IMG/VR virus record: IMGVR_UViG_3300045789_000711
Span: 16,933-80,932 of that record
Strand: one strand, 5' to 3'
Source of the DNA: a virus
Length of the DNA: 64,000 nucleotides
Shown: in pieces, positions 1 through 64,000 of the stretch
Layout of the letters: each line of letters begins with the position of its first letter
Numbering within the stretch: position 1 is the stretch's first letter
Program-made: the position numbers and the translations under genes
The notes under the pieces: model-generated
Seen by the model: the letters and a program-made list of their open reading frames with translations, nothing else
Told to the model about the DNA's origin: nothing
Database searches by the model: none

Positions 1-131
1 CTTATATCGTGGTCACTCATAAGGGCATAGAGATTGAGCTTGGTGGCTTTGGTACGGATAGAGCGCCACTGAATGATGCTACGTTCTCGCTATTTATGTT
101 TAACGCGTTACTGAGTGAGGTAGCAGCATAA
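1..131 (+). CDS. Hypothetical protein, 3' end only
   Basis: An open frame enters from the left edge (codons in phase with base 3) and ends at TAA 129-131. At least 42 residues are visible, ending FNALLSEVAA. The stop overlaps the ATG of the next gene (TAATG), which suggests translational coupling in one operon. No family is recognised from this fragment. Confidence 0.6.
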   Translation, partial: YIVVTHKGIEIELGGFGTDRAPLNDATFSLFMFNALLSEVAA

Positions 132-583
132 TGAAGTATATGGACGACGTAAGTGTGGACTCGTTTGTTATCTTGCATTACCAAGGCCGCTATCTACTGT
201 ATTCGCTAGATAATGGTAAGCCTGCAGTAAGTAGTTCATTTACCGTTAAGCGCCTTACTGAGTACCTTATTGATATTCAAGACGTGGAAGATGATGAAGA
301 CCGTATAGCGTTGATCGATGAGTGTATTGATAAGGCTACTCGTGATGGTGTGTTTGGTACGGATAAAGACCTTAAAGAATGCATTAGTCTTAATACTGTG
401 GGTATTGATGATGAGCCTATGGCCTATGAGCAGTTCATAACGGTTTACTTTCAAAAGGGCGCTAAAGGTATCTATCGGTGTGAGCATTGTAACGAAGTGG
501 TAAAGGTGTCTGATGATGTAGAGTCATTCGCTGGTAATGGGGGAACGTTAATGGCCTCTGCATTTTGTTTTAGTTGTTCTTAA
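131..583 (+). CDS. Hypothetical protein with C-terminal zinc ribbon
   Basis: 150 aa. The body is acidic and has no recognised fold. Near the C-terminus two CxxC pairs, CEHC (about residues 116-119) and CFSC (about 146-149), form a plausible four-cysteine zinc ribbon. It starts inside the stop of the upstream frame, so it is probably the last gene of that operon. Possibly a small early accessory protein; the function is unknown. Confidence 0.7.
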   Translation: MKYMDDVSVDSFVILHYQGRYLLYSLDNGKPAVSSSFTVKRLTEYLIDIQDVEDDEDRIALIDECIDKATRDGVFGTDKDLKECISLNTVGIDDEPMAYEQFITVYFQKGAKGIYRCEHCNEVVKVSDDVESFAGNGGTLMASAFCFSCS

Positions 584-595
584 TTTTATTCTTTA

Positions 596-607
596 ATATC
601 CTAACAA
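596..607 (+). promoter_or_regulatory. ACATCCTAACAA-type site upstream of 630
   Basis: ATATCCTAACAA, 11 of 12 matches to the consensus that recurs in this window. It lies 22 bp before the next start codon and directly after TTTAAT, an AT-rich run that could serve as a -10. Seen in sequence; the regulatory role is inferred from recurrence. Confidence 0.5.
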
Positions 608-629
608 CGTTTTAATAAGAGACTTAATC

Positions 630-878
630 ATGAACCTATTTAAAAACAAAGTTACAAAGATGCCACGTTCTAAAGCTGAATTAGATGCACAGATAGAAAA
701 GCTAGGAATAGATGTAAAGCGTAAGTTCCTAAGTGAGCTGTCTAAAGGTTCACTGGGTAGAGCTAATGTGACTGCTGGTATTAACGATATGTGGGTAGCA
801 GCAAGGCTTAATGTTCTATTGCTTAATCCCGCTTACCTGATAGCAGTTAAAGAGTCTGAGAGCGTAGAGCATGTTTGA
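630..878 (+). CDS. Hypothetical protein
   Basis: 82 aa, basic N-terminus (MNLFKNKVTKMPRSKAEL) followed by a mostly helical body. First gene after a recurrent 12-bp regulatory-like site, and overlapping the nuclease gene downstream by 8 bp. Probably the first gene of an operon with the VRR-NUC gene. An internal ATG at codon 11 (MPRSKAELDAQ) is an alternative start. No family recognised. Confidence 0.6.
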   Translation: MNLFKNKVTKMPRSKAELDAQIEKLGIDVKRKFLSELSKGSLGRANVTAGINDMWVAARLNVLLLNPAYLIAVKESESVEHV

Positions 879-1578
879 TAGCAAGTTCTTAGCAGATAGA
901 GCGGCTAAACAAAGTGAATGGGCTAAGAAAGGGGTTAAGTCTGGTTCCGGTAGACCGTTTGCTGCTATTGAAGTCTTCCCAAGCAAGCCAAGCCGTCCAT
1001 TGTCTGTTGCTGGTGGCTTTGGTGGTAACGGTAAATTAAAAGGCTCTACTGCTGGCGGCTTTAATGTAAACACCAAGCCCGTTGGTTCGCCTCACTCTAT
1101 TGCATTGGCAATATTGGCTAACAATCCTGAGTTAAGGACTGGCGGCATGTATAAGGGCCGTAAGATTAACGCTAGTCACGAACACTGGGAACAAGTGATG
1201 GTGTTCGACTGGCTGTACCGTGTTATGGCTGAGTATTACGACGACTTTGCAGCGGTGCCTATGGGCGGCTTGCGCAACAAGAAGACGGCCAGTGACCTAT
1301 TTGCTGAGGGGGCTAAGTCAGGCTATCCCGATATTACGGGGGATGTGCCAAAGGGTAAGTATCACGGCTTGTTCATCGAATTGAAGTACGGCAAGAACAA
1401 GCCAAGCGATAACCAAATAGAAGCGCTTAACCGTAAGACTGAGCGCTGCTACTTCGCTGCAGTGTGCTATGGCCACGAAGAGGCGATTGAGGTTATTACA
1501 GAATACTTAGCCCTTACTGCTGGTGGCTCTATGGTGTGGGATAAAAACGTTGGTCTATGGGAGCGTGTTAATGATTAA
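871..1578 (+). CDS. VRR-NUC domain nuclease
   Basis: 235 aa. Residues about 103-215 match the VRR-NUC (PD-(D/E)xK superfamily) pattern: HWEQ near 105-108, the glycine/arginine patch MGGLRN near 131-136, then GYPDI with D154, IELKYGK with E170 and K172, and Q182 downstream. VRR-NUC enzymes are structure-specific or single-strand-acting DNA nucleases, common in phage replication and recombination modules. Residues 1-100 are low-complexity and glycine-rich, unlike a standalone phage VRR-NUC, so there is an extra N-terminal extension. The gene overlaps its upstream neighbour by 8 bp and the next gene by 8 bp. Family call is confident; substrate is unknown. Confidence 0.85.
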   Translation: MFDSKFLADRAAKQSEWAKKGVKSGSGRPFAAIEVFPSKPSRPLSVAGGFGGNGKLKGSTAGGFNVNTKPVGSPHSIALAILANNPELRTGGMYKGRKINASHEHWEQVMVFDWLYRVMAEYYDDFAAVPMGGLRNKKTASDLFAEGAKSGYPDITGDVPKGKYHGLFIELKYGKNKPSDNQIEALNRKTERCYFAAVCYGHEEAIEVITEYLALTAGGSMVWDKNVGLWERVND

Positions 1579-2290
1579 GTCTGTGGGTGATTTAATTAAG
1601 CGCTTAAGGCTGGAAGCGTCCGAGCTGGAAGAGTGCGGAAGCGTAGACCTTGCGTGTGGTATCTCTGCTGCAGTGCGCGTTATATCCGACGAACTAGGCC
1701 CGTTTGACGCGATAGGCGGCGATGTGGCCAGCGATGAGCCACCAGCAATAGACCACGCGCTAATCGATGAGTTAACCGCTCTAAAGGCTGAGAATGCCAC
1801 TCTAAAGGCCCAAAGTGCCGCCGTTATGGCCCAAAGTGCCACCATTGAGGCTGAATATGCCGCCTTGGTGGTTCGCCATGGTCATTTAATGTCATGTGCC
1901 GGAGCCGTTGAAGAGGGGCGTCAGGCGATGGTTGAGGCTGCTCATACTCACATGATGAGCCTACCTGTTTATTCAGATGTTCAGAAATTGGCTACCAAGA
2001 TTGAGGCTGATATACGGCTACTGCCAATGTGCAAGACGTGTCGCGGCTCTGGTGTCGTTAAGCCAATGTTTCATGAGTTTGAATGTGATAGGTGCGTTGG
2101 ATCAGGTTGTGACTTGTCGGAGCCGTTGGAATTGATAGTCGGTCAGCAAAAGCTTATCGGTGAGGCAAAGGCTATACAGGCCGTGATGTTGAAGCATATC
2201 TACACGCACGGAATTTCACAGGCTGAGAAAGAGGCCATGAGTGTGACTGAGTTTTACCGTGGGTCTAAAACCAATATGAGGGGTGATTGA
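1571..2290 (+). CDS. Coiled-coil protein with DnaJ-like zinc finger
   Basis: 239 aa from ATG 1571, which overlaps the end of the nuclease gene; a longer frame opens at 1523 but would overlap more and has no better start. Residues about 55-100 are an alanine/leucine-rich coiled coil (LKAENATLKAQ). Two CxxCxGxG-type motifs, CKTCRGSG and CDRCVGSG, form a DnaJ-like cysteine-rich zinc centre at about 153-180. Such zinc centres bind peptides or nucleic acid in DnaJ. Similar small phage early proteins exist, but none can be named with certainty. Confidence 0.65.
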   Translation: MIKSVGDLIKRLRLEASELEECGSVDLACGISAAVRVISDELGPFDAIGGDVASDEPPAIDHALIDELTALKAENATLKAQSAAVMAQSATIEAEYAALVVRHGHLMSCAGAVEEGRQAMVEAAHTHMMSLPVYSDVQKLATKIEADIRLLPMCKTCRGSGVVKPMFHEFECDRCVGSGCDLSEPLELIVGQQKLIGEAKAIQAVMLKHIYTHGISQAEKEAMSVTEFYRGSKTNMRGD

Positions 2291-2361
2291 TGCGTAAGCG
2301 ATTCATGGCGAAAAGACGGGCGTTGTGTAAGTCGCGCCGCAAAATAGGCTTTTACAGTTGA
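2290..2361 (+). CDS. Tiny arginine/lysine-rich peptide
   Basis: A 23-codon frame starts at ATG 2290, inside the TGA of the upstream gene (TGATG), and ends at TGA 2361. Eleven of 23 residues are Arg or Lys (begins MRKRFMAKRRALCKSRRK). The stop/start overlap supports coupled translation, and an AT-rich hairpin follows 15 bp later. It could be a nucleic-acid-binding peptide, or a chance frame; it is below usual gene-calling size. Confidence 0.35.
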   Translation: MRKRFMAKRRALCKSRRKIGFYS

Positions 2362-2375
2362 TACAGGCAATAAAT

Positions 2376-2420
2376 AAACAACTTAACAAAATTAGAGAAG
2401 AAAGTTTTGTTAGGTTGTTT
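2376..2420 (+). terminator. AT-rich hairpin, terminator or operator
   Basis: Inverted repeat AAACAACTTAACAAAA (2376-2391) and TTTTGTTAGGTTGTTT (2405-2420), 15 of 16 paired, 13-nt loop, followed by TTTCC. The right arm contains TTGTTAGG, the core of the recurrent site, so it may double as an operator for the gene at 2465. Confidence 0.45.
2407..2418 (-). promoter_or_regulatory. ACATCCTAACAA-type site upstream of 2465
   Basis: TTGTTAGGTTGT on the plus strand, 11 of 12 matches to the reverse complement of the consensus, 46 bp before the GTG start at 2465. It sits in the right arm of the hairpin at 2376-2420. Confidence 0.4.
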
Positions 2421-2464
2421 TTTCCGATGTAAGATGTAGTCACATATTTAATAAAGGTGTTTCC

Positions 2465-3040
2465 GTGGCTACATTATCACACATAATCAAAAGCATTGAC
2501 CTCGGTCATGGCGACCTCGTGCTAACCCGCAACTATCCAACACGCAAGATGGCAGGCGGCAACGCTTTGTTGAGCCATAAACATGTGCTTGCTAAATACT
2601 GCGATGAAGTCGATGCGTTTGTTGTTGTTTATGGGATCCAGCATAAGGCCATGGACTCGCTGCAGAGTAAGGGGCTGTTGATTAAGCGGGACTTTGATAG
2701 TTATGGCTTGCATGAGTGCTATGAGCTGGCCGAACACCCGCGCTACGATGATTTAGTTGCAAGAGGCTGTAAGTTCGAGTTGGACTATCCCGCGACATAC
2801 GTTAATGTCAGCATGATTGATGGCATGGCTGGTAAGTACGGCTACAGGCTTAAGTCGCTTAGAGCTATCAAGGCTTTCAAGCTTGAGCCGGACGGAACAA
2901 ATCCAAAGGCGAAAGAGCTAAAAAACCCTTATATCCACGGCATCTATCGCATATCAGATCTTGATTACGTTGGTTGGGTAAAGATGATTACTGAAACATT
3001 AAAACGAGAGGGTGTTATTCGTGAAAAATCCAGCAAGTGA
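2465..3040 (+). CDS. Hypothetical phage protein
   Basis: 191 aa from GTG 2465, with TAAAGGTG as a ribosome binding site about 8 bases upstream. Mixed alpha/beta composition with no transmembrane segment or cysteine cluster, and a basic C-terminus (LKREGVIREKSSK). First gene after the hairpin and recurrent site, so it likely opens an operon running to 3869. No family recognised. Confidence 0.65.
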   Translation: MATLSHIIKSIDLGHGDLVLTRNYPTRKMAGGNALLSHKHVLAKYCDEVDAFVVVYGIQHKAMDSLQSKGLLIKRDFDSYGLHECYELAEHPRYDDLVARGCKFELDYPATYVNVSMIDGMAGKYGYRLKSLRAIKAFKLEPDGTNPKAKELKNPYIHGIYRISDLDYVGWVKMITETLKREGVIREKSSK

Positions 3041-3392
3041 TTCTGAGTCAGCAAGGCGTCAACGTGCGATGCGCGTTCGTGATAAGGCTCGTGGTATTAA
3101 GGGGCTAAAACTTCGCTGTACGACTGGGGAAAGCGCGCTTATTGATAATGTAAGCTTGGCTATGTCTCTTAAGCGTTCAGAAGCTTGTATGACGTTATTC
3201 TTTAATGAAGCCGAACGTCTAGGTATTGACACGTCACAGGTAAAGCCTGCAGCGGCAACCATTAGAACACCTAAAAATTCACCTGCACTAACGATACTCA
3301 ATGAGCTATCGGAAGAGCTAGGCTTACCCGTATCAACGGTATTGCTGAATGCATTATCTGAATACAAATCTTTATGTCAAAAAACATCCTAA
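3021..3392 (+). CDS. Small basic protein, possible RHH-type DNA binder
   Basis: About 123 aa from GTG 3021 (GAGAGGG lies 8-14 bases upstream); a GTG at 3012 is the alternative. The basic N-terminus (ARRQRAMRVRDKARG) is followed by LKLRCTTGESALIDNV and MSLKRSEACMTLFFNEAE, a strand plus two helices spaced as in ribbon-helix-helix proteins. The start lies inside the end of the upstream gene. DNA binding is inferred from composition, not established. Confidence 0.55.
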   Translation: MKNPASDSESARRQRAMRVRDKARGIKGLKLRCTTGESALIDNVSLAMSLKRSEACMTLFFNEAERLGIDTSQVKPAAATIRTPKNSPALTILNELSEELGLPVSTVLLNALSEYKSLCQKTS

Positions 3393-3395
3393 CAT
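3384..3395 (+). promoter_or_regulatory. ACATCCTAACAA-type site upstream of 3419
   Basis: ACATCCTAACAT, 11 of 12 matches, overlapping the stop of the upstream gene and 23 bp before ATG 3419. It suggests a separate promoter for the two small genes that follow. Confidence 0.5.
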
Positions 3396-3418
3396 CGTAC
3401 TAAAAGGAAAACTTAAAA

Positions 3419-3676
3419 ATGTCAGAACGTGACCAAAACTTAGCGCCACTATGTACTATTGATGATGCTCGCAACCTTGCTAGCTACTTCATTGGCCAAT
3501 ACTTGCAGATGTGCCGTGCTGTGACCAATGATGATGCATTGAAGTGTATTGAAGTCTTAGTAAGTGAGACTGCGCGCGTTAAGAGTGGTGTTGAAGAGTT
3601 GATAGCGAAAGCTACCCAAGAAGCGGCCAGCGCTAAAGAGGCTATCCCTGAATTAATTCGCGCCCCGCAGGCGTAG
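3419..3676 (+). CDS. Small hypothetical protein
   Basis: 85 aa, mostly helical and acidic, rich in alanine and glutamate towards the end (KATQEAASAKEAIPEL). AAAAGGAAAA supplies a ribosome binding site. It is followed at 2 bp by a small zinc-finger gene and then a strong terminator, so the pair forms the end of a short unit. No family recognised. Confidence 0.6.
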   Translation: MSERDQNLAPLCTIDDARNLASYFIGQYLQMCRAVTNDDALKCIEVLVSETARVKSGVEELIAKATQEAASAKEAIPELIRAPQA

Positions 3677-3677
3677 T

Positions 3678-3869
3678 ATGGATAGTAAGGGTAAGCGGTA
3701 CAAAGAGTGTGTTAATCCTTGCTGTAATACCATTGGCGCTAACTCTGCTGAGTTGCTTATGTTCCCAGCGGTGTATTACTGCCAAGACTGCGCCAAGCTT
3801 AGGAATGACGAGAGCTTGCGGTATAACAAAAAAGCGACGTGTATCGTAAAACCTAATCAAGTGAAATAA
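3678..3869 (+). CDS. Small cysteine-rich (zinc-binding) protein
   Basis: 63 aa. Cysteines occur as CVNPCC (about 11-16) and YYCQDC (about 34-39), a plausible zinc knuckle, in an otherwise basic protein. It starts 1 bp after the stop of the upstream gene and ends at the bidirectional terminator. Possibly a DnaK-suppressor-like or regulatory small phage protein; the assignment is open. Confidence 0.6.
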   Translation: MDSKGKRYKECVNPCCNTIGANSAELLMFPAVYYCQDCAKLRNDESLRYNKKATCIVKPNQVK

Positions 3870-3900
3870 AAAAAGGCCTGCAATTTAGCAGGCCTTTTTT
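3869..3900. terminator. Bidirectional rho-independent terminator
   Basis: Stem AAAAAAGGCCTGC / GCAGGCCTTTTTT (3869-3881 and 3888-3900), perfect pairing, loop AATTTA. A runs on one side and T runs on the other serve both the plus-strand unit ending at 3869 and the minus-strand par unit ending at 3902. Confidence 0.9.
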
Positions 3901-3901
3901 A

Positions 3902-4276
3902 TTACTGTCCTAAAGTGGGGATAACCGCTTTAGGTTTAGCTTGTACGGGTTCCGGTGCTGGTACAGGTTCCGGTTTATCTGCCTTGGCGGCTGGTTTTCC
4001 GGTACTGGCCTGCTCGATACCTATGCTCGCGGGAGCCAGAACGGAAATCAGCTTATTGCGCTTTTCAATGGCTGATAGGCTGTTAAAGCTAGGGTCTGCA
4101 TCAAGCATTTTAATGACGTCAGTAAAGCCCGTCTCTTTCATGATGAAGCCTACCGATAGGCAGTCACCAACAAATGTGCTTTTGCCATAGGCACCTTTGG
4201 CATGAGCATCAATGAAACGCGCCTCTGCGGCCCCGTGTTCACTCTTTGCTGTGTAGCGTATTTCCTTTTCTGACAT
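3902..4276 (-). CDS. parR: ParR-like centromere-binding adaptor
   Basis: 124 aa, 6 bp downstream of the ParM-like ATPase gene, the position of ParR (StbB) in type II partition operons. Residues about 15-70 contain RFIDAHAKGAYGKSTFVGD followed by LSVGFIMKETGFTDVI, which fits the RHH strand-helix-helix core of ParR. The C-terminal 35 residues are rich in proline, alanine and lysine, as expected for a flexible tail that contacts the filament. Sequence similarity to any one ParR is weak, so the call rests mainly on context and length. It would bind repeats upstream of parM and link them to the filament. Confidence 0.65.
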   Translation of the reverse strand: MSEKEIRYTAKSEHGAAEARFIDAHAKGAYGKSTFVGDCLSVGFIMKETGFTDVIKMLDADPSFNSLSAIEKRNKLISVLAPASIGIEQASTGKPAAKADKPEPVPAPEPVQAKPKAVIPTLGQ

Positions 4277-4282
4277 AACTAA

Positions 4283-5338
4283 TTAAACCTTTTGAGTATG
4301 TAGTAGTTTGCGAACGCCGCGAACGATGGCCATTTCTGGCTGTTCCGGTATGTCGATAGTGTGGAACCAAGCTTGTGCGTGTTCTTGTAGCCAGTTAGCG
4401 CCGCCGCCAACAAACACTATGCGGGTTAACGTGCTTAGGTTTGAGTCTGTTAGCTTCATCATATCGCTGTAAACAAGGTCAGCAAGGTATTGAGCGGCCT
4501 CGTTAACCAAGTCTGACACGTCTATACGCGCCTTTACGGCACTTTCTTTGTTACTGGTAGATCCAATATAGCCTAAATCGATAATGATTCGCAGATCTGA
4601 GTTTGAGAGCGCCTTGGTTGCGCCTAGGCCCAGTCTGTCAGCATTGCGATTAAGTAGCGTCTTGAAGTGTTCAAACATCTTGTGTACGCCGTTCTCACTC
4701 GTTGCGTAGTCGATAACTTCAAAGCCGCGACCAATAATCGCTAAATCATTTGAGAACTGGCCAAGGTCAATCACCAGCGTCTTAATGTCGTGTTCGTATT
4801 CTTCGTTAAATGAGCCGTTATCATCAATGGCCACGTAGACGTAAGCGGGTATGGCTTCTGGGAATACTAATATCTTATTAAGTATCGGCGCTGCAGTGGT
4901 GCCGTTGTAGCTGGTCACTGGTGAGTTAAGTGAAGCTTTCTTCTTTTCGATAAGGTCGGTATTGATTGGTGACTGACTATCGCCTTTGTTGTAGTAGTGG
5001 CTTGTCGGTACCGTGCAACCAATAATGATTTGTTGGCCATCAAGTCCGGCGTTGGCCAGTGTGTTGTTTACCAGTACGCGGTTAGCTTCTGATACTTGGT
5101 ATTCACGGTAGCAAGTATCTTCTGGGTTAGATGATGCGTGTCGAACCGTATAAGCGTTGCCGCTTTCACATACCCAAGCTGAATCGCTGATACCTGATAA
5201 GTCCATTAGTGCGCCTTTTTCGATGATAGACGGGTTATGGCCCTCGATAAGTGTGCCGTCTGGATCCAAAAATGAGTAAGCAATGTTTCCGGATCCATCA
5301 TCAATTGCGACTAAAGGTATAAAATTTTCGTTGTTCAT
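4283..5338 (-). CDS. parM: ParM/StbA-like actin-family segregation ATPase
   Basis: 351 aa (R1 ParM is about 320). Actin-fold nucleotide motifs are in order: phosphate 1 AIDDGSGNI (11-19), phosphate 2 VIDLGQFSNDLA (189-200) and the adenosine motif VFVGGGAN (308-315). Also PTSHYYNKGD and IEKKKASL align with the ParM pattern PLTEYYD and IERKKANF. ParM polymers push plasmid copies apart during type II partition. The phosphate 2 loop DLGQFSND departs from the DLGGTTLD of R1 ParM. It is the first gene of a two-gene operon and diverges from the terminase unit. It is one of two partition systems on this element. Confidence 0.88.
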   Translation of the reverse strand: MNNENFIPLVAIDDGSGNIAYSFLDPDGTLIEGHNPSIIEKGALMDLSGISDSAWVCESGNAYTVRHASSNPEDTCYREYQVSEANRVLVNNTLANAGLDGQQIIIGCTVPTSHYYNKGDSQSPINTDLIEKKKASLNSPVTSYNGTTAAPILNKILVFPEAIPAYVYVAIDDNGSFNEEYEHDIKTLVIDLGQFSNDLAIIGRGFEVIDYATSENGVHKMFEHFKTLLNRNADRLGLGATKALSNSDLRIIIDLGYIGSTSNKESAVKARIDVSDLVNEAAQYLADLVYSDMMKLTDSNLSTLTRIVFVGGGANWLQEHAQAWFHTIDIPEQPEMAIVRGVRKLLHTQKV

Positions 5339-5392
5339 ATATAAATCCCCGATTATTAATAAATGCCAAAAAGCGCGTATAAGTTACCATAA

Positions 5393-5404
5393 ACACCCTA
5401 ACAA
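5393..5404 (+). promoter_or_regulatory. ACATCCTAACAA-type site upstream of parM
   Basis: ACACCCTAACAA, 11 of 12 matches, 55 bp upstream of the parM start on the minus strand, in the 294-bp intergenic region between parM and the terminase gene. Confidence 0.45.
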
Positions 5405-5488
5405 TAAACCATAAATACGCTAGTTTTGTGCGTATTTGTTCTGTTTAGCTGTTATTTGATCAGTCGCCTGCCTTGTTAATGTCATTTA

Positions 5489-5532
5489 TCTGCCTGTAAC
5501 CTGCTTACAACTCGCTTAAAACCTGCTTATTA
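5489..5532 (+). repeat. Four 11-bp direct repeats, candidate parC centromere
   Basis: Consecutive 11-mers TCTGCCTGTAA, CCTGCTTACAA, CTCGCTTAAAA and CCTGCTTATTA share the pattern CTGCTTANAA. Type II centromeres such as R1 parC are built of 11-bp direct repeats around the parM promoter. These lie 150-190 bp upstream of parM. The repeats are degenerate, so this is a candidate only. Confidence 0.45.
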
Positions 5533-5619
5533 GTGCGGTGGTTAACTGGATCCACAAATCGTGTGATAACCCATTTCCTTTATGCGTTGCGCTCGCTTCT
5601 AATGTACGATAAGCCCAAT

Positions 5620-5631
5620 TTGTTAGGATGT
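5620..5631 (-). promoter_or_regulatory. ACATCCTAACAA-type site upstream of terminase
   Basis: TTGTTAGGATGT on the plus strand, a perfect 12 of 12 match to the reverse complement of the consensus. It is 25 bp before the preferred ATG of the small terminase gene and would control the packaging operon if it is an operator. Confidence 0.55.
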
Positions 5632-5656
5632 AGTGGATCGGGTAAGAGCAAACAAG

Positions 5657-6985
5657 ATGTCTAGCAGTTCAAAAGATTCTATTGATATTGACTGGTGTAC
5701 GCACCGAGAAGACTTTGTGGTTAACCATGCCCCAAGTGGTACCAGTGCAAGAAAGTATCTATCGGAACAAGGGCTTAACATCAATACAGGCCGTAAGCAG
5801 TTTGCAGCTATCGCCAAGCTTGAGGGTGATGGCTTGTCTTATGATGCCATTCGTAAAGCGCTATTTAGCAAGGCACCAGTCAAGGTTAAAAGTGGATCCA
5901 AGAGTGGATCTAAAAGTGGATCCAAGAGTGGATCTAAAAGTGGATCCAAGAGTGGATCCATAAAAGTGGATCCACCCGCTAGTAAGAATGCTAGATCCAA
6001 AACAACAAAGAAAAAACCCATAAAAAACAAAGATGTTACCGAGGGGAAAACAGAGCGAACACCCGTCACGGAAAAGAAAAAAACCAAAACAACGAAACGG
6101 TTAACAAGTTCGTTACAACAAGTGTTCATTGACCGTTCGAGTGATATGCAAGCTGTGAATAGTGGCCGCTTCGCTGCAGGTAACACGGCGGCGGTTAAGA
6201 CGGGTGCTTATATGAACTTGGTTCACGCACAAAGTGACATCGTTGAAACGGTATTGAATTGCCGTCTAGGTGATGTATCGGGCCTCGTTAAGCTTTCGGA
6301 AATTCGTTACATCCAAATGGAACGCTTGCTTGTTGATAGGTTGGTCACTATTGAGCAACGCGCGCTTGAGGGTAACTTACCGCGTGACCACAACAACGAA
6401 GTCATTAGTAAGGAGGATTTGGTTAGAGAGGCCTATTGGGGGTCGTCTTCTGTCTTAACGGGTTTGCTTGGCACGTTGACGATGGCCCATACCCAAGCCA
6501 GTAAAGCCGAAGTTGATAATGAAATCAAAATGGGCCGCTACTTAAAGGAAAAAGCAGATCGCGAGTTCCTTATCAGTTTATCCCAAGAGCGTGAAGCCAA
6601 TGAAGATATGACCGCGCTAGAAATGGCGAGGCGCATTGAGGCTTATGGCTTGTCGCCATCCCCAATAATTACAGCCGAAGCGCTGAAAGAAATCGAATTG
6701 ATGCGTCCTAAAGTCGATACGTCCGGCATTAGTGAAGAAGAGCTTGATGCCAAAGTTGAAAGCTACATGCAAAAAGTTAAAACCGATGTTGATGCTATGT
6801 CTTCGCGTCGTGGAATATTGGAAGAGCTTATGCTGCAGAGTAAGGCTGAACTTGAGGCTGGCGGCTTAGACGAAGAGGATTTCCAAAGTACAGCGTATTC
6901 CGGTTTGGAATATGACGAGAGTGAAGATGTTGAGTTTAGCGGGATAGATAGCGACGACATCGATAACGACGAGTGGAGTGATTAA
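5657..6985 (+). CDS. Terminase small subunit (PacA-like) with SGSK repeat linker
   Basis: About 442 aa from ATG 5657; GTG 5633 is possible but would start almost inside the upstream 12-bp site. Residues about 8-65 resemble a terminase small-subunit helix-turn-helix (GTSARKYLSEQGLN), followed by an (SGSK)n linker, a Lys-rich stretch, a central helical domain and an acidic tail ending in DDIDNDEWSD. It sits 2 bp before the large subunit. The small subunit recognises the packaging start site. At over 440 residues it is long for a small terminase, comparable with P1 PacA. The repeat DNA inside the gene carries evenly spaced GATC sites, described separately. Confidence 0.75.
   Translation: MSSSSKDSIDIDWCTHREDFVVNHAPSGTSARKYLSEQGLNINTGRKQFAAIAKLEGDGLSYDAIRKALFSKAPVKVKSGSKSGSKSGSKSGSKSGSKSGSIKVDPPASKNARSKTTKKKPIKNKDVTEGKTERTPVTEKKKTKTTKRLTSSLQQVFIDRSSDMQAVNSGRFAAGNTAAVKTGAYMNLVHAQSDIVETVLNCRLGDVSGLVKLSEIRYIQMERLLVDRLVTIEQRALEGNLPRDHNNEVISKEDLVREAYWGSSSVLTGLLGTLTMAHTQASKAEVDNEIKMGRYLKEKADREFLISLSQEREANEDMTALEMARRIEAYGLSPSPIITAEALKEIELMRPKVDTSGISEEELDAKVESYMQKVKTDVDAMSSRRGILEELMLQSKAELEAGGLDEEDFQSTAYSGLEYDESEDVEFSGIDSDDIDNDEWSD
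5889..5975 (+). repeat. 12-bp GTGGATCY array inside terS, candidate pac site
   Basis: GTGGATCC or GTGGATCT occurs seven times, with GATC at 5895, 5907, 5919, 5931, 5943, 5955 and 5969, plus another at 5994. Spacing is 12 bp except the last intervals. It encodes Ser-Gly-Ser-Lys repeats. In phage P1 the pac site lies inside pacA and holds seven GATC-containing hexamers whose Dam methylation gates cleavage. The analogy is inferred. Confidence 0.55.
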
Positions 6986-6987
6986 TC

Positions 6988-8478
6988 ATGGCTGCTGTCG
7001 TTAAGTCTATTCGTACAGATCCACGCTGGGTCGAGTTGGTTGTCAAGTTTCGCTATAACTGGGTTATGGCCCCCATTCATCTAATGGGATTCGAGCCTGT
7101 ACCTCACCAGTTAGAGCTTTTATCTGCAGCACAGAAAACGGGTTGCCGTGTGTCGGTGTCTTCTGGCCACGGTACGGGTAAGTCATCACAGATAGCGATT
7201 GTCGTATTAATCTTTATGCTCATGTTCCCTGAGTCCCGTGTAATTCTGGTCGCCAACAAATTGGATCAGGTAAAGATTGCGGTACTGAAAAACATTAAGA
7301 TTTATTGGCGACAAATGATTAAGTTTCATCCGTGGATAGAAGAGTATTTCGTCTTAACGGATACGACGTTTTATGAGCGCGCCAGTAAGGGCATTTGGGA
7401 GTTATCACCCAAGGCCTACAAGATAGGTAACGAAGAAGCATTAGCGGGTGAACACGCCAAGCACATGCTTTGGATCATCGATGAAGCGTCCGGTATCTCT
7501 GATAAAGCCTTTGGTGTGATTACAGGCTCGCTAACTGAGGCGAATAACCGCTTAGTGTTACTGTCCCAGCCAACGCGGGATAACGGGTTTTTCTGGCAGA
7601 CACACAACGATCCGTCGATTATGCGCGATTGGATGTCGTTAATCTTCAATTCCGAAGACTCACCGCTTGTTACCGATTCCTTTGTCATGGAAAAATTCAG
7701 GCAGTACGGCAATGACCGTAACAGTCCTGAATACATGATTAAAGTGCGCGGGTTGTTCCCCAAAGACTTCAAAGGCTATTTGCTTACCTCTGACGATATG
7801 CTTAAGGCAACAAGGGCCAAGCCTCGGTTATCTAAGCACGAGTGGGGTTGGGTGTTTACCTGTGACGTTGGTAACGGCCGAGATAGCTCTGTTATCAATA
7901 TTAACCGCGTGTCCGGTCACGGGCTTGATAGGCGTTCCGTTAACGTTGAGGTGATTGAGTATTCAGGCTCGATTGATCCGGTTAACTTTGGTCGTGAGAT
8001 AGTCGCACTGGTTAAGACGGGTAATTACCCTAATGTGTCGGTTTGTATCGATGCCGACGGTGTGGGTTCGTCTACGTGTCAGATAGTGGAAGAAGCGGGG
8101 ATCACGGTCACTCGCATACGCTGGGGTCAACCTTGTTTCTCTGACGAGGATAAGCTTAGGTTTATCAATAAACGCGCCATGGCGGCTGTTTATACGAAAG
8201 ATGCGATACGTTCGGGCCGTATGAGAATAGACACGAACCGTAAGACGCGCTTACAGGGCGCGCGTATACCTTACTTGATAGATGATAAGGGTCGATTTGT
8301 TATTGAGAAAAAGAGTGTGATGCGTGAAAAGCTCAATATACCGTCGCCTGATAGATTCGACACTTACTGCTTTATTCAATTGGCCGATGTGACTCCGGCA
8401 AATGCTGAGGTAGATATTCATACTATGGAAGAGCGAGAAGCGCACGGCGGTTGGGCGAAAGAAATCACCCAAGCCTAG
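6988..8478 (+). CDS. Terminase large subunit (packaging ATPase/nuclease)
   Basis: 496 aa. ATPase domain: Walker A SGHGTGKS (59-66) and Walker B LWIIDEA (161-167, D165 and E166), with the coupling region LLSQPTRDNG at about 191-200. RNase H-like nuclease domain: D293 in CDVGNGRDSS, D355/D357 in CIDADGVG and acidic residues near 455-458. It powers DNA translocation into proheads and cuts the concatemer. The start is 2 bp after the small subunit stop, so the two are co-translated. No portal gene follows, which is unusual for phages but similar to the dispersed late genes of P1. Confidence 0.92.
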   Translation: MAAVVKSIRTDPRWVELVVKFRYNWVMAPIHLMGFEPVPHQLELLSAAQKTGCRVSVSSGHGTGKSSQIAIVVLIFMLMFPESRVILVANKLDQVKIAVLKNIKIYWRQMIKFHPWIEEYFVLTDTTFYERASKGIWELSPKAYKIGNEEALAGEHAKHMLWIIDEASGISDKAFGVITGSLTEANNRLVLLSQPTRDNGFFWQTHNDPSIMRDWMSLIFNSEDSPLVTDSFVMEKFRQYGNDRNSPEYMIKVRGLFPKDFKGYLLTSDDMLKATRAKPRLSKHEWGWVFTCDVGNGRDSSVININRVSGHGLDRRSVNVEVIEYSGSIDPVNFGREIVALVKTGNYPNVSVCIDADGVGSSTCQIVEEAGITVTRIRWGQPCFSDEDKLRFINKRAMAAVYTKDAIRSGRMRIDTNRKTRLQGARIPYLIDDKGRFVIEKKSVMREKLNIPSPDRFDTYCFIQLADVTPANAEVDIHTMEEREAHGGWAKEITQA

Positions 8479-8507
8479 TATCATCCCTGTTAATGCTTTG
8501 CTCGTCC

Positions 8508-9602
8508 TTATTCTTTAGGCTTGGTTCGCGGGGCTTTCTTCTTTGGCTTTACTTTGGACAATGCCAGATCTGATTGCTTTTTAAGTAGTATTTTTTGACG
8601 TTCAAGGGCGCGCTTTTCAGCTTCGAGCTTATTCGCTTCGGCCTTAAGCTTCTTGGCTACGTCTTTGGCGGCTTGTTGTTCTGCTAGCTTACGCTTGGCT
8701 TCACTGTCCTTAAACTTAATTTCACGGTCAGTAATGGCTTGCTGCATTTTGTTAGCTGCGATGATTTTTTCTTTTTGGGCTTTGGCCACGCGTTCCTCGC
8801 GCTGCTTTACCTTAAGTGCTTCGGCGTCCTTAGCCTCTTGCGCTTTTCTGTCTTTTTCCTCAATGGCCGCGCGCCTGTCCTCTGCGGTTTTGGCCCGAGC
8901 ATTAATCAAATCGGTTTCACGAAACAAAAAGCCTCTTGTCTGCAGTGAACACTGGATAATAGGCACCCCCAAGTCTTCTACACGGTCTGAACGAACAAAG
9001 TCGCGGCCCGAGTCAGGCATGTGGATAGCGCATAGGTTCTTAGGGTCGTAAATGAATACACCCGCAAAAGGAACCCTAACCTTATCGAGTTCTATATCAC
9101 CCTTTTGGCGATGTAATAGCACAACCTCAGTGTATCCCTCTGTACGAATGCGATAGGTATTCTCTGGGTCGTCTTTGAAACGTTGGATCTCTTCTTCAAG
9201 CGCAATCACTTTGTCGCTAACGCCGCCGGATTGCTTTGTGACGCGTCGCAAGTCTCGCAGTCGTAGAATAATCCTATCCTTAGAGATTTTACGGGTGCTG
9301 GTGGCCTTATTCACTTTAATGAATACATCGGCCTGCTTATGTAGAATGCGTGGCTCTGGGGAGAAGATAATCGACTTCCTGTTGTATCGAGCAGGGTCGC
9401 CCTCACAAAGTTGGTCGGCCAATGAGTGCCAAAGGGCAATCATTTTATTTACCTTCCTTAGTTGGGTGTCGTCTCGAATCACCGATAATGGCCTAACCTT
9501 TTCGCCGTCCCTATCTTCTGAATAAACAGAATTAGATACCGCGTAAGCGATCAGTTCACTTCTTAGTTCGAGGAATTTATCGTAGAGGGTAAAGAGTTCC
9601 AT
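8508..9602 (-). CDS. Long coiled-coil protein of unknown role
   Basis: 364 aa, convergent with the large terminase gene. Residues 1-230 are mixed alpha/beta; residues about 230-345 form a highly charged continuous coiled coil (repeated Ala/Lys/Glu, e.g. EERVAKAQKEKI); the C-terminus is Lys/Pro-rich (KPKKKAPRTKPKE). The tail suggests nucleic-acid binding. It has its own upstream copy of the recurrent 12-bp site. It could be a KfrA-like plasmid protein or a virion-associated protein; neither can be confirmed. Confidence 0.65.
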   Translation of the reverse strand: MELFTLYDKFLELRSELIAYAVSNSVYSEDRDGEKVRPLSVIRDDTQLRKVNKMIALWHSLADQLCEGDPARYNRKSIIFSPEPRILHKQADVFIKVNKATSTRKISKDRIILRLRDLRRVTKQSGGVSDKVIALEEEIQRFKDDPENTYRIRTEGYTEVVLLHRQKGDIELDKVRVPFAGVFIYDPKNLCAIHMPDSGRDFVRSDRVEDLGVPIIQCSLQTRGFLFRETDLINARAKTAEDRRAAIEEKDRKAQEAKDAEALKVKQREERVAKAQKEKIIAANKMQQAITDREIKFKDSEAKRKLAEQQAAKDVAKKLKAEANKLEAEKRALERQKILLKKQSDLALSKVKPKKKAPRTKPKE

Positions 9603-9630
9603 AAGTCCTCAATTGTAGTTAATTGTCGTT

Positions 9631-9642
9631 ACATCCTAACGA
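9631..9642 (+). promoter_or_regulatory. ACATCCTAACAA-type site upstream of 9602
   Basis: ACATCCTAACGA, 11 of 12 matches, 28 bp upstream of the start of the coiled-coil gene on the minus strand. A 12-bp perfect palindrome GTGAGCGCTCAC follows at 9680-9691. Confidence 0.5.
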
Positions 9643-9707
9643 AATGTGCAACAAGCTACAAGGGGGAGGGAGGGCTATGTGAGCGCTCACTTGATAAACC
9701 TATAATA

Positions 9708-9731
9708 AAATCGCTGTAAATTTAGCGGTTT
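9708..9731 (-). terminator. Terminator for 10113-9769 unit
   Basis: On the minus strand AAACCGCT / AGCGATTT with an 8-nt loop is followed by TTATT. It ends the two-gene unit 10352-9769. Confidence 0.55.
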
Positions 9732-9768
9732 CCATAAAAGCCTATCAAGCGAGATAACTTTTTAAAGA

Positions 9769-10113
9769 TTAGTAAAGTTTTGTAAATCGTTTGATTAGCG
9801 CATCACAAGCTATAAGGGCCACCAGCATTCCTATGGTGTAAATGGTTATTTGATAGCTTTTGTCGGCAACGTGCGCCGAGTAAGTCGTGGATAATGTTAT
9901 CGTAAAGCAGGTTAGCATTAGCAATAACTCCAATCTTTTCACTTTTAGCACGGCTGCAAACTGCAGCAAAAATCCTACAATTAGAATGGCGAATGTCTCA
10001 CACACGCCGTCAGGCATTTTTATCGTGAGAATGTTCATTGTTGCAATTCCAATCAAGGTGCCAGCTATCATGCTGCTGATAAGCGCTGATGCTATTGGCT
10101 TGGCTTTGTTCAT
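9769..10113 (-). CDS. Small integral membrane protein
   Basis: 114 aa with four hydrophobic segments (about residues 5-27, 38-58, 63-82 and 88-108) separated by short polar turns such as KVKRLE. Overlaps the upstream gene by 4 bp (ATGA), so the two are co-expressed. Four short membrane helices could fit a holin-like or superinfection-exclusion protein; no family is recognised and a LydA-like holin exists elsewhere. Confidence 0.6.
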   Translation of the reverse strand: MNKAKPIASALISSMIAGTLIGIATMNILTIKMPDGVCETFAILIVGFLLQFAAVLKVKRLELLLMLTCFTITLSTTYSAHVADKSYQITIYTIGMLVALIACDALIKRFTKLY

Positions 10114-10352
10114 GAATAGACGATCTCATATTCTATCAAGGTTAAATACTCTGCGATCATGTGTGAGATTGTTGCAATCTCAATCCTAAGTGTTGATGCA
10201 TCGATTGTTGGGTTAAGGCCAATGATAAATGCTTGTAACATTTGGTTAAATGTCTGCTGGGGGTTCTCGTTTTTTTCTATAGCAATTTCAAAAAGGCTTT
10301 CAATATCGCACTCGCTAGCAGTGGTACAAAGCCCATTGTTGTGTTTTTCCAT
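10110..10352 (-). CDS. Small helical hypothetical protein
   Basis: 80 aa, acidic and mostly helical, starting MEKHNNGLCTTASECDIES. First gene of a two-gene minus-strand unit with the membrane protein at 9769, which it overlaps by 4 bp. A recurrent 12-bp site is 93 bp upstream. No family recognised. Confidence 0.55.
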   Translation of the reverse strand: MEKHNNGLCTTASECDIESLFEIAIEKNENPQQTFNQMLQAFIIGLNPTIDASTLRIEIATISHMIAEYLTLIEYEIVYS

Positions 10353-10444
10353 TATCGTAATTGATCCGGTTAAGTTGATGATTCGCGCCTAAGCGCCCTC
10401 TAGCATTTGTTCCCCTAAAAAGGTGGTAATTGAAATTTGCGCTG

Positions 10445-10456
10445 ACATCCTAACAG
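10445..10456 (+). promoter_or_regulatory. ACATCCTAACAA-type site, left of divergent region
   Basis: ACATCCTAACAG, 11 of 12 matches, 92 bp upstream of the minus-strand start at 10352. Confidence 0.45.
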
Positions 10457-10650
10457 TATTTATTTTAAATAAAAGCGCCAAAAAACCATCTACCAATAAA
10501 TAATTATTCCTTGGTGAATATAGTTTTACCTCTTAATAGTCAGGTAAACCAACTCTATGCGCTTGTAACCCGCTATTCGTCTGGACTAATACTAAATGAT
10601 GTCTTTTTTTTGACGCGCCAATTAACTGATTAAGTATCGTTTTCGTTACT

Positions 10651-10662
10651 TTGTTAGGATAA
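10651..10662 (-). promoter_or_regulatory. ACATCCTAACAA-type site, right of divergent region
   Basis: TTGTTAGGATAA on the plus strand, 10 of 12 matches, 95 bp upstream of ATG 10757. It mirrors the site at 10445. Confidence 0.45.
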
Positions 10663-10756
10663 ATAAATCTTGCTTACTTACCGTTTCGAGAGTATTTTTC
10701 CTTTTCCAGCATGAGGCTGGCACTTTTGGCAGAGTGAAATTAGGAGTAATCGGGTA

Positions 10757-11380
10757 ATGAATGAGTTAGAAATGAGGGTATATCGTGATGGTGACGATAT
10801 GCGTTATGTGTATGGTCAGTTAGTCGCAAAGGCTCGGCATAGAGAGGCTAGGATCGTGCAATTGGGTTGCAACGTGTCACTAAAGCCCAAAGAGTTAATA
10901 TCGCTTAAATTTAGTCAGTTTGTTGTTAATTCCAGTGGAATGCGTTTTATTCGTGATGAATCGGCATTGCATCATATCGAAGTGGTTAATCGTGCCGCTT
11001 TGGAAGCCTACGACATTCGTCGTCGGACTCACCCCCGCAGTGAGTACCTATTTGAGAACGAGCGCATTTCATCGCGTGGTAACGTGCCAGTGAGCCGTCA
11101 GGTTGTCTCTTATGTATTCCGCTCAACTAATTGTAAGATTTTGTCAGGTGAAATGATGTCACTCGAATTGCTTCGTAAAGTGTGGGCGCGTCGCTACCTT
11201 GTTAACGGTGGCAATATCCCTTTTCTACGGGAACGCTTCAATCAAGCGTCAAATGCGGCTACTGTTGAGTATTTAGGTCTGGTAGGGGTTGAGGGTGTCG
11301 ATATGAAGCGCCACCAGCCAGAAGACGAACAACGTGTTTTATTATCAGTATCACCGCTTTACTTGAACGAGGAATTTTAA
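10757..11380 (+). CDS. Degenerate tyrosine-recombinase-like protein
   Basis: 207 aa. The layout follows the catalytic domain of tyrosine recombinases: VSLKPKELISLKFSQF at the position of GLRxSELxxLxWxDI, LLRKVWARRYLVNGGN at the HxxR helix, and AATVEYLGL at the Tyr helix. The first catalytic arginine and the His of HxxR are not apparent, while R in LLRK and Y in VEYLGL remain. It may be a catalytically dead DNA-binding relative or a very divergent recombinase. First of a small accessory run with tight spacing to 11385. Confidence 0.5.
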   Translation: MNELEMRVYRDGDDMRYVYGQLVAKARHREARIVQLGCNVSLKPKELISLKFSQFVVNSSGMRFIRDESALHHIEVVNRAALEAYDIRRRTHPRSEYLFENERISSRGNVPVSRQVVSYVFRSTNCKILSGEMMSLELLRKVWARRYLVNGGNIPFLRERFNQASNAATVEYLGLVGVEGVDMKRHQPEDEQRVLLSVSPLYLNEEF

Positions 11381-11384
11381 CGTG

Positions 11385-11621
11385 ATGGATTATATTAAGT
11401 TAGACAGTGTGAGTGAGTATGAAATGGATTTTGTGCGTCGTCTTCGTTTCAGTAAGTGTCTTGATACATTAGACCGCCAGTGTGAGCTATTAGAAGCCAG
11501 CCATAAGGGCCAGTTTAAAGCGCTTGCTGCTATTAACGTGGCTTGGTGTATTCGTGAGCAAGAGTTATTGCGCGTTGGTGCGCCAGTCTTTAAAACAGGT
11601 AAAGTGAGGATGTCAGTATGA
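11385..11621 (+). CDS. Small hypothetical protein
   Basis: 78 aa from ATG 11385 (GAGGAA lies about 12 bases upstream; GTG 11382 is also in frame). Helical, with alternating charged and hydrophobic residues. It overlaps the next gene (ATGA at 11618). No family recognised. Confidence 0.55.
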   Translation: MDYIKLDSVSEYEMDFVRRLRFSKCLDTLDRQCELLEASHKGQFKALAAINVAWCIREQELLRVGAPVFKTGKVRMSV

Positions 11622-12106
11622 TGAACGTACAAGAACGTATAGCGGCCCTTATGGAAGAGTTTAAAGTCGAAATTGATAAGCATGGTTTTACTGCCGTTGC
11701 TACTCAGGGGTTTGCTTATACCGTTGGTATGGCCAAGTACGGTTTACCTGAAATCATTGTTTCATCGCCTAACCCTAAAATGTCTCATACTTTAATCGCC
11801 ATAGTTGCTAAGGTATTTATCTATGAGGGTAAATGCACTGAGGGGTTGATCGTTGATGCTGTGCCGCTAAGGGGGGATAAGTTCTTATCGCTTAATGTGG
11901 AACCTACCCAAAGTGATGGCGTGGTCATTGATCAGTATATCGTTCAGGCGGGTAACTTTTATCGTTCATATCCCGAGTATCAAGTTAAACCTATGTCTGT
12001 CTGTCAGGTAGTGTGGCCTGATTCAAAAGGCTTGTTCCCGCGTGATGCTGGTTACGACTTTGATAAATGCCCTCAGTACATCTTTAAGGATGTAGACCAT
12101 GACTAA
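11618..12106 (+). CDS. DUF4262 family protein
   Basis: 162 aa. The signature of DUF4262 is visible: KHGFTAVA then FAYTVGMAKYGLPEIIVSS (about 32-50), and near the end CQVVWPDSKGLFPRDAGYD (about 128-146). Proteins of this family are widespread in bacteria and phages, with no assigned activity. It overlaps neighbours on both sides, so it belongs to one operon with 11385 and 12099. Confidence 0.75.
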   Translation: MMNVQERIAALMEEFKVEIDKHGFTAVATQGFAYTVGMAKYGLPEIIVSSPNPKMSHTLIAIVAKVFIYEGKCTEGLIVDAVPLRGDKFLSLNVEPTQSDGVVIDQYIVQAGNFYRSYPEYQVKPMSVCQVVWPDSKGLFPRDAGYDFDKCPQYIFKDVDHD

Positions 12107-12479
12107 GGAAATTACTCATTACTTTGGCACACTACGGGATATGCCAGTGGCAACGCGGTTTTATGGTGTTAAGACAATCCGCAATCATGTATTGCATTAT
12201 CTTTGTGAGCTGGTGGACGTGACCGAAAAAGGCTATGTGGTTGCATTGGTGATCAAAGAGGTGTCCCGCTCGGTGACTGGGCGAGTCAGGCCAAGCATGC
12301 TGCTGGTTAATGATGGCGTGTTACACCTTAGAGCGTCCAAGTGCTATCTCTATGCTGCACAAGTGGATCTCCGCGCTACCGTTCAGGCGAGGCCGTCGGC
12401 CCATTGGTTTGAAAGTTTGGATAAGCCAGCGATATACAAAACGATGTTAGAGCCGCAACCGTTGTTACGCGCTGGATAG
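12099..12479 (+). CDS. Hypothetical protein
   Basis: 126 aa, beta-rich composition without cysteines in pairs or membrane segments. Starts 8 bp inside the DUF4262 gene and ends just before a strong hairpin terminator, so it is the last gene of that unit. No family recognised. Confidence 0.6.
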   Translation: MTKEITHYFGTLRDMPVATRFYGVKTIRNHVLHYLCELVDVTEKGYVVALVIKEVSRSVTGRVRPSMLLVNDGVLHLRASKCYLYAAQVDLRATVQARPSAHWFESLDKPAIYKTMLEPQPLLRAG

Positions 12480-12495
12480 TTAACCCTTTTGTTTT

Positions 12496-12514
12496 AGCGC
12501 CTACGGGCGCTTTA
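12496..12514 (+). terminator. Rho-independent terminator
   Basis: Stem AGCGCC / GGCGCT, loop TACG, followed by TTTATT. It closes the unit ending at 12479. Confidence 0.8.
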
Positions 12515-12527
12515 TTGGACGAATACC

Positions 12528-12995
12528 GTGAAAGAATTAATAACAGATAACCCAAGCTGCTCAATAGCCGATTACTTGGCTATGGGCGATATAGCCGTTA
12601 ATTGCATGGCAGAAGAGACAAAGCATTCAGGGCTGGTGGCCAGTGATATAGAGCGCGTTTTTTATGATGAAGACACGGGCCTTATTATCCATGTGTGTGA
12701 GTATTACCTTGATAAGCACAAGCCACACGCTCAAACGAGATTTGATGGCGTCATTACTAATCCCGTTCAGCGTTATTACTTTAATCTGACTGAGTATGAG
12801 TGCAGGCCTCAAGAAGAGATCAATGATTGGTTTGGCATTCACTACGTTGCGGTGAACTTTGGGACTAAATGCTATGAGGTGTTGTGCTTAGATGGCCGCA
12901 ATCATGATCGTGCTTCTGTCATTGCCAGCTACCCGAGTGCGTTTGATGCTATTGGTTATGCGGAAAATATAGATGGTGACGGCTATGTCTCTTGA
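12528..12995 (+). CDS. Hypothetical protein
   Basis: 155 aa from GTG 12528. Acidic, soluble, no recognised motif. It begins right after the terminator at 12496, so it needs its own promoter or read-through. It overlaps the following zinc-ribbon gene. Accessory early gene of unknown role. Confidence 0.55.
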   Translation: MKELITDNPSCSIADYLAMGDIAVNCMAEETKHSGLVASDIERVFYDEDTGLIIHVCEYYLDKHKPHAQTRFDGVITNPVQRYYFNLTEYECRPQEEINDWFGIHYVAVNFGTKCYEVLCLDGRNHDRASVIASYPSAFDAIGYAENIDGDGYVS

Positions 12996-13425
12996 TATGC
13001 CAGCAATTAAGCACGAGCTTTCAATAAACGCTAATCTCGACTTAGAGGCCACCATTAACGGTGAGGGTGATACTCGCTATAAGGTGCTTGCTGTTGATTT
13101 CTATTGGAACACGATCAAGATAGAGCGCAATGGCCATGAGTTGTTTCCTGTGGATATGGTGACGATTATTGAAAAGCCCAAGCCCGAGGGGTTCTTTCGT
13201 GGTTGGTTGTGCAATGTTAGAAATTGCGGGGCTGATTATGGTTGCGTTCATGTGTGGACGGGCCTCTATTGCCCTCATTGCCACTATGAAATGATTCGAG
13301 TCACAACGAGCGAGTATGCATTTTGCAGTAACCCAATGCCGGATAATTGCGATTACTCCGGCAAGGTGTCAGATAAGCTGTTTTTGTTTTCGCTTATCAA
13401 AATGAATGATGTTAATCAGCGATAA
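12985..13425 (+). CDS. Zinc-ribbon hypothetical protein
   Basis: About 146 aa from ATG 12985 (ATG 12973 is also possible). Cysteines CNVRNC, CPHCHYE and a later C..C pair (CSNPMPDNC) give a likely zinc-binding domain in residues about 76-125, preceded by a small beta-rich domain. Start overlaps the upstream gene by 11 bp. No specific family can be named. Confidence 0.55.
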   Translation: MSLDMPAIKHELSINANLDLEATINGEGDTRYKVLAVDFYWNTIKIERNGHELFPVDMVTIIEKPKPEGFFRGWLCNVRNCGADYGCVHVWTGLYCPHCHYEMIRVTTSEYAFCSNPMPDNCDYSGKVSDKLFLFSLIKMNDVNQR

Positions 13426-13434
13426 GGAAATAAC

Positions 13435-13695
13435 ATGAAGCTATTAAAGCTATCGGTAGAGTTAAATAGCGGTACGTTTAGCACGTCAGTATTAGAAACG
13501 TTCGGGATAATCCCAATGGACGAAATGATTAATGCCGACGATCATGTATCTGGTGTATTGCCAACGCTGGACTATGGCGATGAGGATTACATGGAGTGCG
13601 AGGGTTATTCGGAAATTACTTTTAAAATCGAATGGGTTGAGGGTTCGGGCTATAACTGGACGATGATTGATTCATTTTATCACGCATTAATGTAA
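13435..13695 (+). CDS. Small acidic hypothetical protein
   Basis: 86 aa, strongly acidic (GDEDYMECEG), preceded by AAGGAAAT as ribosome binding site. Lies in the same close-packed accessory run. No family recognised. Confidence 0.5.
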   Translation: MKLLKLSVELNSGTFSTSVLETFGIIPMDEMINADDHVSGVLPTLDYGDEDYMECEGYSEITFKIEWVEGSGYNWTMIDSFYHALM

Positions 13696-13704
13696 GGCTG
13701 TTGA

Positions 13705-14040
13705 GTGACAACTAAAACGCTTAAGGCCGCACCGGAACCCAAGTACAAAAAGCTCTATTCTGAGGCCAAGCGAACCATTGCCAGTCTTGAGCTTGAGATT
13801 GAGGTGTTAAAGGATAAGGTTTATCACATAAGCAATATGGTATTAAGCGGTACCGTTGGCGATGTGGCCATTCAAAGCGGTCAGCTTGAAATCTCTGTTC
13901 CCAAGCATGTGGCCCAGTGGATGATTGAATATCAGTTACCATGGCAAGTGTTCAGGTGTGAAGAGCATGGCCTGTGGATAGATGAGCTGGATAGCAGCTT
14001 TCCCTATCACATGGAATGTAGCAAATGCCCCAAGTGTTAA
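13705..14040 (+). CDS. Small coiled-coil protein with C-terminal cysteines
   Basis: 111 aa from GTG 13705. A short coiled coil (about 25-45, LELEIEVLKDKV) is followed by a C-terminal cysteine set, FRCEEHG and CSKCPKC, that could bind zinc. It is the last gene before the bidirectional terminator at 14051. Function unknown. Confidence 0.5.
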   Translation: MTTKTLKAAPEPKYKKLYSEAKRTIASLELEIEVLKDKVYHISNMVLSGTVGDVAIQSGQLEISVPKHVAQWMIEYQLPWQVFRCEEHGLWIDELDSSFPYHMECSKCPKC

Positions 14041-14050
14041 ACCCATCATA

Positions 14051-14082
14051 AAAAAGGGCGTTCCAATCGGAGCGCCCTTTTT
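14051..14082. terminator. Bidirectional terminator
   Basis: GGGCGTTCC-AATC-GGAGCGCCC (14056-14077) with one G-U pair, flanked by A6 and T5 runs. It separates the plus-strand accessory run from the minus-strand 999-aa unit. Confidence 0.85.
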
Positions 14083-14091
14083 GTATCTGCC

Positions 14092-14400
14092 TTATTCGGC
14101 TTGTTCGTCCTGTTCGGCTCGCTTGGCGGTGATCTCGATACCCATTGCGCGGCCTTGCTCGGTCATCCGGTAAGAAAGCTTAAGCGATTTCATATCTCGT
14201 GAGCGCGCGATTAAGCCATGTTCTGCCAGTTTGTGCATAGATGCCCTAAACGATGAAGCAAACACGCTAGGGCTTCTAGCTTTGTTGATAAGGGCCAGTA
14301 ATGCCACTGAGTCTATCGGCTTGGTAATGTCTCGGGCTTCAAGGGCCGTTAACAGGTAAAGCGTGTCACTCTGCAGTGCTGATAATCTCATGTTAATCAT
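14092..14400 (-). CDS. Winged-helix small protein
   Basis: 102 aa. ASSFRASMHKLAEHGLIAR followed by LSYRMTEQGRAMGI has the recognition-helix plus wing pattern of winged helix-turn-helix proteins. The start overlaps the stop of the 999-aa gene by 8 bp, so the two are translated together. It may regulate that unit or bind DNA as its partner. Family not identified. Confidence 0.6.
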   Translation of the reverse strand: MINMRLSALQSDTLYLLTALEARDITKPIDSVALLALINKARSPSVFASSFRASMHKLAEHGLIARSRDMKSLKLSYRMTEQGRAMGIEITAKRAEQDEQAE

Positions 14401-17392
14401 TGTTACCTGCCTTGATAGGTAGTGGCACGTTAAGCTCTGTATTGAGCAGCTTAATAAACGCTTTCTTGGTTTTTAATGTATCACTTTCACGTCTAAACAT
14501 GGGTTCTGTACTCAACGGTGAATGACTTAGCGCCCGTTTTTGGCTGTAGATAAGGTGGTTTATGCTTTGCTTGGTTAAGCTGTCTGAATGCTCACCAAGG
14601 TATTGAGTGGCATCACCACGAGGATCAATGTCTTTAAAGTCCTTTAAGAATCTATCCCATCCAAGCAATTCAAGCATGCTGTCGTTGATGTCATGCTCAT
14701 AGGTTTTCTGGCTTATCTTGCTTAGGTTTGCAAACAGGAATGAGATTGCCCTTGGTAGGTTTATGCCAAAGCCTGAATACGATAGGTTGTCTTTGTGATC
14801 TGCACTGACTAGGTAAGCCGTGACACTTATGCCATAACCTACTTTGCTATTGGTTTGCTTGGTGTACTCATCCATTTCTTCTAGAGCATGGATCATTTCA
14901 TTGATCGTTGTCATGATGGCTTCGTCTTTGTCTTCGTCGTCATCCATGGCGGTAACATGGCTTATCTGGTTAAGCATAAAGATAAGCTGCTGCTTGTTCT
15001 TACTGGCCATATTCCTTAGTGTCCGGTACTCGTTGCCGTTCAGTCTCTTTTCGCTAAGGTTAAAGCGCGCTAGTTCATCATGCAGCGCTTGGCTTACTGG
15101 GTAGGTTTGCACTTCTGAGCCGACAATCTCAGTGTTAGCTATGCTGCCATCAATGCCTAGCTGGTGGCATGCAAAGAAAGGGGTAATGCTGTTATACATC
15201 TTAACGCCATAGCCGTTAATTAGGCGGCTAGAAGCAGCAATGATAAACACTTGAGCGCCTACCTTGCTCGCATACAGTGGGACATCACCCATTTCAACGA
15301 TTAGCGCTGTAGCACGTTCGGTAGACGTCTTGTTAAAAGCCATCACCTTGTTATGGTTGTTCACTATGCTGGTGGCTGCAGCTTTAGCCTTAATTGGGCT
15401 AGTGCCGTCGTAATCTCGGTACCAGTCCATGATCATCATGTGCAAGTCGTCATCACTCATCATTGGGTAGTGTTCAACCAATATCGCTTTAATGTCAGCG
15501 GTTTGTGCCTGAATGGCCTTTATTGCCTGCCTAGCCTTAACTAAGAAGATCATAAGGTCATTACCAAACAGTCTAGAGCGGTGAAGCTTTGAGTTGATAG
15601 CAGACTCAACGAACGACGGCTTAAGCGTCATAAGGTTAATGGCGCTTCGACTTCTGCAGGGGAACGCGCGAAAGTTCTTAGTGGTTGGTTTGGGCCAGTT
15701 CTTTTTAAGCTCAATCATGAGGATCGGTTCACCACTAAACAAAGTGATCCGGCCTAGGTTCAATGAGTCCACGCCAACAATGTAGCCTTGGCCTGCGGGT
15801 CTGCTTATTTCGTTGTCCGGCATATCCCAGTCAGAGCGGTAGTTCTCATCGTAATCAACTTTGAATGCGCTCGGTATGCATGACTGAGTAAAGAAATCTT
15901 TAGGTGAGTAAATCGCTATGTCACCTTTACTGAATAGCGGAAGCTCTGCAGCCTCTATAATCTCGATAGCAGGGCTTTTCTTGCCATCCCCTAGTAGATT
16001 GTCCTCGATATCAACAAAGGTGCAATTTTGCTTGATATAGGCCTCTTCTAACAACGACTTGCCTTGTGCTTCACGGGGGAAGTCACCAAACACAATCGCG
16101 CCGCCTGATAGTTGCCTATCTTTGACGCCTTGGAGTATGGCCACCAGCTTATGATAAGTGTCGCTCATGGTCTTAAATTCGCGTTGCTTGTCTACTAGCT
16201 TGGTCGATCGTGAATAGACGTTATCAAAGAAATCATTCATTTCACTTTGAATAGGGAACAAACGGGCGTTATGTTCGACGGGTGAGTAAATGGCACTGAT
16301 ACGTTGGCCATCACGAACCATTAAGAAAGCGGCCTTGTTCATGCTGTTGCGTGTGGCCCATTGTGCAGCCGACATATCAGCGTAGTGCTTTTCTCTGCGA
16401 GTAGGTCTTATTGTGATAATGGCGCGTTCACTTGGAAATATGCGCTCTATCAATGATGGTGTTGCCTTAAGGTACTCAATGAAGAAATCAGCGTTAGAAT
16501 AATCAAAGTCTTGGCTGTCTGTGTAAACCTCATTCACGGCTATCTCTTCATCCATGTAGACCATAGATGAATACAAGCTAATCGGTTCGTTGCTGGTGGA
16601 CACGTCGCCATCAATCAATGTCACTATCTCAACGTCTTCACCTAAGTAGTGCTTCATGATGTCGATTTTAATCATCACATTGCCTACTTTGCGTAGCATA
16701 TCGTTAGACTTGCCCGTCATGGCCTTAGCGGTTTCCATCATAAGGCTGGTGGCCTTTTCAAGCGTGTTAGCCAGTTCTTTAGATTTAGATGCAGCCAGTT
16801 TGTTGGCCATGCGCCCTAACGTGGCTTGGTTCTCAAATCGTTTCTTGTGGTCTTGAACCACGCCCATGGTGCCTGCTTCCGGTATCAGCTCTTTGCTGCG
16901 TGAGCTGATTTGGTCGGGTGACGGTAGCCCAATAGCGCTATGTAGGTTTGCTTTCTCATCGGTCACACTGCTGTCTTTGCTTTGTTCAAGCAATCTAAGC
17001 AGGGCGTTTGGATCGGTTAGTGCTAACTGGATGTCGGCTTGTATTGCTTCTGCGTCATGCTGCAGTGCGAGTAATTGCTGCTTTCTAATGGCCTCGGCTT
17101 CGCTCTTAGGTACTGGGGTGAAGTCACGGGTGAAACGTTCAAAGTCCAGTCTGATGCTTGAGCCTTGTGATATACGCTTGTTGGCATAGATCTCAACGGT
17201 CTGAATATCATTTGTAATTAGGTTTTCTAAAAGGTCAGTAATGATGTAGATTTCATTGCTAACTAATAGCGTTGTTCTTTCCTCGCTATCTTCGTTTACA
17301 GGGGTGTAGCGCCAATACTCACCGAACTCAAGCGATAGCAGGCGGTCTACGCGCTCACACTCGCTTTTAACGTCTTTACTGATGTTGCTCAT
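14393..17392 (-). CDS. 999-aa orphan protein
   Basis: 999 aa, the third largest gene visible. Soluble, no signal peptide, no membrane segment, no Walker A or obvious nuclease motif. Residues about 85-240 are helical and coiled-coil-like (KRFENQATLGRMANKLAAS); the middle is mixed alpha/beta with ERIFPSERAIITIRPT and VIFGDFP-like segments; residues about 600-700 are helical. It is transcribed apart from structural genes, with a winged-helix partner overlapping its 3' end and two palindromic repeats in its promoter. That gene pair could be an accessory function (defence, counter-defence or maintenance). I do not recognise the family and do not assign a role. Confidence 0.7.
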   Translation of the reverse strand: MSNISKDVKSECERVDRLLSLEFGEYWRYTPVNEDSEERTTLLVSNEIYIITDLLENLITNDIQTVEIYANKRISQGSSIRLDFERFTRDFTPVPKSEAEAIRKQQLLALQHDAEAIQADIQLALTDPNALLRLLEQSKDSSVTDEKANLHSAIGLPSPDQISSRSKELIPEAGTMGVVQDHKKRFENQATLGRMANKLAASKSKELANTLEKATSLMMETAKAMTGKSNDMLRKVGNVMIKIDIMKHYLGEDVEIVTLIDGDVSTSNEPISLYSSMVYMDEEIAVNEVYTDSQDFDYSNADFFIEYLKATPSLIERIFPSERAIITIRPTRREKHYADMSAAQWATRNSMNKAAFLMVRDGQRISAIYSPVEHNARLFPIQSEMNDFFDNVYSRSTKLVDKQREFKTMSDTYHKLVAILQGVKDRQLSGGAIVFGDFPREAQGKSLLEEAYIKQNCTFVDIEDNLLGDGKKSPAIEIIEAAELPLFSKGDIAIYSPKDFFTQSCIPSAFKVDYDENYRSDWDMPDNEISRPAGQGYIVGVDSLNLGRITLFSGEPILMIELKKNWPKPTTKNFRAFPCRSRSAINLMTLKPSFVESAINSKLHRSRLFGNDLMIFLVKARQAIKAIQAQTADIKAILVEHYPMMSDDDLHMMIMDWYRDYDGTSPIKAKAAATSIVNNHNKVMAFNKTSTERATALIVEMGDVPLYASKVGAQVFIIAASSRLINGYGVKMYNSITPFFACHQLGIDGSIANTEIVGSEVQTYPVSQALHDELARFNLSEKRLNGNEYRTLRNMASKNKQQLIFMLNQISHVTAMDDDEDKDEAIMTTINEMIHALEEMDEYTKQTNSKVGYGISVTAYLVSADHKDNLSYSGFGINLPRAISFLFANLSKISQKTYEHDINDSMLELLGWDRFLKDFKDIDPRGDATQYLGEHSDSLTKQSINHLIYSQKRALSHSPLSTEPMFRRESDTLKTKKAFIKLLNTELNVPLPIKAGNND

Positions 17393-17427
17393 TGATTACC
17401 TACCCGATTAAATGACTGCTGTTAATG

Positions 17428-17477
17428 TTGCCACGCAATGATAACGAATATCTGTAATTATTGCCACGCAAGAATAA
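17428..17477. promoter_or_regulatory. Two TTGCCACGCAA operator-like repeats
   Basis: TTGCCACGCAATGATAA (17428-17444) and TTGCCACGCAAGAATAA (17461-17477) are direct repeats 33 bp apart, three helical turns. Each core TTGC-CAC-GCAA is itself palindromic. They lie 36-85 bp upstream of the 999-aa gene and are probably its operator. Confidence 0.6.
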
Positions 17478-17483
17478 GGATGC

Positions 17484-17509
17484 AAAAAAGCCGCACGATG
17501 GCGGCTTGA
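17484..17509 (-). terminator. Terminator for 17886-17527
   Basis: On the minus strand AAGCCGC / GCGGCTT with a 6-nt loop is followed by TTTT. It ends the unit of small genes 19526-17527. Confidence 0.8.
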
Positions 17510-17526
17510 TTTAGTGGCTAATTGGG

Positions 17527-17886
17527 CTACTGCGCGGCTTCGTAGTCGTCTAACATTTCATAGAAGTCTTGGTATAAGTCCATTTTGTCGCAGTTATCAA
17601 ATAGCGTCTTAACATCTACCTTGTTCTGGGCCACCAGCAAGCGCGCATTGATGTTATCCGGCCCTACCATACCCATGTAACCCGCACACGCAAACGGCTG
17701 GCCCTCTTTGCTCTTATGACACGCCATTATCGTAAAGTAGCCGTTCTGGTCGCTGCCTCTTGGCGGTACCGTGTTGGCTAGGTTGCGCATTAGCTCAATG
17801 CTAAAGTTGGGTATGTCTTCGCCTGTGGTCGGGTTTGCTTTGATCCACGGGCATGACGCGCAAGGCTTGGTATCACACATTTTCAT
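17527..17886 (-). CDS. DUF6283-like cysteine-rich protein
   Basis: 119 aa. KPCASCPWIKAN (about 7-18), IPNFSIELMRNLA, MACHKSKEGQPFACAGYMG (about 54-72) and a following GPDNINARL match the conserved pattern of DUF6283, found in phages and actinobacterial genomes. The conserved C and H residues suggest metal or cluster binding; biochemical role is unknown. Last gene of the minus-strand run that begins with the DGQHR protein. Confidence 0.7.
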   Translation of the reverse strand: MKMCDTKPCASCPWIKANPTTGEDIPNFSIELMRNLANTVPPRGSDQNGYFTIMACHKSKEGQPFACAGYMGMVGPDNINARLLVAQNKVDVKTLFDNCDKMDLYQDFYEMLDDYEAAQ

Positions 17887-17897
17887 GATGGCTATTC

Positions 17898-18287
17898 CTA
17901 AAACTTAATTTGTTCAACGTCGCACTGGTAAAGGTTGGCAAAGCTTAATAGCGCCTTGGCTCGCTTTGCGCCGTTCTTTTCAAAGATGGCTACTGATGAT
18001 TGCTTGATGTCCAGCGCCTTGGCTGCTGCAGCCTGTGTCATGCCTCGGTGAATGCGCCAAGCGGCCAGTGGTGTAACGCCTTGCGCGCGAATGATGTCTA
18101 TCACTTCTTGCGGCTGCTCAATGACTGGCGTGTTATCCGGCAAGCGGTCTATCTCAGCCATGGCACCGCGTAATTTATTCGCTAAGTGAGCAATCCCCAG
18201 TGACGTACAGTAGGCGTTAAAGGCCTCTACTTTGCTTATTTTGCCACTGGCTAGGTCGCCAGTGATGTGCGTGGGTAAGTGCTGCAT
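17898..18287 (-). CDS. XRE-family helix-turn-helix regulator
   Basis: 129 aa. The C-terminal half contains AWRIHRGMTQAAAAKALDIKQSSVAIFEK-type helix-turn-helix (about residues 75-105), typical of the XRE/Cro family. The N-terminal 60 residues are an extra helical domain. It lies 11 bp upstream of the DUF6283 gene in the same run and may control this unit. In arrangement it resembles an antitoxin or Mga-like regulator but no toxin partner is obvious. Confidence 0.75.
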   Translation of the reverse strand: MQHLPTHITGDLASGKISKVEAFNAYCTSLGIAHLANKLRGAMAEIDRLPDNTPVIEQPQEVIDIIRAQGVTPLAAWRIHRGMTQAAAAKALDIKQSSVAIFEKNGAKRAKALLSFANLYQCDVEQIKF

Positions 18288-18297
18288 GAATAAACCT

Positions 18298-18486
18298 CTA
18301 TGGTTCTGGGTAGTATTGATTATTGTAATAAGCGCCGTCCGGTACGTCGTAATGCGGCACTATCTCACACGGGCAGTCCCAGACATTCACAAAGTCAGCC
18401 TTTGCCGCCTCGGCGGCTTCTAGCGTGGCGAATGGCTTTGAATAGGTACTACAACCGCTTACCGTGATTTGAAGCTTGTGTTTCAT
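18298..18486 (-). CDS. Small hypothetical protein
   Basis: 62 aa (MKHKLQITVSGCSTYSKPF...), small beta-alpha composition ending in YYNNQYYPEP. It lies between the DGQHR and XRE genes with short gaps (8 and 10 bp), so is part of the same operon. No family recognised. Confidence 0.5.
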   Translation of the reverse strand: MKHKLQITVSGCSTYSKPFATLEAAEAAKADFVNVWDCPCEIVPHYDVPDGAYYNNQYYPEP

Positions 18487-18494
18487 AGTGGCCC

Positions 18495-19526
18495 TTATGC
18501 GCGGCTTCTAACAGCGCGAGTGATAACGGTTGCTGTCGCTTGGATAGAGGCCGGATTGTTGATCATCTTACCCGTCTCGCTCACACAAAAGTTAACCCAC
18601 TTGTCACGACGCCAAAATGTGTCATTGCGTAGCTTATCAAACAATTCAGGCTTGATGTCGCGTGTGATTGCAAAGTGGGCCAGTTCGGCCAGTGCCATAA
18701 GCGTGACATTGTGGCCCAGAACAAGCTCGGTTCTAAAGTCTTTGCCTGAGCCTGTAACGGTATAAGAGCGCATTAGGTAGCTGATGTTGATAGAAGAGAA
18801 TAGCGTGTTGGTGTAGTTCTCAAGCACGGCTAACGCTTCGCCTTTGTCCTCAACAAAAGACATCACTTTAAGGGCGAACGCCTTAAGGGCTTTGATTGAG
18901 TAAATCTTGTCTGACTTACCGGACACGGCATTTTTCTCATACTCGATAGCATTACCAATCACTGAGCGCTTCATGATGTTAACGATTTCTTGGTCGCGTT
19001 CACTGCGGTCATTGTACGTCATACAGATAGCGGCCGATGGCTTGGCCTGAGTAAAGTTGATGTCATGGAACGCTTGTTGGCGCTGCTTAAGCGTGAGGTT
19101 ATCAAATAGCATGATGCTTACCATTTGAGACGCAAAGTTAGCATCAACGTCGGCGCGCGCTAACAACTCTTTAATACCAGTTGCACGATGTTGGCCATCA
19201 AACAGCTTAACCAAAGCAGCCATAGGAATAGATAGCGTTCCGGTGTTTTCCATACCCGTAATAGGTGAGGCTGTGAACGTACACTCACTGCTAACGTGTC
19301 CAATCACCGGAGGGATGATGTAGAAGCCGTCTTTATTATCTTGGATGTAGTTAGCCACCTTTTTAGCGCGGATCTTGTTAACGATGCGCTGTGAACGCTC
19401 GTTAACGTCTTCGGCGTCGTCCAGTTTGAATAAGGCGGCAAGTGTTGAGAATGGGGCAATCGCTTGATAGAAAACTCGACCGTTTTGCATGCCGCGTAAG
19501 GCTGGGATATTAAAACAATAGTTCAT
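18495..19526 (-). CDS. DGQHR-domain protein, DndB-like
   Basis: 343 aa. The DGQHR motif is at 110-114 (KLFDGQHRATGIKE), followed by FHDINFTQAKPS at about 148-160, the two hallmarks of the DndB/DGQHR family. DndB represses the dnd operon in DNA phosphorothioation systems; DGQHR proteins also occur alone on mobile elements. No dndCDE genes are seen here, so a role in phosphorothioation cannot be claimed. First gene of a four-gene minus-strand operon with an XRE regulator and DUF6283 protein. Could be a regulator, or an anti-defence protein. Confidence 0.75.
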   Translation of the reverse strand: MNYCFNIPALRGMQNGRVFYQAIAPFSTLAALFKLDDAEDVNERSQRIVNKIRAKKVANYIQDNKDGFYIIPPVIGHVSSECTFTASPITGMENTGTLSIPMAALVKLFDGQHRATGIKELLARADVDANFASQMVSIMLFDNLTLKQRQQAFHDINFTQAKPSAAICMTYNDRSERDQEIVNIMKRSVIGNAIEYEKNAVSGKSDKIYSIKALKAFALKVMSFVEDKGEALAVLENYTNTLFSSINISYLMRSYTVTGSGKDFRTELVLGHNVTLMALAELAHFAITRDIKPELFDKLRNDTFWRRDKWVNFCVSETGKMINNPASIQATATVITRAVRSRA

Positions 19527-19721
19527 GGTGATACCTCAAAAGCAATAAAAAATAGGGATAGGCGTTGCCTGTTGAGTCGAATGCTAAGCGTTTCCCTGAA
19601 TTATCGCAATAGGTAAATATAGGTTTATATAGTTATTTATAGTCTTTTTAGGGAAAAGCCTAATAAATATAATTGATTGCTCGTTAGGGCGTTTTAAATT
19701 ACTCTTTGGTTATCTTGGCGC

Positions 19722-19765
19722 GTAACCGATTAACGAACCGTTATCGTAACCGTTACCCGCCTATT
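19722..19765 (-). promoter_or_regulatory. Copy of centromere repeat in parA promoter
   Basis: GTAACCGATTAACG (19722-19735) is the reverse complement of 14 bases of the centromere repeat at 21026-21188, followed by partial copies (GTAACCGTTA at 19746). It is 56 bp before ParA. The ParB-like protein probably binds here to autoregulate the operon. Confidence 0.65.
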
Positions 19766-19791
19766 CTCGTATGGAAATAATGAGGTTCAAA

Positions 19792-20424
19792 ATGGCAATA
19801 GTCGTTGTAGCAAGTGGTAAGGGAGGTGTCGGTAAAACGGCGCTGGTTACTAACATATTTGAGAAGCTTGGCGCTTCTGCAATTATCGATACCGACGTTC
19901 ACGGCGGCTCAACGACAATGGACGGACTGCGGGAAGATAAGATCCCGTTCTTAGTCAGGGCCAAGACTGTTGCGGAGCTGGTACCGCTTTTAGAAATGGA
20001 CTCAACGGACAGAATAACGCTAATTGATTGCGGCGGCTTCGACGATGATTTAACCCGTGTCGCGTTAGCCAATGCCGATATGATCATCGCCCCAACGAAC
20101 GAGTCACCTATTGAGCGCGCGGCAATCAATAAGCTTAGTGGCATCATTGCAATGATTAGTGAAGAAGTAGGTCGAGAGGTTCGCGGCCATGTGCTGTATT
20201 GCCGATTCAATCAGAACAAGCGCAAGTTCGATAAGCTCGATGCAATGATAGAGTCGCTTGATAACATGACAACGCTAGATGTCACCATACCTAGCCACCA
20301 GTCTGTTATTGCTGCGTCAGAGTTCGGTGAAAGAGTTAAATCAGGTGTTATGCCTGTAAAGTATGACCGTCTAGTGTCAATCATTCACAACTATTTAATT
20401 GAAACAGGGGCGTATAAGCCATGA
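19792..20424 (+). CDS. parA: ParA-family partition ATPase
   Basis: 210 aa from ATG 19792, chosen because TGAGG lies 6 bases upstream; ATG 19771 adds seven residues. Deviant Walker A GKGGVGKT (9-16) with the signature lysine, IIDTD (about 32-36) and LIDCGGFDDDL (Walker B) mark a short ParA of the type Ib class that lacks an N-terminal helix-turn-helix. ParA forms ATP-dependent DNA-bound gradients that position plasmid copies. It overlaps the next gene by 4 bp (ATGA), the typical parAB arrangement, with repeats upstream and downstream. Confidence 0.88.
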   Translation: MAIVVVASGKGGVGKTALVTNIFEKLGASAIIDTDVHGGSTTMDGLREDKIPFLVRAKTVAELVPLLEMDSTDRITLIDCGGFDDDLTRVALANADMIIAPTNESPIERAAINKLSGIIAMISEEVGREVRGHVLYCRFNQNKRKFDKLDAMIESLDNMTTLDVTIPSHQSVIAASEFGERVKSGVMPVKYDRLVSIIHNYLIETGAYKP

Positions 20425-20741
20425 ACGAGCCAAAGAAAAGCATACTAACCCGTGTTGGCACCCCATCGGTAATAACGACAAGCCCACAAGTGAAGCGTGA
20501 TGTTGTGCTAACTGTTGGCAAGTCGTCACTAACCAGCCGCAAGCCAAGACCAAGAGATAAGGTTAAAGACGGCTGTGCTAACTACACGCTACGCAATTTA
20601 CCAAAGGCCAGCAAAGTACGTTATGACGATATTATCGCTGCAGGGCTGTTTCGAGAGAGCTATACCCAATTCATGCTTGATGCTATTGAGGAAAAGCTTA
20701 AGAAAATGGAACGCAAAATACAAAAAGAGGCGACTAAGTGA
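20421..20741 (+). CDS. parB: Small ParB-like centromere-binding protein (RHH type)
   Basis: 106 aa, overlapping parA by 4 bp. The N-terminal 45 residues are basic and unstructured; ANYTLRNLPKASKVRYDDII-like residues 53-73 and FRESYTQFMLDAIEEKL (about 77-93) give a strand-helix-helix pattern as in ParG-like ribbon-helix-helix proteins. Such proteins bind the centromere repeats and stimulate ParA. Identification rests on operon position, size and the adjacent repeats rather than strong sequence similarity. Confidence 0.7.
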   Translation: MNEPKKSILTRVGTPSVITTSPQVKRDVVLTVGKSSLTSRKPRPRDKVKDGCANYTLRNLPKASKVRYDDIIAAGLFRESYTQFMLDAIEEKLKKMERKIQKEATK

Positions 20742-20881
20742 TATCTATTTTTAAGAGTGCGCTTAGGCGTTCTCTTGTGATGCAGATGAGTAAATATATT
20801 AATAAGCTTATCGTTGTTGTAATAGGTTTTTTAATAATATACGCCTCAAGTATTTATAATTATTTTAGTTCAACTTTTTGA
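20738..20881 (+). CDS. Possible small single-pass membrane protein
   Basis: A 47-codon frame from GTG 20738 overlaps the stop of the ParB-like gene (GTGA). It holds a hydrophobic stretch LIVVVIGFLIIYASSIY near the middle-end, preceded by basic residues (KSALRRS). An internal ATG 20780 gives 33 aa. Followed by a terminator. Coupling supports it; the AT-rich DNA makes a chance frame possible. Confidence 0.35.
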   Translation: MISIFKSALRRSLVMQMSKYINKLIVVVIGFLIIYASSIYNYFSSTF

Positions 20882-20900
20882 TTATAATTATTTTAAAACA

Positions 20901-20924
20901 AACCCGTTAACTCGGGTTTTTTAT
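20901..20924 (+). terminator. Terminator after par operon
   Basis: AACCCG / CGGGTT with a TTAACT loop, followed by TTTTTATT. Ends the parAB unit before the centromere repeats. Confidence 0.85.
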
Positions 20925-21025
20925 TGCCTTAATTTTAGTAACTAAAATCGCTGTAAGCTTATGTTTGTTAATGGTTAATACGCCTTTACTTGTTGCCTTT
21001 GTGTTTGTTTTTATGGCTTATGTTT

Positions 21026-21188
21026 CGGCCCGTTAATCGGTTACGGTTTCGGCCCGTTAATCGGTTACTATTTCGGGCCGTTAATCGGTTACTATTCCGG
21101 CCCGTTAATCGGTTACTATTCCGGCCCGTTAATCGGTTACTGTTTCGGCCCGTTAATCGGTTACTGTTTCGGCCCGTTAATCGGTTAC
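21026..21188 (+). repeat. Seven 24-bp tandem repeats, partition centromere (parS/parC)
   Basis: Core CGGCCCGTTAATCGGTTAC starts at 21026, 21050, 21074, 21098, 21122, 21146 and 21170, exactly 24 bp apart (copy 3 reads CGGGCCG). The spacers are YRTTY-like. The array is downstream of parAB, as in type Ib systems, and one partial copy sits in the parA promoter. The repeats create a frame on the plus strand that is not a gene. Confidence 0.85.
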
Positions 21189-21314
21189 GTCACTTGTTGG
21201 TAATAACGCCCAATACCCGCCAGTAACCCGCCATAAACCCGCGTGTGTTTATTTCACAATTAATAGGTATATCGGGGGGGATATATCTATTTAATTAACG
21301 GCAATTATGGCCGG

Positions 21315-21326
21315 ACATCCTAAAAG
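21315..21326 (+). promoter_or_regulatory. Weak ACATCCTAACAA-type site
   Basis: ACATCCTAAAAG, 10 of 12 matches, the only copy more than 400 bp from a start codon. May be decayed. Confidence 0.25.
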
Positions 21327-21537
21327 TGAACGTGGTGAAACACCGCGCGCGTGAAACACAATGGCAAAATTGTCAATGGTGTAATTGGTGATCTGGTGAT
21401 AATTAATAAAATGCGCCATTCCCTGTTTTATTGTTGCCTAGGTCAATAATTCATGAATGATATTTAGCGCGTCGCTACGTGAATACTTTAGATTCTGCTT
21501 GGCCATTGCACCCAAACATTTAAGCAGCGCATACATT

Positions 21538-21565
21538 AGGTTCAAGAATACCTATTCTAGAACCT
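21538..21565. promoter_or_regulatory. 28-bp palindrome, putative operator
   Basis: AGGTTCAAGAATA-CC-TATTCTAGAACCT, 13-bp arms with one mismatch. About 210 bp upstream of the antitoxin gene. Phd-type antitoxins autoregulate through palindromes, so this is a likely operator; a recombination site is the alternative. Confidence 0.45.
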
Positions 21566-21774
21566 AGGCGGTTCAAGCTTATAAAATAGGATACCTATTA
21601 AAAACAACGGCTTACGTCATAAAACACCCGCTTAACTGTCCTACTGAGCTTGACGCAAAACCCGCTATTGGGCCTTGTTTTTGGCCCTAACAGGTGAACC
21701 CACTTGAACCAACACGTTTACACGCGCATAATGGTCGAGTTAGTTCAATTGGGTTCAATTAGAGAGGTGTCAAA

Positions 21775-22008
21775 ATGCAAATCAACTTACATGAAGCAAA
21801 AGCAAAATTGTCGGCGCTGGTCGAAATGAGTGTCGAGGGTGAAGAGGTGATCATCGCCAAGGCGGGAAAGCCACTTGCTCGATTGGTTCGTTATGAGAAA
21901 GTGCAGCAACCAAGAACGCTTGGCATATTGGCAGGCAAGATAATCATTCCTGACAACTTCAATGATGAAGACCAAGACATTAACGATATGTTCTACGGGG
22001 CCAAATAA
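21775..22008 (+). CDS. Phd/YefM-family antitoxin
   Basis: 77 aa. MQINLHEAKAKLSALVEMS, then GEEVIIAKAGKPLARLV (about 22-38) is the Phd/YefM DNA-binding fold; the C-terminal third (IPDNFNDEDQDINDMFYG) is the toxin-neutralising tail. Good ribosome binding site GAGAGG upstream. The stop overlaps the toxin start (TAATG). It would neutralise the PIN toxin and repress its own operon, keeping the plasmid prophage in the population. P1 uses the Phd/Doc pair; here Doc is replaced by a PIN toxin. Confidence 0.88.
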   Translation: MQINLHEAKAKLSALVEMSVEGEEVIIAKAGKPLARLVRYEKVQQPRTLGILAGKIIIPDNFNDEDQDINDMFYGAK

Positions 22009-22394
22009 TGAGACGTATTTTACTCGATACCCATGCATTTTTATGGGCGCTTTCTGATGATGAGAGCCTAGGTGATGTTGCGGCAAGTATCATTATTAAC
22101 CCTGATAATCAGGTGTTTGTCAGTGCCGTTAGTATCTGGGAAGCTGGAATAAAAGTTAAACTAAACAAGCTGGTAGCGCCTGACAACCTTGATGAAGCTA
22201 TCCAGCTATTAGGCTGCAAAGAGCTACCTATAAGTGCGTTCCATGGCAAGCAAGCTGCCAAGTTGCCAATGCACCACGCGGATCCGTTTGACCGCCTGTT
22301 GATTGCTCAAGCTCAAGCTGAGGGGTTGGAGTTAATGACGTGTGATAGCGTGTTTCCCCTGTACGGGATACAGCTCATTGATGCCAAGCGATAG
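22008..22394 (+). CDS. PIN-domain toxin (VapC family)
   Basis: 128 aa. All PIN acidic residues are present: D7 in LLDTHAFLWAL, E45 in SIWEAGIK, D92/D95 in HHADPFDRLLIAQA and D113 in TCDSVF. PIN toxins are Mg-dependent ribonucleases, usually against tRNA or rRNA. It overlaps the antitoxin gene by 1 bp. The DPFDRLLIAQA box places it in the VapC group paired with Phd antitoxins. Confidence 0.9.
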   Translation: MRRILLDTHAFLWALSDDESLGDVAASIIINPDNQVFVSAVSIWEAGIKVKLNKLVAPDNLDEAIQLLGCKELPISAFHGKQAAKLPMHHADPFDRLLIAQAQAEGLELMTCDSVFPLYGIQLIDAKR

Positions 22395-22412
22395 GGCCGT
22401 ATTAAGTTCCGC

Positions 22413-22441
22413 TTGTGAGCTATCCTATTAAGGTGTAGTAT
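22413..22441 (+). promoter_or_regulatory. Sigma70-like promoter upstream of 22529
   Basis: TTGTGA (22413-22418), 17-bp spacer, TAGTAT (22436-22441). A 33-bp inverted repeat starts 2 bp later and would span the transcription start. Confidence 0.45.
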
Positions 22442-22442
22442 T

Positions 22443-22475
22443 ATTTCACAGTATCATAAAATGATACGGTGAAAT
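22443..22475. repeat. 33-bp inverted repeat, operator or lox-like site
   Basis: ATTTCACAGTATCAT-AAA-ATGATACGGTGAAAT, 15-bp arms with one mismatch. It can also be read as 13-bp arms around the 7-bp spacer ATAAAAT, close to the 13-8-13 design of loxP. No T run follows, so it is not a terminator. Confidence 0.5.
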
Positions 22476-22528
22476 GTGGCAGTTTTCGTATTATCTCGGG
22501 TGAGATTTAACATTAGATGGAGTTTGCA

Positions 22529-23407
22529 ATGGTTGATAAACGTATTCAGTTCAGGGGTGTGTGTTGTGCTTGTGGCCGTGTTCATGCACTTAAGGGCGAT
22601 ATGATGGTGCAGCACGGTTATACCGTTGACTACGGGATGTTTAACGGCAGTTGCCAAGGCGTTGGCCATCCCCATTATGGCCATGTTGACGCGCCTAAAT
22701 ACCTTAAGCAATTGATTGAAGAGAGCCATGATTTATTGGCTAGATTGCCTGCAATGATAGCGTGTTGCCGTGATGATTTGGCTCGCGCCGAAGCTGCCTA
22801 TGAAAAAGCCAAGGCGATAAGCCGCACTGAGGGCCGTCAAGCGCTAGAGGCTCGCAATAATCTTAAAAATCAACTTAAGGCGTGTATGTATGCCCTTAAT
22901 GGTGGCGTAAAAGCTTCTATTGATATGTATGAAAAAATGCATAAAGAATGGGTTCAGGTTGAGCCGATGGAAGTTGATTTAGTGGTTGAAGCTGCAGAGC
23001 AACGCGCCGCGCGTAAAGCGCTTGCCGATGCTAAGAAGCAGGCCAAAGCCGACGAGCAAGCCGCCAAGAAACGAGTTGCGGAAGAGCGTGAAGCCAAGGC
23101 TAATGAAAAGTTGGCCGCGCGCATGGCTGAGTTAGCGGCAGGGGCTTATTGTCGCCTGTATTATCGCGGTAAGTTGGTCAAAGAGTTTAAGCAATCTTTC
23201 GAGGATGAGCGCTCATTACTCAATGCTTATCACAGTACCCGCCAAGAGCATTACCTGACTATTTTCCCTGACACTAGCGAGCTGAATTGGAACTTAGGTA
23301 GTTACTTTTTTGAAGCTAGAGATAAGCCTGATGGTAAGGGTAAGCGCCTAGAGCATTATCTTCTTGGCGGCACCCCAAAGAGTTATTTCGAGGTTGATTG
23401 GGATTAA
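22529..23407 (+). CDS. Hypothetical protein with N-terminal zinc motif and coiled coil
   Basis: 292 aa from ATG 22529 (GGAG lies 7 bases upstream; ATG 22517 is alternative). The N-terminus CCACGRVHALKGDMMVQHGY followed by GSCQGVGH resembles a small phage-borne zinc motif seen at the start of many hypothetical phage proteins. Residues about 75-110 and 150-205 are charged coiled coils (AKADEQAAKKRVAEEREAK). C-terminal 80 residues are a small folded domain. Function not known; it is first in a run of accessory genes separated by Chi-containing terminators. Confidence 0.65.
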   Translation: MVDKRIQFRGVCCACGRVHALKGDMMVQHGYTVDYGMFNGSCQGVGHPHYGHVDAPKYLKQLIEESHDLLARLPAMIACCRDDLARAEAAYEKAKAISRTEGRQALEARNNLKNQLKACMYALNGGVKASIDMYEKMHKEWVQVEPMEVDLVVEAAEQRAARKALADAKKQAKADEQAAKKRVAEEREAKANEKLAARMAELAAGAYCRLYYRGKLVKEFKQSFEDERSLLNAYHSTRQEHYLTIFPDTSELNWNLGSYFFEARDKPDGKGKRLEHYLLGGTPKSYFEVDWD

Positions 23408-23435
23408 GTTAGGCCAGCTAGTTTAAGTCATTCCC

Positions 23436-23468
23436 GCCGCCAGCAAGTGCTGGTGGCTTCATTTTTTG
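23436..23468 (+). terminator. Terminator whose stem carries a Chi site
   Basis: GCCGCCAGCA-AG-TGCTGGTGGC followed by TTCATTTTTT. Chi (GCTGGTGG) is at 23449-23456 in the right arm. Confidence 0.7.
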
Positions 23469-23476
23469 GAGGTTTT

Positions 23477-23761
23477 ATGTCAGTTCAAGTTAATGTAAAC
23501 GGTAGAGTAAAGCAGTTCGACTATCTTACCTATGAGGCTAGTGGCCGTGGTGATTTCAATGTGCATGGCTGGGGTACCTATGATCGTAACTCAGTGTTAG
23601 CGGGACAGCCTAAAAAGCAGTTTATCGACACGCTCGATACAATCGAAGAGATCGAAGCGAACTATCCTGATGCCACGGGTAGCAACAAGTTTATGCAGCC
23701 TCAAAACAGCTACAATCATTTGCCTGATACCCAAGATGGCTATGATTGGGATGGTATCTAA
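23477..23761 (+). CDS. Small hypothetical protein
   Basis: 94 aa from ATG 23477, set by the strong ribosome binding site TTGGAGG. It contains YDRNSVLAGQPKKQFIDTLDT, a pattern I have seen in uncharacterised plasmid and phage proteins, and ends DTQDGYDWDGI. Framed by two similar hairpin terminators, so it is an independent cassette. Confidence 0.65.
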   Translation: MSVQVNVNGRVKQFDYLTYEASGRGDFNVHGWGTYDRNSVLAGQPKKQFIDTLDTIEEIEANYPDATGSNKFMQPQNSYNHLPDTQDGYDWDGI

Positions 23762-23785
23762 CCTCGTTAATTAACCAATCTACCC

Positions 23786-23814
23786 GCCACCAGCAAGCGC
23801 TGGTGGCTTCTTTG
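23786..23814 (+). terminator. Second Chi-stem terminator
   Basis: GCCACCAGC-AAGC-GCTGGTGGC followed by TTCTTTG. The stem is a Chi octamer in each strand, at 23788 and 23799. Confidence 0.7.
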
Positions 23815-23826
23815 TGAGATATAGCC

Positions 23827-24045
23827 ATGACGTCAGACCTAAGAACACCAATCGAATTAAGACCGCTACGCCCTAACGAATGTCGTGTGTGTGGCATAGA
23901 GCATAAGCCGGAAGCGCCGCACGTACTTGACTCACTCTATTATGAGACTGAGTTTTACCACGAGCATGGCCGTCAAGTGACGATGCAAGATGCCGTTGCG
24001 CATTGTTCTGATAGCGTAAAAGCTAAGTACCTTAAGGGGGAATAG
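23827..24045 (+). CDS. Small hypothetical protein
   Basis: 72 aa with one CxxC pair (ECRVCGIEH) and a later cysteine (AHCSDS). It ends 1 bp before the helix-turn-helix gene and likely shares its transcript. No family recognised. Confidence 0.5.
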   Translation: MTSDLRTPIELRPLRPNECRVCGIEHKPEAPHVLDSLYYETEFYHEHGRQVTMQDAVAHCSDSVKAKYLKGE

Positions 24046-24591
24046 ATGATCTCATTAGACCGCTTTAACCCTGACTTATTACCCGTCATTAAGCCGTTCA
24101 CGGGTGCCGATGTCGTCGCGCTACGTGAGGCTATTGGTGTTAGCCAGTCAGTGCTGGCCCTTATCTTTAATGTGTCAGTATCAACGGTGAGAAAGTGGGA
24201 ATATAGCGCCGAGAGTAATGCGCTCAAAGGTGGTGATCTGCTTATTGCTAACCAGTTGGCCAGCCAAGGCCTATCAGGCTATTTGCATGGCACGGTTAAC
24301 GAGGGTGTTAGCTTTGACATTAAAGAGGCTATCTATTCAGTGCTAGCTAATTGTTCCGGCCAGTCTGGTGATCGTGTTGTTGTGAAGATGGACGCTATTA
24401 ATGAGCTTAAGGCGAGTATGGGGCTGCGTTCCGTTGCCGATAGTCCGTCTATGATGATTAGACAAGAAAGGGCCAAGGCGCTGGGCGTGTTCGCTGCACA
24501 AGTGGGTGAGCTGATAGCCGCCTCTTCTACGGTTGAAGAGATTAAAGCCGGATTCAACGATTTATTAATTAACAAAAGCACAGAGATTTAG
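24046..24591 (+). CDS. XRE/NadS-like helix-turn-helix regulator
   Basis: 181 aa. ADVVALREAIGVSQSVLALIF with VSVSTVRKWEYSA (about residues 20-50) is a clear helix-turn-helix of the XRE type, with KGGDLLIANQL after it as in NadS-like antitoxins. The C-terminal 110 residues are a helical domain. Ribosome binding site AAGGGGGAA. It is a candidate regulator of this accessory region; no linked toxin is obvious. Confidence 0.75.
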   Translation: MISLDRFNPDLLPVIKPFTGADVVALREAIGVSQSVLALIFNVSVSTVRKWEYSAESNALKGGDLLIANQLASQGLSGYLHGTVNEGVSFDIKEAIYSVLANCSGQSGDRVVVKMDAINELKASMGLRSVADSPSMMIRQERAKALGVFAAQVGELIAASSTVEEIKAGFNDLLINKSTEI

Positions 24592-24602
24592 GGGCGTTAA
24601 AA

Positions 24603-25121
24603 ATGGATTTAAACCTTATTACAATAGCTAACGATGGCCAGATGCTAGTTGATACGAACTACTTTGATTCTGAGCCTGCAAAACATGGTTATACCTATCT
24701 TAGCTGGAACGTGGGCGCAATGCGTTTGCTGGTACCGGATCATTGCCATCACTTCTTGGAAGAAATGAAAACAGGTAAGCACATCACGGTATGTTATGGC
24801 CCGTTTGATGATTTTGAATCGCCTGATATGGCTAAGTTTGCTGCTGAGTTGGATGCACTGGCCACGGGTGAGGCTGATGAGGATATGACGCGCGGCTTTA
24901 ATGGCAACGGTTTTGACATCGTGTTTGATGATGATACAGAAGCGCCGTTTTCAATCATTACGCATTCAGCGTTGAGTGATCGCATTATGCCAGCCAGCGA
25001 TGGTCATTTTATGATGCCCGTACACATCTACACGCGCTTAGGCTTAATGATGACAATGCAAGGCTACTACATTCCGGTAGATAAAATCCCTGCAGGCATT
25101 CCCCAGATAGACGTTGCTTAA
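24603..25121 (+). CDS. Hypothetical protein
   Basis: 172 aa, acidic, no paired cysteines or membrane segments; contains DHCHHFLEEMKTGKH and later EDMTRGFNGNGFDIVFDDD. 11 bp downstream of the regulator gene. No family recognised. Confidence 0.6.
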   Translation: MDLNLITIANDGQMLVDTNYFDSEPAKHGYTYLSWNVGAMRLLVPDHCHHFLEEMKTGKHITVCYGPFDDFESPDMAKFAAELDALATGEADEDMTRGFNGNGFDIVFDDDTEAPFSIITHSALSDRIMPASDGHFMMPVHIYTRLGLMMTMQGYYIPVDKIPAGIPQIDVA

Positions 25122-25123
25122 CC

Positions 25124-25150
25124 AAAACAACTATTGGCAGTAGTTTGATT
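25124..25150. other. Weak inverted repeat before Cre-like gene
   Basis: AAAACAACTA-TTGGCAG-TAGTTTGATT, about 7 of 10 arm positions pair, 7-bp spacer. Its place just upstream of the recombinase makes it a possible crossover site, but the match is weak. Confidence 0.2.
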
Positions 25151-25164
25151 AACCGGAGGGCTTG

Positions 25165-25785
25165 ATGGCCTGTGTTAGAAGTATGCCGCCTCAGACGAAA
25201 GAGGCCTGCAGAAAGATACTTTCAGAAGTAGATAAGATTAATCCTGTTATCGCGCTCATGCTTGAGTTCTCGGCGTTAACAGGGCTTAGGTATAGCGACG
25301 TATCCCGTTTGAAGTTTACGGACTTGATGGTCAATGGTGTGATCCGCGACTCGATAGTTGTTATCCAAGTAAAGGCGTTCAATAAGCGTATAGCTGCAGG
25401 CATTAAAGCTGCAGTGGCCAAAGACCGCTCTAAGGTGACAATCTTTATTAACGAGCAGTGTAAGGCCGTGATAGAGGATGCATTGAGACTGGCCAATGAT
25501 GATGCCAAGAAGCTAGCATTTGAGTCGTCCATTCGTGCTGGTATGCCGTACTCGGCCCAGTACGTTAACCGGATACTTAAGGTTGTGGCTGTGAAGCTAA
25601 AACTTAACTTTGCATTGTCTACACATAGCTTTAGAAAGGCGTTCGCGCTCTTCTTGATCAACAACAATGCTCGCATACATCAAGTGCGTGATGCGCTTGG
25701 TCAATCGTCGCTTTCATCTACTGATGCCTACCTACAAACCTTTATGTCAGATCATGAAGCGTTAGTGTCAAAAGTTGGCTTTTAG
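25165..25785 (+). CDS. Cre-like tyrosine recombinase
   Basis: 206 aa from ATG 25165 (GGAGG 7 bases upstream). It is essentially a catalytic domain only: R42 in GLRYSDVSRL, H154xxR157 in THSFRK, LGQSSLSSTDAYL with the nucleophile Y189. The usual His/Trp after LG is Gln180. It lacks the N-terminal core-binding domain of full integrases. The likely role is resolution of plasmid multimers, as Cre does in P1, or integration. It is followed by a hairpin. Its target site is not certain. Confidence 0.8.
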   Translation: MACVRSMPPQTKEACRKILSEVDKINPVIALMLEFSALTGLRYSDVSRLKFTDLMVNGVIRDSIVVIQVKAFNKRIAAGIKAAVAKDRSKVTIFINEQCKAVIEDALRLANDDAKKLAFESSIRAGMPYSAQYVNRILKVVAVKLKLNFALSTHSFRKAFALFLINNNARIHQVRDALGQSSLSSTDAYLQTFMSDHEALVSKVGF

Positions 25786-25793
25786 TCAAACTC

Positions 25794-25824
25794 AATAGCG
25801 CTGCAGCCTGTAGCGCTATTTTCA
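25794..25824 (+). terminator. Hairpin after recombinase gene
   Basis: AATAGCGCT-GCAGCCTGT-AGCGCTATT (25794-25820), perfect 9-bp arms, followed by TTC. Likely terminator. Confidence 0.6.
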
Positions 25825-25879
25825 ATCAAATCGTTAAAAAAACAGCACTAGCCCTAAAATTTGACAAGTGCTATAACTT

Positions 25880-25891
25880 ACATCCTAACAA
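25880..25891 (+). promoter_or_regulatory. ACATCCTAACAA site (perfect) upstream of 25945
   Basis: Exact 12 of 12 match. A -35-like TTGACA (25861-25866) lies so that a 17-bp spacer puts the -10 position on CCTAAC inside the motif, so a bound repressor would block polymerase. 53 bp before TTG 25945. Confidence 0.6.
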
Positions 25892-25944
25892 GGTTGCGTT
25901 ATTATTGTTTGCAGTAACGAAAGGTTATATCTGGAGATTTGACA

Positions 25945-26631
25945 TTGAATAAAGAGCTAAAGCCAGTGTATGAGAATGGGTTGTGGCGCATTGATAACGA
26001 GTTTATAAAAGCTGATAGGCTTGAATCGCTTAAAGAGCTTAATGAAGCTATCAGGCACATAGAAGCTAAAACGCTTGCAGCCAATAACGCTATCGCTGGT
26101 GGCCTTTATGCTGCAGATATAATGCTTAGGTTGCCTGAGTATCGATTACCCCGCTTAAATTTGTATTCCCGTAACGGCCTAATTACCCCAGAACGCGCGT
26201 GGAAGATAGCCCGTGATACATGGATTAATCTTGATAAGGTTTACCCGTATCGTGACGGCTGGTTAGCTTTCTTTGCTGCCATGATGCCGACTCGTGATCT
26301 CTTCATGACGCCAAAAGAGTTAGAACACTTGGCCATGCTTCCTGATGAAATCAAAATATACCGTGGCTATGACCGTGCGCTAAGTCGTGCAGGCATTAGC
26401 TGGTCAATGAGTAAGATGATTGCGTCACAGTATGCAAAGCGTTTTAAGTCTAAGAAGCTGGCCCAAGGCTTAGTTAAGAAAGCTGATGTCGTGGGTTACA
26501 TTACGGCCCGTGGCCATCATGAGATAGTGTTGCGTTCGGAATTGGCAGTATTAAATCAACGGGCAGTGAATACCGTTCGCGGTGATGAGGCTATGCGCTG
26601 GTTAATGCTTGGTGATGGTCAGTTCTTATAG
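25945..26631 (+). CDS. Possible ADP-ribosyltransferase-fold protein
   Basis: 228 aa from TTG 25945 (GGAG 8 bases upstream; TTG 25939 is alternative). The C-terminal part has the R-S-E layout of ADP-ribosyltransferases: R140 in EIKIYRGYDRA, S152-W-S154 in GISWSMSKMIASQYA, and E193 in RGHHEIVLRS. The N-terminal 130 residues are helical. Phages use such enzymes to modify host proteins at infection (T4 Alt/Mod), and others act as toxins. It is a single-gene unit between a perfect regulatory site and a terminator. The fold call is from pattern only. Confidence 0.5.
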   Translation: MNKELKPVYENGLWRIDNEFIKADRLESLKELNEAIRHIEAKTLAANNAIAGGLYAADIMLRLPEYRLPRLNLYSRNGLITPERAWKIARDTWINLDKVYPYRDGWLAFFAAMMPTRDLFMTPKELEHLAMLPDEIKIYRGYDRALSRAGISWSMSKMIASQYAKRFKSKKLAQGLVKKADVVGYITARGHHEIVLRSELAVLNQRAVNTVRGDEAMRWLMLGDGQFL

Positions 26632-26656
26632 TTCGACGCCCTACCCCAGAAAGAAC

Positions 26657-26689
26657 AAAAGCCCTCTACGAATAGAGGGCTTTTGCATT
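26657..26689 (+). terminator. Strong terminator
   Basis: AAAAGCCCTCT-ACGAAT-AGAGGGCTTTT (26657-26684) then GCATTTTT. Ends the single-gene unit at 26631. Confidence 0.9.
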
Positions 26690-26771
26690 TTTGGCAGTAG
26701 TCGCGGATCGGGTAATCCTTGATTACGGGAAGAAGATTAAACAAAAGCGTGGTTGCTGTCCAGTTCAGGAC

Positions 26772-26857
26772 AAAAAAAAGCCCAAACCAAAATAAAGCGG
26801 TCTGGGCTACCTGTAGTCAGTTTCTAAGGGACAGAGAAGAAACAGGGCTACCTAATA
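26772..26857 (-). ncRNA. Candidate small RNA, minus strand
   Basis: On the minus strand a possible promoter TTAACG (26874-26879), 16-bp spacer, TATTAG (26852-26857) would start near 26845. A good terminator AGCCCAGACC / GGTTTGGGCT with eight Ts ends at 26772, giving an RNA of about 74 nt. The word AGGTAGCCC occurs twice in it, allowing alternative pairing. No coding frame. The region has no other gene. Speculative. Confidence 0.35.
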
Positions 26858-26878
26858 CAACACAACTAATCGACGTTA

Positions 26879-26890
26879 ATATCCTAACAA
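26879..26890 (+). promoter_or_regulatory. ACATCCTAACAA-type site upstream of 26945
   Basis: ATATCCTAACAA, 11 of 12 matches, 54 bp upstream of the first gene of the tail operon and next to the possible minus-strand RNA promoter. Confidence 0.5.
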
Positions 26891-26944
26891 TTTGATCTTA
26901 AGAAAGCTAGATAGCTACCATTTAGTTTTTTTAAGGGCTTCGTT

Positions 26945-27556
26945 ATGAGTGATACGCGCATTATCGCGGTGAGCCTTGCTGTTAAGGCTACGCCGCTTGT
27001 TGCTATGGCAACGGCCACCAGCAACGCTTTACATATTATTTCAATTGAAAAGCTACCTCGCAACGTCGCAAAAATTAAAGAGCGATTAGCAGAGCTTAAG
27101 GCTAAAGCTTCCGAGGTCGGTGCTGAGTTGGTGATTGAGGATCAATCGGGCCTGCTTTCCGGTTTTGGTCGGCCGCTTCGATTAGATGGTAAGGGTATCA
27201 ACGGGCAACCTGTTTTAGTTGAAGCAATGGAGCGCTACAACGCATTAACCAATGTTGGTGCCATAACGTACCCAGAGCAAAACAAATCCAGCATGACGCT
27301 ATCTAGAAGCCTTTATAACATCAAGCATTCTGATGGTGGCTCGGTGTCATACGTTATCGACTGGGAACAACTGCGCGACGAGCAACGAGTGATGCTTATC
27401 TGCTTGCATGCCGCCTTATGCCAGAGCGTATTCAATACCGGATTTATTGACCAGATGTTTGCTCATGCTGCCCCAGTGCGCCTGCTTGAGTCGGACGATA
27501 GCAAGCCTAACCCAAGAGTTAATCTTGGTAATGGCGGCAAGGTGGTACTGCTATGA
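26945..27556 (+). CDS. Hypothetical protein, first gene of tail operon
   Basis: 203 aa. N-terminus VSLAVKATPLVAMATATSNAL, then a lysine-rich helix (about 35-60) and a folded C-terminus. The start AATTGAAAAGCTACC... is internal; ATG 26945 follows AAGGGC. It overlaps the gp53-like gene by 4 bp (ATGA), so it is probably a structural or tail-assembly gene. The repeated ATS motif region may resemble a RuvC-like fold (ISL strand with acidic residues) but this is not secure. Confidence 0.55.
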   Translation: MSDTRIIAVSLAVKATPLVAMATATSNALHIISIEKLPRNVAKIKERLAELKAKASEVGAELVIEDQSGLLSGFGRPLRLDGKGINGQPVLVEAMERYNALTNVGAITYPEQNKSSMTLSRSLYNIKHSDGGSVSYVIDWEQLRDEQRVMLICLHAALCQSVFNTGFIDQMFAHAAPVRLLESDDSKPNPRVNLGNGGKVVLL

Positions 27557-27882
27557 CGGATTCTGCTGTGACATCCCGCCTATCGGATGAAAAGATTGAA
27601 GATGTGATCATTCGTTCATACCTGTATCGAGACATCCTTAAGTCCATTCGTGAAAACTCGGTAACAACGACTGCTTATGAGCTTAAGCACGATGAAAAGT
27701 ACCGTCCTGACTTGGTTGCGTTCCGCGTCTATGGCAATACGGCCGCTCGCTGGTTGGTTAAGTTGCTATGCGATACCGAAGACGAAGAACGTGCGCTACC
27801 CGTCGGTACCACAATCCGGTTCCCTGACATTGCCTACGTTCGTGAGCGCATTCGCCACTTTGAAAATGGCGGTGGTATCTAA
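27553..27882 (+). CDS. Baseplate wedge protein, gp53-like
   Basis: 109 aa. YRPDLVAFRVYGNTAARWLVKLL followed by LPVGTTIRFPD (in two stretches, about 50-90) matches the pattern of small baseplate proteins related to T4 gp53 and LysM-like tail proteins: (P)DLxxYRxYGxxxxWWxI ... LxxGxxIxIP. These join wedge subunits in contractile tails. It overlaps both neighbours by 1-4 bp in a compact tail operon. Confidence 0.6.
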   Translation: MTDSAVTSRLSDEKIEDVIIRSYLYRDILKSIRENSVTTTAYELKHDEKYRPDLVAFRVYGNTAARWLVKLLCDTEDEERALPVGTTIRFPDIAYVRERIRHFENGGGI

Positions 27883-29099
27883 TGCCAGTCAGAAAAGCCA
27901 AGAAAAACGAGCAGGGGATATATGACACAAAAGGGCTTAATGAAGCTCAATTCATCATGGCCTTTAATCGGATCAAGGTTGAGCAGAATGAAAAGCGTCG
28001 AGAGGGTAAACGAACGCTTAAGCCTAGAGCATTAACAAGGCGAACAACACAAGACATAGCCCGTCTTGGTAATAAGGCCGATGGCACCCCCTTTACCGTT
28101 GACGACCTTAAACGCTTTGAAAAGATGTCTAAACGCTTTTCTAAGCGTCGTGGTACCTCGCAAGGCATTACTTACCTAGAGGTTATTTCTCGTGGCCGTG
28201 CTATCGACGTTAAGCGCGCAAACAATAACGTCTCTGATGGCTCGGGGATTTCAAAAGCTTCATTGATTGCGCTTAGGGGCGGCAATGTGGCCCATGTACG
28301 CGTTAAAGCATCGTCTAAGTCTAAACACCAAGAACACATGGTAAGAGTGCGCTTTGAAGAGTGGGACGACTCTATGCGCAATGCTGGTGGCCATGGCAAA
28401 GATAATGACGATGGCTTTATGGCGGCGGTTAAGGCTTCGTGTCGTGGCCGTATGTCCTTTGATTGTGATTGCGGCCGTTACCAGTATTGGTATCGATACT
28501 TGGCCACGCTTGGCAATTACCAGTTATCACCCCCTAAAGAGTTCGCTTACACCAAGATACGTAACCCTAATTTGGTCGGTGTTGCCTGTAAGCACGTCAC
28601 CAAAGCGCTAACCATGCTGCAAAGTCCGACTTGGCATAAACCCTTGTCGCTACAAATGCGCTTACAAGCGACACGTAACGGCTATGGCGATGATTACCGC
28701 AAGAACACCTATTTCAGCAAAGAAGAGCAAAAGGCCGCGAATAAAAACCGCAAGCTGACCGTCAATCAAGACAAAGCCCGTGAAGACTATAAGCGCTATA
28801 TCTCACGACTTGGTGCTATTCAGCGAAAGCTAAAAGAAAACCCAGAGGCTAACAAGGCGATCCGTGAGCAGCTTAAACAGGTCAAGTCTGACCGTTCCAA
28901 ATTGGCTAAAGAAAACACCCAGCTCAAGAAGCGTAACGCCCAGTTAGAGCAGATGGCCCGTGACGCTATGCGAGTAAAGCTGAGTTCATTTATTGATGGT
29001 GCCAAGGTGGCAGGCTTAAGCGAGAGCAAGGCCGTTGACGCCTTTGCCAAGGCTAACAAGCTTACCCCCGAAGCGATTAAAAATCTAAGAGGTAAGTAA
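27882..29099 (+). CDS. SWIM zinc-finger phage protein
   Basis: 405 aa. A SWIM-type motif CxCx(38)CxH is present: C195, C197, C236 and H238 (FDCDCGR ... GVACKHV). The N-terminal third is very basic; the region about 275-375 is a long coiled coil (LKQVKSDRSKLAKENTQL). SWIM fingers bind DNA or protein. Located among baseplate genes and translationally coupled to neighbours, so probably virion-associated or an assembly factor. Function unknown. Confidence 0.6.
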   Translation: MPVRKAKKNEQGIYDTKGLNEAQFIMAFNRIKVEQNEKRREGKRTLKPRALTRRTTQDIARLGNKADGTPFTVDDLKRFEKMSKRFSKRRGTSQGITYLEVISRGRAIDVKRANNNVSDGSGISKASLIALRGGNVAHVRVKASSKSKHQEHMVRVRFEEWDDSMRNAGGHGKDNDDGFMAAVKASCRGRMSFDCDCGRYQYWYRYLATLGNYQLSPPKEFAYTKIRNPNLVGVACKHVTKALTMLQSPTWHKPLSLQMRLQATRNGYGDDYRKNTYFSKEEQKAANKNRKLTVNQDKAREDYKRYISRLGAIQRKLKENPEANKAIREQLKQVKSDRSKLAKENTQLKKRNAQLEQMARDAMRVKLSSFIDGAKVAGLSESKAVDAFAKANKLTPEAIKNLRGK

Positions 29100-29731
29100 T
29101 GCCAGAGTTAACGCCAATGAAGCCTAAAGGGGCTGGCCATGATGCGTATACAAACAGAGTGCGCCAAGACTGGGCCGCAGTGATTAAAGCTCATCCTGAG
29201 CGCTTTGATGCGCTATTACACAAGACCATAACGCATGAGGTAGCCGAAGCAGACGATCCCGCACTGTTTGGTAACGTCAACGAGCAGGTATCAGACATTG
29301 CTTATCAGGATCCCGTGTTGGTGTCGGCTGTTGAATCAAGCGGTGATGATGATGCCTTTATCAGTTCCTTTGATGGTGATGAGTCCATGGGGTACGGGGA
29401 AACGGCCATGATGATTATGCGCCTATCTGAATTTGATGTGCCGGAGGGGTCTATTGTCGAGTTTTTAGTGTCGCTATCTGATGGTGAGGTGCAACGCCAG
29501 TATTGGTATGTGCATCACTCGACCTCGCTTGGAAGTCCCGCCATTGGTTCAATTCACTATTGCATCCCGTGTGGTGATATCGAGCAGATAACGCTACCGG
29601 ATATCAGCGAACCCGCACCGATTACCGAACCGATTACCGAACCTATTACCGAACCGGAACCCGCACCGATTACCGAACCGGAACCCGAGGCCACCAGCAC
29701 AGAGCCAAACGGCGCGCTATTTTCAGTTTAG
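29099..29731 (+). CDS. Hypothetical protein with PITEP repeats
   Basis: 210 aa. N-terminal 170 residues form an acidic folded domain; the C-terminus is a low-complexity stretch built from PITEP and EPEPA units, encoded by a 12-bp tandem repeat (ATTACCGAACCG) at about 29620-29690. Start overlaps the stop of the SWIM gene (TAATG). Probably a tail-operon structural or chaperone protein. Confidence 0.55.
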   Translation: MPELTPMKPKGAGHDAYTNRVRQDWAAVIKAHPERFDALLHKTITHEVAEADDPALFGNVNEQVSDIAYQDPVLVSAVESSGDDDAFISSFDGDESMGYGETAMMIMRLSEFDVPEGSIVEFLVSLSDGEVQRQYWYVHHSTSLGSPAIGSIHYCIPCGDIEQITLPDISEPAPITEPITEPITEPEPAPITEPEPEATSTEPNGALFSV

Positions 29732-29739
29732 AGGTTGTG

Positions 29740-30519
29740 ATGAGTACAGAATTAGAGATCCCCATTGTTGATATAGTTGTTAATACTGAGTCCGGTGAGC
29801 GTTACATATCCGATATTGGGGATATTGACGTTGGCTTTGGTAACTTTTTGTATCGGTTGCTCGACGGGCTTCGAGATATGAAGCCTGTGAAGTCGGCACC
29901 GTTTTATCAGTACACCCAGCGAGAGGGTAAGAAAAAGCTTTATGTGGCCACTGAAACAGATCCTAAGCGATTCGTTCGCATTGTTCGCAATCGCTTCTTT
30001 CCTAAGACGGATAGCAAGCAGATCCAAAGTGATCGCTCAACCTTGCCATTGGTTTACTTTCATCGCGTTCTGGGCTTCGACCAGTCAGTGACAGGTGAAG
30101 AAATCATAGAGAAAGACGTCGGGGCCATTTACGCAGAAGACGGCACTAAGGCCGCTATTGTTGATTCATTGCCTGCAACGCTCAATTACATGGTTTATGT
30201 GCTTGCTTGGGATATGCCAACACTAGACAAGCTGGTGGCGGGGCTAACCTCTTCACTGGTCACAAGTAGTCGTGAGTTTCATTATCCAACGGATGTTATG
30301 GGCCATAGTGATGATGTTCAGGCCGCTATAACACCCGCTAATTCACTGTCATGGACGGACTTAAGCCCAGCCAATACAGAAGACCGTTTATTGGTTTATC
30401 AGGGGATGGTTGAAGTTAAGGCTCGTTACTTTCAAGCCAGATGCATTACCCAGTCAACGCTACGTTTCAAGCTTACGAGTCCAGTACCTATGTATGGAGT
30501 GAATAATCATGGCTTCTGA
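29740..30519 (+). CDS. Putative tail/baseplate structural protein
   Basis: 259 aa from ATG 29740 (GAGG upstream; GTG 29737 also in frame). Contains LPLVYFHRVLGFDQS and LPATLNYMVYVLAWDMPTLD, which look like conserved segments of structural proteins in large contractile-tail phages. It overlaps the hub gene by 11 bp. Placed between gp53-like and hub genes, so a baseplate or tail-completion role is likely, but no precise homologue can be named. Confidence 0.5.
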   Translation: MSTELEIPIVDIVVNTESGERYISDIGDIDVGFGNFLYRLLDGLRDMKPVKSAPFYQYTQREGKKKLYVATETDPKRFVRIVRNRFFPKTDSKQIQSDRSTLPLVYFHRVLGFDQSVTGEEIIEKDVGAIYAEDGTKAAIVDSLPATLNYMVYVLAWDMPTLDKLVAGLTSSLVTSSREFHYPTDVMGHSDDVQAAITPANSLSWTDLSPANTEDRLLVYQGMVEVKARYFQARCITQSTLRFKLTSPVPMYGVNNHGF

Positions 30520-31492
30520 TGTCTTTTTGCAAAAGCTCATCATTGATGGTGAGGACGTGGGCGCTCATTCCGTGCTGAGTATCACTTACATTGAACGGCT
30601 TAATTTAACTTGCCCTAAGTTGATGCTGAAAATCGTTGATCGTCAAAAGGTATTCCAAGATAACGCCAAGCTACAAGACGGCGCGCGTTTGGAGCTGGTG
30701 CTTGGTGATGCTACCGGACGAGGTGAAGAGCTATTCAAAGAGGCGTTTATTATTGGCGCTAACTGGGAAGTTGAGAATGACGCGCTAATGGTTGAGGCCA
30801 TGCAAGAGGACATCTACCGGATTAAACAGCCTGTAGCTGTCCCTATGTTCTTTGTGAATAAGACGGTTAAGCAGATCTTAGGTGCCATATTCCCAAACCA
30901 TGACATTGTGATGAGCGGCTATGAGTTTAAGTACACGTACCACGTACTGACTGGGGCCACTATTTCAATGATGCTAGAACGCCTTAAATGGGATGCTGGG
31001 GCTGAAATCTATTTAATGCGTGGCAAGGTCTACTTTACGTTGCTTAAGTCGTTCAGCGACAAGGCAGATTCGTTTCAGTTCGATTATCAGCGCAACTCTT
31101 CGAGTAACCCGACCATTATTGAGTACAAACGCAATAACCCGCGTGGTGCAGTGCTTAGGCGTGAGGCTCGGGATTATATGTGTTGGGACAGAACGCGGGG
31201 CATGATCAAGTTGGTCACGGGCAAGCCTCGGGAGTTCTTACCGTTCACTCATGAGTCTCATATCAAAAACCATAACCTGAGTATTATCCCCATGATGGAA
31301 TGCACCTTAGCGGGTGACGGCCGTTTCACGCCTGCCATGATGATTAAATTTGAGTTAAACAGAGCGCTAAAAGATTCAATCATTGATGAGTCGGTACCGT
31401 CACGCCAGCTTATGAGTGGCGTTCGTCACTTCCAAGAGGGCATGAAATACGTGTGTGCGTGTGAATTTAGTGAGGTTGTAGATGCAAACTAA
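30509..31492 (+). CDS. Baseplate hub protein (gp27/gpD-like)
   Basis: 327 aa. The sequence follows the plan of hub proteins (T4 gp27, P2 gpD): an N-terminal beta domain with SVLSITYIERLNLTCPKLMLKI, then VNKTVKQILGAIFP and a central TYHVLTGATISMMLERLKWD segment, the typical 'LAxRLxxxxG' helix. It immediately precedes the spike gene, its structural partner. Overlaps neighbours on both sides. Moderate to good confidence from motif and position. Confidence 0.7.
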   Translation: MASDVFLQKLIIDGEDVGAHSVLSITYIERLNLTCPKLMLKIVDRQKVFQDNAKLQDGARLELVLGDATGRGEELFKEAFIIGANWEVENDALMVEAMQEDIYRIKQPVAVPMFFVNKTVKQILGAIFPNHDIVMSGYEFKYTYHVLTGATISMMLERLKWDAGAEIYLMRGKVYFTLLKSFSDKADSFQFDYQRNSSSNPTIIEYKRNNPRGAVLRREARDYMCWDRTRGMIKLVTGKPREFLPFTHESHIKNHNLSIIPMMECTLAGDGRFTPAMMIKFELNRALKDSIIDESVPSRQLMSGVRHFQEGMKYVCACEFSEVVDAN

Positions 31493-32255
31493 TATCAGTA
31501 ATTCTTTATTGTTCGGTGCATACCGTTGTGTTGTTGAAGATATCGCGCACCCAGACGGGTTAATGCTGGCCCGTGTTCGTATCTTAGGTGAGTGGGATAA
31601 CGTGAACTTGGTTAACTTGCCATGGGCTGAATACATGCTACCTGTTGGCGCTCGACCTAATGACGGTGAGTTTAGGCCTGCACAAAAGGGCGATTATGTC
31701 TGGTGTGAGTTTGACCGTGGCGATAGTCGTTACCCGATCATCAAAGGCTCATGTTTTTATGCGCCTAATGGTGTGCCAAATCTACCGCACGAATCATTTG
31801 CTGGTGGCCAGTCATTCACACACAAGCGCACAGCGGCCCAGCCAGTGCCGGACAGTGCCAAGTATCACCGCGATATGGTATCGACTCAGTTCAACTTTAT
31901 GATTGAACGTACCGCCACCGGAGCGCTAAGGGCTACGCATAAACCAACGGGTACCGCTATCGAGATAACCAAAGATGGCCAGATGGTGCTGCATTCAGAA
32001 AATGATTCGTTTGAGTCAACAACACATAACAAATTGCTTGAAGCTGATCTGCAGATCACCGTCATAGGTAAGAAGCAGATTTCAATCACGTCAGTAGAGG
32101 CCAATGTAAAAGTTAATGCAGCCACCGAATGCACTATTGACGCCCCAAAGATTAAGTTTAATGGCGGCAGTCCAATCGTGACCACAGCGCATATCTGTCA
32201 TTTTACAGGTACACCCCACGGTGATGGCTCAAGCACATGTACGGCAGGTAAGTAA
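31482..32255 (+). CDS. Baseplate spike protein (gpV/gp5-like)
   Basis: 257 aa. N-terminal OB-fold pattern: ARVRILGEW, LPWAEYMLP, then KGDYVWCEFDRGDSRYPIIKG (in parts, residues about 26-95), which is the gp5/gpV/VgrG signature. A beta-helical stem follows (ITKDGQMVLHSEND onwards) and the C-terminus carries TAHICHFTGTPHGDGSS, with histidines and cysteines that could bind metal at the tip. It pierces the outer membrane on tail contraction. No lysozyme domain is inserted. Confidence 0.82.
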   Translation: MQTNISNSLLFGAYRCVVEDIAHPDGLMLARVRILGEWDNVNLVNLPWAEYMLPVGARPNDGEFRPAQKGDYVWCEFDRGDSRYPIIKGSCFYAPNGVPNLPHESFAGGQSFTHKRTAAQPVPDSAKYHRDMVSTQFNFMIERTATGALRATHKPTGTAIEITKDGQMVLHSENDSFESTTHNKLLEADLQITVIGKKQISITSVEANVKVNAATECTIDAPKIKFNGGSPIVTTAHICHFTGTPHGDGSSTCTAGK

Positions 32256-32818
32256 TGCCGTTAAGTATTGGCACGATGGAATGGCGCATCAATGACCGCC
32301 TAAAGAGCAGAGGCCTTAATCTTGATGGTGAGCATGCTCGCGTTGGTGTTTTGTCATTGGCGGTGGCCACAGGCGTTGTTAATGAGATTTTATCGACGGC
32401 TAAAGTTATTGTTCCTACGCATGCTGGTGGCACTTATCCGGTTACAGGGCTTTCTGCTAGCGGTATGAGCGCCAAGATAAAAGCCTCGCTAGTATCACAG
32501 GGATTTGTTTATGGGGGCTTTTCTCGGGCGAACGTGATCAACGAGGCCATATCAAGCGCTGTAACAAGTGAGATTTTAGGCAAATGTACCGTCACTATTC
32601 CTTATGACGGTTCGGGTCAATTCTCGATAGTTGGCATGGATATGACAGCCTTAACGCTTGCTATCGAGGCTGAACTATCATCGCACGGCTTTAACCTTGG
32701 ATCGGCAGATAGCGGCTTAATGGCTTCTTCTGTCAGTTATGGAGTGACGACAACCATGAACGTTGATGGCGTTGTTAATGGTGGCTTTGCTGGTGGCGGT
32801 GTGTTCCCAGTGCTTTAG
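32255..32818 (+). CDS. Repetitive phage protein, three internal repeats
   Basis: 187 aa. Three units of about 55 residues align: INDRLKSRGLNLDG...EILSTAKVIVP, IKASLVSQGFVYGG...EILGKCTVTIP and IEAELSSHGFNLGS...TTMNVDGVV. Each is helix-helix-strand. Glycine-rich end (GGFAGGGVFPVL). It follows the spike gene (TAATG overlap), so may be a tail or baseplate decoration protein. Not recognised. Confidence 0.6.
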   Translation: MPLSIGTMEWRINDRLKSRGLNLDGEHARVGVLSLAVATGVVNEILSTAKVIVPTHAGGTYPVTGLSASGMSAKIKASLVSQGFVYGGFSRANVINEAISSAVTSEILGKCTVTIPYDGSGQFSIVGMDMTALTLAIEAELSSHGFNLGSADSGLMASSVSYGVTTTMNVDGVVNGGFAGGGVFPVL

Positions 32819-32880
32819 TCAAATCACGAACAAACTTACGAACAACCTTAAAAAGTTACGAACAAGCATTACGGATACAC

Positions 32881-32914
32881 AAAACCCACAGGCCAACGCT
32901 TGTGGGTTTTTTAT
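32881..32914 (+). terminator. Terminator of baseplate operon
   Basis: AAAACCCACA-GGCCAACGCT-TGTGGGTTTT then TTATT. Near-duplicate of the hairpin at 33511. Upstream, TTACGAACAA-like words repeat at 32837-32866. Confidence 0.85.
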
Positions 32915-32921
32915 TGAGGTT

Positions 32922-33179
32922 TTATGCATGAGCCGCTTTGTATATTAGTTCCGACACTTCACAAAAGCGGTTGTCAAAGTCGCTGATAGTAGAGGCGTTA
33001 TTGGCTGCTAGCTCACATTTTATTGCTGCGGTTCTTACTGGGCCTTTGTGTTCGTATTCTGGCAGGGCTTGAAGTGCCGCCATTAATTCCCCTGCTGCCG
33101 TTCTTCTGCGCGACACTCTTTCGCTATCGTTAGCAAAAATACTGTAAGCGTTGCTGTTTCTGATTACTGAAAGGTTCAT
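32922..33179 (-). CDS. Small hypothetical protein in inverted cassette
   Basis: 85 aa, starts MNLSVIRNSNAYSIFAND; helical, with VSRRRTAAGELMAALQALP. It lies 20 bp downstream of a small helix-turn-helix gene on the minus strand. The pair is inverted relative to the surrounding late genes. Could be a moron-type early gene. No family recognised. Confidence 0.6.
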   Translation of the reverse strand: MNLSVIRNSNAYSIFANDSERVSRRRTAAGELMAALQALPEYEHKGPVRTAAIKCELAANNASTISDFDNRFCEVSELIYKAAHA

Positions 33180-33199
33180 ATTTAGTTTTCCTATTAGGT

Positions 33200-33370
33200 T
33201 TATTTTTTATCGGGCATTCCGTTGATGGCGTCTATGTCACGCTGTTTCCCTGCACTGGCTACCCGAGACATTTGTCGCTCTGAGATCCCCCAGCGTTTCG
33301 CTATATCTTCAAACTTCCAGCCTTTGCCATTGGCTATTTCTTGGATCTTGGTAATTCTCTTTCCCGTCAT
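33200..33370 (-). CDS. 56-aa helix-turn-helix protein
   Basis: ATG at 33370 (AAGG 5-8 bases upstream) to TAA 33200. WKFEDIAKRWGISERQMSRVA (two helices in residues about 18-37) is a clean helix-turn-helix. Similar short proteins occur in enteric phages. It likely regulates its own cassette. Too short for default gene calling. Confidence 0.7.
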   Translation of the reverse strand: MTGKRITKIQEIANGKGWKFEDIAKRWGISERQMSRVASAGKQRDIDAINGMPDKK

Positions 33371-33803
33371 TTATGGCTACCTTATCACATTCGCTTTACC
33401 CGTCAAATATGTCTAGTATATATTTTATTGCTGATATTGAAAGTTGAATATTAATAATTCTCTAGCGGATACTAAAACGGTTACGTTACGTGTTACGAAT
33501 ACAGTTACGCAAAACCCACAAACCCATGCTTGTGGTTTTTTTTTGCCTCGCAGAAAGTCCACCAGCGTTAGCGCCTAACACTTCATTAAAAACGACAATC
33601 GTTAGCGCGTTAAAAATCAAATAAGTATCAGATAAAAAAGAATTTTTCTTAATTCCCCGTTTTTTTGATTTAGCCCTATTGCCGCTCATAGACTCGCGCA
33701 TGTTAGGGGGCTGTCCCCTGAAAAAATCGTTAGGGGATAGCCGCGACAAAAGCGCGCGCCATTCACAACAAACCTAACCAAACTTGAATCAAGGAAAAAA
33801 AAG
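33371..33803. promoter_or_regulatory. 433-bp region before major capsid gene
   Basis: No convincing gene. Contains the start of the inverted cassette, four GTTACG words (33478-33510), a terminator (33511), then AT-rich DNA with two GTTAGGGG words (33702, 33729), hairpin AGGGG-GCTGT-CCCCT (33704-33718) and ribosome binding site CAAGGAAAA for the capsid gene. Probably holds the late promoter for the head-tail operon. Confidence 0.5.
33511..33544 (+). terminator. Second copy of terminator flanking cassette
   Basis: AAAACCCACAA-ACCCATGC-TTGTGGTTTT with T9. Resembles the hairpin at 32881 in both arm and loop sequence; the pair brackets the inverted two-gene cassette. Confidence 0.75.
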
Positions 33804-35492
33804 ATGTCAGAAAAATATTTCGCTCGTAAATCCCAGATTGACCAAGTATCGGGCTTGGTTACTGCGGCGCTTGTTAATTCTCAAATCGACGGCAAAGGCT
33901 TTATTGCTAATGCTAATGATCGTGTTGAAGCGATTACTGATGCAGCAATGGCTAGCCCACTATTCGAGGGTATCGCTGATAACCGCGAAGCTGTGACTTT
34001 CATTGCTTCTGCTTGGGGTTCGTCTTTACAAGATTTCTGTAATACCTACGGTCACATGCCACGCGCTGATCTATTAGCGTCTACTGGTGAGTCGTTAATG
34101 GCATTAACCAACGCACCGGAAGGTGTAAGCAAGTCAATGTTTGAAAGTGTTGGCGGTAAAGCTAACTTTTCAACTTCTGAGGGTATCGACATTCGCGCTA
34201 AGACTGCAGCGTTAATCATGCCTGTTGCTTTAGCTGCTACTACTAACGATGCTGCGACATTCGTTCAAGGTGGCCGTGATGAAGTTGAATGTTTTGAATT
34301 GTTCCGTGTAAGTAACACCTCTTTCGGTGACATCGCTAAAGGCGAAGTATTAGACGAGTTTTTCTATCAGCAATTCAGTGGTATGAAACAGTCTTATGCT
34401 TTACCAACTAAGCCTGATGCAACTAAAGAGCGTTACGTTGTTTACATCTACAACGAAGCCGCGCCTGCAGAAGACACTACCGCGTTAATCAGTGTATTGG
34501 CTAACCAAAACCCAAAGGGTTGCTCATTCGTTCCTAAATCGCTTGTTTTACGCGTTAACGGTAAGGCTGTTGCTTCTTCATTAGATAATGGCGATTTGTT
34601 CGGTCAGTTCGATTTAGGTGCTGAGTCTTATAGCGTTATGCCTGATAAGGCTACACATGATGCAACTAAGGGCCGTATTGGTTTCAAAGTAAGCCCAGCG
34701 TTACCTGCTAATGCATCAATGATCATCCAGTATGACGTGGACGTTGAGACTGGTAATGCTAATGGTGCATTCCCTGAAATTAACCACACAATGGGTTCAT
34801 TCAAGCTTAAACCGCACCAATCAATCCTATCTGCACAGCACACTATCCAGTCTTACTGGGGCATGAGCCGTGAATACGGTTTAGATCTTCGTTCTATGCA
34901 AACTGCCACTATGCGTAACGTGATGGCTTACGAGAAAGACATTCGTAACCTACGCGATATGATCGTTGCTTCTTCTGCTAACCCAACGTTGACTATCCCG
35001 TTAAAAGTGGCTGATGGCGCTTACTTCAAAGAGAAGTACGAAGAGCTACACGAACACCTATTACAGCTTTCAAACATTATGATGGTGTTAACCAAAGTGT
35101 CAGGCCTAGTCGGTCTTTACGCTGGTATTAACGCGTCTACCGTGTTCAAAGCATTAGGCGCGCCGTTCTTCGTACCTGCACCTAACTACCGTCAAGTTCC
35201 ACGCGTTCACTTCTGCGGCATGTTATTTGGCAAGTGGAAAGTGTTTGAATGTCCGGTTGATCTTGACTATGCAGGCCAAAAGCTTGGCGCTAACGATGCT
35301 ATCGGTTATGCGCGCGGCGATGACTTTGCTCAAGCTGGCTTAATCGTTGGTGATGCTGTTTCTCCGACTATGTACAAGCACAGCACTGACTCACGCATGT
35401 TTAACCGTGACACGTTATGGGAATTGTCATACGGCGATATCTCACCTCGCGGCGGTGAAAACTTCTTCCACAAGATCACTATCACCAAGTAA
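33804..35492 (+). CDS. Major capsid protein (P1 gp23-like)
   Basis: 562 aa, a size like unprocessed P1 gp23. It contains the long-helix and beta segments expected of a HK97-fold capsid (SYWGMSREYGLDLRSMQT, YEKDIRNLRDMIV, FVPAPNYRQVPRVHFCGM). It has the strongest translation signal around (AAGGAAAAAAAAG) and an apparently cleaner codon choice than its neighbours, as for very highly expressed genes. It is the first gene of the main head-tail operon. N-terminal residues before about 120 may be a delta region; protease not found. Capsid call rests on position, length and composition. Confidence 0.72.
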   Translation: MSEKYFARKSQIDQVSGLVTAALVNSQIDGKGFIANANDRVEAITDAAMASPLFEGIADNREAVTFIASAWGSSLQDFCNTYGHMPRADLLASTGESLMALTNAPEGVSKSMFESVGGKANFSTSEGIDIRAKTAALIMPVALAATTNDAATFVQGGRDEVECFELFRVSNTSFGDIAKGEVLDEFFYQQFSGMKQSYALPTKPDATKERYVVYIYNEAAPAEDTTALISVLANQNPKGCSFVPKSLVLRVNGKAVASSLDNGDLFGQFDLGAESYSVMPDKATHDATKGRIGFKVSPALPANASMIIQYDVDVETGNANGAFPEINHTMGSFKLKPHQSILSAQHTIQSYWGMSREYGLDLRSMQTATMRNVMAYEKDIRNLRDMIVASSANPTLTIPLKVADGAYFKEKYEELHEHLLQLSNIMMVLTKVSGLVGLYAGINASTVFKALGAPFFVPAPNYRQVPRVHFCGMLFGKWKVFECPVDLDYAGQKLGANDAIGYARGDDFAQAGLIVGDAVSPTMYKHSTDSRMFNRDTLWELSYGDISPRGGENFFHKITITK

Positions 35493-35539
35493 TCACTCAC
35501 GCGCTAGTCCACACGGGCTAGCGCCTTTTTGGAGGTCTT

Positions 35540-36037
35540 ATGACTGATAAAAAAATCAAAATCAAAGTAGTTAATAGCTCGGGTTCAGAAGCCTTTAAAG
35601 CTGCTGGTATCGAGATCCCTCGAAGCTTTAACGATGTGTTAGAGCTGCCTTTTTACAAAGCTAACGAGCTGGTGGCCGCGTTATCAGGTATTGCTGCAGT
35701 AGAGACTTCGTTCGTTACTGATAGCTTGCAAAACGATGTGCAACAAAGCGTTGTAGATGTCGCTTTACAAGATTTGGAAGTCGAAGTAGCAACGTTAAAC
35801 CTTGCTATTGATGCAGAGCGTCAAATCAATGTTGAGCTAACAGCCAAGCTGGCAGAGCAGCAATTGTTAACCGACGGTCTAAAGGCCCAGATCGCAACAC
35901 TAGAAGCGGTCAAGCCAGTAGAAGAAGAAACAACTAAGACTGCAGAAGTAGAAGCGGTTAAACCTGCAGAAGTAGAAGCGGTTAAACCTGCAGAAGTTAC
36001 AGCGGCTAAAGCTTCAACTAAAAAGGACGTTAAATAA
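35540..36037 (+). CDS. Putative head/tail accessory protein
   Basis: 165 aa. N-terminal 60 residues are a small folded domain (KIKVVNSSGSEAFKAAGIE), then a coiled coil (about 80-125), then a repeat tail EVEAVKPA encoded by a 24-bp DNA repeat, ending in KKDVK. It lies between capsid and sheath with TTGGAGG as ribosome binding site. Its tail could be a flexible linker. Function unknown. Confidence 0.6.
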   Translation: MTDKKIKIKVVNSSGSEAFKAAGIEIPRSFNDVLELPFYKANELVAALSGIAAVETSFVTDSLQNDVQQSVVDVALQDLEVEVATLNLAIDAERQINVELTAKLAEQQLLTDGLKAQIATLEAVKPVEEETTKTAEVEAVKPAEVEAVKPAEVTAAKASTKKDVK

Positions 36038-37605
36038 TGAATATTCCAACGGGCTTAGGTCAAGCTGCTGGCGTTAGTGCTTCACCAGTCAATGCAAGCG
36101 CTACGGTTGCTGCTGGTGGTTCTGGTGGTCTATCTGTGTTTGCAGGTATGGTCATTGCCGATAAAGGCGAACCGTTCAAGTTACTACGCGTAACTAAAAC
36201 CAACTGGCAATCAGTCTTAGGCCGTCCATTACGTCCAAGCGAGGGCGCTCATGCAGGCTCTTTACGTTGCGTCGAAGAAGCGTTAAATGGTGGCGACGGT
36301 TACGTTGTTCGTGTTGTGCCTAAGTCAGCTAAATACCCAGTTATTACCGTTCGCGCGGTAGACGGTGAAAGCGGCAAGAACACCACTACATCGACGGCCC
36401 TATCATTTGGTACTGCACCTATTCTAGCGGTTGATGACCTATTGGCCATTTACCCTAACGATGGTTCAGCGTCTTTACGCTCAATCTCATTAGTGGCTGT
36501 TGTAGGTAAAGCTGGCACGTTTACACTGTCAATTTTCGGCACTGATAGCGTGGGTACTGAATACTTAGAAAAGAGCTACCAAGTGTCATTCAGTCGTTCT
36601 GCGGTTGATGATGATGGTAAGCCACTATTCATCACCGACGTTCTATCTCGCGTTAGCGCAACCGTTACTTGTATTACTACTGCTGATTTAGCACTAAGTT
36701 CAAGTATTGCAGGCGTTGATAAAACACCATTCGTGGGTGCCACCAGCGGTGTAGCAACTGAGATTGATGCGTCAGACTGGGCTAAGGGTATTGCTGTATT
36801 AAGTAACGCCATGGTTGGTTTTACTGCGGTTGTTGGTCTTGGTATCACTGATGCGGCCGTTATCGAGCAACTTGCAGGCGTCGCGGCGGCTCGCCGTATC
36901 GATGCGTTTGCTGATGTTGCAGCGAATAACTATGCGGGTGCCGTGACTGCGGTTAAAGCGATGTCGCTTAACTATGACAACTTATGTCTTTACTTTTTCC
37001 CGTACAAGTCAAAAGACGCTCATTACAGCGTCCATGCTCATTGGGGCATTTCAGGTATTGCGTTTGCTGCTAAAGCGGCTGGCGTGGCTAAAGTCGATGG
37101 CGCTACTGGTGGTTGGCATTATTCGCCTGCAGGCGTTGAGCGCGGCATTATCGGCCGTAAAGAGCCTTTACCGTTTGATGGCTTGGATGCCCCAGACGAA
37201 GAGCTAATGTACAAGGCTCGTTTAAATAAACTGGGCTTGTCTGCTGGTGGCTTGTTGATGATCGATGACGCTATCACTACCCGTCAAAAAGAAGATTACC
37301 TACGCTTCCAACACGTCTCTTCTGTAATGGGCGCTATCACTCGTGACTTCTATTCGCTTTCTAAGAATATGCAGCATGAGCCTGATGGTGTAACAGAGCG
37401 TGGCCTATTCACAGGCATGGCAAGTATTCTTGATGGCTATGTTGCTTCTGGTGCGCTTGTCGTGCCTCGTGATCCTGATGATGGCGATCAGCCTTACGTT
37501 GTAACAGTAACCCAAACAGAGTTCGACTTATGGACTGTGACTTGGGCGTGTTGCATTACTGGTACTAGTCGCCGTATTCAGGGTATCCCTGCAATTATTG
37601 GCTAA
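36037..37605 (+). CDS. Tail sheath protein (P1 gp22-like)
   Basis: 522 aa. The C-terminal third shows the sheath core: LMYKARLNKLGLSAGGLLMIDD, ITTRQKEDYLRFQHVSSVMG (in segments) and the terminal strand GTSRRIQGIPAIIG typical of contractile sheath subunits. N-terminus GLSVFAGMVIADKGEPFKLLRV also fits. The sheath contracts to drive the tube through the envelope. Overlaps the preceding gene stop (TAATG). Confidence 0.85.
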   Translation: MNIPTGLGQAAGVSASPVNASATVAAGGSGGLSVFAGMVIADKGEPFKLLRVTKTNWQSVLGRPLRPSEGAHAGSLRCVEEALNGGDGYVVRVVPKSAKYPVITVRAVDGESGKNTTTSTALSFGTAPILAVDDLLAIYPNDGSASLRSISLVAVVGKAGTFTLSIFGTDSVGTEYLEKSYQVSFSRSAVDDDGKPLFITDVLSRVSATVTCITTADLALSSSIAGVDKTPFVGATSGVATEIDASDWAKGIAVLSNAMVGFTAVVGLGITDAAVIEQLAGVAAARRIDAFADVAANNYAGAVTAVKAMSLNYDNLCLYFFPYKSKDAHYSVHAHWGISGIAFAAKAAGVAKVDGATGGWHYSPAGVERGIIGRKEPLPFDGLDAPDEELMYKARLNKLGLSAGGLLMIDDAITTRQKEDYLRFQHVSSVMGAITRDFYSLSKNMQHEPDGVTERGLFTGMASILDGYVASGALVVPRDPDDGDQPYVVTVTQTEFDLWTVTWACCITGTSRRIQGIPAIIG

Positions 37606-37652
37606 TCGCTGGCCCCAGATTATGTCTGGGGCCACTTTCAAGTGGGTGAATT

Positions 37653-38339
37653 ATGAACTTTGAAGAGTTAGCAAAATCAGGCATGGACACGATGGCCATG
37701 TATGAAGCGGTAGGGAAAGTCGGCGCGCCAAAAGTGGCACCGAAGCCTGAACCCGTTATCCCAGCGGTAGACCAAGAGCTAGCAATGTATGAGGCAATCG
37801 AGCAGAACGCCCTTACTAACACTCGCGCCTTGGGTATGTCTGCAGTTATCGCATGGGCCACCTATGGCGAGCCAACGGCTGAGGATTTCGACGCTACCGC
37901 TCAAGGTATGTCTGATATCGACGAAGACGGCGAAGTGTCAGAGTTTGAAGAAGAGCAGTACAACGAAGTGCTTTTCTCTATGGCTCAAGCATTAATGTCT
38001 ATGAACGTGAGTTCTGATGATGTTGCAGCGTTGCTAGATGGCGATGATCGTGCGGCTTCTGTTGCTTATGTTGCGATTGCTGAAAAGGTTGAAAACAGCG
38101 ACTTGTCGGAAGATGAGATTGTGGCTGAGTTTTCGGTTCAAGAAACAGTCATGACCGAAGCAAAAGTAAAGGTGATCCGTGACGGTCAGACTAAGTGGGT
38201 TAAAAAGCCACTTAAGAAGCGTCGCATGAGTGCAGCACAACGCGCAGCACTTAAGAAAGCCCGTATGAGATCAAACACTGCTGGTGCCAGAGCGAAGCGC
38301 AAGAAGTCTATGCGTAAGCGTCAAAGCGCTGGTTTATAA
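37653..38339 (+). CDS. Putative internal/virion protein with basic C-terminus
   Basis: 228 aa. Acidic N-terminal two-thirds (DIDEDGEVSEFEEEQYNE) and a very basic C-terminus (KKPLKKRRMSAAQRAALKKARM ... KRKKSMRKRQSAGL, shown in part). The charge split suggests DNA or scaffold interaction, perhaps a core or internal head protein. Lies between sheath and tube genes. Confidence 0.55.
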   Translation: MNFEELAKSGMDTMAMYEAVGKVGAPKVAPKPEPVIPAVDQELAMYEAIEQNALTNTRALGMSAVIAWATYGEPTAEDFDATAQGMSDIDEDGEVSEFEEEQYNEVLFSMAQALMSMNVSSDDVAALLDGDDRAASVAYVAIAEKVENSDLSEDEIVAEFSVQETVMTEAKVKVIRDGQTKWVKKPLKKRRMSAAQRAALKKARMRSNTAGARAKRKKSMRKRQSAGL

Positions 38340-38357
38340 CAAGGGGTAGCTAATACC

Positions 38358-38942
38358 GTGATTAATGTTGGCATGACTCGGGACGACGGGATCAGTGGAT
38401 TCCTTAAAGTATCAATCAACCAAGGCGGCGTTACGGTCATTGGCTACATCGGTGAGGGTGCGAGTAAGCAGCTTTCAAACTTTTGGCAAAACCCGTTTGA
38501 GGGCGACACGATAGGTCAAGCGGGTGGCGCTGGCTCTAAAGTGGCTGATTTGGCACAGGTACAAACGAGCGTAACAAGTAAAACCGTGATGAACACTGCA
38601 ATCGTGTGGGAGGGGATTAGCCCACACGAACTAGTGCTACCCGTGTACTTCAAAGCTTACAAGAATGCTAAGTCAGAAGTGAACGACGCCATCATGTACT
38701 TGGAAAAGTTCTCTTCACCAGAGTTGAGTGAAAGCCTTGCAGGTGCAGGCGCAATCCCTCAATTGTGCGCTATTAACGTGGGCCGTCGCTTGATGATGCC
38801 GCGTTGCCAGATCAAGGACGTATCTAGCGAATTGGACGCACCGAAAACCAGTGATGGCTATATGACGCGTAACACTGTCCAGCTCAGTATCACGATGGAC
38901 AGAATGACTAACCGTTCACAGATACAAAATCTTTATCAATAA
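38358..38942 (+). CDS. Putative tail protein
   Basis: 194 aa from GTG 38358. Contains ELVLPVYFKAYKNAKSEVND and INVGRRLMMPRCQIKDVSSELDAPK, a compact beta-rich domain that fits tail terminator or tube-associated proteins. It is located between sheath and tube genes with matching spacing. No exact family named. Confidence 0.5.
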   Translation: MINVGMTRDDGISGFLKVSINQGGVTVIGYIGEGASKQLSNFWQNPFEGDTIGQAGGAGSKVADLAQVQTSVTSKTVMNTAIVWEGISPHELVLPVYFKAYKNAKSEVNDAIMYLEKFSSPELSESLAGAGAIPQLCAINVGRRLMMPRCQIKDVSSELDAPKTSDGYMTRNTVQLSITMDRMTNRSQIQNLYQ

Positions 38943-38972
38943 CCAATTAAGCAACCTAGTAAGGGGTTTTAT

Positions 38973-39473
38973 ATGTCAGGACACAGCAACACGAAAGGCG
39001 ATACCGGCTTTTTGAAAAAACAGTACACACAGAACAAAAGCTTAGGCGAAAAGGCGATGGCTTTTGAGTTCAAGCTAACTGTTAAAGGGTACCCAAATTG
39101 GAGCGTACTTTGTCGTTCAACACAGTGGCCAGCAATGGGCCGTTCTGATGTTGAAGACTTTGGTGCTAGCGGTCTTAAGTTCGTTCAGCACGGCGCGTTA
39201 GAGAACTCAGGCGAAGTCTCTATTATGTGTGTTGAAACAATCAAAGGCGACATCATCAAAGATATGCGTGAAATCATTCGTACCAAAAAGTACGTTGATC
39301 TTGTGTTGGAATTAACGCCAGAGTCCACCAGCGGTAAAGCGGGTGAGGGTCAAACTATAGACTTGCTAGATTGTAAGTTACGTTCTGATGTTATTGAGTT
39401 TTCTACCGAAGATCAGGCCGCGTTAGTTAAACCAACTATCACTGCAATTTTCAACTACATCGATAACATTTAA
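38973..39473 (+). CDS. Tail tube protein
   Basis: 166 aa. Beta-rich with AFEFKLTVKGYPNWSVLCRST, SGLKFVQHGALENSGEVSIM and a C-terminal strand TAIFNYIDNI, fitting tube-forming proteins of contractile tails. Follows the sheath gene, as tub/tube genes do. A related protein at 40072 may be the tube initiator or second tube protein. Function by position and composition. Confidence 0.65.
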   Translation: MSGHSNTKGDTGFLKKQYTQNKSLGEKAMAFEFKLTVKGYPNWSVLCRSTQWPAMGRSDVEDFGASGLKFVQHGALENSGEVSIMCVETIKGDIIKDMREIIRTKKYVDLVLELTPESTSGKAGEGQTIDLLDCKLRSDVIEFSTEDQAALVKPTITAIFNYIDNI

Positions 39474-39491
39474 TAAGTAACAGGGGCAACA

Positions 39492-40058
39492 ATGAAGCTT
39501 TCAACAATCGTACAAACCGCAAAGGCCCGTTTTTCAGTCTTGCTTACTGATGATACACAAATAAGTGCTTACTTGGTGCAAGCGTTAACGACCTATCAAG
39601 ACTTGGCGGGATGTTTGAGAACGACTGTGATTGATGCCCCAACGGTTGAGGCACTAACACTGCCTCAGTCGTTTTTAGCGCACTCTATGTGTTCTGATGT
39701 CTATGGCGACTTTGTGCCAGTGGAAGTATTGGAATTAGAGGACGGCACAACCACAATTTATATGCCTGCAGGCACTATCTATCCGGTTAAGTATGAGTTT
39801 TTAGTCAACCTTGCTTACTACGCTGCAGACTTAGAAAATCACATCCCCAATCGCATAGCAGGCATGGTCACTGATTATCTTGAATGCCTTATTGCAACGG
39901 ACAATGACGACCGTATAGCCCGTATTGAGGCTGGTGGCAAAATGGATGCTTCACGCATGCCAACACGTCTTGACCGTATGGCACAAAAGACATCATTAGA
40001 AGAACAATTCAGGGCTAACCGCGCAATCGTATCAATGGCCAGTATTCACCCAATTTAG
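39492..40058 (+). CDS. Putative neck/tail completion protein
   Basis: 188 aa. Mostly helical N- and C-termini with a short beta segment; N-terminal TIVQTAKARFSVLLTDD resembles small head-tail connector proteins of contractile phages (gp13/gp14 group), but identity is low. Between two tube-like genes. Moderate to low confidence. Confidence 0.45.
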   Translation: MKLSTIVQTAKARFSVLLTDDTQISAYLVQALTTYQDLAGCLRTTVIDAPTVEALTLPQSFLAHSMCSDVYGDFVPVEVLELEDGTTTIYMPAGTIYPVKYEFLVNLAYYAADLENHIPNRIAGMVTDYLECLIATDNDDRIARIEAGGKMDASRMPTRLDRMAQKTSLEEQFRANRAIVSMASIHPI

Positions 40059-40071
40059 GCAGTATCTAGCG

Positions 40072-40587
40072 ATGAAATTTAACGGTAAACCTTTAAAAAA
40101 TCTCGCGCACAAAATGGTTACTACCCATTACCAGTTAGGCTGGCAGTGGGTTGTTGAGTTTACGGGGGCTGGTATTAGTCCCCCGTCAGACTTCGAGATT
40201 TTCGCTAAGTCAATCGAGCATGGCGGCGACACGATTGAATACGAAGAGAAGCAAATCGGCGCGAACACAATCAACTCACCAGTACACAAGACGGCAGGCA
40301 CTATCACGCTGATCATTCGTGATCATGAAGATGGCCGTTGTGAGAAGTTTTTCAAGACGCTCACTAAGCGCGTGGTTAACTCCGATGGAACGGTAAACCT
40401 ACCTGCTGATTATCTCTTTCAGCTCAAGCTATATCGAGTGATGGATGATGATAGCAAGGTGTTAGATCGTGACTGGACAGTCTCAATGGCAGAGTACGGC
40501 AGCATGACTCGCTCACAAGAGCAAATCGGTGAGTTCGTTTCGTATCCGGCAGTGTTTAAAAAGTATCAAGCGTTTGAAAAGGAATAA
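40072..40587 (+). CDS. Tail tube-like protein (gp19/gp54-like)
   Basis: 171 aa. HTYQLGW..VEF, IEHGGDTIEYEEKQIGANTI, GTITLIIRDHEDGRCEKFF and DGTVNLPADYLFQLKLYRV follow the gp19-like tube pattern (beta-rich with a W/F and DGT turn). Since a tube-like gene is already at 38973, this one may be the tube initiator or baseplate tube protein. Tail assembly role is likely. Confidence 0.6.
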   Translation: MKFNGKPLKNLAHKMVTTHYQLGWQWVVEFTGAGISPPSDFEIFAKSIEHGGDTIEYEEKQIGANTINSPVHKTAGTITLIIRDHEDGRCEKFFKTLTKRVVNSDGTVNLPADYLFQLKLYRVMDDDSKVLDRDWTVSMAEYGSMTRSQEQIGEFVSYPAVFKKYQAFEKE

Positions 40588-40593
40588 TCATCA

Positions 40594-41403
40594 ATGTCTA
40601 ACGTTCCCATTATTAAGTTACCTAGTTCTGGTAAGGCCGTTAAATTCCGTGAAGCCACGGTAGAAGATTGCATAGCTTACTGTGATCTAAATGAAGCCTT
40701 TGATGAAGCTATGGCGACGGAATACTTAAACTCAGTGCAAGTAGGTGAGCTAAGTGATTCAAGCCTATGGACGGCCCAAGATAGACGCCTAGCGCTATGG
40801 TGGATCTTCATTACAACTAGCACAGACACAACGATTGCTTATGAGTACCCGTGTGGCCATTGCGGTGAGCATCACACGCAGTTAGTTGACCTTGTTGATT
40901 TGGATGAAGAGGCCACCAGCTTACGTGTGAAGCCTTACATTGATGATGAAATCCAGTTTAATGATGTCACCCGCAGAATAAGACTTCACCCGTACAACGG
41001 CTTGGCCATGATGCACATGGAGCAGCACAGTATTGACCATAGTGATCTCGAACCGGATACAACGGAATACCGCAAAGCTGCAGCAAGGTTAAAGCTGTTA
41101 GAAGTGGCCCATGCGTTCACCTTTACCGACGAAAAGGAAAAGGACTTCGACAAGGCGCTTGCTAAGAAGCTAGAGGCTATTTCAGTGATGAGCCGTACCA
41201 AAGAGTTCCCGTTACTTGTTGCTGCTGTGATATCAGCATTAGAGAAGCTTGAACACGGTCTTAATTGCCGTTTTGTCGATGGCCGTATCTCGATTGTGTC
41301 ACCAGCAATGCCGTGTGAAACGGTAAAAGATGATAAGGGGGAAGCAATGTATTCACGATTGCTTATTCCATTTCAGTGTTCGGCTTTTATTCCGACGATA
41401 TAA
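40594..41403 (+). CDS. Tail assembly/baseplate hub chaperone-like protein
   Basis: 269 aa. A zinc-ribbon-like CGHCGEHHT near residue 91-99 and an overall resemblance to the T4 gp26/gp51 baseplate assembly proteins that precede the tape measure gene (FREATVEDCIAYCDLNEAFDEA; LIPFQCSAFIPTI at the end). The frame stops 150 bp before the tape measure, and a second frame in +1 phase continues at that point. Fusion across the ATA-TAA-C junction would add 47 residues. Position supports the chaperone call; the family is suggested rather than proven. Confidence 0.6.
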   Translation: MSNVPIIKLPSSGKAVKFREATVEDCIAYCDLNEAFDEAMATEYLNSVQVGELSDSSLWTAQDRRLALWWIFITTSTDTTIAYEYPCGHCGEHHTQLVDLVDLDEEATSLRVKPYIDDEIQFNDVTRRIRLHPYNGLAMMHMEQHSIDHSDLEPDTTEYRKAAARLKLLEVAHAFTFTDEKEKDFDKALAKKLEAISVMSRTKEFPLLVAAVISALEKLEHGLNCRFVDGRISIVSPAMPCETVKDDKGEAMYSRLLIPFQCSAFIPTI

Positions 41404-41416
41404 CTATCAATCGCTG

Positions 41417-41545
41417 ATGACCATTATTAAAAACTTAACGGTTTATGGTGGTCAGCCATTAGATAGCGTTGTTAAAGGCAGCATGAATATGATCGAGTTA
41501 ATTAACGACGGTCTTATTGATAAGTTTAAGAAGAAAGGGCGGTAA
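41417..41545 (+). CDS. Downstream half of possible +1 frameshift (tail chaperone)
   Basis: 42 aa if started at ATG 41417 (MTIIKNLTVYGGQPLDSVV...), which has no clear ribosome binding site. The frame is open from 41330 in +1 phase to the upstream gene. Reading shifted at ATA TAA C (41398-41404) would yield ...FIPTI-NYQSLMTIIKN. Tail assembly chaperones are often made by programmed frameshifting. The start or fusion is unproven. Confidence 0.45.
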   Translation: MTIIKNLTVYGGQPLDSVVKGSMNMIELINDGLIDKFKKKGR

Positions 41546-41548
41546 ATT

Positions 41549-44500
41549 GTGGACAAGACGATAGTTGATCAGGTTGAGGTAAAAGAGGCAAGTATTGATG
41601 CTATCTCTTTGGACTCACTTACCGACCAAGAGACACTTGAGCTAGCTGATGTTGTGACCGCGATTAGACGCGCGTCAGACAATGAGATCTCAACAATCAA
41701 CCAAGGCTTTGACCAATTAAAGTCAGCCTTGGTTAATTCGTTCAAGAATATAGGCAAGCAAAAACCCGCCAATAACACGGCAAAAACCAGCGTAAAAGAA
41801 GCAACAAACACGGCAATACATAGCGAAGCCATCAACAACACAGATAGTCACGCCGCCACAACTGGCACTAACCCGCGTAAAAATAGCGGCTTTACGGATA
41901 AAGTAAGCGGTAAAGATGCGGATACATCGCAATCTATCGCGCTTGCTGGTGGTCGGCCTATTCAGGGGGTTAATCCTCAGCACAACACTATTGCGGCCCC
42001 AGCGGCACGTAAAAGACGCCAATTAGACCTTGTTGAAGTCGCGCCGGAGTTGGCCAGTGTTAGCCCTCAAAACGCTAATCAAGACGTACAAAGCATTTCG
42101 CAGATAACCAATGTTGCGGGTGATGAAAGCAATGCGTCAAATGTCACGAACAAAACGAGTTCAGGTAATCGCAACAAGATAATCAATAGCAGGGCCGAGT
42201 CGCGTCTATCTAAACGTTCAGCCATTATTGATAGCAGTGTGACAGAGCAATACAAAGTTGATGCTAAGGGCCGTTTACGTAATGAGCGTGGGGCTTATGC
42301 GTCAAAGGTAGAGCAGAAGCAATACAAAAAAGCTACCAAGGCAAAAGCTGATGAAGCCACCGATAGCGGCGATCAACCTCAAGAGTCAGTCAAGCAAACC
42401 TCACTACTAAAACAATTACTCTTTTCTAGTGCAAAGATAGCTACCCTTGGCGCTGGGTATGGCGTGGGCCGTAATGGGCTTGGGGATAAAGACGGCACTA
42501 TTAAGAATACGGCAGGCATGGCCGTTGGCGGGTCTTACTTCTTAGCAGCGCAAGAAGTCGCAACCATGATGAATGACATTAAGGATTCGTTTAAGGATTC
42601 TGGCATTGAGTCATTTGGTGATGCAGTTAATAAGGTAAAGGAAAAGGCCAAGGCAGCTAAGGACAGTTTAACGGGCTTTGGTGGTAAAACGGTCAAGATG
42701 GCCAAGGCCGTGCAGATGCGTGTCACTGGTAAAGATGACGTACCGCCAGTGCATAAGCCAGTAAAGCGCAATCCTATATCAATGTTAATGGCCAAGCTGG
42801 GTCTATCTAAAACGTCAAACGATAACGATACGGTACGTGAAAGTAATAACGTAGTACGTGAAAACGATAACGTTAGCAGTGAAAAAACTAACGTTAAAAG
42901 TGCATCAAATGACGTAATCGTTACCAATAACGCCAATATTGGTGCATCAAACGCCCAAAACAGTGAATTAAGCGGGGATAAGGGCGTACAGGCTCAGTTG
43001 TTCAATGGCAGTGATAGCCAGTCTCAAGGTGAGCAGATAAGCGCTATTGATGAGAGTTCGCAAAAGGCCGTAGTCAGTAACAAAGAAAAACCAGTTAATG
43101 CCGCCGCGATCAGTGGGCCTAATGCGTCAGTGGATGGCAAGGTAGCGCCTAAGTGGATCAAGGCTAACACTAACCCGTTGTTCCGCTTCTTTGCTCGCCT
43201 ACAGCCTAAAGCCACTAAAACCGACGAGGCCATGTTAACGGCCTATAAGTCAGAGGCTAAAGCGGAAGAGCAGCGCCACCAAGAATCACTTATTGCCTTG
43301 GGTGACATTAAAGATGGCATTAAAGGCATTGAGGGCGGTGAGGGTGGTAGCGGCTTGCTTGGTGATGCGCTTGATTTCATGGGTGACAGGAAGAAGCGCA
43401 AAAAAGGCCGTAACGCTAAAGGTTCTCAACGTTCAGGTCGCTTAAGTGGCTCTAATGGATCATCAAGACGTACAGGCAGCTTTGAGTTGCCGGAAAAGTC
43501 CGAGCGAGTTAATAACCGGACGCGTCGCGGATCTGCTTATGGCTCTGCAGGCCGTTCGGCTGCTTCGGTTGGTACCACTGGCCGTGCTATTGGTGGTTCG
43601 GTTGCTGGTGGCGCAGTTAAAGCGGGTGGTTCAATGGCTGGTGGCGCGCTTAAAGCGGGTGGCGCTGTACTGTCTAAGCTTGCATTGCCATTAACCATTG
43701 CTATGGCTGCTTATGATGGTTTCCAAGGCTATAACGATACCGAGGGCCAAAAGGATGCGTTCAAGCTTAAAGAGGGCCAAGAGGCTAGCGTGGGTCAAAA
43801 GGCGTCTTCTGCTGCAGGCTCGGTGTTATCGCTTGGCGGCTTAACTGATTTCATTGGCATATCGAGCGCGGATATTAGCAAGGCTGTTTATAAATCATTT
43901 GGTGGCAGCATTGAGGGTGAAGAAAGCCCTATGCTAAATCTGATGACGCCTATAACGCTACTAACAAGTGCTATCTCATCGTTTTCAGCTATCACCGATA
44001 CCGACAAAATCAAAAGCACATTTGGTGTAGATAAAGATACGGATGTCAGTACAGGTCAACGCGCGGCCAGTCTTGCGGGTTCCGCTTTATCCATGGGTGG
44101 TTTATCCAATTTGTTTTTTGATACAAATTCAGAGGACATATCTAAATCAATTTATTCTTTCTTTGGCGGCAAGGCTGCAGACAGCGCCAGCAATGAAGCC
44201 AAAGCAAAAGAGCAGACAGCAAAGACGGTTACGGATACGGTTACATTACCAGTCACGGACACGGTTACAAATACAGTTACGCCACCAGCCAGTAAATCGG
44301 CTAGTGATTCGAGTGATAAGCCCGTCAGTGTCATAGTGAAAGATCCGACTACGCAACCAGCCACGAACACGGTTACTAAACCAGTTACGAATACAGTTAC
44401 AAATACAGTTACGGACAAGTTAGTTAATAACGCAGCCACAACGCAGCCTGCAGCGATAACACAAGCTTACCCTTTGGTGTCAGGACAAGCGCCAGCTCGC

Positions 44501-44806
44501 ATAATTTCCAATAACAAACAAACTGAGGACATCGAGCAGATTGAATCAGTTAATAAGCTAAAAGAAAGCATAGGCAATAAAGAGCGAGACGCCAAAACAA
44601 CAAACGTCACTAATTCCCAGCTAATTGGAAAGGGGGATCCAGAGATAGTTAAACTTCTTAAATCAATTGATAAGAAATTGGATTCAAAGAAAGATCCAGC
44701 GCCATTTAGATTTGGCGGCGGTAATACCAAGCCATCGAGTGCAACGGCTATACCAAAGGACTTTACGAATGCCGATCAACGTCAACAAGCCAACAACCTA
44801 GGTTAG
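41549..44806 (+). CDS. Tail tape measure protein
   Basis: 1085 aa from GTG 41549. Long N-terminal unstructured or coiled region rich in N, S, K, A; a glycine-rich linker (about 660-690) and a hydrophobic segment KLALPLTIAMAAYDGF (about 715-730); two internal repeats (DKDTDVSTGQRAASLAGSAL and DAFKLKEGQEASVGQKASSAAG) of a 110-residue unit; TVT-rich repeats at about 894-990. The size and place before the baseplate genes fit a tape measure. About 1.5 A per residue implies a tail near 160 nm. No lytic transglycosylase domain is apparent, unlike P1 Sit. Confidence 0.72.
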   Translation: MDKTIVDQVEVKEASIDAISLDSLTDQETLELADVVTAIRRASDNEISTINQGFDQLKSALVNSFKNIGKQKPANNTAKTSVKEATNTAIHSEAINNTDSHAATTGTNPRKNSGFTDKVSGKDADTSQSIALAGGRPIQGVNPQHNTIAAPAARKRRQLDLVEVAPELASVSPQNANQDVQSISQITNVAGDESNASNVTNKTSSGNRNKIINSRAESRLSKRSAIIDSSVTEQYKVDAKGRLRNERGAYASKVEQKQYKKATKAKADEATDSGDQPQESVKQTSLLKQLLFSSAKIATLGAGYGVGRNGLGDKDGTIKNTAGMAVGGSYFLAAQEVATMMNDIKDSFKDSGIESFGDAVNKVKEKAKAAKDSLTGFGGKTVKMAKAVQMRVTGKDDVPPVHKPVKRNPISMLMAKLGLSKTSNDNDTVRESNNVVRENDNVSSEKTNVKSASNDVIVTNNANIGASNAQNSELSGDKGVQAQLFNGSDSQSQGEQISAIDESSQKAVVSNKEKPVNAAAISGPNASVDGKVAPKWIKANTNPLFRFFARLQPKATKTDEAMLTAYKSEAKAEEQRHQESLIALGDIKDGIKGIEGGEGGSGLLGDALDFMGDRKKRKKGRNAKGSQRSGRLSGSNGSSRRTGSFELPEKSERVNNRTRRGSAYGSAGRSAASVGTTGRAIGGSVAGGAVKAGGSMAGGALKAGGAVLSKLALPLTIAMAAYDGFQGYNDTEGQKDAFKLKEGQEASVGQKASSAAGSVLSLGGLTDFIGISSADISKAVYKSFGGSIEGEESPMLNLMTPITLLTSAISSFSAITDTDKIKSTFGVDKDTDVSTGQRAASLAGSALSMGGLSNLFFDTNSEDISKSIYSFFGGKAADSASNEAKAKEQTAKTVTDTVTLPVTDTVTNTVTPPASKSASDSSDKPVSVIVKDPTTQPATNTVTKPVTNTVTNTVTDKLVNNAATTQPAAITQAYPLVSGQAPARIISNNKQTEDIEQIESVNKLKESIGNKERDAKTTNVTNSQLIGKGDPEIVKLLKSIDKKLDSKKDPAPFRFGGGNTKPSSATAIPKDFTNADQRQQANNLG

Positions 44807-44809
44807 ATA

Positions 44810-45160
44810 ATGGAAATAAGAGAGATTGACTATTTAATGGATCTAAACGAGTCCGGTGTAATTACTTATGCCGACTCGGATGCGACTGTTAACAACGTGC
44901 TTGAGTGGTTAGACACGCCAATGGGTACAGTCTATGGCCGTCCTGAGTGGGGGCATGACTTGATTAAGTTTAAGCATGAACCCACAGGATCCGCTATCAC
45001 GGCCCAGAACATCGAATTTAGCATTGTCGATAAGATTGTTCAGGATATGCCAGATATTCAACTTCACAGTATTTACTGTGAGCCAAGCGCAGAGTTCCCA
45101 GACCTATACATCATTAGGATTGGGTTGTTAAACGGTGCCGTAGAAACAACTTTAAACTAG
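44810..45160 (+). CDS. Baseplate wedge protein gp25/W-like
   Basis: 116 aa. VLEWLDTPMGTVYGRPEWGHDLIKF (in two parts, about 28-52) with the conserved GRPEWGxDL and I/VxxxI near DIQLHSIYCEP is the gp25/gpW signature (P2 W, T4 gp25, T6SS TssE). It triggers sheath contraction. Next to the J-like gene, the usual order W-J-I. Confidence 0.85.
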   Translation: MEIREIDYLMDLNESGVITYADSDATVNNVLEWLDTPMGTVYGRPEWGHDLIKFKHEPTGSAITAQNIEFSIVDKIVQDMPDIQLHSIYCEPSAEFPDLYIIRIGLLNGAVETTLN

Positions 45161-45173
45161 CAGGTAGCAAAGC

Positions 45174-46577
45174 ATGAGCGACAATACAGAATACAAAAAC
45201 ATCTTTGAAACAATCCTCACTCGCTATAGCTGGTGGTCACGATTACAGGGTTCACAGTTCGTTGAAATGATAGCGACGTTTGTTGGCCAAATGGTCTACA
45301 AAGCCAATGCGGTATCAGTACGAAGCTTGCAAGAGGCCTTTTTGAGTACAGCCACCAAGCGCTCATCTATTCTCGCTTCTGCAGAAGATAAGGGCTATAT
45401 AGGCCGAAAAATCATGCCATCTACGGGTACAAGTGAGGTCGAAAACTTAACTAACGCTGTGATGTCATTACCACGCAGTACACCGCTTATCTCTAATGCG
45501 GCTATTGAATACGTCACCATGGCTGCAGTTGAGATACCGCCATTTGGCAAGATTGAGATCCCCGTATCACAGCTTGTGCTGAAAGTGCTTAAGACAACCG
45601 TCGATCAAGAAGACAAATTCTTAGAAGTCATTTTACCCAAGGCCATCACAACCAAGGCGCACAAAGTTGACGTTCTGGTATCAACGGCTTCTGGTGGTTA
45701 TGACTTATGGCAAAAGAGCTATATGTTTAGACGAACTGGCGCGCGTGACAAGGCGTACACCGAGTTTTACAAACCTACTGACCAGTTAGGCATTCGCTTT
45801 GGTAACGGCATTAACGGCAAAATCCCAAGTGCTAACTCTGAAATTACACTGAACGTGTGGACGACTGAGGGTGATACCACGCTAATTGATGACCAGCCAC
45901 TTGAAATAACAGGTTCATTAGCTTACCTGAACGACTCAGTTAAGATTAAAACAGTAACGCCTATCGTTGGTGGTGCCTCTGCTGAAAGTGACGAAGAGAC
46001 GCGCGCTGGTGCGTTGTACGTTACGCCATTTGATAATCAAATTGTGTGGGATGACGACTACAGCCATTACATCAAGCAAAACATCGCTAACATCATTTGG
46101 GTGAATGCTTGGGGTGAGCAAGAACAAGAGAAGCAAGACGGTGTAAAAAACTTTTCCAATATCAATACGATATTCATTAGTGCTTATTCAACAAAACTTG
46201 ACCAAGAATCGTTAGGCGAAATCGTCAATGATTTACTTTCTGGTACTGACTACTTGAACAAGGTTTATGTTTACAAGCCTGCAGTAGAGCGCCCGTTTAC
46301 TATCACAATCAAAGGCAAGGCGTCAGGTGAAAAGGATCTTGTTCAGGTGGTAAAGGTTATTCGTGAAACGATTGATTCAATTTACGGCAGCAAGCCTACT
46401 GGCGAACGCCCAGATAAGATATTAGAGAAAGACGTTAACGCCCTCGTTCGAGATCTTAATCTACTGCACGATTTCTCGCTTGATTGGAGTGCATACCCGC
46501 AGAATATCATGCTAGAAGAGTACGTATTTATTGATGCGCTTACGTCTAACATCACTGTTAATTATGTTGAGGTGTAG
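45174..46577 (+). CDS. Baseplate J-like protein (gp6/gpJ)
   Basis: 467 aa. Conserved J features: GGASAESDEETRAGALYV, WVNAWGEQEQEKQDGV, INTIFISAYST and the C-terminal DFSLDWSAYPQNIML. J proteins dimerise at the wedge rim. Starts 13 bp after the gp25-like gene. Confidence 0.82.
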   Translation: MSDNTEYKNIFETILTRYSWWSRLQGSQFVEMIATFVGQMVYKANAVSVRSLQEAFLSTATKRSSILASAEDKGYIGRKIMPSTGTSEVENLTNAVMSLPRSTPLISNAAIEYVTMAAVEIPPFGKIEIPVSQLVLKVLKTTVDQEDKFLEVILPKAITTKAHKVDVLVSTASGGYDLWQKSYMFRRTGARDKAYTEFYKPTDQLGIRFGNGINGKIPSANSEITLNVWTTEGDTTLIDDQPLEITGSLAYLNDSVKIKTVTPIVGGASAESDEETRAGALYVTPFDNQIVWDDDYSHYIKQNIANIIWVNAWGEQEQEKQDGVKNFSNINTIFISAYSTKLDQESLGEIVNDLLSGTDYLNKVYVYKPAVERPFTITIKGKASGEKDLVQVVKVIRETIDSIYGSKPTGERPDKILEKDVNALVRDLNLLHDFSLDWSAYPQNIMLEEYVFIDALTSNITVNYVEV

Positions 46578-46579
46578 CC

Positions 46580-47425
46580 GTGGCTAATAACTGGCTAAAA
46601 GACCAACTGACAACCTCAAAAAAGCTGAGTCCAATGTGGGCCGGATTTGCTGATGCGCTGCAGGCTATTTTCGATGAGCAAGTCAAACCACTAACAGAGC
46701 GAGTGGCATCACTTAACTCATACTTTACGATGCACAAAGATGACTTACAAAAGCGCCTAGATGAGCTTGGCACGTTCTTCTACTTTGCGGGTAACGTTGC
46801 TCAAGAAGATATGCCGCTTGCGCTCATGCAGAAGCTTGACGAGGTGCATTTCAAACGAACCGACTTACCTATCCAAAACGCGATTAGTCGTGAATTTCAG
46901 GGCTTACAGGTTGTCTGGGCACCACTTTATGCGCCCAAGATAATAACGCCGACAGATAGCACTGATTACACTAAAAAGATGTTCCAAGGTCAGTTGGTTA
47001 ACGCCTTGCGCACCAAGGTTGAGATAGAAGACGGTAAAGAGGATGTAGGCAATTACTTTCTAACGTCGCGTGGCGTTATTCAGGTGTCCTCAATGCAGCT
47101 TGCGGCTAGTGGTTATTCGTCTAATGAGTTTTCAGCATTGGTAGACCGGATCATATCGCCGCTTATCCCTACTGACATTGTATTTGATGGTGAACACTTA
47201 TTGATTCACTACGATATTGTTGAAGCGTTAGAGCGTTTATTTTTCTACGAGCAAACCGTTACACAGATATTTAACTCTATTAAGGACGGCACAGACACGG
47301 GGCGTCATACGGCGGTTACGGTTGATAGCCACCAGCTTAATAACCGATTAGAGCCAGTTACAGGATACATAAACAGGATTGATGCTATAAGTCTCGATTT
47401 TTGGCCTTTGGATATACTCAGTTAA
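46580..47425 (+). CDS. Baseplate I-like protein
   Basis: 281 aa from GTG 46580. It follows the J-like gene immediately, as gpI does. Contains LSPMWAGFADALQAIFDEQ near the N-terminus and SGYSSNEFSALVDRIISPLIPTD further on, consistent with a wedge/tail-fibre attachment protein. Larger than P2 gpI, so extra domains are present. Name by synteny. Confidence 0.6.
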   Translation: MANNWLKDQLTTSKKLSPMWAGFADALQAIFDEQVKPLTERVASLNSYFTMHKDDLQKRLDELGTFFYFAGNVAQEDMPLALMQKLDEVHFKRTDLPIQNAISREFQGLQVVWAPLYAPKIITPTDSTDYTKKMFQGQLVNALRTKVEIEDGKEDVGNYFLTSRGVIQVSSMQLAASGYSSNEFSALVDRIISPLIPTDIVFDGEHLLIHYDIVEALERLFFYEQTVTQIFNSIKDGTDTGRHTAVTVDSHQLNNRLEPVTGYINRIDAISLDFWPLDILS

Positions 47426-47463
47426 TACAATGCCTGCACATTCACACCTAGGGAAATGTGCCG

Positions 47464-47892
47464 ATGGCAAACCAAACAGCAAGAGGCGTATTGCTCGCCG
47501 CTTATTTCAACCGCAGAGCGCTATCAATGATCAGCGCAACGCCTACATTCAAGCTTAAATCAGTCCAGTTCGGCGCGGGGTTTCTTGATACCTCAGTATC
47601 ACCCGCGCTCGTTAAGGAAATCCCAATAACAGCGGTTAAATCGGACATTACCAATGTGTATACCGATAACTCACCGACGTTCTTCTACGACTCAACGCTT
47701 AAACAAGTAAAAGTCAGAACTGAAATTCCAGTCGGTGCGGCGGGTATCCCTGCTGGTGGCGCTAACGTCAACGTGGCTTGCATCTTAGATGAACAAGGCA
47801 ATGCAGTAGCCATGCTAGCGGGTCAGCCTACAGTTGTTAACACTGAGCGCGGTTATGTCGTGACCGGAATTATTGAGACTGAACTTAATTAA
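47464..47892 (+). CDS. Tail-collar / fibre adaptor protein
   Basis: 142 aa from ATG 47464 (GGGAA 8 bases upstream; GTG 47458 also possible). Starts with a hydrophobic LLAAYFNRRALSMISATPTFKL-type segment and holds a beta-rich body (GAGFLDTSVSPALVKEIPITAV), resembling the N-terminal tail-attachment domains of phage fibres. Between baseplate and fibre genes. Confidence 0.55.
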   Translation: MANQTARGVLLAAYFNRRALSMISATPTFKLKSVQFGAGFLDTSVSPALVKEIPITAVKSDITNVYTDNSPTFFYDSTLKQVKVRTEIPVGAAGIPAGGANVNVACILDEQGNAVAMLAGQPTVVNTERGYVVTGIIETELN

Positions 47893-47903
47893 CAGGTAAG
47901 CAA

Positions 47904-50900
47904 ATGATTAAAAGTATTAATGAAATTGTCCCGCCTAATCTCAGTACCAAATCGCTTATTGCCGACGTACAAGCCTTTGAGCCGTATGGTTCCAAAGCCT
48001 TAAACCGACAAATGCGCGGGATATTGAAAAAGGGTATTTACTCGGGATTTGATGTTAAACCAGCGACGGCCCTTAATGTTCGGGTTTCATCTACAGGTGT
48101 TGATTCTGCAGCGTCAGTCGAAGTAGGGACTAGTTGGCTTATTAATGTAAGGCAACAATTTGACATCGACGTCGCCGTTCCGGCAGGGCGTATATCCAGC
48201 ATTGTGATGACGGCATTCTATGATGGCGTCACGTTAACGGATCAGGTTGATGCAGATTCAGCCGTTAAAGCGGTATCAATCTCTGCTGTGAACGCGGGTT
48301 CTGAGCCTGCAAACAGCCTTATTTTGTGTCAAGTCAATGTGCCATCTAATGCGACATCACTCACTCAGGCGATGATTAGCTACGACAAACGTGATCGTGT
48401 GTCACTTGAGGGCTTTTTTAACAAGCTCGATGAAGATCATATAGCGCCTAAAGGCCAATGGCTTAGAACGATATTGAATCGCGGTATTAAGCCGTCGCTT
48501 GATAACGTTCGAGCTGCTGCAGTTGACACTATCGGCACCACGGATTCATGGTTTAAAGAAGTCTGGGCTTATAGCTATCGAGGCGGCTCAATCAACGTCG
48601 AGGGCGCTATCACGTCAGGCGGCACACCCGTTGTCCTAAAGGGCGACTTTGGCGTTGGTGGTACGTCAATACTGCTCGCAGATAACACCGATCTAAATGC
48701 GTTGCCTGCTGAGAATGGAGACTATCGAGGCATTAAGCTGCTTAACACGCCCGATGGTGCGACGGTGAGTAATCGCTGGTGGCACATAACCCATAAGGCG
48801 CATTCAACACAAAATTCAATCCAAATAGCATTCCAGTACCAAAGTGCTGGTGCCAGTAATGTACCAATGCATACTCGTACACGCTCTAATGGAGTTTGGA
48901 CGGCTTGGGAACAATCATATACCACTAGCTTTAAGCCAAATAAAACCGACGTTGGTCTGTCTGCTTTAGCTAACGAACGCCAGTATTCAGCGCAAAATAA
49001 CAATATCGGTGCTGCAGCGACTAACTATGCTGCAGGTAATCATGATCACGATACTGCTTATGCGGCTAAAAGCCATACTCACCCTTGGGCCGACGTTATC
49101 GGCGCACCCGTGTTTACGTCTCGATGGCCAACGTGGAGCGAGGTTTCCAGTAAGCCTGCAACCATGCCACCAAGCGCGCATACTCACCCATGGGCCGAAG
49201 TAACAGGCGCACCTATTTACACGACTCGCTGGCCTGCATGGGATGAAGTAACAGGCAAGCCTGCCACCATGGCACCAAGCTCGCATACTCACCCTTGGGC
49301 GCAAGTAACAGGCGCACCCATTTATACGACTCGTTGGCCTGCATGGGGTGAAGTGTCCGGTAAGCCTGATACTTATGAATTTGGGCGCACGTTAGCCGTC
49401 GGTGATGACTTAAATAATCTGCTCACTACAGGGTGGTACGATAATCAGGCCGATTCTAATGCTACGGTAGTGAAAAACTATCCAATAACACAAGCGGGTA
49501 AGCTTGAGGTTCACAGCCAAGGGGCAATGGTTTACCAGCGATACACTTCATACTCGACCTCAATTGTTCACTTAAGAACGCGATACAATGGAGTGTGGAA
49601 AACATGGGCCGAGCAATACAGCGTTAATAACAAACCGACTTATGCCGATGTTGGTGCTGCTGCAGCGTCGCATACTCACCCATGGTCACAAGTCACAGGC
49701 GCGCCTGTTTATACAACTCGCTGGCCTGCATGGGATGAAGTAACGGGTAAGCCGTCAACGATGGCCCCAAGCTCGCACACGCATGATTGGGCGCAGATTA
49801 CTGGCGAACCCATTTACACGACTCGCTGGCCTGCATGGGATGAAGTAACAGGTAAGCCGTCAACGATGGCCCCAAGCTCACACTCGCACCCATGGTCACA
49901 AGTAACAGGCGCACCAGTCTATACGACTCGCTGGCCTACCGTTGCCGAAGTCGGTGCTTTAGCTGCTGGTGGCACTGCGGTAAACGCGAATGCTATCGGG
50001 GGCGTTGAAGCTCAATATATCCCTAGAAATGATACCAATCGAGTGTCAAACCCAGAGGGTGCCTACTCTACAGGGACAGCGGCCACCGTTACGGGTGCAA
50101 TCAAGATCACTCTGCCTCAGTCGTGGACAAGTACAATGATGCGTATGCGTATCAAGATTTACTTGTACGGTGATGATCAGGCATTTGATATTATTGTTGG
50201 CGGCTATAACTACTCAACAAGCAGCGCTTGGGCTAACTGCTCTGCATTCGCTGGTGGCGATATGCCAAGCGCGCTTGATGGTCTGAAAATCCGCTTTGGC
50301 CACGATGGTTCTAAGTGCTGCATTTGGATTGGTGAGGTTAACTCAAGTTGGAGCTACCCACAGGTTTATGTAACTGATTTTGAATATGGATTTTCAGACA
50401 CTACAGCTTCACGCTGGAATAATGGTTGGAACGTTGGCTTTGTTACATCATTTACAACCAAAGTCGATATTACTAAAACTGTCCATAAGCCATATTCAAC
50501 CAACAATAAGCCGTCTCATTCTGATATTGGCGCTGCTGCAGCGTCGCACACTCACCCTTGGGCGCAAGTAACAGGCGCACCGATTTACACGACTCGCTGG
50601 CCAACGTGGAGCGAGGTATCGAACACGCCGACGACAATGCCGCCAAGCGCACATACTCACCCATGGGCTGAGGTGACAGGCGCACCGATTTACACGACTC
50701 GATGGCCAACGTGGAGCGAGGTTTCAAGTAAGCCGACGACAATGCCGCCAAGCGCACATACTCACCCATGGGCTGAGGTGACAGGCACACCCGTCTACAC
50801 AACTCGCTGGCCAACTTCGTCAGAGGTAGGGCTGGGTAACGTGCCTAATACGGTTCATTCATCCAGCTCAGCTATCAATACCGTTGCGGTGCGTGATGGT

Positions 50901-52481
50901 TCGGGTGATATTGCTGTTCGCTCAGTTCGCTCTGAATATGCTGATTCAACCACGATAACGGGGTCGATCGGGTTTAGGGTTAACAATTCAACCGATAATT
51001 ACATGCGTTTCTGTAATAGTCCGACTGCTGTTCGTGGCTGGCTTGGTGCTGCGGCTTCCTCTCATACTCACTCGTGGGCTGAGGTGACAGGCGCACCGAT
51101 TTACACGACTCGCTGGCCTACATGGGATGAAGTAACGGGTAAGCCTGCCACTATGGCCCCAAGCTCGCATACTCATGATTGGGCGCAAGTTACTGGCGCG
51201 CCTGTTTATACGACTCGCTGGCCAACGTGGACAGAGGTTTCAAGCAAACCGACAACGATGCCACCAAGCGCGCACACTCACGCGTGGGCCGAAGTGACAG
51301 GCGCGCCAGTCTATACGACTCGCTGGCCATCTTGGGGTGAGGTGTCAGGTAAGCCGTCTACGATGGCCCCAGATGCTCACACACATGGCGGCTGGGATGT
51401 TAGAACACTTGGCAGCTACCTTAACGTAACCAGTGACGGCAAGTTAGTTGCTAACAATACTGGGGTTCGCCGCGTTGGCATGTATGGTATTTACGATGCC
51501 GCAAAGATTGGCCATATCTGGTCAATGGGTGAGGCCTACGTTATTGACCAAGCAGGCGCTAACTTCGGCACCCTGTACGGCGCGGCTTATTATCACCCCA
51601 ATAACGGTAAGGGCGCTTATGCTGGGGGCCACCAATTCATTTGGGTTCAAAGTGGAGGGCCAACGGTTGCGCTAGGTGATAATATTTGGACTAGCGGTGC
51701 GGTGTTTGAATATGGCGCGGCGCTTAACACGCGTTACGCTGCAATCTCTCACACTCACCCATGGGCGCAAGTGACTGGCGTTCCCGTTTATACAACTCGC
51801 TGGCCTAACTCTTCTGAGGTTGGTCTGGGTAACGTACCTAACACGGTTCACACAACTGCACCAACGGCCAATACCGTTGCAGTGCGTGACAGTGCAGGCG
51901 ATATTACGACTCGTTTATTTAAATCTACCTATGGCGATCAAGCTGATATCTCGGGCGGCATGGCATTTAGATACAACACGACAGATAACTACATTCGTTT
52001 CTGTAACAATCCGGCAGCCATTAGAAGTTGGCTTGGCGCTGCTGCAGACTCGCACACGCACTCATGGGCGCAAGTTACTGGCGCGCCAGTTTATACAACT
52101 CGCTGGCCAACGTGGAGCGAGGTTTCAAGTAAACCGACGACAATGCCGCCAAGCGCTCATACTCACCCCACGAAAAAAGCGTATACAGCTTTATACACGA
52201 CGATACTTGCGAACGGCACGATTGTATTAACTCAATCATACCTAAACTTTGATGGCTTGCTATTTCTAATGGCTAACGATGGTGATACTTATAACTTTAC
52301 TCGTGATATGGATGTTTTCGAGCTAGAACTTATTTATAACCGTGGCAAAGAATTTCCGTTGGTAGGCGTAGATGGTTATCGTTGGTGGGCTACGATTAGC
52401 GCTGATAGACGCACGTTTTTACAAGGTTCGGAGAATACAAAGGTGATTGCCATTTATGGTTATACTTACACTACGGCTTAG
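47904..52481 (+). CDS. Tail fibre with 14 repeat units
   Basis: 1525 aa. N-terminal attachment region; then 14 copies of a ~35-residue unit of the type HTHPWAQVTGAPIYTTRWP (13 with TTRWP, one with TSRWP), interspersed with variable inserts such as DNA-like 'receptor' blocks. The HxH motif is the metal-binding motif of T4 gp37 and related fibres. The repeated DNA could recombine to change fibre length or specificity. C-terminal 90 residues form a separate tip. Long side or tail fibre for host recognition. Confidence 0.82.
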   Translation: MIKSINEIVPPNLSTKSLIADVQAFEPYGSKALNRQMRGILKKGIYSGFDVKPATALNVRVSSTGVDSAASVEVGTSWLINVRQQFDIDVAVPAGRISSIVMTAFYDGVTLTDQVDADSAVKAVSISAVNAGSEPANSLILCQVNVPSNATSLTQAMISYDKRDRVSLEGFFNKLDEDHIAPKGQWLRTILNRGIKPSLDNVRAAAVDTIGTTDSWFKEVWAYSYRGGSINVEGAITSGGTPVVLKGDFGVGGTSILLADNTDLNALPAENGDYRGIKLLNTPDGATVSNRWWHITHKAHSTQNSIQIAFQYQSAGASNVPMHTRTRSNGVWTAWEQSYTTSFKPNKTDVGLSALANERQYSAQNNNIGAAATNYAAGNHDHDTAYAAKSHTHPWADVIGAPVFTSRWPTWSEVSSKPATMPPSAHTHPWAEVTGAPIYTTRWPAWDEVTGKPATMAPSSHTHPWAQVTGAPIYTTRWPAWGEVSGKPDTYEFGRTLAVGDDLNNLLTTGWYDNQADSNATVVKNYPITQAGKLEVHSQGAMVYQRYTSYSTSIVHLRTRYNGVWKTWAEQYSVNNKPTYADVGAAAASHTHPWSQVTGAPVYTTRWPAWDEVTGKPSTMAPSSHTHDWAQITGEPIYTTRWPAWDEVTGKPSTMAPSSHSHPWSQVTGAPVYTTRWPTVAEVGALAAGGTAVNANAIGGVEAQYIPRNDTNRVSNPEGAYSTGTAATVTGAIKITLPQSWTSTMMRMRIKIYLYGDDQAFDIIVGGYNYSTSSAWANCSAFAGGDMPSALDGLKIRFGHDGSKCCIWIGEVNSSWSYPQVYVTDFEYGFSDTTASRWNNGWNVGFVTSFTTKVDITKTVHKPYSTNNKPSHSDIGAAAASHTHPWAQVTGAPIYTTRWPTWSEVSNTPTTMPPSAHTHPWAEVTGAPIYTTRWPTWSEVSSKPTTMPPSAHTHPWAEVTGTPVYTTRWPTSSEVGLGNVPNTVHSSSSAINTVAVRDGSGDIAVRSVRSEYADSTTITGSIGFRVNNSTDNYMRFCNSPTAVRGWLGAAASSHTHSWAEVTGAPIYTTRWPTWDEVTGKPATMAPSSHTHDWAQVTGAPVYTTRWPTWTEVSSKPTTMPPSAHTHAWAEVTGAPVYTTRWPSWGEVSGKPSTMAPDAHTHGGWDVRTLGSYLNVTSDGKLVANNTGVRRVGMYGIYDAAKIGHIWSMGEAYVIDQAGANFGTLYGAAYYHPNNGKGAYAGGHQFIWVQSGGPTVALGDNIWTSGAVFEYGAALNTRYAAISHTHPWAQVTGVPVYTTRWPNSSEVGLGNVPNTVHTTAPTANTVAVRDSAGDITTRLFKSTYGDQADISGGMAFRYNTTDNYIRFCNNPAAIRSWLGAAADSHTHSWAQVTGAPVYTTRWPTWSEVSSKPTTMPPSAHTHPTKKAYTALYTTILANGTIVLTQSYLNFDGLLFLMANDGDTYNFTRDMDVFELELIYNRGKEFPLVGVDGYRWWATISADRRTFLQGSENTKVIAIYGYTYTTA

Positions 52482-52483
52482 TT

Positions 52484-52495
52484 AAATCCTAACAA
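52484..52495 (+). promoter_or_regulatory. ACATCCTAACAA-type site before lysis operon
   Basis: AAATCCTAACAA, 11 of 12 matches, after the fibre stop and 79 bp before the holin gene. Confidence 0.45.
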
Positions 52496-52523
52496 ATCGG
52501 CCTTAAGTTCTCTTTACCTAACT

Positions 52524-52561
52524 ATCCCTCACTATCTCGAATTAAGATGTGAGGGATTTTT
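52524..52561 (+). terminator. Terminator between fibre and holin
   Basis: ATCCCTCAC / GTGAGGGAT with a 16-nt loop and TTTTT. It ends the late tail operon; the holin ribosome binding site AGAGGAG follows. Confidence 0.75.
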
Positions 52562-52574
52562 AGAGGAGTTAACA

Positions 52575-52880
52575 ATGTTTGAAACAGAAAAACTCCCTCT
52601 TGCTTTGGCTGTTCTTGCGCTATCCGTGCTGGCGGGTGTCGCGTCTTACTTACAAGGTAGGCGAGAAGATCGGTTTCCATCGGGAATATTGCAATTGGGG
52701 GGTGAAATAACGTCAGCGGTGGTAGCAGGGGTGAGTACGTTATTTCTAGGGGCATGGCTTGAATACCCCGAAGCGTTAACGTGTTTTACATCTTTAATAG
52801 CGGCGTCTAATGGCAAGGAGTACATGAGCCTTGCGAGTAAGGCGTTAACAGAAAAATTTAACTTAGGTACAAAAAAATGA
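52575..52880 (+). CDS. lydA: Holin (LydA-like)
   Basis: 101 aa. Two or three hydrophobic segments: LPLALAVLALSVLAGVASYL (about 7-26) and ITSAVVAGVSTLFLGAWL (about 45-62), with RREDRFPSG between, the signature of the Phage_holin_3_3/LydA-type family. Holins permeabilise the inner membrane at lysis. Next gene overlaps by 4 bp (ATGA). Placement after the tail fibre fits a late lysis module. Confidence 0.75.
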   Translation: MFETEKLPLALAVLALSVLAGVASYLQGRREDRFPSGILQLGGEITSAVVAGVSTLFLGAWLEYPEALTCFTSLIAASNGKEYMSLASKALTEKFNLGTKK

Positions 52881-53311
52881 CTTTAGATTTTAGCGGTATC
52901 CCAGCGTATTCGGTAATTGCATTAGTGATAGTAACTGCACTCATTGACCGATTTATTGCAGTACGGGGGCGATTGCAAGTCAACAAAGTTGAGCATTATC
53001 GCAATAATGGCGGGATGATCCGTTTCGCTCTTCATTATTCAATAGCTTCGTTGCCGTCATGGTCTGAGATCCGTTACTCGCTGGTGGATAAAAACAATCC
53101 AACAACGGTGATTAGCGGTAAGACTAGGGGGCTGGACTTTAGTAAGAAAGGGCTTAATGCTGAGTTTTTACTGTTCAAACAAGACATTGTTAACGAGGGT
53201 GAGTGGGAACTAAAGATTAAGGTGATCACAATGGCAGGTCGCTTAAATCCGCTTTATAGCCTGTTCCCTGTTCAAGTCTTTTTCACTCAAACAGTAGGGA
53301 TTGTTAAATAA
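52877..53311 (+). CDS. LydB-like antiholin candidate
   Basis: 144 aa, overlaps the holin by 4 bp. N-terminal membrane segment SVIALVIVTALIDRFIAV (about 12-29), then a soluble beta domain. P1 LydB (about 147 aa) is the antiholin partner of LydA and sits directly after it. The call is by position and size; sequence similarity not checked. Confidence 0.5.
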   Translation: MTLDFSGIPAYSVIALVIVTALIDRFIAVRGRLQVNKVEHYRNNGGMIRFALHYSIASLPSWSEIRYSLVDKNNPTTVISGKTRGLDFSKKGLNAEFLLFKQDIVNEGEWELKIKVITMAGRLNPLYSLFPVQVFFTQTVGIVK

Positions 53312-53937
53312 TGAATGACGAACGTTTTAGTCAGAATAAAAAGCGTTATTTCACCGTTGATTTTGACAACGCAACCGAGCGCGGCCTAAAGCCGTTGATC
53401 AAAGCGTTCGAGAAAGCAGGGGCCGTGATAGCCGAAACAGTGGCCGATAACACATCTAAACGCCAAGATGGCCAACTGCAAAAGAAAGCCCAGTTTATCT
53501 TTAACAATGGCCAGTCTATTGTGGTGCTTATTGCTGATACTGGCGACATTACTCAAACCAAACTTAACAGCACAATCGTTCCGGTTCGTGACCTAAGTTC
53601 GATTGATAACTATGCCCGTGAATTAGCTAACCTCATGAGCAACCAGCAAGCGCGCTTTGATAAGGCGTTAGCTCGCAAGGCTGCAGCGGTAATCAAAGAC
53701 ACGTCTAACGTTAAGCCTGCTACACGAAGCTTTAACGCTCGCATTGTTGAGGCTATGCAAGCAGTTGATTCGGCCACCAGCAACTTAGAAGCTGAAAGAA
53801 AGCGACTTGATCAAAACCGCAAAGCCAGCGCCACTAACACCAGTGAACTGGAAAAATTAAAGATGAAATTAAGCGCCCTCAAAAGTGAGGAAAACAGCTT
53901 AGTGGAAGCCATTTTAGCCAAAGGGGGGACTATCTAA
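53311..53937 (+). CDS. DarA/DdrA-like defence-against-restriction protein
   Basis: 208 aa. Residues 8-130 match the DarA N-terminal domain pattern: YFTVDFDNATERGLKPLIKA, QFIFNNGQSIVVLI, LNSTIVPVRDL. C-terminal coiled coil. In P1, Dar proteins are packaged and protect injected DNA from type I restriction. Overlaps the preceding and following genes (TAATG), forming one operon with DarA- and DdrB-like genes. Confidence 0.65.
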   Translation: MNDERFSQNKKRYFTVDFDNATERGLKPLIKAFEKAGAVIAETVADNTSKRQDGQLQKKAQFIFNNGQSIVVLIADTGDITQTKLNSTIVPVRDLSSIDNYARELANLMSNQQARFDKALARKAAAVIKDTSNVKPATRSFNARIVEAMQAVDSATSNLEAERKRLDQNRKASATNTSELEKLKMKLSALKSEENSLVEAILAKGGTI

Positions 53938-56900
53938 TGTTGCCAACTAGAATCATTATGAACGCGCTTGTGTATGGCTTAAGCAGCATGCAAGTAACAC
54001 AGGCCCAGTATGAAGAGTTAGCGACGGGTGACGATAACATGCTGTTCGAGTCATGTTCACGTCAAGAGCTTGAAGCTACCTATCTATACGACAAGCCTAT
54101 CGAGCGTGAGGCGATGTTTGAAGCTATCACGACAACCGCCAAGCGTGTAGAAAGGACAATGAACGCGTTTAATCGTGAGCTTAATCGTCAGTTATCCGGC
54201 ACCGAAATCACGTCGTCAGGCGCGGAAGTGTCCGAGCCTCGCGTAAGCGGTGGCTTTGCGACTATGACGGCTCGTTTCCCGTTGTCTGATGGTCAAAGCA
54301 TTGCCATTATCTTTCATTCGCCATCGGGCAAGGCGACATCAATTGTCGCTGATGATGTGCTAATTGCATTCCGCTTTCTGTTAAACAAGCGCGATGTAAC
54401 CGCCACAGTATCGCCTGCTGGTGGCCAAGATATCTCACTTAAGCAAGTGACGTTAAAGCTGTCTAACTTAGCGGAGCGCAATTCTGAAAAGTTCCAAAAA
54501 ACTCAGTCAGCCAATAACGCTAAGAAAGATAAACTTGCTGCACTGCAGACCGAAGCTGAAACAAAAGAAACAGAGCTTGGTCAGGTGATTGCTGATGCTG
54601 ATAAAGAAGAGCAAAGCCTAGCCAGTGTTGAAAATGAGTTAGGCACTTACCAAGGCGTTGTTAAGAAAGCAGAAGACCGCGTGGTAGCCCTACGTAAGAA
54701 GCTTGAAGCATTGAGCAAGGTTAAAGAAGATAAGCCAGTCAAAGCGACTAACGAGCCTGTTCGTGCTGCTATTGGTGACTTAGCGCCTGCCCGTGAAGCG
54801 AGCAACTTGATTAACTTGCTTAAAGCGTGGGCTGATGCAAAAGATCGTGGCGATGCCAATGCACAAGACGAAGCCGAGGCTGCAGTTCTTTATGCCCGTA
54901 AAACATGGGTTGACAAGAATTACAACGAACGCCAGTGGATCAACTTAATCAATCAAATTCGTCGCGGTGTTGAAGTGGTATTCACACCGGAAAATACGGT
55001 TAAACGCTTTAAAGAGACTGGCATTGATCCTAATGCAATTCCTCGTGAGCTAATCCCAGTATCACAGTCCGGCCTATCGCCATCGGATGAGGCCGAGCTT
55101 GGCGTGATGAAACAGTTTCTTGCTCAATCAATGGAAAAGTACGAGGGCATTCTATCGGGCGATCCGGCTTGGGCTGGTTATGAAGCTAAAGCGGTACCGT
55201 TATCAATCAGTAGCCGTGTTGAGCGGTTAGACAAGCAGGGCCGTGTCGCGCTAATGGATGCGTTTATTGAGCTTGTTGTGTTGGCCAGTGAGAATGCATC
55301 AAAGCCGTTGTTCACTCGCTCTCATTCTATTTGGAACCGAGCAGACCGCGTGAAAGTACCGGAAGATACTAGTAAGCCAGAATCACCCGCAAAGCCTAAG
55401 CAAGAAAAGGCAACTAATGAGACGCTAACGTTCGTGCATTACGCCAAGCGTTCAGGCTCGCTACAAGATGCGCCTGCAGGGGCGGTAGATTCACTGCCAA
55501 AGGCCCAAGTAATCTTTAACAATGAAATGGTCGCGTTATTGGCCAGCGTTGAACTGGTTAACTATGTTGGCGTGTTGACGTATACGCAAAAGCTTACTGA
55601 TTCAGATATTACTAAGTATGACTTAGTTGAATTGGACGTAAACAAAAAGGTCGCTACCAGTACGCTAGTGGGCGCTATCGATTTCAAGGTTGAAGTCAGT
55701 AATCGAGTTGGCCGTAACTTTGGCAAGACGTGGGATCAGCTTGGTTATATCGCACCGACTGAATTGCTTAGTATCATTGCTGATGATCCACGCTTTGATG
55801 CTGTTACCCGTAAGCTGCTAATTACCCGCGCGCAAACCTACGCCGTCGAAAACAAAATCAATGTTGATATTGCTGTTAATGGCAAAACAGATTTGTTCTG
55901 GTACGGCTTAAGAGCGCGTCCGTTCTCGTTTGGTGGTGCGCCTAATATGCGCCCTAGAGTAACGCTTACTCATGAAGAGGCAGCGGCTAAGTTCCCTGAT
56001 TTAGCTAATGACAATAACGCGCTGCGCCATGGTGCCATTGCTTATGCTTACAAACTGTCAGACAAAGACGTTTATGATTATGAGCTGGTGGACTTAAGCG
56101 AACGCCAAGCCCGTATTGATGGCAAATCGTTAAGTGAAGACGACTACGATATGGTGTTGGGTGAGCTGGTCTATGCTGCGATGGATGCCTACGGCGAGTC
56201 AGCAACTAAGATATCAAGAGCCACTTTCGATTCGCTTTCTCAGTCGTTGCTATTGGCTAAGGATCCCTTTGCTAAGTTTGCTAAAAACACCGACCTATTT
56301 AGAGATCGTAAAGATAACGTTGAGCGCTATCAAGCTTTGGTTACGTTCCGCAAAACAGCCAAGGTCGAAGACTTCTTAGAAGAGTTACGTCTATATGTTG
56401 TCGAAGACGGTGCTGATACAACGGCCCAAGCCAATGATGAGCTAATCGACATTAGCGAACTGTCCAAAGAAGATAAAGACCGCCTGCAAACGCTTAATGA
56501 TGCGGGTTACGTTATCCCTAACACCAAGGGCGAAATCACGGTTACATCAACAATCCCAATGGAAGCTTACGACTTTGATTTGACCAAGACCTTTACGGTT
56601 TCTGATTTAGAAGAGTACGCCGACGTTATTGATGATATCTATGCGGAATACACCAAAAGTGGCCGCTACACTAAATCGCGTTTACAGCTTGAGCCGTTGA
56701 TTGGTGTTGAGCGTAAAGGCTATGTCGATATTAACGGTGACAAGGTATCAATCAAATTTGGTATTGAGTTAGGCAAAAACTATAAAGCCTCTAAAGACAA
56801 ACCGTTTGAACACTACTTCATTGAAGTGATGTTGAATGGCTCGAAAATGAACCGTACCGCTAAAGTCTTCGCGTCAGGTGAAAACGATGAGTTTATGTTT

Positions 56901-57233
56901 GATGGTGGCATTTTAGATCCAACGCCAGCGAAAGGCTTTGAATCATTAATTTATGAGATTGAAGATTCATTCGTGTTAACGCTTGATGATGGTGAGGGTT
57001 CCGACGTGCAAGAGGGTGGTGACAACGTGAGTGATGAGCAGGGTAAATCTGATGTAATCGTTAAAGCGCTTGAGAATGCGTTAAACAACGAGACAGACAC
57101 AGAGGCGCTACTTGATTTACTTGAGAAGTCTATCGATGAGCTTGAAGCGTTGAACGCTTACGATGAGAACGAAGCGCTTATAGAGCGTGTTTCTGATCGT
57201 GTGACTGAGTTGCTTACGTTGGAGGGTGAATAA
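53937..57233 (+). CDS. Large DarA-like polyvalent protein
   Basis: 1098 aa. Residues about 90-190 contain RFPLSDGQSIAIIFHSPSGK and DDVLIAFRFLLNKRDVTATV, the second type of DarA N-terminal domain seen in polyvalent proteins, then a coiled coil (about 190-260). The C-terminal 300 residues are acidic and helical. Proteins of this size and type are injected with phage DNA and protect it from restriction in P1. No catalytic motif identified. Confidence 0.6.
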   Translation: MLPTRIIMNALVYGLSSMQVTQAQYEELATGDDNMLFESCSRQELEATYLYDKPIEREAMFEAITTTAKRVERTMNAFNRELNRQLSGTEITSSGAEVSEPRVSGGFATMTARFPLSDGQSIAIIFHSPSGKATSIVADDVLIAFRFLLNKRDVTATVSPAGGQDISLKQVTLKLSNLAERNSEKFQKTQSANNAKKDKLAALQTEAETKETELGQVIADADKEEQSLASVENELGTYQGVVKKAEDRVVALRKKLEALSKVKEDKPVKATNEPVRAAIGDLAPAREASNLINLLKAWADAKDRGDANAQDEAEAAVLYARKTWVDKNYNERQWINLINQIRRGVEVVFTPENTVKRFKETGIDPNAIPRELIPVSQSGLSPSDEAELGVMKQFLAQSMEKYEGILSGDPAWAGYEAKAVPLSISSRVERLDKQGRVALMDAFIELVVLASENASKPLFTRSHSIWNRADRVKVPEDTSKPESPAKPKQEKATNETLTFVHYAKRSGSLQDAPAGAVDSLPKAQVIFNNEMVALLASVELVNYVGVLTYTQKLTDSDITKYDLVELDVNKKVATSTLVGAIDFKVEVSNRVGRNFGKTWDQLGYIAPTELLSIIADDPRFDAVTRKLLITRAQTYAVENKINVDIAVNGKTDLFWYGLRARPFSFGGAPNMRPRVTLTHEEAAAKFPDLANDNNALRHGAIAYAYKLSDKDVYDYELVDLSERQARIDGKSLSEDDYDMVLGELVYAAMDAYGESATKISRATFDSLSQSLLLAKDPFAKFAKNTDLFRDRKDNVERYQALVTFRKTAKVEDFLEELRLYVVEDGADTTAQANDELIDISELSKEDKDRLQTLNDAGYVIPNTKGEITVTSTIPMEAYDFDLTKTFTVSDLEEYADVIDDIYAEYTKSGRYTKSRLQLEPLIGVERKGYVDINGDKVSIKFGIELGKNYKASKDKPFEHYFIEVMLNGSKMNRTAKVFASGENDEFMFDGGILDPTPAKGFESLIYEIEDSFVLTLDDGEGSDVQEGGDNVSDEQGKSDVIVKALENALNNETDTEALLDLLEKSIDELEALNAYDENEALIERVSDRVTELLTLEGE

Positions 57234-57577
57234 TGGCCAAGCTAAGTATTAAGGAAAAAATAGCCGTTCAACGCGACAACCTATCCATTAAGAAACAATT
57301 GCAGGCTGGTGGCCTTAAGGTCAAAGAAAAGCTAGCACTGCAGCGCCAGTGGAAAGAAAACCTAAAGCGGCTTGATGTTAAGCCCGTAAAGGAAACGCCA
57401 GATAACGGCGCGTTAAGCTTGATTGAACGCTTTGTTACTGGGGCGTTTAACAACTTAGGCCTAAGTCAGTTTGTCGCTGTGATAGATGACGTCAACGGCG
57501 AGGGCGCAACACTTGATCAAGTCAAGGTCGGCGCTAAAAGCTGGGCCGAAGCTAATCAGCAATTGATAGCTGCGTAA
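57233..57577 (+). CDS. Small basic protein in Dar operon
   Basis: 114 aa. Lys-rich N-terminal helix region (KIAVQRDNLSIKKQLQAGG; VKEKLALQRQWKENL) followed by a short C-terminal domain. Starts 1 bp within the upstream stop. Probably a Dar-associated internal head protein. Confidence 0.5.
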   Translation: MAKLSIKEKIAVQRDNLSIKKQLQAGGLKVKEKLALQRQWKENLKRLDVKPVKETPDNGALSLIERFVTGAFNNLGLSQFVAVIDDVNGEGATLDQVKVGAKSWAEANQQLIAA

Positions 57578-57630
57578 CGTTAGTTAAATCTATGGGCTAG
57601 GTTCACTAGCCCTATTTATTTAGGTGTCAC

Positions 57631-59847
57631 ATGGACAAACCACGCGAATTAGAGCCGGAAAACTTAGGCAATATCTCGGAAGTAAAAACCGTATCCGGTA
57701 ACGTTGTGTTAGCACAATTTGCCATCATGGAGCTGTCACAAATCGTTATATCTAACCGGATTAACGGCGACGTGAACGAGCTTTACCCTCAAGAGCTGCA
57801 GCCAAGAGACAGAACGGATCCCGAAAAGCTTAAGCGCTTATGGCACACGCCCCAGTTAAGCCGTATGGGTAATTCATCGTCAAGTACGGACGGTGCGCCA
57901 TTTATTAATGACGACTTTGTTGTCGAGTCCGGTAACGGGCGATTGATGAACTTAACCCGCGCTTATGCGCTCAATACGGCCAGTGATTACCGTGAACGAT
58001 TAGAGCAAGCGGCGATGCAGTTTGGTATTGATAGCTCGGTACCTAAAGTAATGCGTCAGCCTGTACTGGTGCGTATTCGCATTACTGCCATGGACTCTGT
58101 GACGTTCGCCATCGATTCCAATCATGACAACGATGCAGTGAGCCAAGGCGACAAGTCGATTGTTCGTAACATGTTTGAGTCCACCAGCTTTGATGTGATA
58201 TTGAGTGACATTGAGAATGCGGGATCTATTCAGCAAATCAAAGATGCTCTTATTTATCGTGCGAACACGGCAACGGTTGGTGCTGGTGATGAGATAGAAA
58301 ACCTCGTTAATATGTTCGTTGATATCTTAGGGGCCGCTATCAAGGCGGGTAATTCAAAGGCTTACCTAGAGAACTATTCATCGCTTCACAGTGCTGCGAC
58401 GCGCTATGCAGGCTTTGATTACCCTCTGCGTTCAGAGGTGTTAAGACTGGCGGCAGTAAAACTATTTGGCATACCGGATGCCAGCGGCGAAATGGTGTTG
58501 CAACCGACTTACGTTGATGTGTTCTCATTCAATGAAATGTATAAGAAAGCGAGTAGCACAAACTATCAAGAGCGACTTGAGGCGTTTAATTATCGTCAGT
58601 TGATTAATCGCAATATCACTAACAAACGAATAGACAGGCGCTTATTGCTCGCGTTCGCTTCACCAAAAATCACGATTCAAGAGCTTGATGCTTATCTGTC
58701 CGGTCAAGATAGCTTTGTGGGTGTCGATGGAAGCCCTATTGATGACTTGAAAGCAGAGGGTCAGTTCGTTATTGATTTCATCACACAAGACTTAGACGGT
58801 GAGGGTGTTGAGGTCAGTAAAGAATCGCGCATGAAGCTGATGATTGACTCTTTGCGCGCTATCAATCTTATCTCGCTAAATGATGATGACGTTAGTACGC
58901 CCGAAGCCTTGGCCAAGGACGTGACTCAAGGCGTTAGGGCTATGCGTGATCGTTATCTTAGAAATCATTTGTCGGGCCTTAGAGCTACCCAGTACAAAGC
59001 TAAGAATGATGCCGTGGATCGTGTGACTCAGATGTTTGAGCGCCATATCTTTGAAGATGGATATGATGAGGCGTTAACCGCCATCAATGAGTATCTAGAA
59101 TTTAATAAGATGCCCGATCCTAAAAAGATTGGCCACGGCTTAATGAGCGCGATTAACACTGCTGAGACTGAGCGCTTATACGGCCCTACGATAGAAAAGC
59201 TTTCTAATTATGTCGCTGATATGGTGACGGACTTTGAGAAAACAGGCAGTCAAATAGACGTCGTGAGTAAGAATGCCGTTAAGCAGCTTAAGAAAGAGCG
59301 TATTGACGTTAATTCAGTAAGCAAGTGGGTTGATGACTTTGCGGCTGTGACGTCTAACACCGTGGGGCCAATAGCACTTGAGCATGGTGAGTCTAATGGT
59401 GCTGGGTTGGTTCGTGCTTACTCGGTACCTAACTCAAACATAATTGGAGTGGGCCGCAAGATAACCAAGGGCGTTATGTGGCATGAGTTGGGGCATAAGA
59501 TTGAAGATAAAAACCCTAAGATTGCTGCAGCGACGGCCGCGTTATTGCGCAAGCGTCACGACGACGCTAGTGCGCCAAAGGTTGTGCCATTAAGCAAGTA
59601 TCACTCATGGGCCTCAAGTAAAGAATACATGGTAGATAAGTTCATTCATGAGCCTTATGAAAGCGTGTTTTATGCCTATGATTCCTTTGGTAATCGCAAG
59701 CCAGATATTCAGGGTGTTAAATCGTCAGAGTTAGTATCTAAAGGTTTTGAGTGGTTATCGGATAAGAAAACAATGAAAATACTCATGCTTAATCGTGAGT
59801 TGCTTGAGATTATCATTGCGGCCATTGAGTATTTAAAGAATAAATAA
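57631..59847 (+). CDS. DdrB-like ParB-superfamily domain fused to zincin
   Basis: 738 aa. N-terminal region follows the ddrB-like ParB superfamily pattern: VLAQFAIMELSQIVIS (about 27-42), YPQELQPRDRTD (about 50-62), GAPFINDDFVVESGNGR with E98 and GNGR 101-104. Near the C-terminus HELGH (618-622; VMWHELGHKIED) is a zinc metallopeptidase motif. P1 DdrB belongs to the same Dar pathway; the zincin domain occurs in polyvalent proteins. It could process capsid or host proteins after injection. The catalytic role is inferred. Confidence 0.7.
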   Translation: MDKPRELEPENLGNISEVKTVSGNVVLAQFAIMELSQIVISNRINGDVNELYPQELQPRDRTDPEKLKRLWHTPQLSRMGNSSSSTDGAPFINDDFVVESGNGRLMNLTRAYALNTASDYRERLEQAAMQFGIDSSVPKVMRQPVLVRIRITAMDSVTFAIDSNHDNDAVSQGDKSIVRNMFESTSFDVILSDIENAGSIQQIKDALIYRANTATVGAGDEIENLVNMFVDILGAAIKAGNSKAYLENYSSLHSAATRYAGFDYPLRSEVLRLAAVKLFGIPDASGEMVLQPTYVDVFSFNEMYKKASSTNYQERLEAFNYRQLINRNITNKRIDRRLLLAFASPKITIQELDAYLSGQDSFVGVDGSPIDDLKAEGQFVIDFITQDLDGEGVEVSKESRMKLMIDSLRAINLISLNDDDVSTPEALAKDVTQGVRAMRDRYLRNHLSGLRATQYKAKNDAVDRVTQMFERHIFEDGYDEALTAINEYLEFNKMPDPKKIGHGLMSAINTAETERLYGPTIEKLSNYVADMVTDFEKTGSQIDVVSKNAVKQLKKERIDVNSVSKWVDDFAAVTSNTVGPIALEHGESNGAGLVRAYSVPNSNIIGVGRKITKGVMWHELGHKIEDKNPKIAAATAALLRKRHDDASAPKVVPLSKYHSWASSKEYMVDKFIHEPYESVFYAYDSFGNRKPDIQGVKSSELVSKGFEWLSDKKTMKILMLNRELLEIIIAAIEYLKNK

Positions 59848-59861
59848 GGCGGGTAAGGTAT

Positions 59862-60179
59862 ATGGAACTTATTGCGGTTAACGATGTTGATATTCTACAT
59901 ATTGTAGTCAATACGGATAACGTGTTTCACAGAGCCAGTTATCAAGGGCTAACAACTGAAATGGATGAGGCCTTTAAAAGCATTGTTGTTGGAATGGATG
60001 ATGTGTGGGGATTCTCTATTTCACCTAATGAGGCGTCGCCTTATGGTGTTGTTAATGCGTTGAAGAGCTTGGGTTACTCGTTACTGATTAGCGATGAGTA
60101 CGACAAGGCGCTTAAAGTAGCGGTTGCAGAGCTTAATAGTGATACAGCCGAGCAAGTGCAGCCAAATGTAATTTACTAG
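59862..60179 (+). CDS. Small hypothetical protein
   Basis: 105 aa, acidic, starts MELIAVNDVDILHIVVNT. Last gene before the replicon; a hairpin terminator follows at 60222. No family recognised. Confidence 0.5.
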   Translation: MELIAVNDVDILHIVVNTDNVFHRASYQGLTTEMDEAFKSIVVGMDDVWGFSISPNEASPYGVVNALKSLGYSLLISDEYDKALKVAVAELNSDTAEQVQPNVIY

Positions 60180-60221
60180 CTTTAGATGGCCTTTGATGGC
60201 CTTACAGGTTTTTCACTTTCG

Positions 60222-60254
60222 CCCCAGTTCCGCTACAACGGCTGGGGTTTTTTG
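60222..60254 (+). terminator. Terminator overlapping an iteron
   Basis: CCCCAG-(14 nt)-CTGGGG followed by TTTTTT. It ends the Dar operon and overlaps the first degenerate iteron. Confidence 0.65.
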
Positions 60255-60510
60255 TGACCAATCGCCCCAGATCCACTACATGATATTCCCTGTTCTACTA
60301 CAAAGCTGGGGGTTTTGGGCCTAATCGCCCCAGTTTCACTACATAATATTCCCTGTTCAGTTACAACGAGACGGCAAATAAAAGGCTATTACCGCCTTTA
60401 ATGGGTGTTTATTGGTGCTGGTGGCCCTTAAATCGGGCTGTTTGGCTGTTTCCCTGTTCCACTACATTAAATGTCTGTCCGGTCACACAAACGCCCATAT
60501 TGACTACATC
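60222..60510 (+). repeat. Seven degenerate iterons downstream of rep (incA-like)
   Basis: Elements near CCCCAGTTCCACTACATG at 60222, 60265, 60286, 60328, 60351, 60452 and 60493, spaced about 22 or 43 bp. They match the upstream iterons (CCCCAGATTGACTACATG) at about 10-16 of 18 positions. In P1, incA lies downstream of repA and limits copy number by binding RepA. The last copy overlaps the rep stop. Confidence 0.65.
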
Positions 60511-61424
60511 TTTAATGGCACTAGCTTTGGATCTCGATTGAATACCATGAGGTAGCGCTGGCCATCTTTCCTGATAATTTCACCGTCCAAGTAACCGATT
60601 TTAATCACTGTTTTTATGGCTGCAGTGATAGTCCGGTTTTGCTCGGCTACGCTAGAGGTAAGCTGCATTCTGTCCCGTATGCGCTCAAATGAGATAGGGT
60701 GAGGATTCTCAGGCAGGGCAGACAAGAAGACATACAGGCATTGCGCCGCCTCTTTGCGTGATAACAGCTTAAGGGCTTTGAGCTTGAGCAATACTTGATG
60801 ATCAACCAAGTACAAGTCCCAAAGCTTTTTATCCGGTGTCAGGATGATGTAATCGCGCCCTACATCAAATTCAGCGCTATGAATTAAGCCGCCAACGTAG
60901 CCTTTGCCCGTGTCGCTTTGCTTGGATGATTTGGAGAACCGGATCGTCTGCGTTCGTATTCTGGTAAGTGACTCTTCTATGCGTTCTCTTAAACTTGTAT
61001 CGATGCGGCGAGTTGAGAACCCGCAGTATTTGGCGAATGCAGAGAACTTGAGTTCAACTGAGTCAGTATCTTTTCGCATTGAGCTAATGGCCCAGACAAT
61101 GCCGCACCAGACCTTAAAGTCAGTATCGAAGTTCAGGAATGAGCCTGTAATAGTTACCCGCTCATAGCCCTCTTTTCGTGTGAGTTGTAGCGTTCTAAAC
61201 TCTTTTGTTAAGTCTGCTGTGTGGCTGGTAGGTAAGTTGGCAAGCCCTTTGCCGCCGCGCCTTACAGGGGTGAATATGGCAAGCCTAAGCAATATGTTAG
61301 CTTGAACCGAGCTTGAGGTGTTTGGCTCAAACTCTGCAGGGAATAAGTGGGCTTGTTTCTGTGATTTGTTATCCGTCGTTGCAACGCTTGTGGTTACAAC
61401 GTCTTGATCCGCTACCGCTTCCAT
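60504..61424 (-). CDS. repA: RepA-like plasmid replication initiator (P1/RepFIB type)
   Basis: 306 aa (P1 RepA is 286). Residues about 50-300 align by eye with P1 RepA: FRTLQLTRKEGYERVTITGS, LNFDTDFKVWCGIVWAIS, FAKYCGFSTRRIDTSLRER, KLWDLYLVDHQVLL, RKEAAQCLYVFLSALPENP and IGYLDGEIIRKDGQR. It binds iterons and opens the origin with host DnaA. A recurrent 12-bp site ends 9 bp before the start codon, so transcription may be tied to the element-wide control. Iterons flank it on both sides. Confidence 0.9.
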   Translation of the reverse strand: MEAVADQDVVTTSVATTDNKSQKQAHLFPAEFEPNTSSSVQANILLRLAIFTPVRRGGKGLANLPTSHTADLTKEFRTLQLTRKEGYERVTITGSFLNFDTDFKVWCGIVWAISSMRKDTDSVELKFSAFAKYCGFSTRRIDTSLRERIEESLTRIRTQTIRFSKSSKQSDTGKGYVGGLIHSAEFDVGRDYIILTPDKKLWDLYLVDHQVLLKLKALKLLSRKEAAQCLYVFLSALPENPHPISFERIRDRMQLTSSVAEQNRTITAAIKTVIKIGYLDGEIIRKDGQRYLMVFNRDPKLVPLKM

Positions 61425-61432
61425 ATATCAAC

Positions 61433-61444
61433 TTGTTAGGGGGT
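61433..61444 (-). promoter_or_regulatory. ACATCCTAACAA-type site upstream of rep
   Basis: TTGTTAGGGGGT on the plus strand, 10 of 12 matches, 9 bp upstream of the rep start codon. A bound protein here would block rep transcription. Confidence 0.4.
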
Positions 61445-61711
61445 TTATCCACAAAAGGTATCATAGGCACCCCAGATTGACTACATGTTTACCCCAGATT
61501 GACTACATGCTTTACCCGTATTGACTACATGCATAGCCCTTTTTGACTACATGTTTACCCCAGATTGACTACATGATTGTTTTTTTAAAATGTGCTTTTT
61601 ATTTATTTGAAACAAAGGCTTGCGAGGGGTTTTATTTTGGAGGGGATCTTCTCTTGATCTTATCGGAACCAATAGGATCTTATTGGTAATATCCACTGTA
61701 TATGTGGATAA
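61445..61711. other. Plasmid replication origin
   Basis: Two perfect DnaA boxes, TTATCCACA at 61445 and its reverse TGTGGATAA at 61703, bracket the region. It holds five iterons (61470-61575), AT-rich DNA (61580-61635), and three GATCTT words at 61645, 61656 and 61676. This is the P1 oriR layout: iterons, GATC cluster, DnaA boxes. Dam sites suggest SeqA or methylation control. Confidence 0.85.
61470..61575 (+). repeat. Five iterons, 22-bp period
   Basis: CCCCAGATTGACTACATG at 61470, 61492 and 61558; variants at 61514 (ACCCGTATTGACTACATG) and 61536 (GCCCTTTTTGACTACATG). All are direct repeats at 22-bp spacing, so RepA would bind one face of the helix. Invariant core TTGACTACATG. Confidence 0.9.
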
Positions 61712-61733
61712 AAGCCCTTAAAAGGGCTTCAAA
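61712..61733 (-). terminator. Terminator of lysin gene
   Basis: AAGCCCTT-TT-AAGGGCTT on the minus strand, followed by TTATC. Separates the hydrolase unit from the origin. Confidence 0.6.
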
Positions 61734-61743
61734 GCCTTACTGA

Positions 61744-62259
61744 CTACGCCTTGTAGTCCTGTTGAAAAGTATCAGGAAAGACATTGATAGGCACATAGTT
61801 GATTGCTTTTAGAATGTAATCGTCTTCGTTACCTTTGCCAGCGTCAGTATTATAGTAGTCTTTCCAGTATTTAGCACGGCCCTCAAGGCTGCTAGGGATA
61901 TCAGGCACTACAACCTTGTAGCGTAAACGGGCAAAGACAAACGCAAGTAAAGGGCTAAGTTCAAGTTCACTGTAATTAACCTTAGACAGAGTAAAGCCAA
62001 ATGCCTTACTAAGCGCTCGTTCTTCTTTGCTATTGGTAAACTTTTCTCTAAGCCACTTAAACGTACCCTCATCAACTTGAGTAAGGCCTGCGCCTGCATA
62101 GCGTTCAGTAGGATCTTTAAGCTCGCCTAATAGCGTTTCTGCTGCTGCAGTCTCTACGAGTAATAATGAGCCAGCATGGTTTTTGCCATGGCCAAGTACA
62201 TCACAAACGGCAAGGGCCAATGTAACTGCAGAGTGAGCTGATGATAAACCGTAATACAT
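61744..62259 (-). CDS. Putative peptidoglycan hydrolase (lytic transglycosylase-like)
   Basis: 171 aa. N-terminal SLLLVETAAAETLLGELKDPTERYAGAGLTQVD-like stretch (about 32-63, shown in parts) resembles phage transglycosylase catalytic regions with an ET..ET..G.LTQ(F/V)D pattern; the C-terminal LEGRAKYWKDYYNTDAGKGN box is frequent in this group. It would be the endolysin working with LydA, yet lies 9 kb from the holin. No signal sequence seen. Fold is inferred by pattern. Confidence 0.5.
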   Translation of the reverse strand: MYYGLSSAHSAVTLALAVCDVLGHGKNHAGSLLLVETAAAETLLGELKDPTERYAGAGLTQVDEGTFKWLREKFTNSKEERALSKAFGFTLSKVNYSELELSPLLAFVFARLRYKVVVPDIPSSLEGRAKYWKDYYNTDAGKGNEDDYILKAINYVPINVFPDTFQQDYKA

Positions 62260-62383
62260 ATTTAAAACTTCTAGTAATGAGTGAAGTCGCGATCATATCG
62301 ATGGCTCGAAACGATAGAAAAAAACAGGGGATTTAAGGGATTTCACACATAAATATGGATATTTATAATTTAAATGTTTAATT

Positions 62384-62395
62384 ACATCCTAACGT
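62384..62395 (+). promoter_or_regulatory. ACATCCTAACAA-type site upstream of 62434
   Basis: ACATCCTAACGT, 10 of 12 matches; TATAAT lies at 62364-62369, about 14 bp upstream, so the site would cover the transcription start. 38 bp upstream of ATG 62434. Confidence 0.5.
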
Positions 62396-62433
62396 TGTTC
62401 TAGAATGCGATATTGGCAGGTATCGGGGGTGTT

Positions 62434-63063
62434 ATGTTAGCTAGAGATTTTATAAGTAGTCACAATGAAAAACGAAGTGGCGTTAATTGGGTGTTACGCT
62501 TAAACACAATAAGCGACCTAGAAGCCGTTACGCTAACCAAGCAATACAACAAAGAATGCAGTGATAGTGATCCGTTTCTTAATCCCAGCTTTATGACTGA
62601 CATTGGATTGGATAGAGAAAACACTTACCGCTTTGAATTGTGGGCTAATGATGAACTGGCCGGAATAGCGGTCATTGGTGCAGCATTTGAATTGCTTGAT
62701 GATGAGGACTACGGCGTTGAAGATAATTGTTATAGCGCATGGATCAATGTAGGCGTTGCGTTCATATCTAAAAAGTATCGCCATAAGGTTTCTGGTAAAA
62801 TATTTAGTAGGCATTGCACATGGGCGATTGAAGACATACTCAGCCATGAAGTAAAGGGGATAGTTCAGAACCCGCAAACAGCCACCGTCATGGCGGTTAT
62901 TGAAGCTTACTGCTTATCTAAAGGCGGGTTAAGATTTGCTAAGATGTTTGCTGATTACTTTGGGCCTAATAGTGATTTCACTTTTGAGTTGCACGGCCTT
63001 GGTATCCCGTTCTCATCTTATGTGTGCAGCATTGAGATAGATGATTTAGAAATGGCGGCATAA
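62434..63063 (+). CDS. Possible GNAT-like protein
   Basis: 209 aa from ATG 62434 (GGGGGTG 6-9 bases upstream; a TTG-like start at 62413 is less good). Contains DELAGIAVIGAAFEL and WINVGVAFISKKYRHKVSGK, a beta-beta-alpha pattern like acetyltransferase motif A, but the Q/RxxGxG/A loop is not clear. Regulated as an early gene by its upstream site. GNAT role is tentative. Confidence 0.45.
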   Translation: MLARDFISSHNEKRSGVNWVLRLNTISDLEAVTLTKQYNKECSDSDPFLNPSFMTDIGLDRENTYRFELWANDELAGIAVIGAAFELLDDEDYGVEDNCYSAWINVGVAFISKKYRHKVSGKIFSRHCTWAIEDILSHEVKGIVQNPQTATVMAVIEAYCLSKGGLRFAKMFADYFGPNSDFTFELHGLGIPFSSYVCSIEIDDLEMAA

Positions 63064-63081
63064 ACTAACAGGGCAGTTAAA

Positions 63082-63270
63082 ATGATTAAAGTTGAATTAG
63101 TGTTAGATGGTACGGGCCTATACAACGTCATGATTGATGGCGTTAACTTTGGTGCGTTCGATGAAGTTGATAAGGGTAAGTATTCTTACTTTCCCAAACG
63201 CAATGATGTGTTAACGGGCGATCACTATATCGCTATAGGCCATGCGCTAAACAAGATTAATAACCAGTAA
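63082..63270 (+). CDS. Small hypothetical protein
   Basis: 62 aa (MIKVELVLDGTGLYNVMIDG...), beta-rich. 18 bp after the previous gene and before a strong bidirectional terminator, so it is the second gene of that operon. Confidence 0.5.
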   Translation: MIKVELVLDGTGLYNVMIDGVNFGAFDEVDKGKYSYFPKRNDVLTGDHYIAIGHALNKINNQ

Positions 63271-63284
63271 ATGACAGACATAAA

Positions 63285-63311
63285 AAAACCCGCTTATTAA
63301 GGCGGGTTTTT
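63285..63311. terminator. Bidirectional terminator
   Basis: AAAACCCGC-(TTATTAAG)-GCGGGTTTTT with A7 before it. Serves both converging units. Confidence 0.85.
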
Positions 63312-63330
63312 GCTTGAGCAGTAACCTTGC

Positions 63331-63744
63331 TTATCCGTTGATAAGCGATTCCATTTCGAGGTCTTCTAAATAGTAAGTGTAATCTTCGTCATTGGCTATA
63401 GCTGCGAAGTGAGTTGATGAATAAACAAGCCCGTTATCAACGTTGTAGCCATGGTAAGCCCATGCAGCACAACAAAGCAGTGCCTTATCTTCATAGTTAA
63501 AAACGTTCAACGTTCCCACTTCAAGCGATTCACCAAATCGAGAAATCCCGTTATTAACCAGCATTTCTTTCAAAGCCCACCAGTACATGCCATAGGCGCG
63601 ATACATGATAGGTTTACTGTCTAAAATTGAAGCAAGGTTTTTAACAAACAATGCGACAAACTCAGACTTTTCTTTGTTGCTGGTGGCCTCTTCAAGCAAG
63701 GGCGCTAGCTCTTCTTCTGTAGGTAAAATAGCGTTTTCTAACAT
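63331..63744 (-). CDS. Hypothetical protein
   Basis: 137 aa from ATG 63744 (GGGAG 9 bases upstream); a longer frame to 63822 would overlap the upstream gene. Mostly helical; contains YRAYGMYWWALKEMLVNN and an acidic C-terminus. 1 bp after the upstream gene's stop. No family recognised. Confidence 0.55.
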   Translation of the reverse strand: MLENAILPTEEELAPLLEEATSNKEKSEFVALFVKNLASILDSKPIMYRAYGMYWWALKEMLVNNGISRFGESLEVGTLNVFNYEDKALLCCAAWAYHGYNVDNGLVYSSTHFAAIANDEDYTYYLEDLEMESLING

Positions 63745-63745
63745 G

Positions 63746-64000
63746 TTACACTCCCAAAACTTTTTTAACGTTATCGAGGCCTGCTGCTGCAGGGACAAAC
63801 CACCAGCTACCCTCGTAATCATCGTTTAAGTCAGTGCTGAAAAACACACCGCTAACCAAGGCCTTAAGCTCTTCTTTGTTGCTAAAGAGTTTACCAGACT
63901 TACCTTGTGGATCGTGAATGGCAATTACATCGCCCACAGGGAAATAACGCGCTGGGTTAGTGCGCCATCTACCGCGTGATTGGTACTTGGTTGATGGCTG
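63746..64000 (-). CDS. Hypothetical protein, 5' end beyond window
   Basis: Open frame runs from the right edge to TAA near 63746; 84 residues visible, with GDVIAIHDPQGKSGKLFSNKE and SWWFVPAAAGLDN. The start is outside. A GTG at 63937 is in frame but the frame continues upstream of it. No family recognised. Confidence 0.5.
   Translation of the reverse strand, partial: QPSTKYQSRGRWRTNPARYFPVGDVIAIHDPQGKSGKLFSNKEELKALVSGVFFSTDLNDDYEGSWWFVPAAAGLDNVKKVLGV

Follow-up and report, generated by a model that had tools for sequence, protein, structure and literature searches.

Candidate Pro cleavage sites in DarA and DdrB of a P1-type Dar system from a P1-like phage-plasmid

For phage P1, the order in which the Dar proteins are packaged, their ejection, the resulting protection from type I restriction and the processing of DarA are known (PMC12810830, PMC9024508, PMC12707154). 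The P1 genes are arranged in the order lydA-lydB-hdf-darA-ddrA-ddrB, while darB and ulx form a pair next to the portal and Pro genes. P1 DdrB carries an N-terminal ParB domain and a C-terminal HELGH motif at residue 872, a fusion published in 2017 by Iyer et al. (PMC5512222). Phage D6 has the same operon, including the order of lydA and lydB, and also darB and ulx, but its DdrB of 454 aa consists of the ParB module alone and has no HEXXH. The Vibrio phage-plasmid pTHAF191d_d (NZ_CP046068) likewise harbors hdf-darA-ddrA, a ParB-DdrB, a zincin and, nearby, a DarB-like SNF2 protein. It differs in that the zincin is specified by its own gene of 380 aa upstream of a separate ParB gene, and in the size of DarA (1805 aa).

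The stretch of DNA analysed here, referred to as the window, comprises 64,000 nucleotides and corresponds to positions 16933-80932 of a virus record with a length of 80,932 bases. It shares with P1 the gene order described above and the ParB-HELGH layout of DdrB, at about 30-43% identity. DarA of the window is longer than that of P1 (1098 vs 639 aa) and has two DarA_C stretches, whereas DdrB is shorter (738 vs 995 aa) with the predicted cut located right behind ParB. With the polyvalent proteins defined by Iyer et al. it has in common the DdrB-ParB and zincin-like MPTase domains and a late or virion gene context. While these authors proposed autoproteolysis, the site evidence presented below points to Pro.

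The dar genes and the circular genome

Four open reading frames, which overlap or are separated by short gaps, are located downstream of lydA (52575-52880, +; Pfam PF16083, 1.6e-5, below gathering; PHROG 1527 holin, 1e-14) and lydB (52877-53311, +; PF16084 LydB, 5.3e-12). The first, hdf (53311-53937, +), specifies 208 aa with matches to DarA_N (1.8e-8) and PHROG 1620 Hdf-like (1.1e-39) and 35% identity to P1 Hdf (E 1e-21). The product of darA (53937-57233, +), 1098 aa in length, contains DarA_N at residues 59-183 (8.5e-33) and DarA_C in two stretches (2e-12), is 38% identical to P1 DarA over residues 20-259 (E 4e-46) and is labelled DarA-like, 'released from the phage upon host infection', in PHROGs. 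The small gene ddrA (57233-57577, +; 114 aa) was recognized by its position, a match to PHROG 1855 DdrA-like (6e-4) and weak similarity to DdrA of D6 and P1; identity to its nearest relative is 58%. The product of ddrB (57631-59847, +; 738 aa) has a PF18763 (ddrB-ParB) domain (1.3e-22); its ParB part is 42.5% identical to that of P1 DdrB, with a match in the zincin as well. Judged by their sequences, the four genes are hdf, darA, ddrA and ddrB of the P1 darA operon and not an unusual set. The coordinates of the reading frames, Pfam and PHROGs all agree with the original prediction of a four-gene operon behind LydA/LydB, and its interpretation as Dar-like polyvalent proteins was correct, having in effect been published already for P1 (PMC5512222).

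Among relatives, the length of DarA varies from ~390 to ~1800 aa, and the C-terminal part of the protein therefore looks freely extendable. Directly after ddrB, an open reading frame of 105 aa (59862-60179) shows weak matches to T4 Mrh-like families (E 0.04-0.09) and no similarity to P1 Hxr, whose gene occupies that place in P1.

An exact direct repeat of 127 bp is present at both ends of the 80,932-bp record (window 63874-64000 and C1:1-127). Since the first and the last 127 bases are identical, the record is circular or terminally redundant. Across the join, a reading frame of 2,261 aa was detected with 40% identity to DarB of P1, a methylase-helicase protein, over ~1,900 residues (E 0.0). 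Its C-terminal ~84 codons are located at 63746-64000 (-) and the remainder at C1:1-6658(-). As only these ~84 codons fall within the window, the gene was invisible when the operon was described as being without obvious DarB, a statement that has to be withdrawn. Annotation of the linear record would also miss an intact DarB, because the terminal repeat sits in darB and splits the gene. Loss or replacement of DarB is ruled out by the reading frame across the join. Adjoining darB, ulx (63331-63744, -; start chosen from the alignment with P1 Ulx) specifies a protein with 32% identity to P1 Ulx (E 2e-22), and the portal and Pro genes adjoin darB on the opposite side. With DarB and Ulx identified, all six Dar components of P1 (Hdf, DarA, DdrA, DdrB, DarB, Ulx) are therefore present.

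Head, tail and packaging genes of the P1 type are combined with replication and partition genes on a circular genome, as in a P1-like phage-plasmid. The plasmid replication initiator (Rep3; 60504-61424, -; PF01051, 1.5e-7) is 56% identical to a RepB-family protein from a Vibrio parahaemolyticus plasmid, and because Rep is nearest to a Vibrio plasmid protein, a marine gammaproteobacterium is the probable host. The operon represents ordinary P1 biology, in a relative that is distant and probably marine, and the novelty of a Dar system lacking DarB is gone.

The zincin domain of DdrB and its association with ParB

In the AlphaFold2 model, DdrB consists of a ParB-like domain (residues 25-150), a low-confidence linker, a helical middle part and the zincin domain (residues 508-738). 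The full-length model, poor in the middle and with a pTM of 0.39, was used for the linker only. The zincin domain is encoded at 59152-59844 (+), with HELGH (residues 618-622) at 59482-59496 and a candidate third ligand, E700, at 59728-59730. To survey such domains, a profile was built from six relatives and the domains obtained were clustered at 90% identity, resulting in 35 clusters. Of these, 23 were retrieved independently of the HEXXH pattern, through searches with ParB or DarA or by annotation. The relatives came from alignment-based scans. A search at the DNA level yielded nothing, and scans of viral and genome contigs with DdrB as a single protein did not find them.

Residues H618, E619, H622, E625, E665, Y676, Y681 and E700 are invariant in all 35 non-redundant zincin domains. 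Lack of HELGH conservation had been named in the original prediction as the observation that would speak against it, and HEXXH is kept in every one of the 35. A chance match of HELGH is ruled out by this conservation, and E700 is likely to be the third metal ligand. A model of the zincin domain based on 33 sequences reached a pLDDT of 90.5 and a pTM of 0.88. Its best matches in the PDB, six entries of a known zincin, the lethal factor catalytic domain, were weak (E 0.02-0.06, prob 0.66-0.82), and the zincin fold is therefore supported, not proven. A sequence search of the domain against the PDB gave no match, and Pfam returned a zincin family for none of six members; the domain has no Pfam family. 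A DdrB of 1012 aa with HEIGH is encoded on Enterobacter plasmid NZ_CP074151 (L015:8905-11943) and is absent from the gene table of the plasmid collection.

How the two domains are associated was determined for those non-redundant DarA loci, 58 in number, that are followed by 6 kb or more of sequence. Twenty of them encode a ParB-zincin fusion, and three have the two as separate genes. ParB alone is found in 11 loci, zincin alone in another 11, and neither in 13, which are mostly loci with a long DarA and without hdf. ParB and zincin are separable modules, lost singly or split into two genes among relatives.

Candidate Pro sites and their covariation

In P1, the major capsid protein gp23 is cleaved between E120 and S121 in the sequence MLE↓S, as determined by Edman degradation (PMC9024508). 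The major capsid protein of the window (33804-35492, +; 562 aa; 30% to the D6 major capsid protein) has MFE114↓S115 (34137-34148, +) aligned with this mapped site, MLE120↓S121. A predicted Pro maturation site of the same kind, MFE62↓A63 (54114-54125, +), is present in DarA, where it is aligned with LLE68↓A69 of P1 DarA. An E-type site, [LMIF]xE, occurs at DarA position 62 in 31 of 36 loci with hdf, darA and ddrA. Residues 1-69 of P1 DarA are absent from cryo-EM density, and removal by Pro was put forward by the authors as a speculation (PMC12810830), while N-terminal sequencing of P1 DarA gave no clear answer (PMC9024508). A putative accessory site, LFE38↓S39 (54042-54053, +), matches [LMIF]xE[SAGP] in 35 of the 36 loci.

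In DdrB, the predicted site MFE183↓S184 (58171-58182, +) is located just past the ParB domain, within the stretch 166-187 with pLDDT below 50 in the AlphaFold2 model, and is the sole such motif in the protein. DdrB of the nearest relative (L048), 33% identical, has MFE185↓S at the matching place. Both proteins are without the N-module extension of ~250 aa. Among ParB-DdrBs with a C-terminal extension, [LM][FL]E[SA] is found in the tested register, 412-427 aa past the ParB start, in 12 of 16 proteins, compared to a mean of 0.1 and a maximum of two proteins in a shuffle control for that register. Three of the remaining four show MFD[SA]. Several ParB-only DdrBs devoid of the motif, including that of D6, terminate at this register, and the sequence downstream of the site is not conserved. 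The short-type DdrB of L032 has no matching site. Motif counts over whole DarA or DdrB revealed no enrichment, and the case for cleavage therefore rests on position and covariation.

Comparison of the critical residue in the major capsid protein and in DarA revealed concordance in 44 of 45 records (29 E/E, 14 D/D, 1 S/S). Pro of E-type records contains two to eight LxE[SA] sequences. The related records L130, L132 and L133 show MLD↓S or MLD↓A in the capsid protein, FTD↓A in DarA and MFD↓S or MFD↓A in DdrB; their Pro has six LxD[SA] and no LxE[SA]. In L124, a P1-like phage, LLS↓A is present in both the capsid protein and DarA, and Pro contains five LLS[SA] and no E- or D-type sequences, suggesting that the specificity of this Pro has apparently changed; DdrB of L124 is devoid of such a site. 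Both the capsid and the DarA site are D-type in a deep clade whose members lack hdf and have a long DarA; the propeptides of this clade align loosely. The one exception, L129, combines an E-type capsid protein and Pro with D-type sites in DarA and DdrB. On the capsid tree, it branches as sister to the nested D clade (branch support 91) and, by this placement, may represent an intermediate state. The DdrB residue follows the switch only in the nested D clade.

On the tree, three changes are needed for each trait. An independent-pairs test, for which two pairs were usable, was not significant, as independent events are few. The internal LxE sites in Pro fit auto-processing; prohead proteases of giant phages are established to process themselves (PMC5694885). 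As expected for substrates of a prohead protease, DarA and DdrB have a motif in common with the major capsid protein that covaries with Pro; the exceptions are L129 and the DdrBs of L124 and L032.

In a literature search of partial coverage, no earlier statement of such a processing code was found. What appears to be new is the recurrence of the P1 capsid maturation motif in DarA and at the module junction of DdrB, covarying with Pro. Covariation across 45 phage records allowed exact cut sites in DarA and DdrB to be predicted, a modest yet specific and testable addition.

Proposed processing and alternative explanations

From these comparisons it appears probable that a six-component Dar system of the P1 type is encoded by a circular P1-like phage-plasmid of ~80.8 kb, and that its Pro cuts DarA and DdrB. 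Going by homology with P1, the Dar proteins would be packed in the head, where Hdf and DarA would be the first to settle on the inner face of the capsid and would recruit the remaining proteins. They would be ejected with the DNA and shield it from type I restriction. During head maturation, Pro, for which [ML][LF]E↓S is the site in the capsid protein, would also remove the N-terminus of DarA (MFE62↓A) and cut DdrB between its modules, at MFE183↓S in the window and around residues 441-458 in P1-like DdrBs. The latter cut would divide DdrB into a ParB and a zincin fragment, and the freed zincin could act in trans, either within the virion or after entry into the new host. A single cut of P1 DdrB at residue 441 predicts products of ~48 and 60 kDa, not the 76-kDa processed form cited in the passage on P1 DdrB in PMC5512222. 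With somewhat more reserve, DdrB of P1-type phages is regarded as a modular preprotein in which a Pro site joins ParB to a swappable C-terminal module, often a zincin. Maturation would free the zincin in the capsid, and E, D and S would constitute a phage-specific code, legible in the repeated internal sites of Pro as well as in DarA, DdrB and the capsid protein.

The zincin could instead function as an effector that, once injected, cuts a host protein such as a component of a defence system, with DdrB merely the carrier; a host target had also been considered in the original prediction. The packaging and co-ejection of P1 Dar proteins (PMC12810830), an active site that is conserved while the flanking modules are swapped, and the free zincin gene of Vibrio sp. 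THAF191d and others are in line with this possibility. However, D6 manages without a zincin, and protection by Dar during coinfection acts only in cis (PMC12707154), which does not speak for a diffusible protease directed at the host. Such a role is considered doubtful, yet it is not a negligible prospect.

That the zincin is an autoprotease which, ahead of packaging, processes DdrB and possibly further polyvalent proteins, as suggested by Iyer et al. (PMC5512222), is unlikely. The catalytic residues are kept in 35/35 zincin domains, PMC5512222 mentions a processed P1 DdrB along with the proposal of autoproteolysis, and 20 of the 58 non-redundant loci have ParB and zincin fused. On the other hand, 11 loci have a ParB-DdrB without zincin, 11 a zincin without ParB and three separate genes, and the junction site fits the Pro motif and occurs in DdrBs lacking a zincin as well (L010, L061, L113, THAF191d). 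Proteolytic activation by the zincin, part of the original prediction, is not borne out as the simplest explanation, since a capsid-type Pro motif covaries in DarA and DdrB. Processing of DdrB by its own zincin is thereby replaced with a specific and checkable alternative, and the zincin remains a candidate for a released effector.

That the [ML]FE[SA] motifs of DarA and DdrB are structural leftovers of common descent rather than protease sites is improbable: the sequences are homologous, independent switches are few and DarA residues 36-39 and 60-63 sit in conserved regions, but the same residue switches in four non-homologous proteins, including five to six places within Pro, and DdrB is not conserved downstream of the site.

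A reading frame of 999 aa (window 14393-17392, -) has no match in Pfam or PHROG. A DndB-like protein is encoded at 18495-19526 (-) of the window (PF14072, E 8.7e-55); its family is associated with phosphorothioate modification of DNA. Beyond the window, the same phage specifies a DNA methyltransferase (L004:12045-12929, +; PHROG 359, E 1.8e-65).
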